This document shows positions 1 to 64,000 of a DNA stretch of 64,000 bases, in pieces. Every line of letters starts with the position of its first letter. Positions within the stretch are counted from its first letter, which is position 1. Source of the DNA: Quercus robur (taxonomy: Eukaryota; Streptophyta; Magnoliopsida; Fagales; Fagaceae); NCBI RefSeq assembly GCF_932294415.1, contig NC_065538.1, forward strand, positions 79,063,834 to 79,127,833, in the 5' to 3' direction. The notes beneath the pieces are model-generated. The model saw only the letters and a list, made by a program, of their open reading frames with translations, made no database searches and was not told where the DNA came from. The translations under genes were made by a program, and so were the position numbers.

Positions 1-3000
1 TTATGAAAACATCTGCACGCTCCACTACTTGTCCACTTTCTTTTGCCTACATCATATTCAATAGTCTCATTACAATAGTGAAAATTTATGTTGGTGATAT
101 GAAGCGACAATCGACAACCAAAGATAGCAAATGGAATTTGGAACATAACATGCAATATAAATGTAAAACAAATTCCTTAAACACGTAGTTTATTACGTTC
201 AAAAAGACGAGTTGTTTTCTTCATGTGAATGCTTTGTATCAAGCGGTTATTGGTACCAACACTCTTGCCCTTTGATTAAATAAAATAGCCATTTCTTAGG
301 CAACATTTGAAAAAGTGCGGCCATAGGACCCTTGTTGACAGCTTTGAAGACATTTTAGCCACGTTTAAAATGCAGCTATAGGCCACAACTATAGCCACAT
401 TTCTTAAATGTGGTTATATCTGTCACCTATAGCCACGTTTTAAACGCAGCTATAACCCCCTGAATATTTTTAGAATTTGTCTATAGCCACGTTTTAAACG
501 CGGCTACAACCCCCTGAATATTTTCACAATTTGTCTATAGCTACGTTTTAAACACGGCTACAACCCCTTGCATATATGCATCCCAATTGTATTGGAGCTG
601 TCCACTTTCAACCTATTTAGTTTTCCACAAATAAGGTAACAAAGGAAAGCAAATTCAAAGAACAACCAATTGCTATATACCAAACCAAACTCTTGCTAAC
701 AAAGTGGCAAACATAAATATTAATGATATCACTAATCAAAAATAGGAAACACCACAAGAAATGTCTATTAACAGTCATAAACATGCAAAAAAGCCAAGTC
801 TTCCTTACCCCAACACTGTGCTCTCCATTAGTGAACTAGTTTCTTCAAACTCTTCAGATTCATCACACAAAATAATTGTTACCCTACTCTACGTTTGGCT
901 TCATTTAGTACTCAATTACTTTAGTATATAGCTTTAGCTAGGCCGTGGTATTTTGCAAAAGTCATTCTCCCTGCTTTAGGCGTTTTTATCAATTTTGCTC
1001 TTCTTGTTCTTCTTTTTTATGTGCGATTAGCTTATATTAATGCCAATAATGGTGTTATCAAATATTTAACAGCTAATATTCATATGTTTTTCTTTGCCTT
1101 TCACCGTGTCATGTTTTCCATAAACTTATAAGCTGGACCACCCTAGAAGAGAAGCTAAAGTTTTTGGCTTTTAAAAATTTTTCTCTAGCTTTTTCATGTT
1201 TGCTAGGCTTTATTATTTGATGGATATATAAAAACTTCCATGTTCCCAAAAAATTGACATCTCATTATAGCTCTGAATGTGAACGTTTACACACTCACAT
1301 GAAAAAAAAAAAGTGACTTCATGAAGAAGAGAAGTTGAAATTGAAAAACAGATTACTATTAATAATATTAATTTAACCAAACAATATGTACGGAAAATTT
1401 GTTCTGATTTTTTAATATTGATTATTTCTGAACCAAGAAGTTTATATTATTGCAGTAATGAAATTGTGGATTGCTTAGTTTAGACCTTACGACAACGTTG
1501 GGCACTGCCACCATTACTGTCATCTCCATGCAAGCCATTTCTCATGCTAAACTCACGCCGACAAAATCTATTTTAATTTTCATGAATTCGAATCGACCAT
1601 GTTCTTTCAACAAAAAAATAAATAAATAAATACAACTAGAATTTATTGATACCAATATGTCACAAGTTCGATTAAAATAGTAGAACATTAAAACTTGGCT
1701 AGTTGTTGTATAATGCATTTCTTACCATATTCTCAGCAGTTTGGGCAAAACTTATAGGCCCTGTCCTCGCTATATCCTTCTGAAACGCACGACTTCTCTT
1801 GTTCGTATCAATTAATGTCTACAAACACATTCCCGCCGACAAATTAAAACAAAAAAATCAGTTAAAACACTGTACTCGGTATATCCAGATACCCCATCAT
1901 ATGTATATTACCACTAAAAGATAATAGAGCAAGAAAATAGCGAAACCTTCGTTTTAGAATCAAACCAATAGTCAACTAGCGCGTGGTAGTCCTGCTCATC
2001 AGCCCAATCTGGTATTTTTTTAAGGACATCTTCTTTCGACGCATCTTTTAGGTAGCATTTCTTTTTTAACTTACTCCTTCTGTTCCTCCTCAATTCCCCA
2101 AGTAAGTGCAGTGTCCAGTTCATTTGATTAGTAGGTTTGATAATTTCTGGGTCAATGATCCACTTTTTCTGAAATGCAAAAATTGAGTTAGCATAGTGCA
2201 ATAATCCACCCTACTGAAAATGCCATTTAGCACATATATGGCTATACATAACAATTAACAGTAGCTTAATTTGATACAACCTCTATCTCTATCCAGGCAT
2301 CTTCTTTGCATTTACGAGAGACACGCGTCCAATTACTTGGCATAAGTGGGCAATAGGTGTGGCAGATGCACAAGGTGCCCAACCACCTTTTGAAAGTTTG
2401 CCCGCTTTCCTCAATCGGTTGGCCGCTCCCATTTAACCCACATAAAAGTTTCTTGTTCGCTGGAAGAGACCATATTCGCTGCATTAGCGTTATCCCACGC
2501 TTTTTATTTAAATTATTGGATACTGGGGTTTCCTGAACCGAATCTTCTGCACGCCCATTACTGGATAGTGGGGTTTCTTGGACCAAATCTTCTGCACATA
2601 GTAAACCATTATTAGGAATGAAATTTCAAAGTTCACAATTAGAGAGAAGTTACTGTATATAGCTCAAGTGCTCAACTAACATGATATATGTGATCTTTGT
2701 AAATGTGGACATTTTGGTACTTAAAGAAACTGATAAGAACAAATAAGTTGATGTCTCTATCTAAAAGCTGTTTTTATCCCTTTCAAAACTAAAAAACTGT
2801 TTTTATCCAAAATATTTATGTAAGTTGGTGAAGCTACTTGACGCAACCATGATTGGTTGAATTTTTTATTCTCATAAATTGTTTTGTTAATGAATAGTAG
2901 GTCATAGACCAAGAGAACCACTATTCATTAGCAAACAATTTTTTCTTTATGAATAGTGATTTAGAGAGATTGTTGGAGCAACTTTTGTGGATTTATTCTC

Positions 3001-3866
3001 TAAATTTTGGGTGTAGAGAACTTGTTGAAGATGCTCTTAATCACATGATTTGCATATAATTCAACCATATTACCTATAATATTGAAAACACCATTACTGC
3101 CAGTGTCATGTACATGTCATGTGGTTGAACCTCTAGGTAAGGAGTTATAATTGTTCAGATTGAAAATCGAATGAAATGATTAAAATGACAGTGTGTCAAA
3201 GTTGAGGAGTATTCAGCCAAAAAAAGAAAAAATATTTAGGAGTGAAATTTGATGAATTCCCTAAAAGATAGCAACATGTTTTACATGAGTTTCACTCACT
3301 AGATTCTGAATACAATGTTTTAGCTATAAATGGTGAAACTGGAGCTAATCAACTCATTACAAGATAATAATAAAAAAACAAAATCACATACTTACTTGCT
3401 CCTATTTACAGTTTAAAAATAGAACGAAATTAAAATGAGTTTTTAATATTTTATCATACAGAGTACAGATAACCTAATGCGGGTGTTAGAGATTGTCACT
3501 ACTCACTAGTCATTGGATAATCACAAAGCCAAAACAAATCCTACTTGGATTAATATTGGAGTGGATAAGTAAATGTTATTGTTAAGCACACAATAATTTT
3601 GACAAGAATTGACATGGGCCATTGTGATATGACATCACCTTTAGCTCTTTCGCAGCTAATACCACTTTTATAATGCAGTAACTAATATAGAAAATGTCAA
3701 TAAACATGAAAAATATTACAAAATAACTCATTATAAATTTTGACTATATTGCTTCTGTTCTAGAATAATTTTTGTTTATTATTGGCCACTAATTGATTTT
3801 GGTCTAGGTAATTGTTTTTTTTTTTTTTAAATGTTAGGATAAGATAAGAGATATGCGTGTCACTAT

Positions 3867-3915
<49 letters not shown>

Positions 3916-5225
3916 AGCTCCATTTTGGAGACTTGAACTTTGATTCTTATCTTCATACTTCACAAGCACTTATATTTGTGAAGTGATCATCGCATCAAAA
4001 GTGTACTGTAGTATACTTTGCCATATAAGATAGTTGTGAAAATGAGTGTGGAATTGGTTGTAATTCTAAAATAACTCGAATCATAATGAATTTGACAATG
4101 ATTGAATAACAAGGGATCACTTCAACTTTAACCAATGGACCCAAAAGTTAGTTAGGAATTGTACAATAGTGAAATTAATGAACTACTGGAGAGAAGGAGA
4201 GAATGATAAGAGTAGTTGTGTCAAAACTTGCATACCTAGCTTATTTAACATATGAAGGGGGTATGTGTGTAGGAAGGGTTGGTTTTGGCTGGAAAACCCT
4301 TCTCCTAAGACTCATAAGATAGTTGTCCCTTTAGGTCGTCTAATGGGATGTGTGTTCGGGCAACAACTCTAAATCTGTAACCAAATGAGACATTTTTCAA
4401 TAACATAAAATACGATGGTTGTCTGTTGGGAAAAATAAATACTAATATGCATAGTGTTAATGGACACTTTTTTTGAGAATGAGACCATGCTAACTGATCG
4501 ACCATAAAGAACCCTCACATTGGTTAGCATGGTCGACAACCATATCATCTCAAGGTAGGTGACTGTCCCCCCCACGCCAAAGAAGCTTGGGGTTCGATTA
4601 GTCGCTTGCATAGATTTGTGTATATATTTGATAGTTGGGTCCTTTAACCGTTTCTCAAAAAAAAAAAAAAAAGGGTCCTTTAACCATTTAACTTCAGACA
4701 TAACTTTCATAAATTTACACCCACCACGTGCAAGCATTCCTTATCGTCCTTTTCTTTCCCCCTTACAGTCTCTCCTCTTTAGAGTTTAGACTCAATACCA
4801 ATCTCATGAGCAAAAAACCTTTTTCCAGATTCTCTTTCACTGAACCAAGACATTGATGAATTGCTTACTAATTTAATCTTTTAAGATCAACCCTTTAAGT
4901 GTTGATTCAAGTAAAATTTGTAATTGGTTTTGCCTATATTAAGATTAATAGTTAAGGGATTGAAGGCAAAAAATTGACTTGGGCAAAATTATCACAATTA
5001 GTTGAAGGATCAAATTAAGCTTTGTCTAATAATTGAAAGATCATATTAGTAGTTTTAATAATTTTTATTTCTTTCAGATTACTTATTCTCCCTTTCAATG
5101 AACTAAATAATAAATATCAGAATTGAGAAGAGTAGCTATGCTTTGTCTTCTTGACTATGAGTAGATTGTTGACCCAATTTTGAAAGTAACAAAACTCATG
5201 TTTTCTTTTGATTGCTACCTAAACA

Positions 5226-5281
<56 letters not shown>

Positions 5282-7223
5282 AGAGGGTTTCTTGGACACC
5301 TAACTGAAGGGAAATTTCAGATTAAATTCCAATAGTTTTTTTTTTTTTTTTTTTTTTTTGATAGGGTTAAAAGACAAAGGATGTATGGCAGATTTTCAGG
5401 AAAGGGAGGTGGGTTTATATCACATACATGAGACACTATAAATGAGACAAAACAAATATTTCATTTTTGCAGGATCAAAGTATGAACCAAAAAATTTCAT
5501 CATTCAAGAATGAGAAATATACTGAGATTCAAAACTAAATTAATGCATGCAAAATAAAACTAGCATATATTCAATGTTAACAACATATGAACAAAAAAAA
5601 GACAAAATAATCGTTTCTTGTTTCAAATCAGTCACCCATTAAAATAGAACTCAATGTTGTTTTAAATCATAAAAATAATCTATGATTGATAATCCCATAT
5701 TTGTGGATGCAATATAGGGTTACACACCAATGAAGTAATATTAAATTTAATTGATTTCAACTTTTTAAAATTTGTACAAGGATTTTCCAAAACTGTGTTA
5801 TCAACATTAAAGGTTGGCAATGCTTGATCACCAACATTTTCTTTTAAGGTTTTTGTATTTTTTTTCTTTTGAAAATATTAATATTGGACTTGACTTTCCC
5901 ATAATCTACAAATCAAATCAAAGTAATATGTACTATGTAGTATCACATTATATATATCTAATATTCTTCTAATTAAAAAATCAAATGATGTAATCAACTA
6001 ACATTTCCTTCTTCTTCTTCTTCTTCTTTTATTTTATTTATTTATTTATTTATTTTCGGAGTGGGTTACGTATAATATATATGGACTAGTTGGCCATTTT
6101 ATTTTTGGACCAACTGAATTTTTAAGGGGGCTAAGGGTAATTTTGGAGACCCAAGCTTTAAAATGTTATAAACTATGTATATTACTCAAAAGTCAAAAGA
6201 ATAAAAGAAAAAAATTTGGGAGCTCTTGTTCTATCAATGGTTCCATCTGTACTTATTATTATTGACATACAAGTGAAATGAGGTGGTTATACTTGTCTTT
6301 TGAATTTTATTTATTTATAAATCTTTACTGCATTATATAACCAGCAAAATAATTGATGTGCATTTCTTGAAATGTCAAATGAGATGGAAGAAAAGAAGGG
6401 GAAAAAGGAAATCTACTATACAACAAAAGGTCCTTGCCATTCCATTGTTATGGGAATTTATTAAATTTGTTTTATCTATCTTTTCTTTTGTTGTTTTGCT
6501 CTAACATAGCCCAAGTTTATATGTTAGCTTTGGGCTGAACTTATTAACTAAACCATCCTTCCCTTGAATGTGGTTATTTACACCTTTAAAAAAAATGCAC
6601 AATTTTTTAAAGCATTATCTAATTTATGATATAACTCTTTCTCTACACAATAAAAAGAATAAGTTCATCTATATGCACAACAAACCAAAAGGTTTGTTGA
6701 AGTTGAAGTAAAGTTAGTTGAAGTTGGCCACGTTGAGTGAGAAAGTGGCCACCATTCTCTCTCTCTTTCCTTCTCATCATTATGATTATGAAACCAAAAG
6801 AAAAAATATATATAAATCCTACAAAAGGTGAAAGGTAGCAAAGGAAAGAAAAGTAAATTCATACAAGCAAGAGAACTTGATTCAAAGTTATAGAGAGAGA
6901 AAAAAACACACACACACATACACAGCTAAAAGAAAGACACAGAAACCAAACAAAATAAAAACTCTGTTAAAAAGCTATGAGGAAAAGAAACATGATTATG
7001 ATTATGAAACCAAAAGAAAAAATATATATAAATCCTACAAAAGGTGAAAGGTAGCAAAGGAAAGAAAAGTAAATTCATACAAGCAAGAGAACTTGATTCA
7101 AAGTTATAGAGAGAGAAAAAAAACACACACACACACATACACAGCTAAAAGAAAGACACAGAAACAAAACAAAATAAAAACTCTGTTAAAAAGCTATGAG
7201 GAAAAGAAACATGTGGTATTGGA

Positions 7224-7279
<56 letters not shown>

Positions 7280-9346
7280 TGAAACCCTTCTCTGGTTTGT
7301 TCTTCCTTTTGGTTTAAAACAGCTTTTTGAAGGGTCTTTGGAGGTTGGAAGGTTTAGCTAAGGTACACACATATGTACGATCTTATCTTAATTATGTTTG
7401 TGTATGGAATTTTGGGTTATGATAGTTATGTTATTTAATGATCAAAGATATAATCTTTTGGAGAAATTTATTAAAAAAAAAAAACAAAATTTTTTTGAAA
7501 GGTGGGTTGTTTCTGTTATGGAGATTGGAAGTCATATGTTAGTTTTAAGGTAAGATTCTTACTGAATTCCTTGTTTTTATGGATCTCTTTGCTCTCTGAA
7601 ATGTCAGATGTCGTTTACTTGAAGAATTTATTGTCTTTATCCTGTTAAAATTAATTTTCTTTATCAACAACTAACTGATTTTGCACCTTAAAAAAAAAAA
7701 TTTCTCTCTCTCTCTCTTTCCCTGGCTGAAAGTATTCTTGGAAATTTATGTTTGTAATACTTAATTGTTCTTTTCTTCATCTTGTAAAAAGCTTTTGTTC
7801 TCCTGCAGAGAGATGATTCTTCTGCTAAGAAACTGAATTAGCCTTGTGAACGATTTGTTCCCTTTTCTTAATTATTAAAAAAAAAAAAATAGTATCTTTC
7901 TTGTTTGTCTAAGTAGATGCTTCTGCTTGTCAGTATGTGTTTGTTGGGGCAGTCATGTTTATAAAATTAGTGTTGAGAATTGAACGAAGTTGATGTTTTA
8001 AACCGTCTGGTTGTGTTATATCTTATAAAAAATTATCAAGGGTGTCTTACATGATACAAAATTTTGAATCCAACCGGCCAATTACCTTGTTTTTCCTCCT
8101 TTTCTCTCTCTTCAAAAGAACTACTACTTATCTGATATTTTTCCCAGTGAGGTGGTCTCCTTGCTAATCAATGTAAGTTTTTCAGTGTAAAATTTATGTC
8201 TTTGGCTAATCTTGTATCAAGTTAATTGTTAAACTAGGTCCTTGAAAATGTCACGCTGATTCTTTAGATTTGTCTCTTGAAAGCCATCCCATATCTTTAT
8301 ATCGTACGTGTATCATTCTGTTTTCCCTTGTTGATTAGACTAAAGGGGTTCTAATCACCTCAAAATACTCTAGCTATCTCACATCTCTATGTTTTTCCAT
8401 GTTGATTAGACTAAGAGGATACTAAGCACCTCAGAATATGGATCATTTTTATTATTATTTAATATGATTGTGTCAGTAAGCTGGACGAGCTGTTCAAATT
8501 TCATCTATTCTAGATGTTCTCTGGAAGCCATTTTATTTTGTTGGTTTCAGCCACCTAAAGATGCTATTGCCATATAATTTACGTCCTAATTTCAAAATCA
8601 TATATACATACTTACATACATGTATACATAGATAAATTCATGAAGATGCATGCATATGTTTTTGGACCTGCATATACTGAATGATTTGATTTCATCTTCC
8701 TCTAAATGGTCTCTTAAGTTTTATTAAAATATGGAGTTTTGTTATGATTTATTTAGTGCAATTACACTCCTTCTAGTTAACTTCATTACTTACACTATGT
8801 ATTAGTGCATTAAAAACTTCATTACATCAAAGTGCTAAGATACCGGAGGTTAAAGTGACAGTCTAGTAATAATAAGATATTTTGTAGTATTTTATGCTTA
8901 TGGTTTGAACTTCTAGTATTATTGCTGTTATTATAAAGGAGGTGCCCATTTTCATTTTTGTACGAATAATCTACACTGTACGAATAACTACCTGCAGAAG
9001 GCGGCTGTGTCTCATCATCATTATCATCTCCTTCCTCCCATCTTGCGTGCTCAACAGCATAGGCGGCCTTTAACTCCTCCTGCACGCTGTCTCGTGAGCA
9101 TGACGAACCTTGGCCAACTTGCACAACCGTCAATGGATGGTCCCTTTCCATTCCTGCAGCAAACAACCGAAAAATTAGTTACAACAGTAATAAATATCAA
9201 ACATTACATTTCAAGACATGTAAACTACCTAGGGGTTGTGACCCAGCATCACTAGTATGGGTGGCTTGCAGCTCCTCCCCCCCCTGTCGTGAACTTGAGG
9301 GTCCTTCGCCAACTTCTACAAGTGGCAATCGGCGTTTCTTACCCAT
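1..9346 (-). CDS. CACTA (En/Spm) second gene, Transposase_24 type, six exons, incomplete at left edge
   Basis: I assembled exons on the minus strand at 9346-9229, 9153-8992, 2591-2281, 2168-1947, 1818-1726 and 46-1 (running off the window). All junctions are GT-AG, phases agree, and there is no stop in about 317 codons. The ATG at 9346 opens a short basic N-terminus followed by two related segments (LPLVEVGEGPSSSR and LTVVQVGQGSSCSR). Exons 3-5 carry the signature of the plant Ptta/En/Spm transposase family: RGITLMQRIWSLP, GQPIEESGQ, a CPL...NW..V motif, then DWADEQDYHALVDYWF and SRAFQKDIA. Exon 6 ends in VVERADVFI, as in the family's conserved C-terminal part. In CACTA elements this gene is thought to supply a DNA-binding accessory protein. 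It lies downstream of, and on the same strand as, the TNP2 gene, as usual. The oddity is the 6.4-kb third exon gap. Family assignment is confident; exon 6 is less so because it is cut by the edge. Confidence 0.72.
355..570. repeat. Palindromic tandem repeat, 54-bp period
   Basis: Three units start at 427, 481 and 535 with the shared core tatagccacgttttaaacgc, spaced exactly 54 bp. Two degenerate half-units lie at about 355-420. Each unit is nearly self-complementary around CGTTTTAAACG, flanked by AGCC on one side and GGCT on the other, so each could fold back. Arrays of this kind are typical of CACTA subterminal regions, where they bind the element's accessory protein. Here, however, the array lies between two exons of the CACTA gene, so it belongs either to an intron or to a second nested CACTA end. 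Confidence 0.7.
2860..3043 (-). mobile_element. Possible GAGCAT-ended MITE fragment with internal hairpin
   Basis: On the minus strand this begins TAAGAGCATCTTCAACAAG, a terminal motif common in plant non-autonomous TIR elements. Inside is a perfect 10-bp inverted repeat (aatgaatagt at 2889-2898 and actattcatt at 2920-2929). I could not find the opposite terminus or a target duplication, so this may be a truncated copy. Confidence 0.35.
3866..3916. repeat. (TA)n(TG)n microsatellite
   Basis: A TA run passes directly into a TG run. The short ORF with His-Thr and Ile-Tyr runs here is a by-product of the repeat. Confidence 0.95.
5228..5274. repeat. (TA)n microsatellite
   Basis: About 23 TA units. 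A poly-T run follows at about 5337-5359. No gene is recognisable nearby. Confidence 0.95.
6775..7209. repeat. Tandem duplication, about 216 bp
   Basis: Copy 1 (6775-6990) and copy 2 (6991-7209) are almost identical, both starting cat[c/g]attatgattatgaaac. The main difference is that copy 2 is 3 bp longer, in its A/CA run. The near identity implies a recent event. Small mirror-image ORFs on both strands are duplicated with it and have no family signature. Confidence 0.93.
7229..7276. repeat. (GA)n microsatellite in a 5'UTR-like context
   Basis: About 24 GA units, followed by a pyrimidine-rich stretch and then a good donor (gctaag|gtacac near 7360). A matching acceptor (ctcctgcag|agag) lies near 7810, and just after it is a seven-codon ATG reading frame. 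This resembles a plant 5' leader with a leader intron and an upstream ORF, on the plus strand. No main coding exon was found to the right before the CACTA exon at 8992. Confidence 0.6.
8320..8440. repeat. 71-bp imperfect tandem repeat
   Basis: The phrase gttgattagacta starts at 8330 and again at 8401. Each is followed by a similar stretch ending in cacctca[a/g]aata, with substitutions between the units. Function unknown; it lies in the large CACTA intron. Confidence 0.75.
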
Positions 9347-9767
9347 TCTTGTGTCCAACAACTTTACAAAACAAAAAAACTGTTAATTATAGACAACAAT
9401 CAATTGCATAAAATGTAAGTGAAACAGACTGGGTAAAATAACTCATTTTAATATCTAACAATATATACAGACATATATCCAAGTTTAAGAGCTTCTCTTT
9501 GCCAAACACTACAACCACAACAAAATGAAACCCTAACACCACACGAACATATATCCAAGTTCATAAGAAATGAATTTCAAATCCAATTGCGAAGAGGGGA
9601 AGGAATTGGATACATAATAAGTAAAAATTAAAGGAATTAACAATATTAAGAGGAGTTAACAAATTCAACAAATACTACACAGAGGCATTCCAACTAATTC
9701 ATGAATGGATACGTTTTCATTAACAACTGTAACATCCAAACGCATAATACACCAATAAACTATTACA

Positions 9768-12700
9768 CTACTCATCCTCGTTGTCATCTTCATTGTCAGA
9801 CTCATCGTCAATAAACTCATCTTCATTGTTTACTCCATGAAGATCTCTTTCAGCAATGATGGAGGCATCAATTGTCATTCCCTCTAGATCATCCCGAGCC
9901 CAACGAAGGTTGTCACTCACAACCTCATTAGTACTTATATTGTAGGGAATATTTTCAGAAAAACTATATGTGTCATCCTCCTCACGTTGGGGACCAACAC
10001 CAGCATCAAACACGTCCCTAGCTTTAGTTTTAACAACAGCATACCAATCCTTGTGCCTTTTATCTTCCACATAAAAAACTTGTGTAGCTTGAGATGCCAA
10101 GACGTATGGTTCATCCATCATTTTATCCCCACCATGTATGAAGTGTGTAAAGTTCACCATAGGAAACCCAAATTCACCAGTCTTATATCCTCCCCTATGT
10201 TGGTCATGAACCCATTTACACTTGAATAACACATGTTTGATATTGTCAGAATAATTCAACTCGATTATATCACTTAAAATACCATAGTAAGTATTGCCCC
10301 CATCAGTAGCGACACTAACTCCACTATTCTGCGTTTTCCTGTTTGCCTCATCATTTACACTCCTAAATTTTAAGCCATTTATGACATAATGCTTGAACCG
10401 CTTTACATAAATATACGACCATTTGGACAATGCAACAAGGGTATCACTAACTCCCTCCCTTTCCTTATCAGCACCAGTGAGGGACATCACCTAACATCAG
10501 TTGGCCAAAATAAAATAATTCATATCAGTACAAGTAATCATAGTTGAGACAGTGTTACAAGTTTAATAAGTTGAAAATGTCATACGTACGTGACCCCTAA
10601 ACCAAGTACAGAACTTCTCCATGTGGTGCTTATATATAATGGCATCGGAAACGTTACGATTGTGGCCTTTTCGAAGTTCATCCTCTATCAATCTTTTATG
10701 CATCCTGTGCAGGCAATTGTATTAGGGTTAATAGACCTTACGTACATTGGATTGACGTGCAATCATTTTTGTATACGTAATACTTACTCACGAAAGCGGT
10801 TGATATTTTCGGAATTGAATAAAACGTAGCAATGGGCTTAGGTCCACTCTTTATTGTTTAGTGTCATGATCGAAACCACCACCATTGACTCCTCAATCAT
10901 CCTGGTGGGTCGATTGAATATAGTTTCAACTCCTTCCATATACCGTAAACAAAATGTTAAGCACTCCTCTACTATGTATCCTTCAGCAATAGACCCTTCC
11001 AGAGCAGCTCTATTTCGTACGTAAGACTTAAGACGTGAGAGATACCTATAAAGGAATGATAAGATTAATGATTGGCAATGGTAATTCGAACGCGCACATG
11101 AAACTGGAAGTTGATCAATAATATTACACACATCTTACCTCTCAATGGGATACATCCAATGGTAGTGCACTGGACCACCAATCTTAGCTTCAGCAGCTAA
11201 GTGCATGACCAAATGTACCATCACTGTAAAGAAGGATGGAGGAAATATCTTTTCCAATTCACACAATGTCACTGCAATGTCTGCCTCACTAGTCACAATA
11301 TCTGAAACCGTAAGGGTTTTGGAACAAATTTCTCTAAAGAAGCAAGCTAACTTTATCAAAGGCCTAGTAACATGAGATGGCAAAGACCCACGTAATGCTA
11401 TGGGAAAAAGTTGCTACATCAATATGTGATTATCATGACTCTTTAAACTAAAAATCTTGCATTCTTTCATATTCACACGGCGTGAGATATTGGAAGCGTA
11501 CCCATCAGGCACTGTTACGACCTTCAAAACTTGCAAGAAACCATCTATCTCCAATGAAGTCATATGAAAACATGCGGCCGGTATGGTATACTGATCATCA
11601 CTTTTTCGTTGTAGGTGGAGTTCACTCCTTATCCCCATGTCCGCCAAGTCAAGGCGTGCCTTGTAATTATCCTTCGTTTTATCCTTCAAGTTCAATAGTG
11701 TGCTTTGTATATTGTCCATCACATTCTTCTCTATATGCATCACATCAAGATTGTGTCGCAACTTGTGATCCTCCCAATAAGGCAAGGTGAAAAATATACT
11801 CCTTTTCTTCCAACAACTCTGGTCTGCCTCCCTTCTCTTCCTTTTTTTGTAAGCAAGTTGACATTTCCTACCCAGACAACGTCCAAGTAAATGTTCAGTT
11901 TCCACAATAATGTCAGATGCGACTGGTGCTTCAGGAGCCAATCGAGTATCATTAGATCCATCAAATGACATACCTTCTTTGCGGAAATCATGGTCAACAT
12001 CCAACCATCGCTGATGTCCCATGTAACAGAATTTGCGACCATTTCTCAAATATTGAGACTCGGTCTTCATGGCACAAGAAGGACACGCCAACTCACCTTT
12101 GGTACTCCAACCCGACAAATCTGCGTATGCAGGAAAATCATTTATGGTCCACATCAATGCTGCACGCAATTGGAATACTTCTTTTGAAGATGCATTGTAT
12201 GCTTGTACTCCAACATCCCATAACTCCCTTAGTTCTTCTACTAACGGTTCTAAGTACACATCTATAGCAATCCCTGGCAAGGTAGGACCAGGAATAACTA
12301 ATGATAGAATCAAAGATGACCGTTTCATGCACAGCCAAGGTGGGAGATTGTAGGGGACCAACATGACAGGCCACGTACTGTGACTAGTACTCATAATTCC
12401 GAAGGGTTGAACCCATCCGCAGCTAATCCAAGTCTAACATTACAAAGGTCAGATGAGAACTGTATATGCTTACTGCCAAACATTTTCCATGCATCTGAGT
12501 CAGCAGGATGCCGCATTACCCCATCATCAGTACGACCATTAACATGCCATTTCATAGAACTAGCCAGATCGGGTGAAAGAAATAGTCGCTGCAATCTTGG
12601 CTTTAAAGGGAACTATCGTAGGATCTTCGCAGCTTTCTTCTTCCCCCTACTGGATGAAGCATGCTTACTAGCAACAGATGCCTCATTTGTTTTCCACCTT

Positions 12701-13425
12701 GAAGCTTTACAACAAGGACATGCCTCGAGGTTAACATTTTGCTTCCAAAACAGCATACAATCATTGGGACAAACATGGATCTTCTCATAACCCAAACACA
12801 AATCTCGAACTATCTTCTTAGCCTCATAATGGTCCTTTGGCAACTTAGCATCTGAAGGAAGCATATCCATCAGGACTTGAAGCAACAGAGTAAATGACTT
12901 ATTTGTCCAACCACACAGAGTCTTCAACTGGAACAACACAACAATGGCTGAGAAAATGCTAAATTTTGTACAACCTTCATATAAAGGTTTGTCTACATCA
13001 TCTACCATCTTGTAAAACTTCTTGGCGTCATCATTCGGACCTTCAACCAGATGTTGCGTAGTTGGACCTTCTTCCATTGGTTCGGGTGGCATTTCATGCG
13101 GGGGGCACAAATCGTGCAACATCCCACTAAAATCACCATATAGATTTTGGGTTTCTTGCACATGAGAGCTCCCACATTTTGTAGCCGGTGTAGCAGTCGC
13201 CGATTCACCATGAAATTTCCAAACTTTGTAATTTTTAAGCATCCCCGAAGCCCAACAATGCTCACGTGCCACATTTAGCGGTTGTATAAGCAAATTCACA
13301 CATTTCACACAAGGACATTAGATCTTCCCATTGCGCGTGGATGGAGCGGCAAATTCCACGAATTGGTTTACACCTTCAAAATATTCCCTTGTACCTCTCC
13401 TCTTCTCCATCCAACTTTTGTCCAT
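9768..13425 (-). pseudogene. CACTA transposase (TNP2/Transposase_21 with DUF4218 and DUF4216), disrupted
   Basis: The transposase that would excise and move the element. Reading from the ATG at 13425 (MDKSWM): a transposase-associated domain with CPCVKC; the TNP2 region (YEGCTKFS, LPKDHYEAKK, CPNDC, CPCC); then LGLAADGFNP; the catalytic core segment with SLVIPGPTLPG, INDFPAYADLSGWSTKG, CPSC and HNLDVMHIEKNV; DUF4218 (FPPSFFTVMVHL, GPVHYHWMYPIER, EGSIAEGYIVEECLTFC); and DUF4216 (TYYGILSDIIEL) with an acidic tail. Introns fit at 11138-11046, 10787-10705 and 10589-10491. Lesions: in-frame stops at 13320-13318, 12615-12613, 11416-11414 (CAG to TAG) and 10840-10838 (CAA to TAA), and a 1-bp loss near 12403. 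It cannot make full-length transposase. Between its end and the next gene (9347-9767) I see only AT-rich spacer. Confidence 0.93.
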
Positions 13426-16400
13426 TGCGATACAATATTTACGGAATTTTACCTACACCAAGATTTGTTACTACAACGATACTAATTATTATAATTACAT
13501 TCATTTGTCATTTGTTAAGAACAGACATACCCAAGTATGCAGTTATTTTCTTAGAACATATAACACTTGTCCTAGACTAACTCAATGTGATAAGTTGTAA
13601 AAGTAGTTAAGCATAAGTGTTTTCAAAATATGAAAACAAATACTGAATTCATGTAATTGTAATAATTATTAAATACTTCATAATTATTAAGTCTGTAATA
13701 CCATGATGCTCAATTACGTGGGTCATTGGTCAAAAGTGAGGTCAAAACATTTTGGTTGACAATTTCATTCGTAATGATGTTGTTTGAAAATGTGACGAGT
13801 AACCAGTGTGGATGCAAGATTGTGATGTTGGTTTCATACCAAACATGTGCTTCGAAATGACCTATATGAACGTAATACATCAACAATGCCTAAATAAAGG
13901 ACTCATTTTGTTTGCTTTCTGTTTTATTGGGTGTCATCGCAGAAGTAAATAATGCAATGACACCCAATAAATGACAAAAAGTTGGCAAGTTTTGAAAAGG
14001 AAAGTAAAATAATGGAGAACACAACAACCATTATAACCACATGGCAACAACTGAAACATATTCAAAATCTACACATTAGCTTACATGACAACTATCATCG
14101 AGGTCGTTGTGACATAGAAATCTACTAAAAAATCATGGCATTATAGGCACTTTATAATACCAACTAATCAAGTAATTTAACTAAATCCACTGTGATACAT
14201 CTATGGGTTTGGACACTCTGATAGCATGAATAAGATAAATTATGAAGACATAGTTACATTGAACTTAATTATCTTTAGAAAAAATTAACATTATTTTCTT
14301 CTTTATTTGTCAATGCAAAAATGTGTTTAATTGGGAATCTAATGCATTGCACAAGAGATTGTACTTAGGTTTTGCCCTAAAAATAATACTACTATGCATA
14401 TGCATGACCAACTCTAGGCCTAGACCTAAATCTCCCTTGCTTCAAAAATTTGAAAAGGGTCCTATAGGTTGTCTGGGCGGGGCTGGCTAACAGGGGCCAA
14501 GGTTTTGGAAGGGAGGGGCCCAATTATTAAAAACATAAAATATACCTACGAAAAAAAAAAAAAATTTGGGCTGGGGGAGGGCCCGAGCCCCCTACTAGGT
14601 CCATCCCTGACAGAAAATCATGTACTTTAACAACAAAAGACAACTAAATATCCAAAGAAAATTCAGACCTCCCAAACAAAATAAAAAACATTCCATCAGC
14701 ATACATTTAGTGACATGAAGTTGCAAAATATTTCTCTTTGTTCTGGAAATAAGCGTAAATTATGGTTCAGCTTCAACCTGCTAGCGAATGTCAGTTTTTG
14801 ATGCCCAGTCTAGATGAAATTTTCACACGGCTTGTTTACTGTTTGTACCTGAAATTAAGAAATAATTCATATTAAAGAACATGAAAAGTTTTATATAATA
14901 AGTTGTAACTGTGGCATATATAATGAGAATTAAACCAAACTCAACCCCTTACATTGGATGACACTAGTGTCAATAACTCCTTAATAATTGATATCTGCTC
15001 TTTTTTATTTATTATCATATAATTTGTGTATATCTGCTATCTATAAAAGATAATTAATAGAATAAAAAATTACTAGACTATAAAACATATGTGGAAACCT
15101 GGGTGCATATATGTCTAGTTAGATTTTACTTAATTGTTATAGCAATAATATTCTAGCTAGCTAACTAAATAATGGAGACTCTAGGGGCTACCTATATATA
15201 TATATATATACTAGAACATGCCATGAATTAATGAAGGTCCTTTTTGGTCCCCCTCGGCTGATTTTTAAAATAAATTTGTAAAATTGTATTTAATTTTGTT
15301 GGCCTTTCGTTGAGAGGACCTGTGTTGTTTTGGATCCATCCTTCTCAAATATTCTTCGCCTCAGAGCATAAAATTTTGTTGAGTGCTACTTAATCTCAAC
15401 TCAATCGTGATATTTACCTAATCTTGGGGTAATTATTTCATGGAGCAACTTCATAACCACTCCATGAAAATACCTATCTTGAACTTTGTAAGATGTCAGC
15501 TAAGATGTAAGCAATTTTGTTTTAATTCTAAGGTTACCTTGGACTAAGGAAAAACAATGGTACTTTTCATGCTTTGTAAGAAATTCATTAGTTTTTCATT
15601 ATTAGAATTATTCTGGAGAAATGACCTACGAATTGTTTTACAATCTGTTGGGTGCACAACATTGGCAAGTAAACACCGGAACTTAGTGTGCATTTGTAAC
15701 AGCTATTTCTTTTGGTTTATTTGTTTATATGTACAACTTTTAAAAACTTTTTTTATAAATATTAACTGTATTATTTTTAACAACTAAAATCTCATGTTAC
15801 GCTCAAGGTGAAATATAGCTAATGGAAAGCTAGGGAACCAAGGACCATTATTACTGAAAGGAAATAGAACATGTACGGAATTTTGCAGCTTGGCCCTTCA
15901 ATTTTTGTCCTTGGTTTGATCTAAAATTGACTAGCTAAAATACTGAATCTCCTAAAAAAGGTTCTGTACTGAATCTAATTATGAATATTTTTTTTTTGTA
16001 GGAAAATATAGCTAGACTAGCTATATCGTGTTTCCTTTGCCACATTGATTGGCCATAAAGCTGGAAGATTCTTTCTATTTTGTTACAGACAATGAGAAAG
16101 CGATAAATTTTGAGACACATATGATGAAAATGTTTATTACAACCTAGGTAAAAGTTTGAATTTTGTTTGGGGAGTACTAAAGCCATGTCAATTCAATAGT
16201 ACCAGTCCCAGTAGAGTACCTTATGCAGTAGAACTTCAGAATCTCAAATTATATATGATTTTCAACAAAGACCCTCAATACTATATGTTCTGTTTCTTTC
16301 ACCTAAAAAGACTGTTAAATTACCCAGAAATTTTTAGACAATAAAACAAGACTGTAGAATATTTGTTGTCATAACTCATAACATAGAAGAAAATGAAAAT

Positions 16401-17567
16401 TTGAACTTTGTATCTAACATATATACATCTTCTAACTAGCCTATTTATTTTTCTTATTTTCATACATTCATCGTTAATTTCTCTACTAGCAATGATTATT
16501 TAAAAAGGGTGTGGGTAAAAGACAAGCAAATCAATGTGGGTGGAATCACTTGTCTTAATCCAGAATAGTTCCGAGGTACTATAACTACAGCAAGAGGTCT
16601 TGGGAGGCCCATGAAGGGCATGTTAAGAAAACCTGGGTTTTGACCTGTCAATTGTCATTCACGCTACAGCAGCAAGCAACCACAATTTGAAAAAAAGTAG
16701 TTGGATGTTAGCTAGCTTGTGCCCCCACAAATTATTATCCCCATGAATTATGTATAGGTACTTTTCTTCATCCGTCACCTCTATCTTCTCCAGTTGTTTG
16801 GGTTACCTTTCAAAAACACACTCTCAATTCACATTGGGAGATCTAGGCTAAAACATGTGTTTTGTTTCTAATTGTCAAGTAATTCAACTGACACATTTTG
16901 ATATTTTTATTAGAGATATTTAGGGTTCAAATCCCACATTTCTCGACTATTAATTATAAAAAATAAAATTTAATAAAAACAAAAGAAGAACTAACTTAGC
17001 TGAATCCAAATTCAGTTTGAGCAAATCAGAAATAAAATACATATAAATCTGACCAAGTAATCTAACATAAGCAGAGCAGCCGCATGTTGAAGGAATAAAC
17101 TGAAATAGGAAAAAATTGCTTTTAAGTTCAGTTCAAATTTAACTTAAATTTTGAATAACCTCATTTGAATACCCTTAATTTGTTTAAATTCGTTTTCAAT
17201 TAGATTTTTTTTTTCCCAATTAAAAATAGCTATAATTATAAAACTCTACTTCCAACTTCTAAAAGTTCACTCCTTGAATAACACGATCATGTCAAGAGCC
17301 TTATAGTAAGTATTTCCTACTATTTTTATCGAAGACGTCTAGGATTTAAATTATCTCGCCTCTATCATAACTAGCTATAAAATTATTATTAAAAAAAATA
17401 GAGCAATCATATAGAACCAAAATTATAATATATGCAGTGCGACCCACATGACTTCTGAGATTTACCAATTAGCCCCTGGAACAGGGAAATGTCAGGAGGT
17501 TGTTTGGGCCATTTGGTGGTGTCTACTCTTAATCTTATCATGTTCTTGCCATGGACCCACCCTTGTC

Positions 17568-17570
<3 letters not shown>
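13426..17570. other. Non-coding spacer, presumed CACTA 5' end plus intergenic DNA
   Basis: No ORF here has a recognisable family. There is a 15-bp-stem hairpin (13926-13940 pairing with 13954-13968, one mismatch). A G-rich patch at about 14,465-14,610 with an A run resembles low-copy transposon debris. The CACTA terminus should fall in this stretch, but I could not identify a convincing terminal repeat. Confidence 0.6.

Positions 17571-17625
<55 letters not shown>
17571..17625. repeat. (GA)n(TA)n compound microsatellite
   Basis: GA units run directly into TA units. A short ORF crossing it is an artefact. Confidence 0.95.
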
Positions 17626-17628
<3 letters not shown>

Positions 17629-18014
17629 CCTGAGTGACGTGGATGCAAATAAGTGACCAAGTCAATGTGGACCCTACAGGTACCGGCCTATACCTTTGAA
17701 TGATTACAAATCTGATATCATGTTGTCATGAAATATATATATACAATGACTCAAATAATAATAATAATAATAAGACTTGTTAGAGCATTCTCATCAAGAA
17801 TGCTATAAAATATAGCATTTAACATCTTAAAAAGTTACTTTATTCATTTTAACATCCCACTTTACAAAACACTCAACATCAAAGATTCTATTATTTTACC
17901 ACTTCATTTAAATATTCTTTTTTTATTCTTTCTTTATGTTTTCAAATAATTACCACAACTAACTTCCACAAGTACCCTGCAACATTACTGCGTAGTATTG
18001 GAGAGAATTGTTCT

Positions 18015-18054
<40 letters not shown>

Positions 18055-18379
18055 ATTCTCTTAGCATTCAATAATTGATAAGAATCCCATAAAACACTAA
18101 CATCATTTATCAAGGAAACAATAATAGGATGATCACTTATTAAATGGAACATATCCATTTTCATTTATATTGTTGAAATTTTGCATCAAGTTTGAGATGT
18201 CAGCAACCATAATTTTTTCCTGCCAACTTGGTGTGCAACTAAAATTACAGACTTGAGCTACTCTTTTACTATTACACATAAACAAAATTCTGCAGCAACC
18301 AAACCATTTAGCTTTGACAGCATCTTCCACCACAGCTTCTTGAGTTGCTGCATTAGCTGTTGATGCTCCACTGCTGGCA

Positions 18380-18640
18380 GCAGCTATCCAGTACAGAAAT
18401 CCAGCAGCTACCCAGTACAGAAAAACCAGTGCAGAGGAAAAAACAGCAGTTAAATTAAACCAGTGCAGAATAAGAAAACAGCAGCCCACACTCTGCAGGC
18501 AGCAGCTATCCAGTGCAGAAATCCAGCAGCTACCCAATGCAGAAAAACCAGTGCAGAGGAAAAAACAGCTGTTAAATTAAAACCAGTGCAGAAAAACCAA
18601 TGCAGAGGAAAAAACAGCAGTTAAATTAAAACCAACAGAA
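18380..18640. repeat. CAGCAG-rich minisatellite inside element 1
   Basis: Phrases built on ccagtgcagaaaaaccagtg and gaggaaaaaacagcagttaa recur three or four times with irregular spacing. This produces a Cys/Trp/Ala-rich minus-strand ORF (18133-18537), which I treat as a repeat by-product. Confidence 0.8.
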
Positions 18641-19707
18641 ACAATATCCAATATAGATGGGAGGAGGTAGTATCACATTATCTTAAAGTCCAGCAAAAAT
18701 CACATCAATTGAACTATTAATCATGTGTATAAGCATATATGCCACTGAATTCAAACATGATGTATGAAATTTCATACTAGTATAATGTTCATATGTGAGC
18801 AAAGTTTGATTTCATGTGTGTAGAGAAAAATGCAAATCTGTCTAAAATCTATTCAACATATAAAACTCTAAAGATGATACTAGAATTTTAAGGAGGAATT
18901 TCAACAAACACAAACCTGTGCTTCACGTTCAATGCTGTTATCCTGAGGAGTGAAGCAAGATTGCTAGTAACGCTCTAGTGTTTTTGGTTATACTGCAAAA
19001 AAAGAATTGAATTAGATAAAATTATAGGAACAGAATTAGAATTCAAAAAAAAAATAAGGTGTACCTGACAAGAGAGAATTAGAGATGAGCCGAGGACTTG
19101 TCCGCCAAAGCTCAAAATGTCGCCGTGCGCTGGTCAGCGGTGGTTTTGGAGTAAGAAATTTGGGTAAAGCTTTTAGCTCTAAGATCAGATCGGGAAGAAC
19201 TGAGCAGCAATACAAGATCCACAAAATCCCTAACCCAAAACAAAACCTAAATGGAAGCCTAACCCATGGAGCTTCAGTCTGACCCAAATGGAAGCCTAAT
19301 CCCCTCCCATGAATCTTCGGTTTTGAGATGAGAATATGACTTTCAAGACTGGGCTTTTGGGTTTGGCCAAGGAGAGAAGAGTGGGTTCGGTATGGGTTCA
19401 CTCAGAGGAAGAAGAGCAGAGGCTGTGTTTGTGATGATGGTTCGGTCAGAGGGAGTAGTGAAGCGGAGATGAATTGGCGGCGTGGGTTGAGCGGCTTGGG
19501 TTGAGGGAGAACGAATAAAAAAAAAAAAAAAAAAGAAGAGAGGAGGCAGAGGCATAGGCGTGGGAGAAAGAGAGAACCAGGAAAAAAAAAAATGAGGGAA
19601 ATCCAGAGGAGATAGGCGCGAAAAGAATGAGGGAAAACCAGAGGAGATGGGCGCGAAAAAGGGAAGCGGGGTTTTATTAAACAAATACTTTTTTTTTTTA
19701 CAATCTT

Positions 19708-19745
19708 GCTACAGTGGGCTGCTAGAGATAGCAGTCCACTGTAGC
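19708..19745. repeat. Subterminal hairpin of element 1
   Basis: 17-bp arms (19708-19724 and 19729-19745) with one G:T pair and a gaga loop. The outer part is GCTACAGTG pairing with CACTGTAGC. The same design occurs in elements 2 and 3 with different inner stem sequence. Confidence 0.93.
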
Positions 19746-20349
19746 CGAAGTGCAAAATAAATAACATTTAACAGCATTGATGGAGGATGTTTTTTAGTGT
19801 TTATAGCATTTGGCATGCTAAATTTTAGCATTTATAACATTTACCCATCTAAGAGCATTAGCATTGGAAAATTCCAATGCTATTCTATTTTACCATTCTA
19901 AAACACCACTTCATCAATATACCATACCATTTTACAATACCTCCACATCCCAAAACTCTATTTTTATTAAAATATTATTTTTTTACCTTTCTTTATTATT
20001 TTGTTTCCAACCGTTTTCCTGGGCTTTCCTAGGCTTTCCAACAGCAATTTTTATTCCTCTCTCTCAACCTCTAGCACCGGTTCGACACACAACACGCACA
20101 CACCTATGATACACCGATCATCCTACCCAAACCCATCACCACACCCACACACACAAACACAAACACAAACATCAAACCAGCAACAAAGTGCCACACACAA
20201 ACATCAAACCAGCAACAAAGAGCCACACACAAACACAAACCATCAACAGAGCCACACTCACAAACCATCAAACCAGTCCACCGATCAGCAAACCCAAGCC
20301 ACCGATCTGAAACCCACGCCGCCGATTTAAAACCCAGGCCACCGATCAA

Positions 20350-20800
20350 AAAAATCATCACCGGAGCAAGCCCATTCAAACCCATTCAAAAAAAAATCAT
20401 CACCGGAGCAAACCCATTCAAAAAAAATAATCTCCAGAGCAAACCCATTCAAACCCATTCAAAAAAAATCATCACTGGAGCCACCGGATCAAACCCATTC
20501 AAAAAAAATCATCACCGGAGCAAACCCATTCAAAAAACATCATCACCGGAGCCACTGGAGCAAACCCATTCAAAAAAAATATCACCGGAGCCACCGGAGC
20601 AAACCCATTCAAAAAAATGAGAGAGCAGATGGAGAGCAAATGGAGAAGCAGAAACAGAAGAGAGAGAAGAGAACAGAAAAAATGAGAGAGATGAGAGACA
20701 GAGGAGAGAGAGTAGAGATACCGGAGCCTCCGGAGCAAACCCATTAAAAAAAAATCATCACCGGAGAGCATAGAGAAGCAGATGGAGAGTAGAGCAAACC
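20350..20800. repeat. Minisatellite of aaacccattc...atcaccggagc units
   Basis: At least eight imperfect units containing caaacccattcaaaaaaa and tcaccggagc, with variable A-run length. Purine-rich filler (agagagatgagagagc) interrupts the last part. Open frames across it are low-complexity. Confidence 0.9.
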
Positions 20801-20961
20801 CATTCAAAAAAATGAGAGAGATGAGAGAGCAAATGGAGAGTAGAGCCGAGAGAGCATAGAGAAGCAGAGACGGAAGAGAGAGAAGAGATCAGGAAAAAAT
20901 GAGAAAGATGAGAGACAGAGGAGAGAGAGTAGAGATAAAATATTAATTTTTTTTAGAATAC

Positions 20962-21001
20962 TGCTACAGTGCAATTCTAAAGATAGAATTGCACTGTAGC
21001 A
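20962..21001. repeat. Subterminal hairpin of element 2
   Basis: Perfect 18-bp arms (20962-20979 and 20984-21001) with loop aaga. Outer arm TGCTACAGTG, inner arm CAATTCTA. The position relative to the right end is like that in element 1. Confidence 0.96.
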
Positions 21002-21130
21002 AGTATTGGAAAAAATTTACAATAGTTGCTTTTAGAATTTTCTGATGCAGATGATTTTAAGTCTACAAATGCTAAATTTTCCTTAGATATAGCATTAGCA
21101 TTCTCCAATGCTAATGCTCAAAATGCTCTT

Positions 21131-23357
21131 ATAGTTTTTTTTATATAATTATTGACGTGGTATTTTATAGTTAGTGGATGAGAAAAACTGTGTATGTAAT
21201 AATTGACCTATGTGAATCACAAATTTTAATGAAGATATAAAAATAAAAAATAAAAAATAAAAATTTGTGTCCCTCACATTATTCATGAATATATACTTTT
21301 TTAACTAATAAAGCTTACACCGTCAAACTCAAGTATATGACAATGCCATAAGAGCCGAAACTCATAAAATGGAAGAGCCAAACGCGGCTTTAAACAAAAG
21401 ATGAGAATCTAATTAGCAATCTAATTACCAAAATTACTTCATGTTTAACCAATCCAACAAAGTTCCACACTTTCAGCCCCAAAAGTCGATCAAATTGTCA
21501 AAAACCTTTGACAAAAGCACTCCAAAGTCCAACTAATCGAAATCATCCCACTCAATAACACTTTTCCTATCAATAAAAATCTGAAGGAGCAAACATGTAT
21601 TAAAACTTAAAAGCTGCCTCAAAGAACAGACACGGTTCTCAGGATCCACCCATATTTCACCTCAAATCATTTGATCTGTAAAAAAAATATATATAATAAT
21701 AATAATAACATACACCAATAAAGCTATTTTCATTAAACTAAAACATTGTTCATCACCCCATTCCTCACCGTACTAAAACCATTTTCCCAAAACAACTTGG
21801 TTAAAGGTTTCTAACTTTTATTTTTAAAACAAAAATTATAGTATTATTCAAATAATTTAAAATACATAATGAAACTTTTTTAAATTGTAGAAACTGTTGG
21901 TAATAGAATTTTAATTGTAGAAGTGTTTTTAAACACCAAAGGATCTTTTGTTGATTGGGATAAAAAGTATGTAAAATTAAGAGGCAAAAGGATTGTCATG
22001 TAGCATAAGGAGGGGAAAATAATAATAATAAACAATGACATCTTCACAGGTCCCCCCCTTCTACCATTAAACTCTATTTACCACTACACTACACTCTAAA
22101 CTTTCATTTTAACACCAACAGAACCCCCAGAGTCATGTATATCACTCTGGAGAATACGGTTGGTTTACTAGTGTTATTATTATATGAACATAGTGCACTA
22201 ATAAGAAAAGAGTTATGATATTCTATTCCTGTAACTTGTTTTGCCTATGTTAGAAACTTATATGCATATGCCACTGTGAATCATCTCAAAGCATTTTCTC
22301 GTTACTCTGCCAAAAAAACACTGCTGCAAGAATTTTTAAATTTCCTGGCTAAACCAGAAGGTCATATTAACAAACCAAAAATTAATGATTTTTAATGTAT
22401 GGCTGGCCAATTAGTGTTCTTATAAATTTCAGCAGCATCAACATCTGCTGAGATAGACTATTTGCATGACTCCATGATTTTGTGCTGCAAAAAAACCTCT
22501 AAATTTATAAAATCATTTATTCAAACGCTTCCTTGCATATTTCAGAATTTCGATGATTAAATCCAGCCACGATTATTATTATGTATATATTTGTACTCAA
22601 AAGAATCAGAAAAGGTGAAAGAATGAACGTCTTTAATTTTAGATACATCACTACCAAAGATCCACTCCATCTACGTAGGTATTACCCAAATTACATGTCC
22701 AAAAGCTATCAGAATTCAAGGAAGAATTAAAAATAAAATAAAATATGGGCACAAGCATACCTTTAGTATATCATAACAGCACCAGAAATGTGCTGAAAAT
22801 TTATCTTCACAGATGTCTACACTGAAGCAGCCAGCCGGAACTGATTATTAACCATAGCACCTATAGTTATGATGCAAATGATTTTACAAAATTGAAAATG
22901 AGAAAAGAAACTAGGAGAAAAAAACCAAAAAATAAAATAAAAATAAAAGTAATTTTTGTATTGGTAAGTCACATATGCAACCAATGACTTTTGACTTAAG
23001 GCTCAATGCCAAGAGATCACAATAATTACGCTTTGAAAGCAGTGACTGTGTGAGCTTCATCTTCATCTATTAAAAACTAGGTGGAAATTAAATTATTGGA
23101 AAAATATATCCAAATCAAATTAATTTATGTTGATAAAAACGGATAAATCAGAACTTACTTGTGAATATCTTTTTGTTTTTGTCATACACAAATTTTTTTT
23201 TTCCAATTGTGGTAGTTAGAAAATTTATTTCAAATATTCATTTCATTATAGTTAGGTGGGATATTTTCATAAATGCATGAAATGTTTATAAATAGGAGAA
23301 AACATTAATGATACCATTCAAATATGAGCATATATAGCAATTATGCAAGATACCATT
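21131..23357. other. Non-coding AT-rich spacer
   Basis: No supported ORF, no repeat family I recognise, and only short A/T and AAT runs. It ends at the target duplication ccatt (23353-23357) of the gypsy element. Confidence 0.6.
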
Positions 23358-24603
23358 TGTTGAGGTCTGAAAAAGAAAGGGCCATAATAAAATAAGCCCA
23401 AAACAGAAGAACAAGTCAAGCCCAAAAGAAAAAATTCAGGCTAAGCCCAAAGCAATAGATACGGATGACTCATGGGGGAATAAAAGGAAGGCCCAGAGGA
23501 TCCTGGAGCCTAGAAAAGAAAGAAGCGTCCAAAAAAGAAACCACGGCAGAGTGTAAAGAAGCAAGGATCCTCAATAAGCGTAGATCCCTTCAAGCACAAA
23601 TAAAAAGGAAGATTGGGACAAATCGATAGAAAGAAGACAGAAGAAGAAAAACAAGAAATAAAAGACGCGAGCGACCTCTCAATGGCACAGACAGAAAAGG
23701 ACCTCGGGGAACCAAGACAGGGAAGAAGAATGGTAACAAATGACTTTCAAAAATGGCAGAACAGGATTCCGCCCAAAAAGGAAAGAAAGGGAAAAGAGGA
23801 AGACGCCAGAAATGGGGATGCCGAGAAGGGCATACCTCAGCACGTCCCAAAGAGGATGGCCAACCAAAAGCTTTCGAAGGAATCAGAACCAAGAGAAGGA
23901 AAGAATGAGAGAAAACGGAAAAGGGGCTTACCGAGGCGATGGAGACAGAGCATGCTCTGTTTGCAAAAGAACAAAACAGGGGAACCAACGGTTCCCCGGG
24001 ATACCCAGAAAACTCCACTATAAAAGGAGGGGATGGGTTGTGAAGAAGACAGCAAGAAAAAAAGAAAGAAACACAAGAAAGAAGAGATTCTCTAGGAAAA
24101 ACTATCAGAAAATCTGTGCAGAAAGAAAATACTAAGGGAAAACAAATACTGCTTCCCGATATCCTGTAAAGGCCACTATGGCACATACTCGGATTCAACG
24201 AGAATCAAACTTCGCAAGTTTTGAAGGCTGAAATAGCCATTCAAGGCTGCAATTTTTGAGCTTGATTGGACCTTGTATCACGTCCTAGTGAGCTTTCTGT
24301 AATCAAACAGATAATGTCTTAATGAAATACTGTTTCATAATTCCCAGGATCCCCACAGCACTCTTTTTATCGTCTTGCTAATCCTGTTTTTTCTTCCTGA
24401 ACTTACGTTGTTAATTTTTGGCACTCTTCGATATCCTTGTTTGTAATTTTTTCTGTATGTTGTCAGGAGTATTCTCTGCATTCACTTGATTCTTAAACAG
24501 CTTGTTAGCTGCGGTGAGTCAAGGCCCGATCCACCAAATCCTTTCCTTTTCATTCAGGCTCGGGATCCTTGGGCCTGAGTATCCCGAAAAAGACACTCTC
24601 ACA
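23358..24603 (+). repeat. 5' LTR of gypsy element
   Basis: Starts TGTTGAGGTCTG and ends GACACTCTCACA. A plausible TATA box (ctataaaagg, 24018-24027) would start transcription about 30 bp downstream. A 202-codon minus-strand frame and 131-136-codon plus-strand frames in the LTR are present in both LTRs but show no known domain. I do not call them genes. Confidence 0.96.
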
Positions 24604-24606
24604 TTT

Positions 24607-24624
24607 TGGCGACTCCACTGGGGA
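24607..24624 (+). other. Primer-binding site candidate
   Basis: Just after the 5' LTR (3 bp gap) is tggcgactccactgggga. It starts with TGG, so it can pair with a tRNA 3' CCA end. I could not assign the tRNA with confidence. Confidence 0.7.
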
Positions 24625-24664
24625 CTGGGCAAAGAAGAAGGAAGAAACAATCCCTTCACAGAGA

Positions 24665-26890
24665 ATGCCTCCAAGACAAAGAAACAGCAAAGGAACTAAT
24701 GTGCCACCTACGGCCTCTGAGCCTGTAGGAGAAAACGAGGAAGTCTCCAGGCAAGGAGGTGGGATACCCTTGGTGGAACAGGAGGTTGTGTCGGAACAAA
24801 GACACGCAAGACAGGAACCAGACCTAATGGCCAGGATGACAACAATGTTAAAGGATCTGGAGCAAGAAGTTCGTCTTCTCAAAGAAGGCAGGACACAGGA
24901 AATCAGAGACAATTTTCCCCCTACTGGCCACCAAGATGGGACACAGCCGGAAGGAGGGTCAGTAGTGGGAGGAAGAGCCAACCCTCAGTACTTGACACTG
25001 GCAGACGTCAATGCCCTCTTGGAGCAAGAAAGGGAAAAACTCTCAGGGATCCCCAAGCAATTCTCTCGGGATCCCCCGTTCCCTCCAGAACTTCTTGGCA
25101 AACCATATCCTAAGGGATACGAACCCCCAAAGTTCCATCCTTTCGATAGGAGGAATGGAAGTGCCGTGGAACATGTGAGCAGGTTTGTCCACACTATGGG
25201 CCCCTATGCAGGAGACAAAGAATTATGTCTAAGGAAATTTGCCAAATCCTTAGTGGATAGGGCATACACTTGGTACACCACGCTGAGACCCGGGTCCATC
25301 AAGACCTGGGATGAGATGATGGAAAAATTCTGCGCCAAATATTACCCTGGTGAAGACAAAATCACTTTCCAGAACCTGCAAATGGTGAGGCAGAGACCTG
25401 GAGAAGATCCTGTTCAATTTATTAAAAGATTCGAAGATGTGTCCCTAGACTGTTATGGAGACTATGAAGAAAAGGAGCTCGTGGAAACCTGTATAGCCAA
25501 CATGCTTTTTGATTACAGACTCAACCTTGAAAATTTATGTATCACACAATTTGCTGACCTGCTACAAAGAACCAGAAGGACGGCGCAAACCATGAGAACA
25601 AAAAGGCTGCCCGCGTCCCAAGCTATGACAGCATCAGCAGGAGAGAAAAGGAAGAGACCAGATGGGAAGGTGTTTGAGGAACCACCAGTGATCCCATGCA
25701 CAGCTGAGGAGTTAAGCCATGTCCTAGACAAATGGATTGGAGATGGGGTTGTCAGGCCATTCACTGTGTCTAGGCCACCAACCGAAGAAGAAAGGAAGAA
25801 TCCTTTATTTTGCAGAATCCATAATTATGTGAAGCACTCCACTAAGGACTGCTGGACCCTTCGCAGGCTCTTCCACAAAAAGTTGAGAGAAGGAACCTTG
25901 GAACTCACTCAGAAGGAGCCAGAAGTGCAGAGGAACCCCTTGCCTAACCACAAAGGAAAAGGGGTGGTAGCAGTAGTAATACTTGGGAACCCGGCAGAAG
26001 CAGGAGAATCTGAAGGATCCTTCCACCCGAGCACAGTCAAAACCCTCCAGAAGAATCCTAAGTTCAGGTCACTATTCAATCAGTTAGAATTCGGACCAGA
26101 AGCAAGAAGGGTGGCCACAGAGTCTCTCATGAGCATAGCAGCAGATTCAGGGATGGAATGCTTTACAGCTGAGTCACATGCTAGTCGAGCTTTCCTAGAA
26201 ACAACCAATGCAATAACCTTCACTGATGAAGACATGGAGATTGAGCACCCAGACCACCGTAGACCCCTTTATCTCATGGCCACCATAAACGGTGTTCAAG
26301 TCAGAAGAGCACTGGTGGATACGGGGGCATCACTCAACCTCATTGCCTTAAGTACCCTGGAAGCTGTTGGCTTAGTTGACAGAAGGATCCTTGGTGCCCC
26401 CATGGAAATAACAGGATTTGGAGGATCGGTGGAATCAACAGAAGGATACGTACAGCTAGCCTTAAGGGTAGGGCCAATAGTAGCTTTGACAAGGTTTCAT
26501 GTGATCAATGCAGAAGTTTCTTATCACGTGTTGCTGGGACGCCCGTGGCTTCATAAACATCGCCTTATTCCATCCACATTCCATCAATGCATTAAAGGGA
26601 GATTGAATGGGAGGCCCATAAGGATCCCTGCCAATCATAATCCTTTCAGCCAGGGAGAAGTGAACTTTGCAGAAACGATGTTTTATAATGAGTTGGAGCC
26701 AGATGATGAGAACCCCACCCCGGGGACCCCGGGTGCACCTATCCTAGAAGAAGAAGAAGGAGGAAGGGGCACCCGTGACCTGAGAAACCTTTTAGAAAGA
26801 AAAAGACGAAAGAGGGAGCCCAGCTCTTCAGGATCCCGAGAATGTGTGGTGGTGCGGGAACCTGGGGGAAGGCTAATTTATCGTTTGTGA
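24665..26890 (+). CDS. gag-protease polyprotein of gypsy element
   Basis: 741 codons from the first ATG (MPPRQRN) after the PBS. Structural Gag forms the particle; protease cleaves the polyprotein. The N-terminal third is charged and disordered (with a LEQEVRLLKEG helix). The retrotransposon Gag domain follows (HVSRFVHTMGPYAGDKE, AYTWYTTLRPGSIKTWDEM, RRPGEDPVQFI-like segment, about residues 165-300). A zinc-knuckle variant C-x2-H-x4-H-x4-C (CRIHNYVKHSTKDC) lies near residue 380. The pepsin-like protease carries ALVDTGASLNLI near residue 550 and HVLLGRPWLH. The frame closes with TGA at 26888-26890, and the same frame continues into RT. It could therefore be a single nonsense change or a natural boundary. 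The Gag-protease part itself looks intact. Confidence 0.93.
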   Translation: MPPRQRNSKGTNVPPTASEPVGENEEVSRQGGGIPLVEQEVVSEQRHARQEPDLMARMTTMLKDLEQEVRLLKEGRTQEIRDNFPPTGHQDGTQPEGGSVVGGRANPQYLTLADVNALLEQEREKLSGIPKQFSRDPPFPPELLGKPYPKGYEPPKFHPFDRRNGSAVEHVSRFVHTMGPYAGDKELCLRKFAKSLVDRAYTWYTTLRPGSIKTWDEMMEKFCAKYYPGEDKITFQNLQMVRQRPGEDPVQFIKRFEDVSLDCYGDYEEKELVETCIANMLFDYRLNLENLCITQFADLLQRTRRTAQTMRTKRLPASQAMTASAGEKRKRPDGKVFEEPPVIPCTAEELSHVLDKWIGDGVVRPFTVSRPPTEEERKNPLFCRIHNYVKHSTKDCWTLRRLFHKKLREGTLELTQKEPEVQRNPLPNHKGKGVVAVVILGNPAEAGESEGSFHPSTVKTLQKNPKFRSLFNQLEFGPEARRVATESLMSIAADSGMECFTAESHASRAFLETTNAITFTDEDMEIEHPDHRRPLYLMATINGVQVRRALVDTGASLNLIALSTLEAVGLVDRRILGAPMEITGFGGSVESTEGYVQLALRVGPIVALTRFHVINAEVSYHVLLGRPWLHKHRLIPSTFHQCIKGRLNGRPIRIPANHNPFSQGEVNFAETMFYNELEPDDENPTPGTPGAPILEEEEGGRGTRDLRNLLERKRRKREPSSSGSRECVVVREPGGRLIYRL

Positions 26891-29800
26891 AGGTGCGCGG
26901 GACCCGAATGCATTGTGCAGGAAGGTCCCGGACCACCAAGCTGCATGATGGCCCAAGAAGAAATCCCAGAAGAACCAGTTAAGGAGGCCCAGATTCAGCC
27001 TGAGGAAGAACTAAAGGAAGTAGACTTGGGAACAGAACCGGGATCCCGAAAACCTGTTTTCATTAGCAGTCAATTGGTGGCTCAAGAAAGAGAACAACTG
27101 GTAACTTTACTTCAAAAATACAGAGATGTGTTTGCATGGACCTATGATGAGATGCCTGGTCTAGACCCGGAGTTGGTAGTCCATTCTCTTAATGTGGACC
27201 CGGGGATGAGGCCAGTAGTCCAACCAGCTAGGGTCTTCCACATTGAGGTAGAAGCTCAAATAGTCCAAGAGGTCAAGAAATTACTAACAGCTGGTTTTAT
27301 CAAACCCATCCAACACCCAAAATGGCTTTCCAACATTGTACCTGTGAAGAAGAAAAATGGTCAAATCCGCTGCTGTGTAGACTTTCGCAACCTGAACAAG
27401 GCATGTCCTAAAGATGAGTTCCCCTTGCCCAATATCGACCTACTTGTAGATTCAGCTGCAGGAAACTCAATGTTCTCGTTTATGGATGGGTACAGTGGAT
27501 ACAACCAAATCCACATGGCAGCCAAAGATGCAGAGAAGACGGCATTCAAAACTCCGATTGGGAACTTTTACTACACTGTAATGCCCTTTGGCCTCAAAAA
27601 TGCGGGGGCTACGTATCAACGGACCATGCAGCCATTTTCCATGACATGATGCATGAGGAGATGGAAGATTATGTAGACGATATTGTGGTCAAGTCAAAAA
27701 CCAAAATAGGACATTTCCAAGTACTTGAGCAAGTCTTTGAAAGATGCAGGAAATACAAGTTACGTATGAACCCCATGAAGTGCGCCTTTGGAGTGTCTGC
27801 TGGAAAGTTCCTTGGGTTCCTGGTACATCACAAAGGCATAAGCGTGGACCCAGCCAAGGCCACAGCTATTGCCACGATGAGAAGACCAACTACTGTTAGG
27901 GAACTCAAAAGCTTCCTGGGAAGGGTCTCCTATATCAGGAGGTTTGTGTCTGGTTTAGCCTCAGCTACAGCAGGCCTATCCAAACTATTGAAAAAGGGAA
28001 ATGAATTTACCTGGGGAACAGAGCAGCAGGAAGCTTTTCAAAGAATTCAGGGCATTATGAACCATCTGCCCACCCTCCAGGCACCAGTACGTGGGCGACC
28101 TCTGTTGCTATACTTAGCATCAAACTCTCAGGCAATAGGAGCTTTGCTGGTACAAGAAGATGACCAAGGAAATGAGCAGCCCATATATTATGTAAGCAGA
28201 ACACTCAAGGATACCGAGACCAGGTACCCCAGAATAGAGAAAGCCTGCCTAGTAATCGTTTATGCATCCCAAAGGGTACTTCTCAGCTCACCAAATCCTC
28301 TTGGTAACCAAGTCCCACCCCATAAAAGCACTCCTGCACCAGCCCCTTCTCACGGGAAGAATAGCACAATGGCTAGTGTTGCTCTCACAATATGATATAG
28401 GTATAAGAACTCCCAAGGCTGTCAAGAGTCAGGCCATAGCAGATTTGCTAGCTCAATTCCCAGGAAAGGAAGAAGGCCCACTGAGCGAAGAAATCCCTGG
28501 TGAGGTAGCAGTGACGGAGATCCCAGGGAAGAAATGGACCATGAGGTTTGACGGGTCAGCTACAACAACTTCAAATGGGGTAGGAATTGTACTAAGCTGC
28601 GAAAATGGGGATATCATGCCCCTGTCTTTCAAGCTTGGTTTCTCATGCTCTAATAATGCATCTGAGTATGAGGCATACTTAACTGGGTTGACTATAGCAC
28701 TCAGCATAGGAGTGAAACATATAAGAGTGCTGGGAGATTCTAATCTTGTAGTCTCCCAAGTGAAAGGTGACTTTGCATTACGGGAACAAAGCTTAGCAGC
28801 CTACAGGACTTGGGCACAAAGGCTGGAGATGGAATTTCAAACCTTCAGCATAGAATACACTCAAAGAAGTGAAAACAGGTTTGCAGATGCTTTTGCCACC
28901 CTGGGATCCCAAATACCATTTAATGGGAGGGATACGCTGATAAAAATAGGAAGGCAGGAACATTCTATTGTAAGGATCCTCCAAGGGATGTACCCCGGGG
29001 AATCCAAACAGTGGGACTGGAGGGACGAAGTCAAAGAAAGGATGAAAGAGGCGAGCCCTAGAGGGAACATCAAAGAACTAATGGATTACACTCAGATAGA
29101 AGGAGAATTGTATAGAAGACTGCCAGGAGGAATACTGTCCAGATGTATCACCGAGAAGGAAGGAAAGTTGAAACTAGAAGAATTACACGCCCAAGCATGT
29201 GGAGTTGCAGAAAAAGTCAGCCTATACAGAAGGATGCAACGCATGGGGTATTACTGGCCAGATATGGACAAGGAAGCAGCAATCATACAGGGGAAATGCA
29301 AGGAATGTCGTTTGGCAATTGATAAAGAAGAAAGCTACGCGGTGTTTATTGCAGAAGATTGGCGGGTTCCTTTCATAGGATACCTGGCTCGGGGGATTCT
29401 GCCAACCGACAAGAAACCGGCCCACAAGCTCAAAAAACTAGCGTGCAGGTATTTCTTGCAGAACGACATTTTGTTCAAAAAAGGATACCATGGGGATCCC
29501 CTCAGGTGCCTGGGACCAAAGGAAGCTAGAGAAGTAGTCAGAGAGGTGCACTCTGGAGATTTCGGAAGTCACCCAGGGAAGAGAAGGCTGTACAAGCAGT
29601 TACTGTTGTTGGGGTATTACTGGCCAACAATGAAAAGAGACTCTGAGGAGCTGGTCAAAACATGTCATGCTTGCCAAGTCCTAGGAAATGCAATTCACAC
29701 TCACCCAAATGTCCTACAGGATATGACGACGCCATGGCCTTTTCATACTTGGGGGCTCGATCTCATAGGGCCCATAAATCCTCCATCCAATGGTTATATA

Positions 29801-30581
29801 TGGATCCTGGCAGCCACGGAGCACTTTACAAAATGGGTAGAGGTCATCCCTTTGAAAAAAGCTACTGGAGCAGCTGTAGCAAATTTCATTCGAGACCACA
29901 TCATTACAAGGTTCAGGATCCCCAGAAGATTGATCAGCGACAATGGAACCCCATTCATAAACAAAGATGTGAAGGGATTAACTGAAGCATACCACATCAA
30001 GCATGGAAGATCTACCTCGTACTACCCACAAGGAAATGGCCAAGCTGAAGCTACTAATAGGGTAATATTAAAAATCCTTAAGAAAATGAAGCATGAGTAT
30101 GGAGGAAAATGGAGTGACCATCTGGCAGATGTGCTTTGGGCATGTAGGAGCTCTGTAAAGACAGCCACAGGATTCTCCCCATTCTCCCTTGTTTATGGAA
30201 CAGAAGCCATCAGCCCTGTGGAGTTAATCATTCCTACACCAAGGGTAGTTCTCGAGGAAAATCAGGGAGAAAGTGAGGACGCAAGCAATGAAAAGAGGCT
30301 AGTAGATTTGGAAGGAGTAGAAGAAGAAAGAGAACTGGCCAAGAAAAGGAGCCAAAGATACCAGCAAAGAATGACCAGAGCATATGCACAAGCAGTACGC
30401 CCCAGAGTGTTCACCAAAGGGCAATTACCTGCCAGGGCCTTCCAAGTTCACCCCAAAATGGGAAGGACCCTACATCATCAATGCAGCTCATGAAAGTGGA
30501 TATTATTACCTTGCCAAAGAAGATGGAACAGTCCTGACAGAGCCCATAAACGGGAAATGGCTGAAGCAATACTATGCATAA
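26891..30581 (+). pseudogene. gypsy pol (RT, RNase H, second RNase H, integrase), three frameshifts
   Basis: Pol copies the element RNA and integrates the DNA. RT spans 26.9-27.8 kb (KKNGQIRCCVDFRNLN, FMDGYSGYNQI, MPFGLKNAGATYQ, and the YVDD active site at about 27671). A first RNase H follows (LLLYLASNSQAIGALLVQE), then an archaeal-type RNase H (MRFDGSATTTSNGVG, NNASEYEAYLTGL, GDSNLVVSQVKG) and integrase with an HHCC-type zinc end (HSGDFGSHPGKRR, CHACQ) and the DDE triad in GLDLIGP, SDNGTPF and GQAEATN. Frame breaks: a 1-bp loss near 27631, just before the YVDD segment; a small indel near 28275 in the first RNase H; and a deletion with frameshift near 30430 in the integrase C-terminus. The tail resumes with SKFTPKWEGPY and ends at 30581. 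No chromodomain. The protein cannot be made as one chain. Confidence 0.93.
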
Positions 30582-30883
30582 GGACAAGGGGATCCCCAGT
30601 ACCTCAGGGTCCTTTCACCAGCTTCACTATCTGCTAAGTTCTTTTTTATTTTTGTCTTTTTATTTTTCAACCTTTATCAAGAATTCTGGTCTAAGATAAT
30701 TTTGTTCAGGAACATGTGATAGATTGACACTTTGTGGTCAATGCTGCACCAAAAGACTTTTTCTTTGTTCCTTAAAAAAAAATGACCATGTTTTAATGAA
30801 ATTCCTGTTTCTTCAACATTTAAGTTTTTCTTTAAATACTGCAAAGACCAAATGTGGATAAATTTAAGGAAGGATACCTGAGT

Positions 30884-30902
30884 CAAAAAAAAAAGGGGGA
30901 GA
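30884..30902 (+). promoter_or_regulatory. Internal polypurine tract after pol
   Basis: About ten A followed by GGGGGAGA, then atatgtaataccc. This looks like a plus-strand primer site followed by an LTR-like TGTAATACCC start, yet it lies 5 kb before the real 3' LTR. The 30,582-31,386 stretch around it is otherwise pol 3' tail without genes. Confidence 0.55.
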
Positions 30903-31386
30903 ATATGTAATACCCTTTTACATATGGCCCAGGATCCACCTCACAAATAATTTCAGATATCCCACAAACAGTTCCAAGTGCATAGGTCTAGGATCACAGA
31001 ATAAAAGTAAAATATCTAGGATACCTAGCCTAGCACTTGGCAAAAGGGGAACCTGTCAAAGTTCATGAACTGGGACCGTATCTAAAAAAAAAAAACATAC
31101 ATAGAGAAGGATACCAGTGTACCCAGTTCAGTACTTGCACAATAAATTACCAGGTACCTGGACCAGAACTTACAGTGAAGCCTGTGGAAACCATGGTCCA
31201 GGACTCAGGAAAGAAAAGAGTCACAAGAAAGTAAAGGCAATATATATATCCAAGGAAAAGGGCAGATTCACATACTAAGAAATAAGAAGCAGTTTTGAAA
31301 CACAAAAGAGAAAGCAAAGAGCAGAGCAATGTTCAAAAAAAAACTTATACAACCCCAAATTGTTCATGTAAATCTAAAAAAAAAGG

Positions 31387-34300
31387 CTAAGGAATGAGGC
31401 CGGCCAACAGGGGGGCATCCGGAGAAATAACAGGCACAACCAAAGTAGAAAGGATCCTCTGCCGCTTGACCTTCAAGTCTTGTAAAACCTTGTGAGCATG
31501 AGCCAAAGCTTCCTCAACAGCAGCTATCTCAGTATCTATACTCTTGAATGATTGCCTCTGAAATAGCATATGAACCAGCAGACGCAAGTGATCCAGCAGA
31601 AAAGACAAATTGAACTTGGCCTCTAGAAGGTCCTGCACCACCCCTCTCCACTCCAGAAGCTTTTCTTCAGACAAGGAATCTACAGAGGAATTCCTTAGGG
31701 AAATCAACACAGCACACAGCAACTCCATCAAAATATTGCCTAGAAAAACGCCTCCCCTGAAGCCGCTGGTAAAATCCCCGTGACTCTTGAGCAGGCTCTC
31801 TAGCAGCGGCAGGCATTCCACAGGAACAGAGAAGCGCAGGAAGCTGTCATAAGAAGACCCAAAAACATGAAAGTAGCTAGCAGGAAGACTGTTGAATTCC
31901 AAGAGATCAAAGCGAGCCAGGAAAGAGGAAAGCCTTGAATCAAGATCTGAGGCAGCCATCTTCGAGGCATCCCCCATCACCGTGTCACCACTTGCAGAGG
32001 CAGGAGGACTTGCAGCCTTTTGCTCTGGATGAAGGTCAGCAACTTCAACAGGTCTCACAATTCCTTCAGGGATAACAGGCTCAGAACCTGCAAAGCCTGT
32101 ATCAGTATTCAAAGAAAGAAGAAAAAGAAAAGGAAGAACAGATTTAGTCCTTTTTTAAAGGAGAGAAAAAGAAGAACAAACCGGTTCCAGTTTCTTGGGG
32201 CAGAGCCTCTTCTTCCTGATCTCCTGACTTCCCCGAAGATTCTGGGAAGGAACATAAAGCAAGTTGAAGAAAAGGTGAAGGACCAATGGCAAAGTGGCTA
32301 AAGGAAGGGATAGATGCAGGGGGCTTCGCCATATAAAAAAAAAGGGGGGGGGGGGGGGAAGAAAAAGGAAACACGATGGGAGCAGCTTGCACTCACCTTC
32401 TGAGCTCTCTGATTCTAAAGAAGAGGCAACACTGGGAGCAGATTTCTCACTGGTTTGACCTAAAAGGAAAAGGAAAAGGAGGAATTCAAGAAAAAAAAAT
32501 GGAAAAGAAAGTAAAAAAAAAAAAAATATAACGCTATTTCAAGGAAACAAGGTTTACCTGTTTGTTTGGATAGAGGAGTGTCTCCCAAAACACCTTTATC
32601 TGACAAGGATTGAGGAAACACAGTCCTGATAGGACTAGGAGTGCGTTCAAGATGGGGACTTTGAGATGACGGGATCCTAGAAGCTTTGGGATCCAGAGAA
32701 TCCTGGGAACCTTGCATCGGTTGCCCGGTTTCCTCAGCTGGATCATCAGTAGGGGGCTCCTCCCCCATGACAGGAAAAACGACTGAAAGAGCTGTGATAG
32801 TTTCCTCCCCCAGAGCCTTGTCAGTCACAGGAGGGGATACCTCCACCTAAAGGAAGAAGAAGTGGAGAAGGCAATACCAAGTTAAAGGAAGAAGAAGCGG
32901 AGAAGGCAATACCAAGTGAAAAAAAAAAAAAAAAAAAAAAAAGGGAGAAAAACACAACAGCAGGGAATGCTAACAACACAATGTCAGAACAAAAGGGAAA
33001 GAACAGAAGAAGGGGGAACACACGTACCACGTCGTCTCCAGAAGATTGACTCTTACCCTTCTTGTGATCAGACTTGCGCTTGGACTGCAAAGGAAATCAC
33101 CACTCGTCAGCAAAATAGAAAATGAGCGCAACAAGGTGAACAAAAAAAAAAAGAGAGAAGAAGGAAAGAAGTCTTGCCCTTCTCTCTCTCTCTCTACAGA
33201 TTCTTTGGAAGTCTTTTGCTTACTACGAGTACACCCAGAGGGTCCTAAAGGAGGCTGGGATACCAAACCAGAGGATCCTAAAGAACCATGGACTGAAGCA
33301 GTCACAGGAACCTGGGGAAAAGAAGACTCTACCTTGGTCTTCTTCCGGGTCCTTGAAACTAAAGGTTCCCTGACATCCTTGCCTTCCTGAGATGCCAAGT
33401 GTGCTTGAGATTTCCCCGTTTTCCTTCTTTTCGCCTCAGAGCCTATCTCCACACCCCCTGTACTTTCACCAACATCAGCAGCTTTCATTTTCTTCGACTT
33501 GACATCCTTACCTTTACTCGGAGCAGTGGCAGCACTTATTGTCTCTGTTGCACCCTTTTTGATGGGCACCTCAGAGGAAGCACCAATGATGAGACTATCA
33601 CCCAGCCAGGTCTCAGGAAAATCCTGTCCATAAGCCACCCAACCTCCCCTGGAGGCATGCCACTCTGCGAACCCAGTCTTGCTGCTTGCAGCAGCAGAAA
33701 CAATCCCAGCAGTAGGAAGGGATAAACGTCTATTGGCTATCGGAGCAGAAACAATGCTAGAATTCGGGACTTCCCGAACTGTACCAGTGCCAACATAGTC
33801 AACAAAAGATTTTTGTACTCTTCTCCAATAACTGGTATAGCCACTAGAAGCAAAGACTCCTCTCTGGGAGTTAGGCACTACAAATTGGGGGCTCCTCCGT
33901 GACCAATAAGAAAAGGCCTGCAGCCTCAAGAAAGGATCCAAGGAAGGAAGGGATGGCACCACATCGTTAAAAGCTGGCGGAATGTCCTGATCAAAACCAA
34001 ACTGTCGGAGCACCCGGTGCTCTGAATAATGAGTATATTTTGGGCCACTTAAAGAAGGCACAGGAAGCCAAGAGGGGCTAATGCAGGCAAGATAAGCCAG
34101 ACTGCCCTCATCACCACGGCGCAAGTCAAAGGTATTACCTGTAGAAGATAAAAAAGAAGACAACACAGAATCACATGCAAAGCCAGGACCAAACTCACGA
34201 GGGGATCTCCAATATAAGCTCCCTGCTTGGTCAAACAACTCCACAAGATTGAGGCCACCACCTTTCAAGCTAATCCAACGAAAAATAATGGGAAAGGCGT

Positions 34301-35396
34301 CAGTAGAATTGCCACAAAGACCCTTCACTATGTCGGGGGATCCTTGGAACTTGTCCTTCACAAATTTCAAATTTCTGCACTTAGCCAAAGTAGCTGCAGA
34401 ACGGTCCCACATGAAAATCTGAAGAATGGCACAGTGAAGAGATGAAGTGATCACATAACAAGAATCACCCTCAGCCTCATCTCCATGAAGCTGGTCCAGT
34501 TGAGAATAAACATGACCCAAAAACAGAGGGGCCAAAGGATACTGGGTACCTCGAGCCAACTTGATTGCCAACGGAAAAAACGAAGACTTAACTCCGTACC
34601 CAGGGAACTCACTAAACAAAAACTTACTAAGCCAAAAGGCCAGGAAACCGGCCCACCTCACTTCCTTATCCTTTTCACGAGAGAGGGTCATCACCCATCT
34701 CCCCATCCTAGCCGGCTTACCACCAGGAGAGGCGGAGCGACCACCAAAATGACCAAATAATTTCTCTTCTACCACGAGATCCTCACCAGAAAGGTTAATA
34801 TCAAAGGGATTCTCTTCACCAAACATCGGGAGGAGGAAGTTATTAACCACATCCTCCAAGGTGATCGTCAATTCACCAGTAGAAAAGAAAAAAGTATGAA
34901 GGGAAGGACACCAACGACGTACCAAATGCCTGAGCCCTTTGGCGTCTCTGAAACCCTCAAGGTTTCTGGAAATAGCCACTGCCTTTAGGATGCCGGCGCG
35001 CTCCAAACGACCCACAAACTCAACATCAGACAGTTCCTTGTCTACCCATATAGGCCAACCCTGAATCTTTCCCGGAACAAAATCAAAGAAAATAGGAACC
35101 GCCTCTCGGATTCCTTGTCTGATCTGGAGATCGAAAATCTTTCTAGGGTCAGGAACCTGGGCGGAACCAGCGAAACCCGCTTGGCCAGAAAACAGCCAAA
35201 CGTGAGGGGATGGAGGAGAATCACCATTAGATATATGAGGAAAAAATAAACTGAGAGAATACCAAGGATCCCGTAAAGGGAAGGCCGGACGTTCAGCAAC
35301 CTCGTGAGAATCGCTCGGAGCAGAACCAGAAGAACCTTCACCCTCAGAAGGACTGGGAGTACACTCTCTCCTCTTTCGAGAAGAAGAAGAAGCCAT
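31387..35396 (-). CDS. Antisense plant-mobile-domain (PMD) protein gene, six exons, intact
   Basis: On the strand opposite to gag-pol, exons at 35396-33198, 33084-33028, 32846-32558, 32459-32397, 32241-32182 and 32096-31387 join with GT-AG sites and consistent phases into 1,125 codons plus stop, with no lesion. The ATG at 35396 (MASSSSRKRR) was chosen as the first ATG in frame; the hydrophobic stretch upstream would need a non-ATG start. Residues about 100-560 match the aminotransferase-like plant mobile domain: LRHLVRRWCPSLHTF, GELTITLEDVVNNFLLPMFG, RWAGFLAFWLSKFLF, LARGTQYPLAPLFLG. Next is a Lys-rich, Ser-rich region with a likely nuclear signal (SKRKSDHKKGK, exon 2), acidic linkers in exons 3-5, and a helical C-terminus (KSIDTEIAAVEEALAHAHK). 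PMD proteins occur in plant transposons and in the host proteins MAIN and MAIL1. Function in the element is unknown. Confidence 0.86.
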
Positions 35397-35895
35397 GGAA
35401 ACAACACACACTATGAGAAGAAAAGAGATTGAAAGTGCGAAAGGGAGGAAGACCAGAGTAACAGAGAAGAAGAGAAAAAGAAACACAAAGAGTGAAAAAC
35501 TCAGAGAAGCAAAGTGATAAGATGAAACGGCTACAATAAAGGCGCAAATAGCAGTTGGGGAAAACAATTTATGGAAAGACGCGCCAGTTGCCAAGAAATT
35601 TAATTTGAAGTAGGGATTAATCAGCAGTTATTAATGAGAAATAACGGGAAACGAGAAAAGTGGGTAGAGGAGTTTTACCTCAAATACCCAACTGCCACGT
35701 CCCGTATAAAGAGGAAGCTGCAAAAAAGTAAGGGAATACAATACGCAAAAAGGAGGTGACTAAAAGCAGCAGAAAAGAGTCGGGATCCCAAGTAAAGAGG
35801 AAGGGAACCCAGTAGAAGTTGAAAAAAAAAAAAGGGGGATACCACGAAAATCTTAGGAAACCTAAATCACTCACGCGTGGGTTTCAGGCAACCCA

Positions 35896-35913
35896 CGAGC
35901 TCGGGGGGCTAAA
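35896..35913 (+). promoter_or_regulatory. 3' polypurine tract candidate
   Basis: cgagctcggggggctaaa directly precedes the 3' LTR. It is a weak polypurine tract (interrupted by pyrimidines), in contrast to the textbook one at 30,884. Confidence 0.45.
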
Positions 35914-37159
35914 TGTTGAGGTCTGAAAAAGAAAGGGCCATAATAAAATAAGCCCAAAACAGAAGAACAAGTCAAGCCCAAAAGAAAAAATTCAGGCTAA
36001 GCCCAAAGCAATAGATACGGATGACTCATGGGGGAATAAAAGGAAGGCCCAGAGGATCCTGGAGCCCAGAAAAGAAAGAAGCGTCCAAAAAAGAAACCAC
36101 GGCAGAGTGTAAAGAAGCAAGGATCCTCAATAAGCGCAGATCCCTTCAAGCACAAATAAAAAGGAAGATTGGGACAAATCGATAGAAAGAAAACAGAAGA
36201 AGAAAAACAAGAAATAAAAGACACGAGCGACCTCTCAATGGCACAGACAGAAAAGGACCTCGGGGAACCAGGACAGGGAAGAAGAATGGTAACAAATGAC
36301 TTTCAAAAATGGCAGAACAGGATTCCACCCAAAAAGGAAAGAAAGGGAAAAGAGGAAGACGCCAGAAATGGGGATGCCGAGAAGGGCATACCTCAGCACG
36401 TCCTAAAGAGGATGGCCAACCAAAAGCTTTCGAAGGAATCAGAACCAAGAGAAGGAAAGAATGAGAGAAAACGGAAAAGGGGCTTACCGAGGCGATGGAG
36501 ACAGAGCATGCTCTGTTTGCAAAAGAACAAAACAGGGGAACCAACGGTTCCCCGGGACGCCCAGAAAACTCCACTATAAAAGGAGGGGATGGGTTGTGAA
36601 GAAGACAGCGAGAAAAAAAGAAAGAAACACAAGAAAGAAGAGATTCTCTAGGAAAAACTATCAGAAAATCTGTGCAGAAAGAAAATACTAAGAGAAAACA
36701 AATACTGCTTCCCGATATCCTGTAAAGGCCACTATGGCACATACTCGGATTCAACGAGAATCAAACTTCGCAAGTTTTGAAGGCTGAAATAGCCATTCAA
36801 GACTGCAATTTTTGAGCTTGATTGGACCTTGTATCACGTCCTAGTGAGCTTTCTGTAATCAAACAGATAATGTCTTAATGAAATACTGTTTCATAATTCC
36901 CAGGATCCCCACAGCACTCTTTTTATCGTCTTGCTAATCCTGTTTTTTCTTCCTGAACTTACGTTGTTAATTTTTGGCACTCTTCGATATCCTTGTTTGT
37001 CATTTTTTCTATATGTTGTCAGGAGTATTCTCTGCATTCACTTGATTCTTAAACAGCTTGTTAGCTGCGGTGAGTTAAGACCCGGTCCACCAAATCCTTT
37101 CCTTTTCATTCAGGCTCGGGATCCTTGGGCCTGAGTATCCTGAAAAAGACACTCTCACA
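35914..37159 (+). repeat. 3' LTR of gypsy element
   Basis: Same length as the 5' LTR, with about 18 substitutions and no indels noticed. TATA-like ctataaaagg at 36574-36583. Followed by the target duplicate ccatt (37160-37164). Confidence 0.96.
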
Positions 37160-37164
37160 CCATT

Positions 37165-40100
37165 CAAATATGAATGTTAAAAAAAATTGTGATCAATTGA
37201 AACACAAAATATGGCTAGAGAAGTTTCATTCACCAAAATCTGAGGACAATAGTATCAAATTAGCAATCGCTCAAACTCCATATTTGTACTCACTGATTCT
37301 CCAAATTTGACATAACAAGAGGGTAACATCCAAAGCCTATAAATAATGACGTGGCATATCTATATACAATTCTAGTATATTTGAGACATTTACAAGACTC
37401 ACTGAGTGAAAAACTTACAAACTCTTTTCAAGAACATGCATTAAATATGTAAATAGAGAGTTTACTAAATCACTCTAACAAAAGCACTCACACCTATTGT
37501 GGTTAAAAGAAAATGTAATTCTAAAAGGGAGGCCAAAAAACAAAATGTAATTAATAGCCTCCAACTCTGGCATTCCTTTTTCTTCAATTCTTATTTAATT
37601 AATGTTATTTCTACAAAACTTCAAGTTGCGTGAATGAAGATCATATTAATTTTATCACTGTGAGCATGACACAAATTATGAGTAGCCAAAGGGAAAAAAA
37701 TCAATTATTCTACAAAAGTCCATCAGTAATATTCTATCAAACACAACACAAAAATTCTACCCTCAATATACCTGTTAAAAACAATTAATTAACAATAGAA
37801 TACCCAATTCAATGCTCACGCTCAGGAATTGACGACTTTCCTAGATCTGAGTGGTAAAGAATACTCACAATTCTTTCAAGAAAGGGTGTTTATAGAAGTC
37901 AGAGTCAATTCTCCCTGTCAACTGGTTGTGATCCAAGTACCTAAGATTGAATCAAGGAATCCTTTAGAGTATATACCAAGACAATTTCCTGTCCATAGAC
38001 ATCAATAATGAAAACATAATCCAACGATGCATGTATCCAAAAAATTTTAAATGAAGAAAGAAAATGCATTCCATTAATTGCCAACTAAAAGATGCATGCT
38101 AGGACAGAAATGCAAGTTCTGCGTAGCTAAAACAAGCCATGGAAAGTCTTCAAAATGCATCTCAATTTTCCACATTTACAAAGGCAAAAGATTAATATCT
38201 TAAGTCATACTCTAAGAACTTCAAGAATTGGGCATTAAAGACATATAATGGATTAATGAATCATCTAAACAATGCATGTAATGGTACTGAAGTGAAGGTT
38301 TCATATCCTAATGAAGCCAGCAACCAAGACACAAAGTTAGGAAGATTAGTGTGGATAATTCTGAACAGACTGAAGTGTGGCAGACGTTCCCATTAAATTT
38401 AATTATTATCATTCTTGTCAATAATACATTGCCTTGGTTGCCAATAGCAAGCAAGCAAAAATAACAACAAACTGAATATTACAAAACGTAAAACAACATT
38501 TATATATATCATAAGAACATTATGTCAAAAGGTTAATTCCAGCTACAATGATGCATCACCAGCAAGGCAACAACAACAAACGCAAAATCAAATTTAAAGA
38601 TAAAAAGATTCATCTATTTTTTTCATTTATAAGAATAATATATAACCTTATACATAGGTCCAGGGTCAAGTTAATGAAGTCAGAAAAAGCACTAATTAAT
38701 CCAATCTAATCTCTTGAAAAACCTAACCATTTCCCAATAGGTCTTTCATACTCCCATCTCTATGAAAGTCAACCCCTTAACGATAACCGATCAAATATAG
38801 CAATAAAAGTTTTGAAAGCGAACTCACAAGTAGATCAATTTAGGAATATTAGCAAGTCCAGTTGGTACAGCTCCAGAAATTTTATTGTAGGAGAGCTCCA
38901 GAACTTAATGTGTAATTCTTAAAAGTTTTTTATGCTATAATTAAATGAATTCAAATTTGAGGCGCAAACGGGAAGAAAAACTAAATCTAACAAAAATCTA
39001 CCAAACAGGGAAAAAAAAATCTAACAAAAAACAATGATGACAAAACAAAACCCAAGAAATTGAAAAAATAAATGGGAAATTAGGTACCTCTAACCTTGAT
39101 GCAGTCTTTTTTTATTATTAAAGGCCCAATGTTTGGCACAAAAATATGGTATACTGCGACTGGACAAAAAGACAAAAGAGAAAGGAAATCAGATATTAGA
39201 AATCAATTAGGAAGACGGAATCTAAACAACTGTGATGGGTATAGAAGTAAAAAGGTGTAAACATTGTAAAAAAAAAAAATACTTCACATTTGTTGTTGCA
39301 GTGAAGGAACAACACAAAAGCAAAGGAGAGACTTGGATTTCTTCCAAGGATTTGCCTTCCCACCTACAAACCCAGAAAAAGAAAAACCCTTTAATTTTTT
39401 TATTACACAGATTTGGCATTTAAATCAATCAATGACAAATGAAATCTACAACTGAATCCAAGAGAGAGTTAAAAAAAAAAACCTAAGTCTGTACTTGATA
39501 AACACAGAGTGAAACGATTAGAAACTCTTTGCTAGGAATGCTCATTTAAGAAGCGTAAAAAAATTGAAGAGACCAAAAATACTCTCTGCTTTATACGGTG
39601 ATAAAAAAATTACTGAAAACAATTTTAACTCCAAAATACAAAACCAAATGAACAACACAAATACCCCAATAAAGATAGAAACAGAAACACTCTAAAGCTA
39701 CTAAGCAATTACACCTTCACATAGTTTCATTCAATCTGCCTAGTCCAAACAGGCAAAATATATAAATAAAAAACAAATATAAATCCAGTAACCCTATTAG
39801 ACCACATATAAACACCAGAAAAAACAGAACCAAAACGAATAAAAGAAAATAGCCTTTTTAGCTCAAACCTAGACAAATAATTCATTGGACCACCTCTATG
39901 CCATATCTAAAGACATGATTTTCAAATAGAAATCATCTTTTCAATTCATGATTTCAGTTCAAAAAATATGTTTAATAATCGTTATCCATAAATAAATATG
40001 GTGGCTTTTGTTCTGGGATAGGGATGGGTGCAACAAATATATAAGTCCTGCTGTGTTAACTTTTTTTTTTTTTTTTTTTTGGTTGAAGTTCTTTCAAGTG

Positions 40101-40536
40101 AGATTAGTTAGAATTGCTTTAGTTAAGAGGGTTTAAAAAATCAAGATCAAATAATAAAGAAAGTACAAATCTTAAAAGAGAAAGTATGAGAAACATACTT
40201 GCATTAAACTTGTTCAATCAATACAATGGAACTTTTAAGTAGTTAAATTTCCACACTTAAAAAAAGATAAATTAGTAGTTACTTGGACCATTATCTGCGC
40301 CACCAAGCTACAATGTTTTTGCCTTATCTACACCATTATTAAAACACCTGTAACACTGATTAAGAAAATAATAAAAAAGAAAAAAGAAAAAAGAATCCTA
40401 CTATACAAGTTACGTGGACCGTTTCTCTGTATTATCCACTGGACCTAGCTATAATGCAAAAAAAATTTGTCACCTATTTTATTCTTCATGAGTTTGGCCA
40501 CGTACGTGATGTAACTTTTAGGGGTAAATAAATACC

Positions 40537-40567
<31 letters not shown>

Positions 40568-41157
40568 AACTAGTCACTAACTTATGTGGTGTACAAAAAA
40601 CTTTTTGATTAAATATTTACATGTTCAGGTTTAAATATTTCTTTAATTTAACTATTTGGAAGCTGAATTGGGTCCCATATAAGATGAAATCTACTGTTTA
40701 AACATTTTTTATGAATAAATTTCCAAAATTTCACATATCCTTAAAAATGAGAAACATACAAATATTATAGAATAATATATTATAGAGAAATCATATATAA
40801 CATGCTCTTACATTTGGTTTAATAAGTATTACGAAAGAATTTGTAAACAAAATAAATATACAATTGCCCCTTACATCTTCAAGCTTATCTAATGCTTTTC
40901 AAGAATGTATTGCTTATCTTTTTTAGTCTCTTATCTTTCCTTCACTTTTTCAAGGTATTCAATTATTCATCAAATTTGTATCAAGTATACCATTCATCAA
41001 AGAGATTATAATGTAAAATGAAACAATCTTAATATCAATAAATTTTGTAAAATTTTGATATACATATATGTACCTCCTTTACAATTAATAAAAATCATAC
41101 ATGTTGTTATACTAATAATCAAGCTGCGTTTAGAAGCTGTGATATAGAGGCTGCGTT
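37165..41157. other. Mostly non-coding spacer right of the gypsy element
   Basis: Apart from the two LRR exon remnants described separately, I see no coding signal: short A/T runs, a poly-T run near 40,060 and a TA microsatellite at about 40,537-40,562. Minor ORFs at 39.2-39.4 kb lack any family signature. Confidence 0.55.
37869..38903 (-). pseudogene. Two leucine-rich-repeat exons, probable gene remnant
   Basis: On the minus strand, 38903-38828 reads LELSYNKISGAVPTGLANIP and ends ...LIYL with a donor (TT|GTGAGT). 37940-37869 starts after an acceptor (CTTAG|G) and reads YLDHNQLTGRIDSDFYKH then PFLKEL, again ending TT|GTGAGT. The second exon is exactly 72 bp, one LRR, and the junction between the two keeps phase. 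One-repeat-per-exon structure is typical of plant LRR receptor-type genes. No other exon was found between 37,165 and 41,950. The next would lie to the left, where the gypsy element inserted at 37,160. It may be a fragment or a gene split by the insertion. Confidence 0.55.
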
Positions 41158-41285
41158 AGTGGAACCTACCATTCATGTGAGAGGAGAGAGTACGCATTTA
41201 TGGTATTTCGGGAGTACACAATAATGTACTCCCGGAGTACCATAAATGCGTACTCCCTCCTCTCACATAAACGGTAGGTCCCACT
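41158..41285. mobile_element. Foldback element, 61-bp arms, 6-bp loop
   Basis: 41158-41218 and 41225-41285 are inverted copies with about six mismatches, all transitions by my count, around loop caataa. A third degenerate copy of the same unit follows at about 41,295-41,360 (gagtacacatttatggtact). It lies about 680 bp upstream of the first CRK start. It resembles a MITE; transcribed, it would form a long near-perfect hairpin. Confidence 0.88.
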
Positions 41286-41512
41286 AATTAAATTCATGAT
41301 AGGATCCATCATTAATGTAAAAAAGATGAGTACACATTTATGGTACTCCGAAAGTATCTAATAATTTTCCCGAAATCATACAATGAAATATAAAATTATT
41401 TTTTTATTCATGTACGGCCTTTAACTTCAAATCCGGTTCCGTGTATTTAGTGAATAAGTCAATGTACTGGCTTTGACCGTAAGGATAATCCACTGTGCAG
41501 ATTCTACGTGTT

Positions 41513-41636
41513 CATGTCTCGGCCCATCAATCCATGCTGAGTCAAATTTTAGATTTTTCTAATCCTTGACGGTACATGTCTCGGCCCATCAATCCATGCT
41601 GAGTCAAATTTTAGATTTTTCTACTCCTTGACGGTA
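41513..41636. repeat. 62-bp direct tandem duplication upstream of first CRK
   Basis: Units 41513-41574 and 41575-41636 (catgtctcggcccatcaatc...) differ at very few bases. They lie about 330 bp before the CRK ATG, in the likely promoter. I did not see the duplication upstream of the second CRK. Confidence 0.92.
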
Positions 41637-41963
41637 CAGAATTCAACATAAGTTTGGTGGGAAACTGATCAATATACCCAAGCATGCCAAATTGCCAAAT
41701 TGACTTTTTCTAGAAGTAAAGAAAAAGCTAGAACACTAATAACTCCGATAGCGTTGATGACTTTTCAGCTCTTGTAATATACTCTTACTCGATAAGATTT
41801 TTTTTTTATGAATCTTTTTTAACATGAATGTGAGGAAAACTAACGTTTTATATGTGACTTCTTTCGTTCTTTGTAATATGCTGGTAGATATTTTCATTCA
41901 TATTAAACATAAGCATATGCATATGTTCATGGACGAATTTCTGTTGAAGGCATAAGAGTCAAA

Positions 41964-44900
41964 ATGTTTTACCTCCTCCACAACACCACAGCCTTTCTGT
42001 TAATATTATGTGTAGTCTTTGCGCTTACCAGCTCCATTATTTCCCAGCCAGTCTACTTTGCCCACAGTTGTTTAGATCAATCAAATGAAACCGCCAACGC
42101 CGATTACAAATCCAACCTCACAGTCTTGTTGAAATCTCTATCATCTAAGGCTTCCCAAAACTACAGCTTCTACAATGAAAGCTCTAATATTGGCATCTAC
42201 GGCCTCTACCTCTGCCGAGGTGATGTTTCTAATGAAACCTGCCAAATCTGTCTGAGCAATGCGACCCAAGATATCACAACTCGGTGCCCATCTAATAAAT
42301 CTGCAATTATATGGTACGATAAATGCATGTTAAGGTATTCCAATGTTAGTTTCTTTGGAGTGGCATCGTGGTCACCAGCGATTATTGGCCAGAATACTGC
42401 TAACCAACCTGATTTTTACTCGCTTACTCTGTTGGATGCTCTAATAAATCGTGTCAATGTAACGGAGAAGTTGTATGACGCTGATAATCTGACAGTGATA
42501 TTGAGAGGACAGTCCGTGATAAGTTATGGGTTGGTGCAGTGTACTAGAGATATTGATGGTGGTTTATGTGTCCAGTGCTTAAATGGCTTGATGGATTTTG
42601 CCAAAGATTGTTGCCAAGCCAAAATAGGGTGGCGAATTGTAGCCCCAAGTTGCAATCTGAGGTACGAGAACCAAAGTTTCACGGATCAACCACCAGCAAC
42701 GCCGTTACAACCACCACCACCGCCCCAATCCGAGCCTCCAGCACCACAGCCGCCGCCTGGGAACGGTAAGTCATATAGATTTGGTATTTTCATGGAAATC
42801 TACTGCTCAATATTTTGGGCTTATTAAATTGTTCAATTATTATATATTACTCAGATTTTTTAAAGTTCTAATTTAATAAATTAATCTAATTCTTTTATTA
42901 TTTTAATGAAAATTTCAATGGACTTGGTTTAGATCTAGTGTATTCAATGCACCAGACCTGGTCAAATGGTGACATATGTCCAAAAGTGGACATGAGTCAC
43001 CATCTCAACGGGTCCAGTGTCCAGCAAGTCTAACCCAATTTCAAAATCTTATCGATATTATGTAGTATTAGTATTAGATGTGATTTTTTTTCTCAATCAA
43101 GCCATTCTTAAATAATTTGTAAATTTACTAAATCTTATCTCATTTGATATTATATATTATATATTAGATGCTTTGATTTTTTTTTTCTTTTTACCTTTTT
43201 TATCCAGAAAAAACTTCGAATGAGATAAGACTTAATTGGCAAATTTAAAAATTATTTGAGAAAGGCCTGATTGGAGGGGAAACAGATTTTAATCAAAGGA
43301 CTTAGGATCTGTTTGGTTGGAATGATAGAAATTAAAGAGCGGATAGAAAAATGGGAAGATAGAAAAAATTTTATTTTTCTCTCATTTGTGTTTGATTGGG
43401 AGAGAGGAAAAGTGAAGGGATTGAAAATTTTTTGTTTAATTGAGAAAAAAAGTGAGAGAATAGAAAATATAATTTATATAAATTGACACAGCCCTTACTA
43501 ATTCCAAATCATGGGAAAATTAGTAGGTACTATAGTTTAGCAAGATGGTCGACCTAACATTACTATGTCAGAGGAGTCAGTACCATGTTGTTGTATTCCC
43601 AAAATATAAAAAGTTATAATTCAATTAATTAATTAATTTTGTTACCGTTTGACATGGAGATAACAATTATCCAACTCATTTTAATGGAGCAATTCTGTCT
43701 CCTGTGTTCTCAAAGACCAGGTGTAAACTGTAAAGTATTAGTATTAGATGATCGAATACTTTATATATATATATATATATACACTATAAATAAAAAAACA
43801 GAGTACAAAGGATATATAATAGCAGTTTTAGAGTGATAGAGCATCCACATCAGTTGGTGGATACTCTTCTATAATACAAAAACTTCTTCATTTTGCACAT
43901 TTTGACCAAAAAACCTCCCACATCAGCTCATGTAAACCTGTGTAAAATCATCTAAAAATTTCCATGAGCTACAGTAACCATGCATATATACACGGTTACT
44001 GTAGCTCGTCTATACATTATTATAATAATTTCTAATTTCGCTTGTTTTTTTCTCTCTCTTCTCCATCTGCACAACCAACACCCTCATCATCATCTGCTTC
44101 TTCCTCTGATACACACACTCCCACAGTCAAAATCAAAAATCAACCACAAAATCACCCAGAAACACCACAAAACCAAACACACCCACACATGGACACACCA
44201 ACGGAGACAGAGAGAGTGGATCGGAACTTGTGGCAGATCGGCGTGCTTGGATCGGCGTTCTTCTCGCCGTGCTTGGATCAGAGACAGAGAGAGTGGATCG
44301 GCGCTTGTGGCGGATCGGCGTGCTTGGATCGGAGTGTTTGGATCGGCGTTCTTCTCGCCGTGCTTGAATCGGAGTTCTTCTCGCCATGCTTGGATCGGAG
44401 ACAGAGAGAGTGGATCGGCGCTTGTGGCGGATCGGCGTGCTTGGATCGAAATGTTTGGATCGGCGTTCTTCTCGCCGTGCTTGGATCAGAGTTCTTCTCA
44501 CCGTGCTTGGATCGGAGACAGAGAGAGTGGATCGGTGCTTGTGGCGGATCGGCATGCTTGGATCAGAGTGCTTGGATCGGCGTTCTTCTCGTTGTGCTTG
44601 GATCGAAGTTCTTCTCGGCGCCGTGCTCCCTGCTTGGATCGAAAGTTCAGAATGTTTGGAATAGAGAGGAGTGAAAATCTTGGAATAGAGAGGAGTTTCA
44701 GAGAAACTCTAGAATAGAGTCTCGTGAGTGGAGAGAGAGAGAGAGGCTCGTGAGTGAAGAGTGGAGAGAGAGGGTATGGAGAGATAGACCAAGAGGGAGA
44801 GACCGGGTATGGAGAGATAGAAGAGAGAGAGAAAGAAATCAGAAAATATGATAGAGAGAGAGAGAGAGAGAAAGCGCGTATAAAAACGGGGAATGGGTTA

Positions 44901-46385
44901 GGTAAGAAATAATAAAATAATTAAGAAAATTGATTATTTAAATAAGAGAGGTGATAGAATAGATGAACTGATGTGGGTGTTTTGTAAAAATGATGGTGTA
45001 AAATGGAAAAAGTAGGCTTTTGGTGTAAAATAGACGGAATCTTTTAGACGAGCTGATGTGAATGCTCTAATTGGGATAAAGAAGCTAAGGTAAAACATCC
45101 ACTTAAACTCACAAACGTTGAATGTTTTAGTCTACAACTTGTAGAAGTTTTTCCTTATGTTTACTTCCAGTACTAAGATAGTTGTATTAGATTCATCTGG
45201 CGAATTGAGTGCCATTCCCCATTTGATACAAAGGACCTTCATTAAATCCTTAATCCGTTGTCTCTGCTAATAAATGACAACAATAATAATAAGGGTTGCT
45301 AATAGATTTCACTTGGTTTATCTGTGACAGTTTGAGCAGCTTATGCCCTCGCATTAATTGATATATATATATATATATATATATATGATAAATTAAGGAT
45401 TTTGATCTCAAGTAATTTTATCATACTCTTATTTGACAGAATATTTTAAGCATACGTAGGTAATTATTTTTTATGATGAGCAACAGGAGGAAAGAAGACA
45501 ACCAAGACAGTAATCATTGCTATATCAACAATTGCATCAATTGCAGTAGTTGCTGCTCTCTTCGGTTTCTGGTTTTATAAATACTCTGGCGGGAGGAAAC
45601 ACGAAGAAGGTAGATTTAGTTTAGCCAATCTATTATAACCAATGATTCTTTTTTTCTATTAAAATTTGTGTTTTTAGATGGTCATTGATTATTTTAAAAA
45701 TCTAATTTGTTACTTAGAGAGGGACACAAGCCAAGTAATTCCGTTTCGAAGTAATTTTCCAAGGTTACGTTCAATACAATTAACGGACAGCGGAATGCAT
45801 GCAAGGGATGTTGACGACAGTGGAGAAATGCTTTACTTCGATTTGAGTACCATACTGACTGCTACAAACAATTTCTCTGAAGTGAATAAGCTTGGAGAAG
45901 GTGGTTTTGGCCCAGTTTATAAGGTAAAAATTTATAAATATTTTCTTTCATATGCAATTTTTGAAATTATTTGAACAATTGCAATTGAAATTAATACATA
46001 GCAACAGTAAATGTTAGGATCAATATCAACTAAATGATTACATCATTTGATTTTAGGAGAATTGAACCATTATTGAACCTTTAGTGTTGTAACATGTAGC
46101 AGAGTATGTCTATTGTCTACCAATACTGTGTCAAAAGTTTTCATTGATAAAGAATGTTTAAAATGCTTCCAGGGATTGATAAATGGAAAGGAAACTGCAA
46201 TTAAAAGGCTTTCAATGAAATCTAAACAAGGTCTTGAAGAGTTTAAGAATGAAGTGATTTTAATTGCAAAACTTCAACACAATAGTCTTGTGAGGCTCTT
46301 GGGATGCTGCTCAGAAGGAGATGAACAGATTCTAGTCTATGAATACATGGCCAACACTAGTCTTGATGCCTTTTTGTTTGGTTTG

Positions 46386-46418
<33 letters not shown>

Positions 46419-47705
46419 TTTGCACCATTAATTATAGGCCAATTCATGGCAAAATTTTCCCATGCGTGAGAATAAATCACCTTAATATTAAAATGTAGAT
46501 CCAAAAAAATGTAAGGAACTAGATTGGGCTAAACGCATAAACATTGTCAATGGGATCGCTAAAGGCCTTCAATATCTACATGAAGACTCTCGGCTGAAAA
46601 TCATCCATAGGGATATGAAAGCGAGTAATGTGCTTTTAGATGATGAGATGAACCCAAAGATATCAGATTTTGGCACTGCTAGGATGTTTGGGAGAAATCA
46701 AATAGAAGCCAACACTATCAGAATCGTGGGCACATAGTAAGCAATCCCTTGACTTCATCCTCATTTTAATTCTATAAATCATTGTTGCAGCTTTCAAAAG
46801 AAATTTTTCTGCCCATGATCAAACTTAAGTTTGGCATTCTTGCATGCATGTTTTAGGAGATTTATGGTTCATTCCATCTCCATTTGCAACTCATTTTTCA
46901 AATAACATTTTTAGTAAACATTAAAATTTAGCATTGAATCAAACGGAAAACTCTAAAATTTCAATCATGATTTAAAGAAAGCACTGTAAGAACAAGGATT
47001 TGCAGAGGAAGAAAGCCACTTACCATGAGTCATGGTTTTGTCAAAGTACCTTATGCTCTTAGTGATACTACATAGTCTACATTAATTAGGACAACTTAGC
47101 CTTCATTCTCTTTTACAGTACTTGAAACCATATTGTATAATAATACACGTTTTTTTAATAGTGGATACATGGCACCAGAGTATGCAATGGAAGGGTTATT
47201 TTCAATAAAGTCTGATGTTTATAGCTTTGGAATTCTAATGCTTGAAATTATTAGTGGAAAAAGGAATAGTGGCTTTTATCATCCAGAGCGGGCACAAAGT
47301 CTTCCATCATATGTACGTCTCTCTTCCTTATCTATATCTTTAGCCAAAATTAACTTTTTGCTTGCTATTGTAAACTAAAGAAAAAAACACCAATAGGTAT
47401 GGCGACTATGGAATGAAGGCAAAGGAGTGGAATTGATAGATCAGACCATAGTTGATACTGGTCCTATAAGTGAGGCTTTGAGATTGATCCATATTGCATT
47501 GTTATGTATTCAAGAAGATCCAAATGATAGACCTACCATGTCAAGGGTCCTTCTCATGCTTGCAAGCAAATCGATAAATCTTCCTCAGCCATTAGCTCCT
47601 CCATTTTCTGTAGGTAGGTTAATACTATCCGATCAATCTACAACTACTGGGACCGGAACGGGATTTGTCATATCTGATCAATCTTCAACAAGTGCTTCTG
47701 GCTAG
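41964..47705 (+). CDS. Cysteine-rich receptor-like protein kinase (CRK), copy 1
   Basis: Predicted plasma-membrane Ser/Thr kinase of the DUF26 family, likely in stress or defence signalling. Exons 41964-42765, 45487-45609, 45718-45923, 46173-46380, 46499-46736, 47162-47312 and 47397-47705 join into 678 residues with GT-AG borders. Signal peptide about 1-28. Two DUF26 domains carry C-x8-C-x2-C at C84/C93/C96 and C193/C202/C205. A Pro-rich linker (about 243-266) follows, then a membrane segment about 276-298 ([20 protein letters not shown]). Kinase: glycine loop [10 protein letters not shown], Lys388, Glu404, HRD 483-485 (HRDMKASN), DFG 503-505, [13 protein letters not shown], and a Ser/Thr/Gly-rich tail. 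All catalytic residues are present, so it looks active. Many N-glycosylation motifs. Intron 1 (2.7 kb) holds transposon element 3. Which numbered CRK it corresponds to cannot be decided here. Confidence 0.95.
43966..44007. repeat. Subterminal hairpin of element 3
   Basis: Perfect 14-bp arms: gagctacagtaacc (43966-43979) and ggttactgtagctc (43994-44007), loop of 14 bases. It shares GCTACAGT/ACTGTAGC with elements 1 and 2, but the inner stem differs. Confidence 0.96.
44202..44640. repeat. 117-bp minisatellite with shared open frames
   Basis: gagacagagagagtggatcg recurs at about 44203, 44280, 44397 and 44514, the last three 117 bp apart. Because 117 is 39 codons, several frames on both strands stay open (245 and 210 codons plus, 140 codons minus). 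They read as repeats such as [15 protein letters not shown]. Internal subrepeats ggatcggcgttcttctcgcc are also present. I see no protein family. Confidence 0.9.
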
Positions 47706-50168
47706 TTAAGATATTAATTGGAGCATGCTATTCAACAAGTGTTTCATTTTCGTGCAAATGTGTCAGGTTAGGAACAATAGCAAGTGTACAACCATACCTT
47801 CTATTTTTGTACTTATTCTTACCATCTGTATATATTTGCATCCGCACCGGAATTACATTAAATTATTTTAACACATATACGGATATACCAAATTATGGAA
47901 AACAAAACACGAAGGAATAGAGATCTATCATGAAAGGAGGACCTTGTCATGTGATAAGACTTCTGATGAGAAATACACCTAATTTTGTTAAATGGATTGA
48001 TGTATATGTAAGTAGCCTCAATAGTGAGATTTAATTTATAAGCATTTGGATGTAGGAAGACTTTCATTTGAGATATTTTGGACCTAGAACCCGACTTAGA
48101 ATTCAGTTTCGGGGATGTGAATCTTATGATAAATCAAATGTTTGTAATCCATTTAAAATAAAATAAAGTTCTTCTACCTTGAACAAGTACCAAATCAAGG
48201 CAATTACATTGCCACCTACTTGGTAATAATGGTGGTTCACGTGAAATGGTAAACCCCCTAAACTTTTATGTTGTTGTACTGAGATTTCTTTAATTATTTT
48301 TCCACTAATTTGGTATAATAATTTTTTTTTTTGAGAGTTTCAAACCTATGGTGTCTCCTGATGGTAGCTCTTTATCATCAAATCAAAACACTAATCGGTT
48401 TTTGATGTAAGCAGAGATTAAACGTCAAATCTGTTATTCAACCATCAGAGACTTTACCAGTTAAGTTAACTGGAATCCACTTAGTACAATAACTTTGATA
48501 CTATTGAAATAGACATTTCCGTCCCTTAAATAAAGGAAAATTCATGTATGATTAATACAAGTTACCATCTTCTAAAAAAAAAATCTACCAATATTACAGA
48601 AAATTGACACAGTAGCACAGAATTTAATGAAAAAAGAAAACATTAATATATTTTTTCTCTTACACACTATAGGATAATAACTAGTACACATAAAATACAT
48701 GCCAATGTGGCGTGCAACTTATGTTTTCCCATAAATAAATAAATAAAATCACTTATGTTTATTTCCCATCATTTATTTCGCTGCATGGAATTTTTTTTTG
48801 TATGGATATGTGTGAATGTGTGATTCGGTTTGTCAAATGGATATTGCCCTGCTCTTTATACCAAATTTTCCGAAAGGATTGTCGACAGAGGATGAACTTG
48901 GGTCGAATTGTTGGAACCTGGTAGTAGTAGGCACTATAGGCACAGAGCTGGCAGTGGACCATGAGGAAGGGCTTAGGCCGCTTGGACAGGAGTCCCACAC
49001 AAAAATGCGAAGCACTTGTTTTGATTTTGCACAATTCATAGATGCCCAAATAATCATATACAAATTATTATATTAAATTTCACAAAATTGATATAACATG
49101 ACCTCTATATAGCTTGTTTGTACTTTTTGTAGTGCCTTACACACATACTCCCTTGATTAATTTGTTTGTCCATCATATAATTCCTACATTTCAAGAAAAA
49201 CAATTTAATAAAAATTAGAAAATAAATCTTTTAACATACATGTTATCTAAAAAAAAATCAATAAAAGTTTATCAGTTTTTAAAATTATTTTTTTCTTAAT
49301 TTGAACGAAAATAAAACAATTAGAAATTAATTAACTACTGAATATTGACTATTTTAACTAAAATTAATGATATATTAATTAGAGGGAAAAGACTTGCAAA
49401 AAGAATTTAGTATAAGTAAGATGGAAGAAAGAGACTACACTTTCCTTTGATTTTGAGAGTTCGCAGAAAGTCGCTTTAGATGATTCAGACTGTGGGCACA
49501 TCTAGCAATTGTCCTTTGGCAATATGTCTAGTTTTTATGGTTTTTGGTGGAAAATGTGCCTCGATATACGATATTAGGTAAGTAGTAATTTTCCATCGAC
49601 GGCATTAACGTATGCAGGTTTGGTCCATAAATGCTGTAATTATCTTGCATGGACTCCTGCGAGGAAATCAGCTTCCCTATCTCTCTCATTAATCTATAGC
49701 ATAATACCATAGCTTTGGCCACGTTCTTGTTTTGGTCACTCAAATTGAGATATTTTAGTCTTTTTCATTTATTATTTTTCTTTTCAAAGCTAAAATACAA
49801 AATGCATATTTTAAATTTAGTTGAAATTCATTTCGGACTTCTAAATTTACTTTTATTGAATTAAGTACTTTAAGTGTCAAATTTATTCAATTAAGATCTT
49901 ATCTGTTCAATTTTGTTAAAATGTTGCCTATTATTATTTTTATTATTATTTTGAAAAATAAGAAATCTAAATATTTTTTAGTATTTATCTATTCACTCAA
50001 GCATGTATAGTCTCTCTATTTCATACACACTGAATAATTATATAAAAGAATCTCTTAATAATGAAAGTAAAAGGTTTCAAATTCATTTCAGCAAAAAAAA
50101 AAAAAAAAAAAAGCTTCAAATTTAGAATCTAATGAAACATAATTTAAGAACCACTAAGGCAACCTCTT

Positions 50169-50204
<36 letters not shown>

Positions 50205-50326
50205 ATAAAGGTAAATGTTTTTATTTATATTAAACATTTATATTAAACACCAGCCATATAATATAAACACACACACACACATATGTTCACGGACGAAATT
50301 CTTTGAAGCCTAACGTAAGAGTTAAA
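47706..50326. other. Intergenic spacer between the CRK copies
   Basis: The first 350 bp (3' flank with gagcatgctattcaacaag and aattatggaaaac) is repeated after copy 2 at about 57,745-58,040. The last 100 bp (atatgttca[c/t]ggacgaa) is shared with the copy 1 promoter. A segment at about 49,540-49,700 resembles 62,455-62,570. These shared pieces define a tandem duplication unit of about 8.3 kb. A GC-richer patch at 48.8-49.05 kb has open frames on both strands without family signatures. A poly-T tract lies at about 50,171-50,200. Confidence 0.6.
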
Positions 50327-52228
50327 ATGTTTTCCCTGCACAACTCGAGAGCCTTTCTTTTAATATTATCTGCAGTCTGTGCCCTTACTAGCTCCATTCA
50401 TTCCCAGCCAACTTATAATGACCACATTTGTTTAGATCAATCGAATGAAACCTCCAACACAAATTACCAATCCAACCTCACGGTGCTGTTGAAGTCGTTA
50501 TCATCTAAAGCTTCCCAAAACTACAGCTTCTACAGCGAAAGCTCAAGTATAGGCATCTACGCCCTCTTCCTCTGCAGAGGTGATGTTTCTAACAGTACCT
50601 GCCAAAGCTGTGTAAACTACGCGACCCGAAATATCACAACTCAATGTCCATCTAACAAAACTGCTATCATATGGTTCGATCAGTGCATGTTACGCTACTC
50701 TGATGTTAATTTCTTTGGACAGACGCAGATATCGCCAATGTCGCTCATGTATAATACCCAGAATACTACTACACCTGAACTAACTAATTTTTACGCACTT
50801 GGTCTATTGTACGATCTAATAGATCGTGCCAAGGTAACTGATATGCTGTTCAAGAGTGATAGTCAGACAGTGCAGTTGAGTGATGGGTCCAAGATAAGTT
50901 ATGGGTTGGTGCAGTGTACAAGAGATATCGATGGTCCTTCGTGTGGCCAGTGCTTAAGCAACTTGATGGATACAGCCGAGACATGTTGCCAAGCCAAGAT
51001 AGGGTGGTGCATTTTAAGCCCAAGTTGCTTTCTGAGGTATGAGAACTACTCTTTCACTGAGCAATCACCAGCAAAGCCACTGCCGCTGCCACCAGCCCAA
51101 TCCATGCCTGCAGCAACACTGCCGCCGACTGTTAATGGTAAGACATGTAGATTTGGTATTTTCATAGAAATCCTCCCCGTTTGGTGCACAGGATTCGAAT
51201 TGGAATTTAAAATTAAAAATTAGCTGAGGTCTTTTGTTATTATTATTATTATTATTATTATCAGAATGGAGGTTGTTCTGGAATTTACCTATTTGACAAA
51301 CAAAAATAATCCTAAAACCTAGAAAAAATTTTTGGCACTGAACTTCTTCTTTTCACATAAACGGTTGATCTAAATTTACTCTTTTTTTTTTTTCAAATAA
51401 TTGATCAAAAATATTTTTTTAGAAGAATAATTTATCTAATTTAGTTAGTGAGCTTCAATATATTTTGTGAGACAAAGGAATATCAAATCGCTTTTGGTAA
51501 ATATTAATGGGCTGTTTTGAAGAGTGGTGTCGAAAGGTGTTTCAGCAGGGAAGTTGAAAGTGGAGGCTTTGTTTGATCTATGGATGGAAATTTTGGAAGT
51601 TTTGACTTTTGAGCAAAGTTTTGTATTTTAGGGAAGAGAGGGTGGGTGAGAGGTAACAATACGTGAGATGGGGTCTATGAGAAATTATTGGTCGGAAATT
51701 GACGCTTTATTAGAATCGTACAGAGCAGTAGGTGACGTGCTAGCAGCCAAGTATAATTATTATTTGTTGCGAGTCATTTTTTCATGTTCGTACACCCTAG
51801 ACACGTGTCTTAATATTATTAGACATCATCAAGTTGAGGCTTTTTGTTAAGAGGGAAGTTGGGTCTGACACCTTCACAGAATGGGCTTTTAGAGTCTCAT
51901 TTTGCCGCGCCTGTACGTGCACCATTCCAATCCAAAGATGGGCTTGTTCTCTTCTACTTTTTCCGCTGAGAAGGTTGTTCTCCACTTTCTGTGAAATGAA
52001 CATTACTCTACTTTCTGCTACGCCTTTCTCCACTTTCTGCTGAAGGAAGATTACTTCTTCACTTTCTGCAGGATGCTTTCTGCAGAAGGAATGTTAATTC
52101 TCCACTTTCTGCTGTGATTTACTCCATTTTCTGCTGCAGCTTTCTCCACTTTTTGCTGGAGGAAGATTACTTCTCCCCTTTCTGCAGGATGAGATTTACT
52201 CTACTTTCTCTACTATTACAATTCTGCA

Positions 52229-52267
<39 letters not shown>

Positions 52268-54145
52268 AAAGTCCAAAGAAAGTGCTCATTAAGTAGATGT
52301 TAGTTCTCAACATATTCACAAATATACATATGCGTTTGTATATTCACATATACTTTATAAAATGGATTGGGCCACAAGGTTTTCGGTCCTAACTCTCATA
52401 GCCTTATTGCTTTAACCCAAGGGTGCACAAAACTGTGAGGTTTGGAACTCGAATCAAAGTGGCCGCTGTTTGAATATCTCTTCTCAAAAGATTCAGCTGA
52501 AATTGATTTTATGGGAGACAGGAAGTTCTCCTAGTGGTGCATGTCAATATTACTATTGTGCCATAATCTCTTTCTTTCCATGCGTTTTTCTGCGGAGTGT
52601 GCTGCTGCACTACTAGGTACTCTACAAATTCTCAACTTTTCTCTTTGTATTTCTCTGCTATTTTTCTCTTTTCTCTCTATTCTCTCATGTGTATTTTTGT
52701 GTTGTTTCTTTTCCCTGTGGAAAAAATAGCCAAATAATACATTTTCGCAAACTATGTTGCAATCTTCCACTATTTCAAAAATATATAGGAATTTACTACT
52801 TTTTGGGTACTTGAGTTTGGCGAAATTGAGTTTTCCATAATATTCAAGTTCTATAAACTTGAGTACTATAATTAATTTTCAAAATTTTCCAGAATATATT
52901 TTTTCAAAGAACTTGAGTTTTTGGAACTTGAGTTTTACGACAGTAAACTCGAGTTTCAAAAAAGTGATAAATCCCTACATATTTCCAAAACAATGGTAGA
53001 TTACTAATTTTTTTTGCTAAATAGTGGTAGTGGGCCATTTTTGCCCTCTTTGTGTTGTTCTCATTGTGTTTTTCTTCTCTCTATGATATCTTCTCTTCTT
53101 TCTGAGTTCTCAGTTATGTTTTTTTCCTCATGAAAGAGGAATACCTGTATTTATATCCAAGTGTTTTCCTCTTGTGGTACATTAATCCATGGTTTTCCAT
53201 TTTTCCCGCTGGGTTTCCTTTTGCCTTGGGTTTGGGATATTCTTTTCCTGCCGAGTCTTCTTTTTTCTTTGGGTTTGGGATTCGGCAGAGCAGGTAGTCA
53301 CTTCTCCTTTTCCCTGCTCAATGCCCATAATTTAAGGGTGTGTTTAATGCACTTGTACTTCTTCATATTATGGGGCTCTTCCTTTCTTTTCTTTCTATTT
53401 TTGTGGGAATGCTCAAAGCCTCCACATGGGTCATTCCGCAGAATCCCCTTTTAGTGGGCTTTTTTGTCATTGCTCTTCTTGGGCTTTCTCTACTAGGGTT
53501 GGGCCTATGACATGCACCTCGTGATAACCTGCAACTTCTCTTTTGGTATGAGTGTTTTTCCCAGCATAAGCAACTCCCAATGAGTTGTGGCAGATTATCA
53601 CAACTAGGATCTTACTCCCTTCCACCAAATCACACCTCCCTGATTCCCTACAATGATAAGTCAAACCTCATTTGTATGTCTGGTATACAAATTGAGTGAA
53701 CCCATTCGCCTACCTTGCATTACTCTTCAGTTCTTATTTTGTAGCTTTACAATTTAGAATTTCTCTGTTCTGCAGTGTTGAACTTGGGATTCTCTTTCTG
53801 CCATGTTTGATATTTCCTTTTTGTAGTACTTAATATCTGGAAATTATTCCCTTCATTCGTGACATGATTTCCTCTATTTTTCAATGTATTTCTCTATTTT
53901 CTCATCTCTTCAATGGAATGCAATGTGAAGGTTCTAGATTCCTTTAGTATCTTCTAATATCTTTCATTCAAATGGGTTGGGCCTTTTGGGCCTACTTCAC
54001 ATCATTCCCTTATACAAGGGTCTTGGGTCATTCATGGGCCCACTTATTCTCATATCCAATCATCCTTCGAGGCTTGGTCTGCTAGGCTTTGGGCCTTACC
54101 AATTAGCCCACAAAACGTGTAAAAAATTGGGAGCCAACATCATCA

Positions 54146-54177
<32 letters not shown>

Positions 54178-54501
54178 GGAGAAATTACTCTTGGTATAAT
54201 GTTATTATTGGTAGTAGCTTACTAATTTTTTTTTCTACAAAAAACTTACATACTCCCAGAGCAGTACTCCAGGCTCTGACAAAGGGAATGGGCCCCACAC
54301 GTGGGACCCACCATAGGGCCCACCCCTTTTGTCATCTTGGAGTAGTGCTCCGATAGTAGGTAGGAATTACCCATTTTTTACTACTAGGATAAAAAACTAT
54401 TTTTCAAATTCTCTATTCTACATGTTATTTATTTTAATACGATTTTTCATTCCATTATTATTGTTTCATATTTCTCACTCTCACTCCTCACTCTATGTTC
54501 G

Positions 54502-54581
<80 letters not shown>

Positions 54582-57127
54582 AGTTAATTAAGCCTCATTC
54601 TAGGTTTTATTTCTTATGGGTTTGGGTTTGGATTTGCTGTATACATTGGTGTGGGTGCGATTATGGGTCCTCGTTAACAGGGAAGCTCTATTGTTTGGAT
54701 TGGTGAGAGAAGCGGGAGGGAGAAATTAGTAAGAAAGAGCTAGGTTGGAGGAGAGAGAGAAGCCACCTCCGTTGGCGGTGATGGTTTAAGAACTGCTAGG
54801 GTGTAATTAGGAAAATGAAGCTAGGTGAACATCCACCGAAACTCACAAACATGATGTTTAGTCTACAACTTGTAGAATCTCTTCCTAATGTTTACTTTAG
54901 TACTTGCATTCCTATAGAGAATTAAGTGTCAATCCTCCTTTGCTAATAAATTTGATTTGTCTTTTTTTTTTAATAAAATATATGAGATAGAATTCTATTC
55001 TAGTCTAATCTAAGTGTATGGGTATAAGGCTCATTTCTGGAGACTTGAACTCTGACCCTTATCCCCCCACTTTTTGTATTCCACTTTATATTCTATTAAT
55101 CACAACTTGTCACGTATTTGGTTAACTTTCCTTATAAAGTAGCCAAAGTTTAAAATGGAAAAAAAAATACAAATTCTTTATACCACTTTTTGTATTTCAA
55201 TTTTTTTTCCAATTACAACTTGTCATATGTTTATTTTTATTTTTTTCATTTTAAACTTTGGCTATTTTATAAGGAAAGCTAAACAAATACATGGTAATTT
55301 TTTTTTCTTACCTGTGACAATTTAGGAAGTCTATGTCTTTGCATTTATTATTGATATACGTTAATTTTTTGTCTTGAGTTCTTTTAAGCGAACTTATTAG
55401 GATATATTGTATGATGAGCAATAGGCAGAAAGAAGGCAACAAAGATCGTAATCATTACTATATCATCAGTTGCATCAATTGCCGTAGTTGCAGCTCTCTT
55501 GGGTTTCTGGTATTATTCATCCTTTGGCAGGAGGAAAAGACAAGGTAGATTTAGTTTAGCCAATCTATCAAAAATTCTAAACTAAAAATTTATATTTCTA
55601 GATTACCATTAATTTTTGTTTTATTTAATCTGTCACTCAGATGGAATTATAAGCCAACAAATTTCGTTACGCAATAATTTAGCAGGTTTGTTTTCAATAC
55701 ACTTAATGGACAGTAGTATCTATGGAAATGACAATGACAACAGAGGAGAAATCTATTACTTCAACTTAATTACCATACTAGCTGCTACAAACAATTTCTC
55801 TGATGCCAATAAGCTTGGAGAAGGTGGTTTCGGCCCAGTTTACAAGGTTAAAAGATTTAATTTTTAATGCATATGCATTTTTAGAAATTATTCTATCACT
55901 TTCATTAGAAATTAATATACAACAATAGTTAGGATAATTGACAACTAAAAGATTATTGTGATCATTTGGTTTTAGGACAATTAATCTATCAATGAACCTT
56001 GGTGTTGTAACTTGTAACATGTAGCAATATGTCTACCAATAGTGTGTGTCTGTGTGAGAAGTTTTCATTGATTAAGGAAGTTTAAAATGCTTCTAGGGCA
56101 AGTTGATTAATGGAAAGGAAATAGCAGTTAAAAGGCTTTCAATGAAATCCGAACAAGGTCTTGAAGAATTCAAGAATGAAGTGATTTTAATTGCAAAACT
56201 TCAACACAAGAATCTAGTGAGGCTCTTGGGATGTTGCTTAGAAGAAGATGAAAAGCTTCTAGTCTATGAATACATGGCCAACACTAGTCTCGATGCCTTC
56301 TTATTTGGTATACTCTCTATCTCTCTCACAAATACAAACTCACATTCACACACTAACAACACCCTTAATATTACACTGCACCATTAATTCATGAAAAAAC
56401 TTTCCTATATATGATAATCAACACTGTACCCATAATATTACAATGCAAATCCAGACAAATGTAAGGTTCTAAATTGGGCTAAACGCACAAACATAGTCAA
56501 TGGGATTGCTAAGGGCCTTCAATATCTACATGAGGACTCTCGGCTGAAAATCATCCATAGGGATATGAAAGCGAGTAATGTGTTGTTGGACGATGAGATG
56601 AACCCAAAGATATCAGATTTTGGTACCGCTAGAATTTTCGGGAGCAATCAAATACAAGCCAACACTATCAAAATCGTGGGTACATAGTAAGTAATCCCTT
56701 CACTGCTTCCACATTTTCATTCCATAAATCTTTGATATTGCTTTCTCAAGAAAAATTTTCAAGACATGATCAAACTTAAGTTTTGTCCCCTTGCATGCTT
56801 GTTTTGGGAGAATTCTGGCTCATTCATTTGCACCTAATTGTTTTTCAAATAATGTTTTAGCACACATTAAATTTTAGCAGTAAATTCAAGTTGAAAACTT
56901 TGTAACTTCAATGGGAATTATTTATTTATTTATTTATTTATTATTATTATTATTATTATTTTAAAAAAGAAAAAAGAACTCTAAGAACTAGGAATTGCAA
57001 ACTAAGAAAGCTCACTTTCCATTAGTCATGGTTATGTCAATGTGACTTTTGCTCTTGATGATACTATTAAGGACAACTCTACCTCTATTCTCTTTTAGAG
57101 TAACTGAAATCATATTTTATCATGATG

Positions 57128-57172
<45 letters not shown>

Positions 57173-57744
57173 TTATGTTTATATTTTTTTCAATAGTGGA
57201 TATATGGCACCAGAGTACGCAATGGAAGGCCTATTTTCAATAAAGTCCGATGTTTATAGTTTTGGAATTCTAATGATGGAAATTGTAAGTGGAAAAAAGA
57301 ACAGTGACTTCAATCATCTAGAGCATGCACATAGCCTTCTGTCATATGTACGTCTCTTTTCTCTGTATATTGAGCTTAAATTAAGTTTACGGTTATGACT
57401 GAACTAAAAGAAAAAATAAATACCAATAGGTATGGCAACTATGGAATGAAGGAAAAGGAGTGGAATTGATAGATCAGACCATAATTGATACTTGTCCTAT
57501 AAGTGAGGCTCTAAGATTGATCCATATCGCATTGTTATGCGTTCAAGAAGATCCAAATGATAGACCTACAATGTCAAGGGTCATTCACATGCTTGCAAGC
57601 AAATCAATAAATCTTCCTCAGCCATCAGCACCTCCATTTTCTGCTGATAGGTTAATCATATTTGATCAATCTTCAACAATTGGCACTGGAACTGGAACGG
57701 GATTGGTCACATCTGATAAATCTTCAACAAGTGCTTCTAGCTAG
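50327..57744 (+). CDS. Cysteine-rich receptor-like protein kinase (CRK), copy 2
   Basis: Tandem paralogue of the preceding kinase with identical exon layout: 50327-51137, 55425-55544, 55641-55846, 56097-56307, 56455-56686, 57197-57347 and 57430-57744, giving 681 residues. The ATG at 50327 ([10 protein letters not shown]) aligns with copy 1; an upstream non-ATG extension is not supported. Signal peptide about 1-27. Two DUF26 domains with C-x8-C-x2-C ([28 protein letters not shown]). Membrane segment [20 protein letters not shown]. Kinase with [10 protein letters not shown], Lys391 in AVK, HRD 484-486, DFG from 504, and [10 protein letters not shown]. All key residues are present. The kinase exons are closer to copy 1 than the ectodomain is, which is usual for CRK pairs. 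Intron 1 is 4.3 kb and holds a minisatellite, poly-A, a MITE and a TC tract. Confidence 0.95.
51960..52265. repeat. TTCTCCACTTTCTGCTG minisatellite followed by A(36)
   Basis: About seven irregular repeats of ctccactttctgctg and gaagattact, then an A run of about 36 bp (52230-52265). A T-rich repeat followed by long poly-A could mark the 3' end of a retroposed sequence, but I found no coding part. Confidence 0.75.
54240..54365. mobile_element. Short foldback (MITE-like) in CRK copy 2 intron 1
   Basis: Left arm actcccagagcagtactcca with ctctgacaaagggaatgggc; right arm, reversed, actatcggagcactactcca with atgacaaaaggggtgggc. Arms are about 45 bp and roughly 75-80% matched, around a loop with cacacgtggg. 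Sequence style (actcc/gtactcc) recalls the 41,158 foldback but it is more diverged. Confidence 0.65.
54505..54577. repeat. (TC)n microsatellite
   Basis: About 36 TC units within CRK copy 2 intron 1. It is a probable length polymorphism. Confidence 0.97.
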
Positions 57745-59143
57745 TGAAGAGATTAACCGGAGCATGCTATTCAACAAGTATTTCATTTTCGTATAAATAA
57801 ACCCTACTTCTATTCCTGTACTAATAAATCCTACTTCTATTCCTGTACTAATTCTTACAGTTTAAATATATTTGTATCCGCACGGGAATTAGATTGAATT
57901 GGTACATATACCAAATTATGGAAAACGAAACACAAAGGAGTAGAGCTATATCATCAGAGATTTTGATGAGAAATATACCTAATGTATATGTAAGTAGCCT
58001 CTATTCGGAGATTTAATTTCTATGCATTTGAATCTTTGAAGATCTTCATCTGGTGTTGGTTGGACCTTGAACCTGACTCATTATTCAAATTTTGATGGGG
58101 TAAAGGATGATTTAGTGATTTGTTATTAATTTTATTAGTTATCATGATTAACATTTACTGCATTAAGATTTGAGTGCATTGATAATGTTTGGACTTTGGG
58201 TAATTTTGAACAGTGGATTAAGAATGCTGCTATTGACATTTTAGATTGAATTAGGTTATGAGAATGTTGTAATTTTTGTTAGGTTGATTTATCAACTATA
58301 ATGAATTATGAATACCATTATGTGTTTGGTTCCTGAGAAAACAAAGGAAAATGTAACTCAGTCCTAGCATTATATATGTCTCGTTATTTCCACGCTTTGA
58401 ATGTGATAGAGTTGTAACTGTAATTTTTTTTTTTCTTTTGCTTAGTCTTAGTAGAGTACCATGTAAGCATCTTTGTCCATAAATTTAGAAATTTTGAATA
58501 GTGATTGCCATGTTGATATTATGGAGGAAATTGTGTTTTTTTGTTCTTTTGTGATGATGTTAATACTCTTAGTGAACAAATTTGAATTGTATAAGATTAA
58601 GTATTTAAATATTATCAACATGTAAATTTTAGCGATCTTGTTTATTAGTCTCTCATTTGTATTAAATCTAAACAAAAGACATACTGAGCAAAAAGTCTTT
58701 TCTTCTTGACTCTACCGTTTGAAAGCCAGGTTCGACTGTGGGCTCTCAATACTCAATAGGAGTCCAATATCTTGGGCTTCATCAACTGATTGCGTTGGTC
58801 TCACCATGAAACTTCGCATGCACAACAGACACTCGCTCAATAGAATCATGAATCAGTGGCCCAATGCCTAAAGTTCAATTCTCCTAAAATCAAATTATCA
58901 CAATAATGTTTTAGTTGTCACCGATCCTAACTGTTTGTGAGTATATATTAATTTCAAATGCAAATGATCAAATTACTACTAAAAATGCATTAAAAAAATT
59001 AATTCATCTTTTAACCTTGTAAATTTGAATACAAATCTTCTATTTTATATGAAAAATACTTAGATATTCTCAAAGTATAGCAAATGGTGCTCCATACGTG
59101 AATTTAATTAGTGAACTCTATCATGAATATGAGAGAATGGAAC
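57745..59143. other. CRK copy 2 downstream spacer
   Basis: The first 300 bp resembles the 3' flank of copy 1. An 18-19-bp phrase (cctacttctattcctgtact) is duplicated at about 57,808 and 57,829. The rest is AT-rich without coding signal, up to the LINE target duplicate. Confidence 0.6.
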
Positions 59144-59160
59144 ATCATTCACCGTATTCT

Positions 59161-62100
59161 TTTTTTTGAGCAAAAGACGATAGAGATTTATTAATATAAT
59201 TGGGGGTACATGTATATACTAGATAAAACACATCTAGTATTTGTGGGGAACATCAACATTAGTAAAAAACAAAACAAAACCGGTGATGTCCCAAGGAGAA
59301 AAAAACCTGTTTGCATACAGAAATGGATATCAGTTTTTCCTAGACCTGTTGCGCTGCATTAAGGCGTTGGTATTCCTCCAGTAAACCCATTGCACTGTCA
59401 AACATAGCTTTTGGATGTGCCTGGACATGCTCAAAATAGAACCTATTCCTAGCATTCCAGATACTCCACGTCGTTATTGCCCACCTCTCTAAGTCACGTT
59501 GATCAAGCTTCCGCTGCAACATTCTGAACAGAAGAAAGAAATCCTCTGTTTCGTTGCTGCATTTCTGAAGTATGCCTCTGAACAGAGACCATACGTTCCT
59601 CGCAAACGGGCATTCCCACAACACATGACAAATTGTCTCACAATGGTGACAGCAAAGCTCGCATTTTTCGTCAACTCGGACCCGTTTCTTGTGGAGGTTC
59701 TCCCTTGTGGGTAAACATCCTGAGCAGGCCCTCCATAGGAAATTTTGAACTTTTGGTGGCACATTTAACTTCCATATCTTCCTCCAGGTGGACCCGTGGG
59801 CTTGTCCTAATGAGTGCTTAGCTTGGTTAGGATGTAGTAATCAGAGAGCAACCTGGTAAGCCGAACAAATCGTGAATTTTTGTGCTCTGTTTTCTTTCCA
59901 AATCAGCTTATCCTGGGAATTTAGGTTATTGAGGGGCAGCGCTAGGATGGTGTTGCAGGTTCTGCTATCAAAGGTAGCTGATAATTTTCCCCTGTCCCAC
60001 TGTCGTGAGTCATTATCTATCAACTCAGCCACTTTCATTCCTTGTGGGGGTGTACTCAAGAAACCAGGTGAGTGAGGTAGCCAAGAGCTAGATGCCACGG
60101 AGATACTCCTGCCATTTCCAATTGTCCAACGTGACCCAGCATGGATGATGTCCCTAGCAGCCAATAAAGATCGCCACACAAATGATGGATTATGGCCCAA
60201 CTCAGCTTCCAAGAAAGAGGTATTTGGAAAATACCGTGCCTTGTAAACCCTATAGAACAATGATCCATTGTTGTGGATTAAGCGCCATGCTTGCTTGGCG
60301 AGCATTGCAAGGTTAAAAGCATGGAGGTCTCTAAAACCCATTCCTCCCTTCTTCTTTGATGTGCATAACTTACCCCAATTTATCCAATGGATTTTCCTCT
60401 CCTCCCTGTTTTGACCCCACCAATATCTAGCCACCAAAGAGTTGATACTATCGCATATTGATTTAGGAAGCTTGAATAAACTCATTGAATATGTAGGGAT
60501 AGCTTGTGCCACTGTTTTGATGAGAATTTCACGTCCCGCCTTTGAAATAAATTTCTCCTTTCACCCTAGGACTCTCTTTGTGATTTTCTCTTGGAGCTCC
60601 TTGAAGGTCCCCACCTTTGATTTCCCATTAGGCATTGGGAGGCCCAAATACTTCTCACATTCTGACATTATTCTAGCCCCCAACATTTGCTGGATGTCAT
60701 TTCTCACCTCTCGCCTTGTATTCTTGCTAAAGAATAATGTTGTTTTTTGCCTATTTATTGCTTGACCGGATGCCGCTTCATATTTGCCCAAAAGATCTAG
60801 CAATCTTTGACATTCTTCAACCGTGGCTTGGCAAAATAGCATAGTATCATCGGCAAATAAAAGGTGAGATATACGTACCCCATGTTGGCTAGATAGGACA
60901 CCCTTAAGTGCTCGGCTCTCTTCAGCTTTCCTCAATAAAGCCGACAACCCTTCGGCGCATAACAGATACAAATATGGTGATAGCGGGTCCCCTTGTTTTA
61001 TTCCCCTTGTGGGGGTAATAAAATCCTTTGGTTCCCCATTCATAAGGACGGAATAGGATGCTGTAGTGACTATCTCCATAGCCATATTTACCCATCTGTG
61101 ATCTAGGCCAAGCTTTAACATTATACTTCGCATAAAACTCCATTCCACCCGGTCATAAGCCTTGCTAATATCCAGCTTTACTGCCATTTGTCCCACCTTG
61201 CCTCTCCGTTTATTCCTCATCCGGTGCAATAATTCATAAGCCACAATGGTGTTGTCAGTGATCAACCGATTTGGAACAAAAGCACTTTGAGCCTCCGAGA
61301 TAACATATGGCAGCACATGCTTTAATCTGTTTGCCATCACCTTAGATAAAATTCTAGATACAACATTAATCAAGCTAATGGGCCTATAGTCGGCCATCAA
61401 CAAAGGGTCATTCTTTTTTGGAATAAGAACTATATGAGTGAAATTCATTTTACGCAACATATGCCCTGAATTTAATACTGAAAGAATAGCTTCAATTACA
61501 TCACTCCCCACAATATTCCAAAATTTTTGAAAGAAAAAAGGGGACATACCATCAGGGCCAGGGGATTTTGATGGGTGCATTTGGAAAAGGGCTTGTCTGA
61601 CTTCTTCAGCTGTGTACCGCTGTAATAGGGAACTGTTCATCTCCGATGTAAACCTCTTGTCCACCACATCCAGTACGCTCTCCATATTCATGGGGTTTTC
61701 TGAAGTGAAGAAATTCTGGAAATAGCTTTCAGCAACCTGTGTAATCTGATCCTCAGATGTTTTCCAGCTACCATCTACATCCTGGATACCTGATATGTGA
61801 TTTTTACGACGCCACTGGCTAGCCCGTTGGTGGAAAAATTTAGTATTTTTATCTGCTGCAGGTAACCAAATGGACCTAGACCTTTGTCGCCAAAAAAGTT
61901 CGTCCTGGTGTAGAATGGTGTTAATTTCCGATTTCAATGTTCTAATTCTTTGCATATGTTTGGCCTTGTTCTCCCTTGATAGCTCTTCAAGTGTTGCTTT
62001 TTTCTCTTCTAGTCTTGTTTTAGAATTCCCCAAAGTAATTCTGCTCCAATCCACCAAAGCATGCCGGCATTGCTTGATTTTTTCAAAAAGTGTAAACATT

Positions 62101-62320
62101 GGGCTCCCATTTCGGACAGGCAGCCCCCAAGCCTCACGGATCACCCCCTCACAATCTGGATGAGCAACCCACTTCTCTTCAAATCGCCTTGGCAGCCTCC
62201 TATTCCTCCTAAGATTGGGTGATTCAGCCGTTGTTATCAAAATAGGCACATGATCTGAATAAGACACCTGAAGGTGGCTAACCTTGACATGGGAAAAAGA
62301 GCTTTCCACTCAATGTTGTT
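59161..62320 (-). mobile_element. 5'-truncated L1-type LINE, 3.16 kb
   Basis: Flanked by a perfect 17-bp target duplication (atcattcaccgtattct at 59144-59160 and 62321-62337). The left flank is followed by T(8), the poly-A end of a minus-strand element. The 5' truncation falls inside the endonuclease domain, so ORF1 and most of the endonuclease are missing. This is standard for target-primed reverse transcription. Perfect duplicates suggest a recent insertion. It splits sequence related to the CRK duplication unit. Confidence 0.95.
59340..62309 (-). pseudogene. LINE ORF2 remnant: endonuclease tail, reverse transcriptase, zf-RVT; two nonsense codons
   Basis: Reads from the truncated 5' end: endonuclease tail with SYSDHVPI; a helical linker; RT with KSPGPDGMSPFF, NFTHIVLIPKKNDP, YRPISLINV, AKYDR-type motif as ISKAYDRVEWSFM, GIKQGDPLSPYLYLLC, and the catalytic LLFADDTMLF; then AGREILIK-type region, AQAIPTYSMSLFKLP, and the zf-RVT domain (FLWRACSGCLPTREN, CELCCHHCE, HVLWECPFARNVW). 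Stops in frame at 60563-60561 (TGG to TGA) and 59843-59841 (CGA to TGA); otherwise the frame is continuous to 59340. There is no RNase H domain after zf-RVT, unlike many plant L1 elements. Not functional. Confidence 0.94.
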
Positions 62321-62454
62321 ATCATTCACCGTATTCTAAAAGTACATAAAAATTACTAAAATTTAATGTTTCACTTTATATTCAACCAAATCATAAAAAA
62401 AATAAGACAAAGGATTAGTAATCCTCCTCCATAAAAAATTACAAATACCTTTCT

Positions 62455-63240
62455 CAAAAAAAAAAAAAGTAGTACTCCTCCATTGACGGCATTAATTATT
62501 AAAGTAGTAATTGTCCTGCATGGACTTTAGCGAGGAAATTAACTTTCGCTATCGTGGCTTATCCTTTATTAGTCTACCGCAAATATTCAAAGGTAATCCT
62601 CCATCTACCTCTATTAGTATATTTAGGAGATTAGGTATATGTTTCGATTGTGTTTCTCCATGTTGCGTTTGTGTTTACCTTTCTTCTTCTTCTTCTTCTT
62701 ATTTATTTATTTATTGATTTATTGAGACTCATGTTTCATGTGGGGCACGGTATTGTAAGTGGGTCCCGTGCACTATGTATGGGAGCCACTACCTCTTTGA
62801 CCAGCAAATATTTCACTGAAATGTATATGTGTCACACCAGTGGATCTCGTGTACTGTTTACGAGACTCACAAACTTTTTTTTCAGCAACTTTTTCATTAA
62901 AAATTGGTCTCAGACACTATTCACACATTTAAAAATTATTTTGCTATCGTGTTTTTAATTTTCATCAAAATAAACAATATCTAAATGGAACCTAAATTAT
63001 CATTTTTTTTTTTTTTTAATTTAGGAGATAAGATCAAATATTCAAAGCGTGTCCCAATAGAATTTAAAAATAATAATAATAATAATAATAAAATTCAAAG
63101 CATGAGAAACCTATTGGTCAACGCACAAACAATAATAGCGGTTTACTGCCGTCCTCTTTTTACGAATTCATATTTGATTATTTGTTAATCCTTGATAGTA
63201 CGGAATTCAAAGTAAGTTGGTGAGAAAGTTATCTCTATAG
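62455..63240 (+). other. Sequence related to CRK upstream region (possible third unit)
   Basis: About 62,485-62,570 (gacggcattaa...cctgcatggact...gcgaggaaat) matches 49,595-49,700 in the copy 1/copy 2 spacer. About 63,180-63,235 (ccttgatagtacggaattca, agtaagttggtgagaaa) resembles 41,625-41,670 just before copy 1. The order is as expected for the approach to a third CRK, whose coding part would lie beyond the right edge. 63,240-64,000 shows AT-rich spacer only. Confidence 0.5.
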
Positions 63241-64000
63241 TCTAAAGCTTTATCTAATTAAATAAATTAAAAAGTAAAAGTTTTGTTAAAAGTTTTGTAA
63301 TTCAGTTGGTTTGTAATTTTTGGTGATTTTATAAAATCTAAGGTTCAAACCCATCATGGTAATTATTGAATTATCAAAAAAATAATTAAAAAAAAAAACT
63401 CTTTGTACCTCATATTATTTTAAACAATTTAGAAACAAGTTGAGTCAATCATATTATGGCGCAGGTTCAAGTTGACCAATATATTTTCATATGAAAGTTT
63501 TTTTTTTTTTTGTTTTTTTTGAAAACATATATTTGTCATTTGATTATAAGTCATGTAACAAATTACTTGATGTGAAATACATTAATTTAGATTTACTTAT
63601 GTCAAAAAAAAGCTCAGATCAATAAATTATACTTGTTCAATAATAATAAAATAATACGAATTCCCGTATTTCTAACCAAAATTATAATCGTCCCAATGGA
63701 TTTGAGTTAAACAATTTTGTTTGTATGTGGTTACAACTTAATAATAATGCATGCACTCTTTTTTAGAATTTGTAAAATCTTATTCTTGAATTTTATGTTT
63801 CTATTGAATTCTATGAAAGTTTAAACAATGAGCCAAAAAGCTGTTCATTTCTCGTTACAATTTCGTTGACACTGATTCATGAATATGCCTTATTTGCATG
63901 AGTATGAGCCCTGATAAAATATAACATTTCATCACCATATCAGTAGATACAAGCCTGAAAAGGCCACTAAATTTGAAGAAATTAAATTAAATCACATTTT

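Follow-up and report, generated by a model that had tools for sequence, protein, structure and literature searches.

A predicted multi-exon antisense gene with a plant mobile domain in a young Tat-type retrotransposon of Quercus robur

Why does a retrotransposon with a broken pol carry a long, open gene on its other strand? In the window analyzed here—64 kb of the Quercus robur genome, the whole stretch of DNA under study—a minus-strand protein-coding gene (35396-31387) with a plant mobile domain (PMD) lies between the integrase region and the 3′ LTR of such an element. We consider it rather probable (about 0.6) that an element of the Tat lineage carries here a typical accessory PMD gene, in antisense orientation, that its product is a nuclear factor directed against host silencing, and that the young age of the insertion explains why the gene is unbroken.

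The element and its sense strand

The window contains a single full-length Ty3/gypsy element of Tat type (23358-37159, about 13.8 kb). The 5′ LTR (23358-24603, plus strand), with its TG...CA boundaries read from the sequence, and the 3′ LTR (35914-37159, plus strand) are both 1246 bp long. The two copies differ by 18 mismatches and no gaps, 17 of the 18 being transitions. The target-site duplication CCATT, read from the sequence, is present on both flanks (23353-23357 on the left and 37160-37164 on the right), and the element is therefore one full-length insertion. A putative primer binding site, assigned by position only, lies 3 nt past the 5′ LTR (24607-24624, plus strand). The insertion is fairly young, with its age expressed as an LTR divergence of 1.44% and not by a clock. 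The integrase region has relatives at up to 87% identity in Castanea and in one ENA record.

Outside the element, the window also holds an ORF with two Stress-antifung (PF01657) stretches (41913-42827, plus strand; 114.8 bits), which resembles the extracellular portion of a cysteine-rich receptor-like kinase. A tandem array of a 117-bp unit (44238-44617; 3.2 copies, 91% matches) has open frames on both strands, and a 62-bp unit is tandemly duplicated (98%) at 41513-41638.

The gag-pro ORF (24518-26890, plus strand, stop to stop), with gag (PF03732) and protease (PF13975) domains, is unbroken and ends in a TGA. It is followed by the RT–RNase H–extra RNase H–integrase region (26891-30580, plus strand), which was delimited from ORFs, Pfam matches and relatives and contains three frame changes. 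In the ORF at 28256-30493, Pfam places RVT_3 at residues 98-215, the integrase zinc finger at residues 421-474, and rve at residues 495-591. A partial RT_RNaseH match upstream of RVT_3 scores 14.3 bits, under the cut-off of 24.8, and relatives carry PF17917/PF17919. A second RNase H is thus present between the RNase H and the integrase, an arrangement that distinguishes Ogre and Retand, the Tat elements of angiosperms, according to Neumann et al. (2019, PMC6317226).

Is the pol of this copy damaged, and is the damage a trait of the family? The first-pass annotation reported three frameshifts and possibly a nonsense codon. As compared to four intact JGI relatives, the frameshifts are borne out near 27.6, 28.28 and 30.43 kb. 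Among the 120 listed of the 241 matches, the relatives that match both sides of each point read straight through it in 50 of 50, 72 of 74 and 62 of 63 cases, respectively; the damage is thus no feature of the family. Moreover, some JGI relatives have a pol ORF of 1,180-1,266 aa in which no pol domain is missing, and the earlier suggestion that the family moves non-autonomously with the antisense gene as cargo is therefore not supported.

The nonsense codon fared differently. Gag-pro and pol are two ORFs in the same frame, with one TGA (26888-26890) between them. At least 12 of the 62 relatives with an RT-side match begin at 26891-26900, just past this TGA, and in two of the relatives, P0114 and P0108, the alignment opens at 26900. 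The two ORFs are joined in seven predicted proteins (six from beech and one from Prunus), in which the gene predictors may have placed introns. A lesion at this codon is unlikely, since the pol of many relatives starts there, and the TGA is probably the usual gag-pro/pol boundary. In Ogre, by comparison, gag-pro and pol are reported to be on average 274 bp apart, separated by an intron, while only a stop codon is seen between them here (PMC6317226).

The antisense gene and its introns

The longest minus-strand ORF in 31387-35627 extends over 885 aa from stop to stop, while the maximum among 500 dinucleotide shuffles was 248 aa, and a chance frame was rejected on this ground. The possibility that the frame is the shadow of a sense ORF was also rejected, as the only plus-strand stop-to-stop frames of at least 120 aa inside 31387-35396 measure 138 and 120 aa. 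Exon 1 (33198-35396) contains the start codon, the PMD at residues 136-524, and the peptide CTRSK shortly before the donor. The PMD scores 112.1 bits against PF10536 (E 4.4e-32), as compared to the Pfam gathering cut-off of 34.9, and thereby places the protein in this family.

What supports the first intron? Several JGI ORFs read ...GRTRSKSGPK and then run into a hydrophobic, F/L-rich tail, while the beech proteins sharing GRTRSKSGPK continue with a polar stretch instead. In a second subfamily, ...RTRSKRKA(V/A)EEQV(R/K)SQ is followed by AKRKIGDE in the beech protein P0009, and by another tail in the JGI protein P0007. The motif [RC]TRSK is present in 54 of the 88 beech proteins and 9 of the 14 JGI proteins. 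In the window, the peptide at the predicted donor (33198) is ...CTRSKQKTSKES, and exon 2 opens after the acceptor (33084) with SKRKSDHK, which resembles the beech AKRKIGDE. The beech proteins are gene predictions, and the JGI entries appear to be single ORFs called without splicing. The peptide that is shared through the TRSK region and then diverges between the two sets therefore supports intron 1, as judged from protein comparison.

The remainder of the gene was modeled from splice signals. Exon 2 (33028-33084), the acceptor of which is supported by the resemblance to the beech proteins, has alternative donors. It is followed by the predicted exons 3 (32558-32846), 4 (32397-32459) and 5 (32182-32241), and by exon 6 (31387-32087), which encodes a conserved C-terminal domain with a weak likeness to PEARLI-4 and the stop codon, and for which other acceptors are possible. 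All six exons are on the minus strand. An error-free six-exon join had been claimed for this locus, and such a GT-AG join without a stop does exist; the model used here encodes 1,122 aa. The join is not unique, however, because 126 of 3,360 donor/acceptor combinations, drawn from candidate windows picked by eye, keep the frame. The absence of an error thus says little for the middle exons. We scored 144 splice variants, including 18 that skip at least one exon, against a beech profile (74 of the 104 matches, with a length of 1,050-1,300 aa). The scores ranged from 727.0 to 738.0 bits among the rows listed, a variant without exon 4 fell within 0.3 bits of the best, and no single model was singled out by this scoring.

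The middle exons are plausible in their predicted form, but not unique. The T content is 39-60% in the predicted introns and 13-32% in the exons. In addition, a 35-bp tandem duplication (32848-32921), the unit of which is not a multiple of three, is located in predicted intron 2, where non-coding sequence would allow it. The encoded protein would consist of the PMD, a low-complexity linker, and the C-terminal domain, about 1,120 aa in all.

Homologues, selection and rival explanations

A homology search, in which only the 7,995 candidates sharing the most words were scored and the classes were sorted by hand, yielded 104 PMD homologues: 88 from Fagus sylvatica, 14 from JGI, one from Lithocarpus, and one from Hibiscus. 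Most of them are long, and nearly all show 26-42% identity over the matched part; the Lithocarpus protein shows 71% identity over 13% of the query. Scans of viral contigs and prokaryote contigs confirmed no relative, and a PDB sequence search with exon 1 found no match at E values up to 10. The AlphaFold models of the PMD part had mean pLDDT values of 37.4 (732 aa, 32 sequences) and 42.1 (563 aa, 58 sequences), and were thus too poor for a fold search.

The C-terminal domain recurs in the family. In 78 of the 88 beech proteins, the predicted protein is also matched past its residue 870, and in all 78 this match lies downstream of the PMD. The match to the last-exon region is absent from the other 10 beech proteins, all 14 JGI proteins, and both NCBI homologues; for the JGI ORFs this is expected, because they look unspliced. 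The last-exon domain scores 126.6 bits against the beech profile. Against the Pfam family PEARLI-4 it scores 27.4 bits, under the cut-off of 29.9, and PEARLI-4 matches at E 0.01 or better were obtained for 9 of the 31 members of set A2.

For two of the PMD proteins from JGI, a pol protein from JGI sits on a contig of identical length (67,146 and 52,582), which suggests that PMD is linked with pol. The later insertion of a nested gene into the element was rejected, as the homologues are apparently linked to related pol genes. In this putatively linked JGI pair, the PMD proteins are 96.7% and the pol proteins 99.4% identical. The window shares 34.7-37.1% identity with the PMDs of seven JGI proteins, but 56.7-85.4% with the pol pieces of four JGI relatives. 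The PMD thus diverges faster than pol, and either weak constraint or an arms race would fit this difference.

Is the gene kept by selection, and at which level? If the three frame changes were scattered randomly across the coding sequence—gag-pro, pol and PMD, 9,418 bp in total—the probability that none falls in the PMD would be 0.265, and the probability that all fall in pol would be 0.06. The contrast between the intact PMD and the broken pol is therefore not significant, and can be had without selective sparing here. The gag-pro of this copy is also unbroken. We infer that the PMD is intact in this copy since the insertion is young, and not because it was spared after insertion. At the family level, both domains are retained at about 36% identity, a distance at which neutral frames would be lost, and this retention argues for purifying selection. 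The first-pass annotation proposed that the protein is maintained because it helps the element. This proposal finds support for the family, given the two-domain proteins in beech, but its argument from an intact gene beside a broken one in this copy does not.

Could the gene instead be a passenger, inherited from an ancestor, without a present role, and open here through a young insertion? The LTR divergence of 1.44%, the chance of 0.265 for a lesion-free PMD and the faster divergence of the PMD than of pol would all agree with this. We nevertheless regard it as unlikely, because long frames and the order of the two domains persist at about 36% identity. Equally unlikely, in our estimation, is that the antisense transcript matters and not the protein, by pairing with the genomic RNA and feeding siRNA/phasiRNA control. 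A role of the transcript has been raised for antisense ORFs by Vicient and Casacuberta (2020, PMC7264820), and 175 phasiRNA loci at PMD genes are reported from tea (PMC10673657). A role of the RNA only, however, needs neither of the two protein domains that are recognizable in homologues at about 25-40% identity, although RNA and protein roles could coexist.

The original proposal, that selection retains the antisense gene after insertion as pol decays, or else that the family is mobilized non-autonomously with this cargo, appears improbable. The location of all three frame changes in pol (chance 0.06) speaks for it, but there are only three lesions, gag-pro is intact, and the long pol ORFs of the relatives read through the breaks. 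The recent capture of a host PMD gene of the MAIN/MAIL type is the least probable of all. The presence of introns recalls a chromosomal gene, and the capture of PMD-C genes by MULEs is on record (PMC5418596). The best homologues, however, belong to a large family in beech and to a set of JGI ORFs with an apparent linkage to related pol genes, and the gypsy PMDs are reported to form clades of their own (PMC5418596).

Possible role of the protein

How would an antisense gene with introns be expressed and passed on? In the reading that we prefer, of an accessory gene directed against host silencing, its transcription would start at a promoter of its own on the minus strand, within or beside the 3′ LTR. 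The LTR edge lies 517 bp upstream of the start codon, and the minus strand contains no TATAWA box within 1.9 kb upstream of the start codon. By the general rules of splicing, introns of the minus strand are not removed from plus-strand RNA. The genomic RNA that is reverse-transcribed would be the plus strand, which does not read the minus-strand introns; the introns would thus survive retrotransposition, and the protein would be made from the integrated DNA. As an accessory factor, this protein would be active in the nucleus, where it would most likely compete with or weaken the PMD proteins that belong to the MAIN/MAIL1 silencing pathway of the host.

This arrangement has counterparts in print. 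PMD is the most frequent extra domain in the gypsy consensus sequences of a 121-genome screen (PMC9289625), and the clades PMD-A1 and PMD-A2 are described as exclusively gypsy-encoded, apart from MAIN/MAIL (Ikeda et al. 2017, PMC5418596). The window gene shares with them a PMD inside a Ty3/gypsy element of an angiosperm; in the search for its placement in PMD-A, the region matched one Lithocarpus protein among 345 candidates. MAIN/MAIL1 share the PMD Pfam family with it, but are host genes of the clade PMD-C, and are likened here by their description (PMC7156037, PMC9899485). For Ogre, 57% of the elements are reported to contain a PMD (PMC6317226). The likeness to Ogre (PMC6317226) covers the Tat lineage, the extra RNase H, probably the separate gag-pro and pol ORFs, and the PMD-bearing extra ORF, which is present here; the window ORF is antisense and predicted to be multi-exon.

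All of the recently active Retand clusters in one study are reported to have antisense ORFs upstream of the 3′ LTR, and 57 of 104 such ORFs encode Transposase_28 (Vicient 2025, PMC11963269). The window shares with Retand an antisense coding region between pol and the 3′ LTR (PMC11963269). Transposase_28 (PF04195) was absent at E values up to 1 from the minus strand of 33000-35396, 32460-32846 and 31390-32154 in the Pfam search. The antisense gene gene23 of Grande, which likewise precedes the 3′ LTR as an accessory gene, is credited with its own promoter and a nuclear protein in a 2020 review, which describes it without a PMD, unlike the window gene (PMC7264820).

Among titles and the beginnings of abstracts, we found no antisense PMD gene that combines several introns with a PEARLI-4-like end, although Steinbauerova 2011 and Babu 2006 may describe the arrangement. 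Silencing evasion has already been proposed in print. In our judgment, the locus adds another member to a known class of passenger genes, as gypsy PMD genes, antisense ORFs of the lineage, and the anti-silencing idea are all in print.

A more specific version of the preferred reading can be drawn: the antisense introns would mark the protein as a product of integrated DNA, and the PMD with its PEARLI-4-like end would form a decoy that jams MAIN/MAIL1-PP7L, clade-wide and in an arms race with the host. We hold this version to be unlikely; if true, the fast evolution of the PMD would be the trace of that arms race.

What does this locus mean for the family? A single damaged copy with an intact passenger gene is not by itself evidence of selection. 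To our knowledge, no function has been established for the antisense accessory genes that plant retrotransposons carry. The 2020 review calls for a search for antisense and spliced transcripts (PMC7264820). The gene model derived from the present locus includes one supported intron and a second conserved domain, and can serve for tests of splicing and of selection on Fagaceae data.
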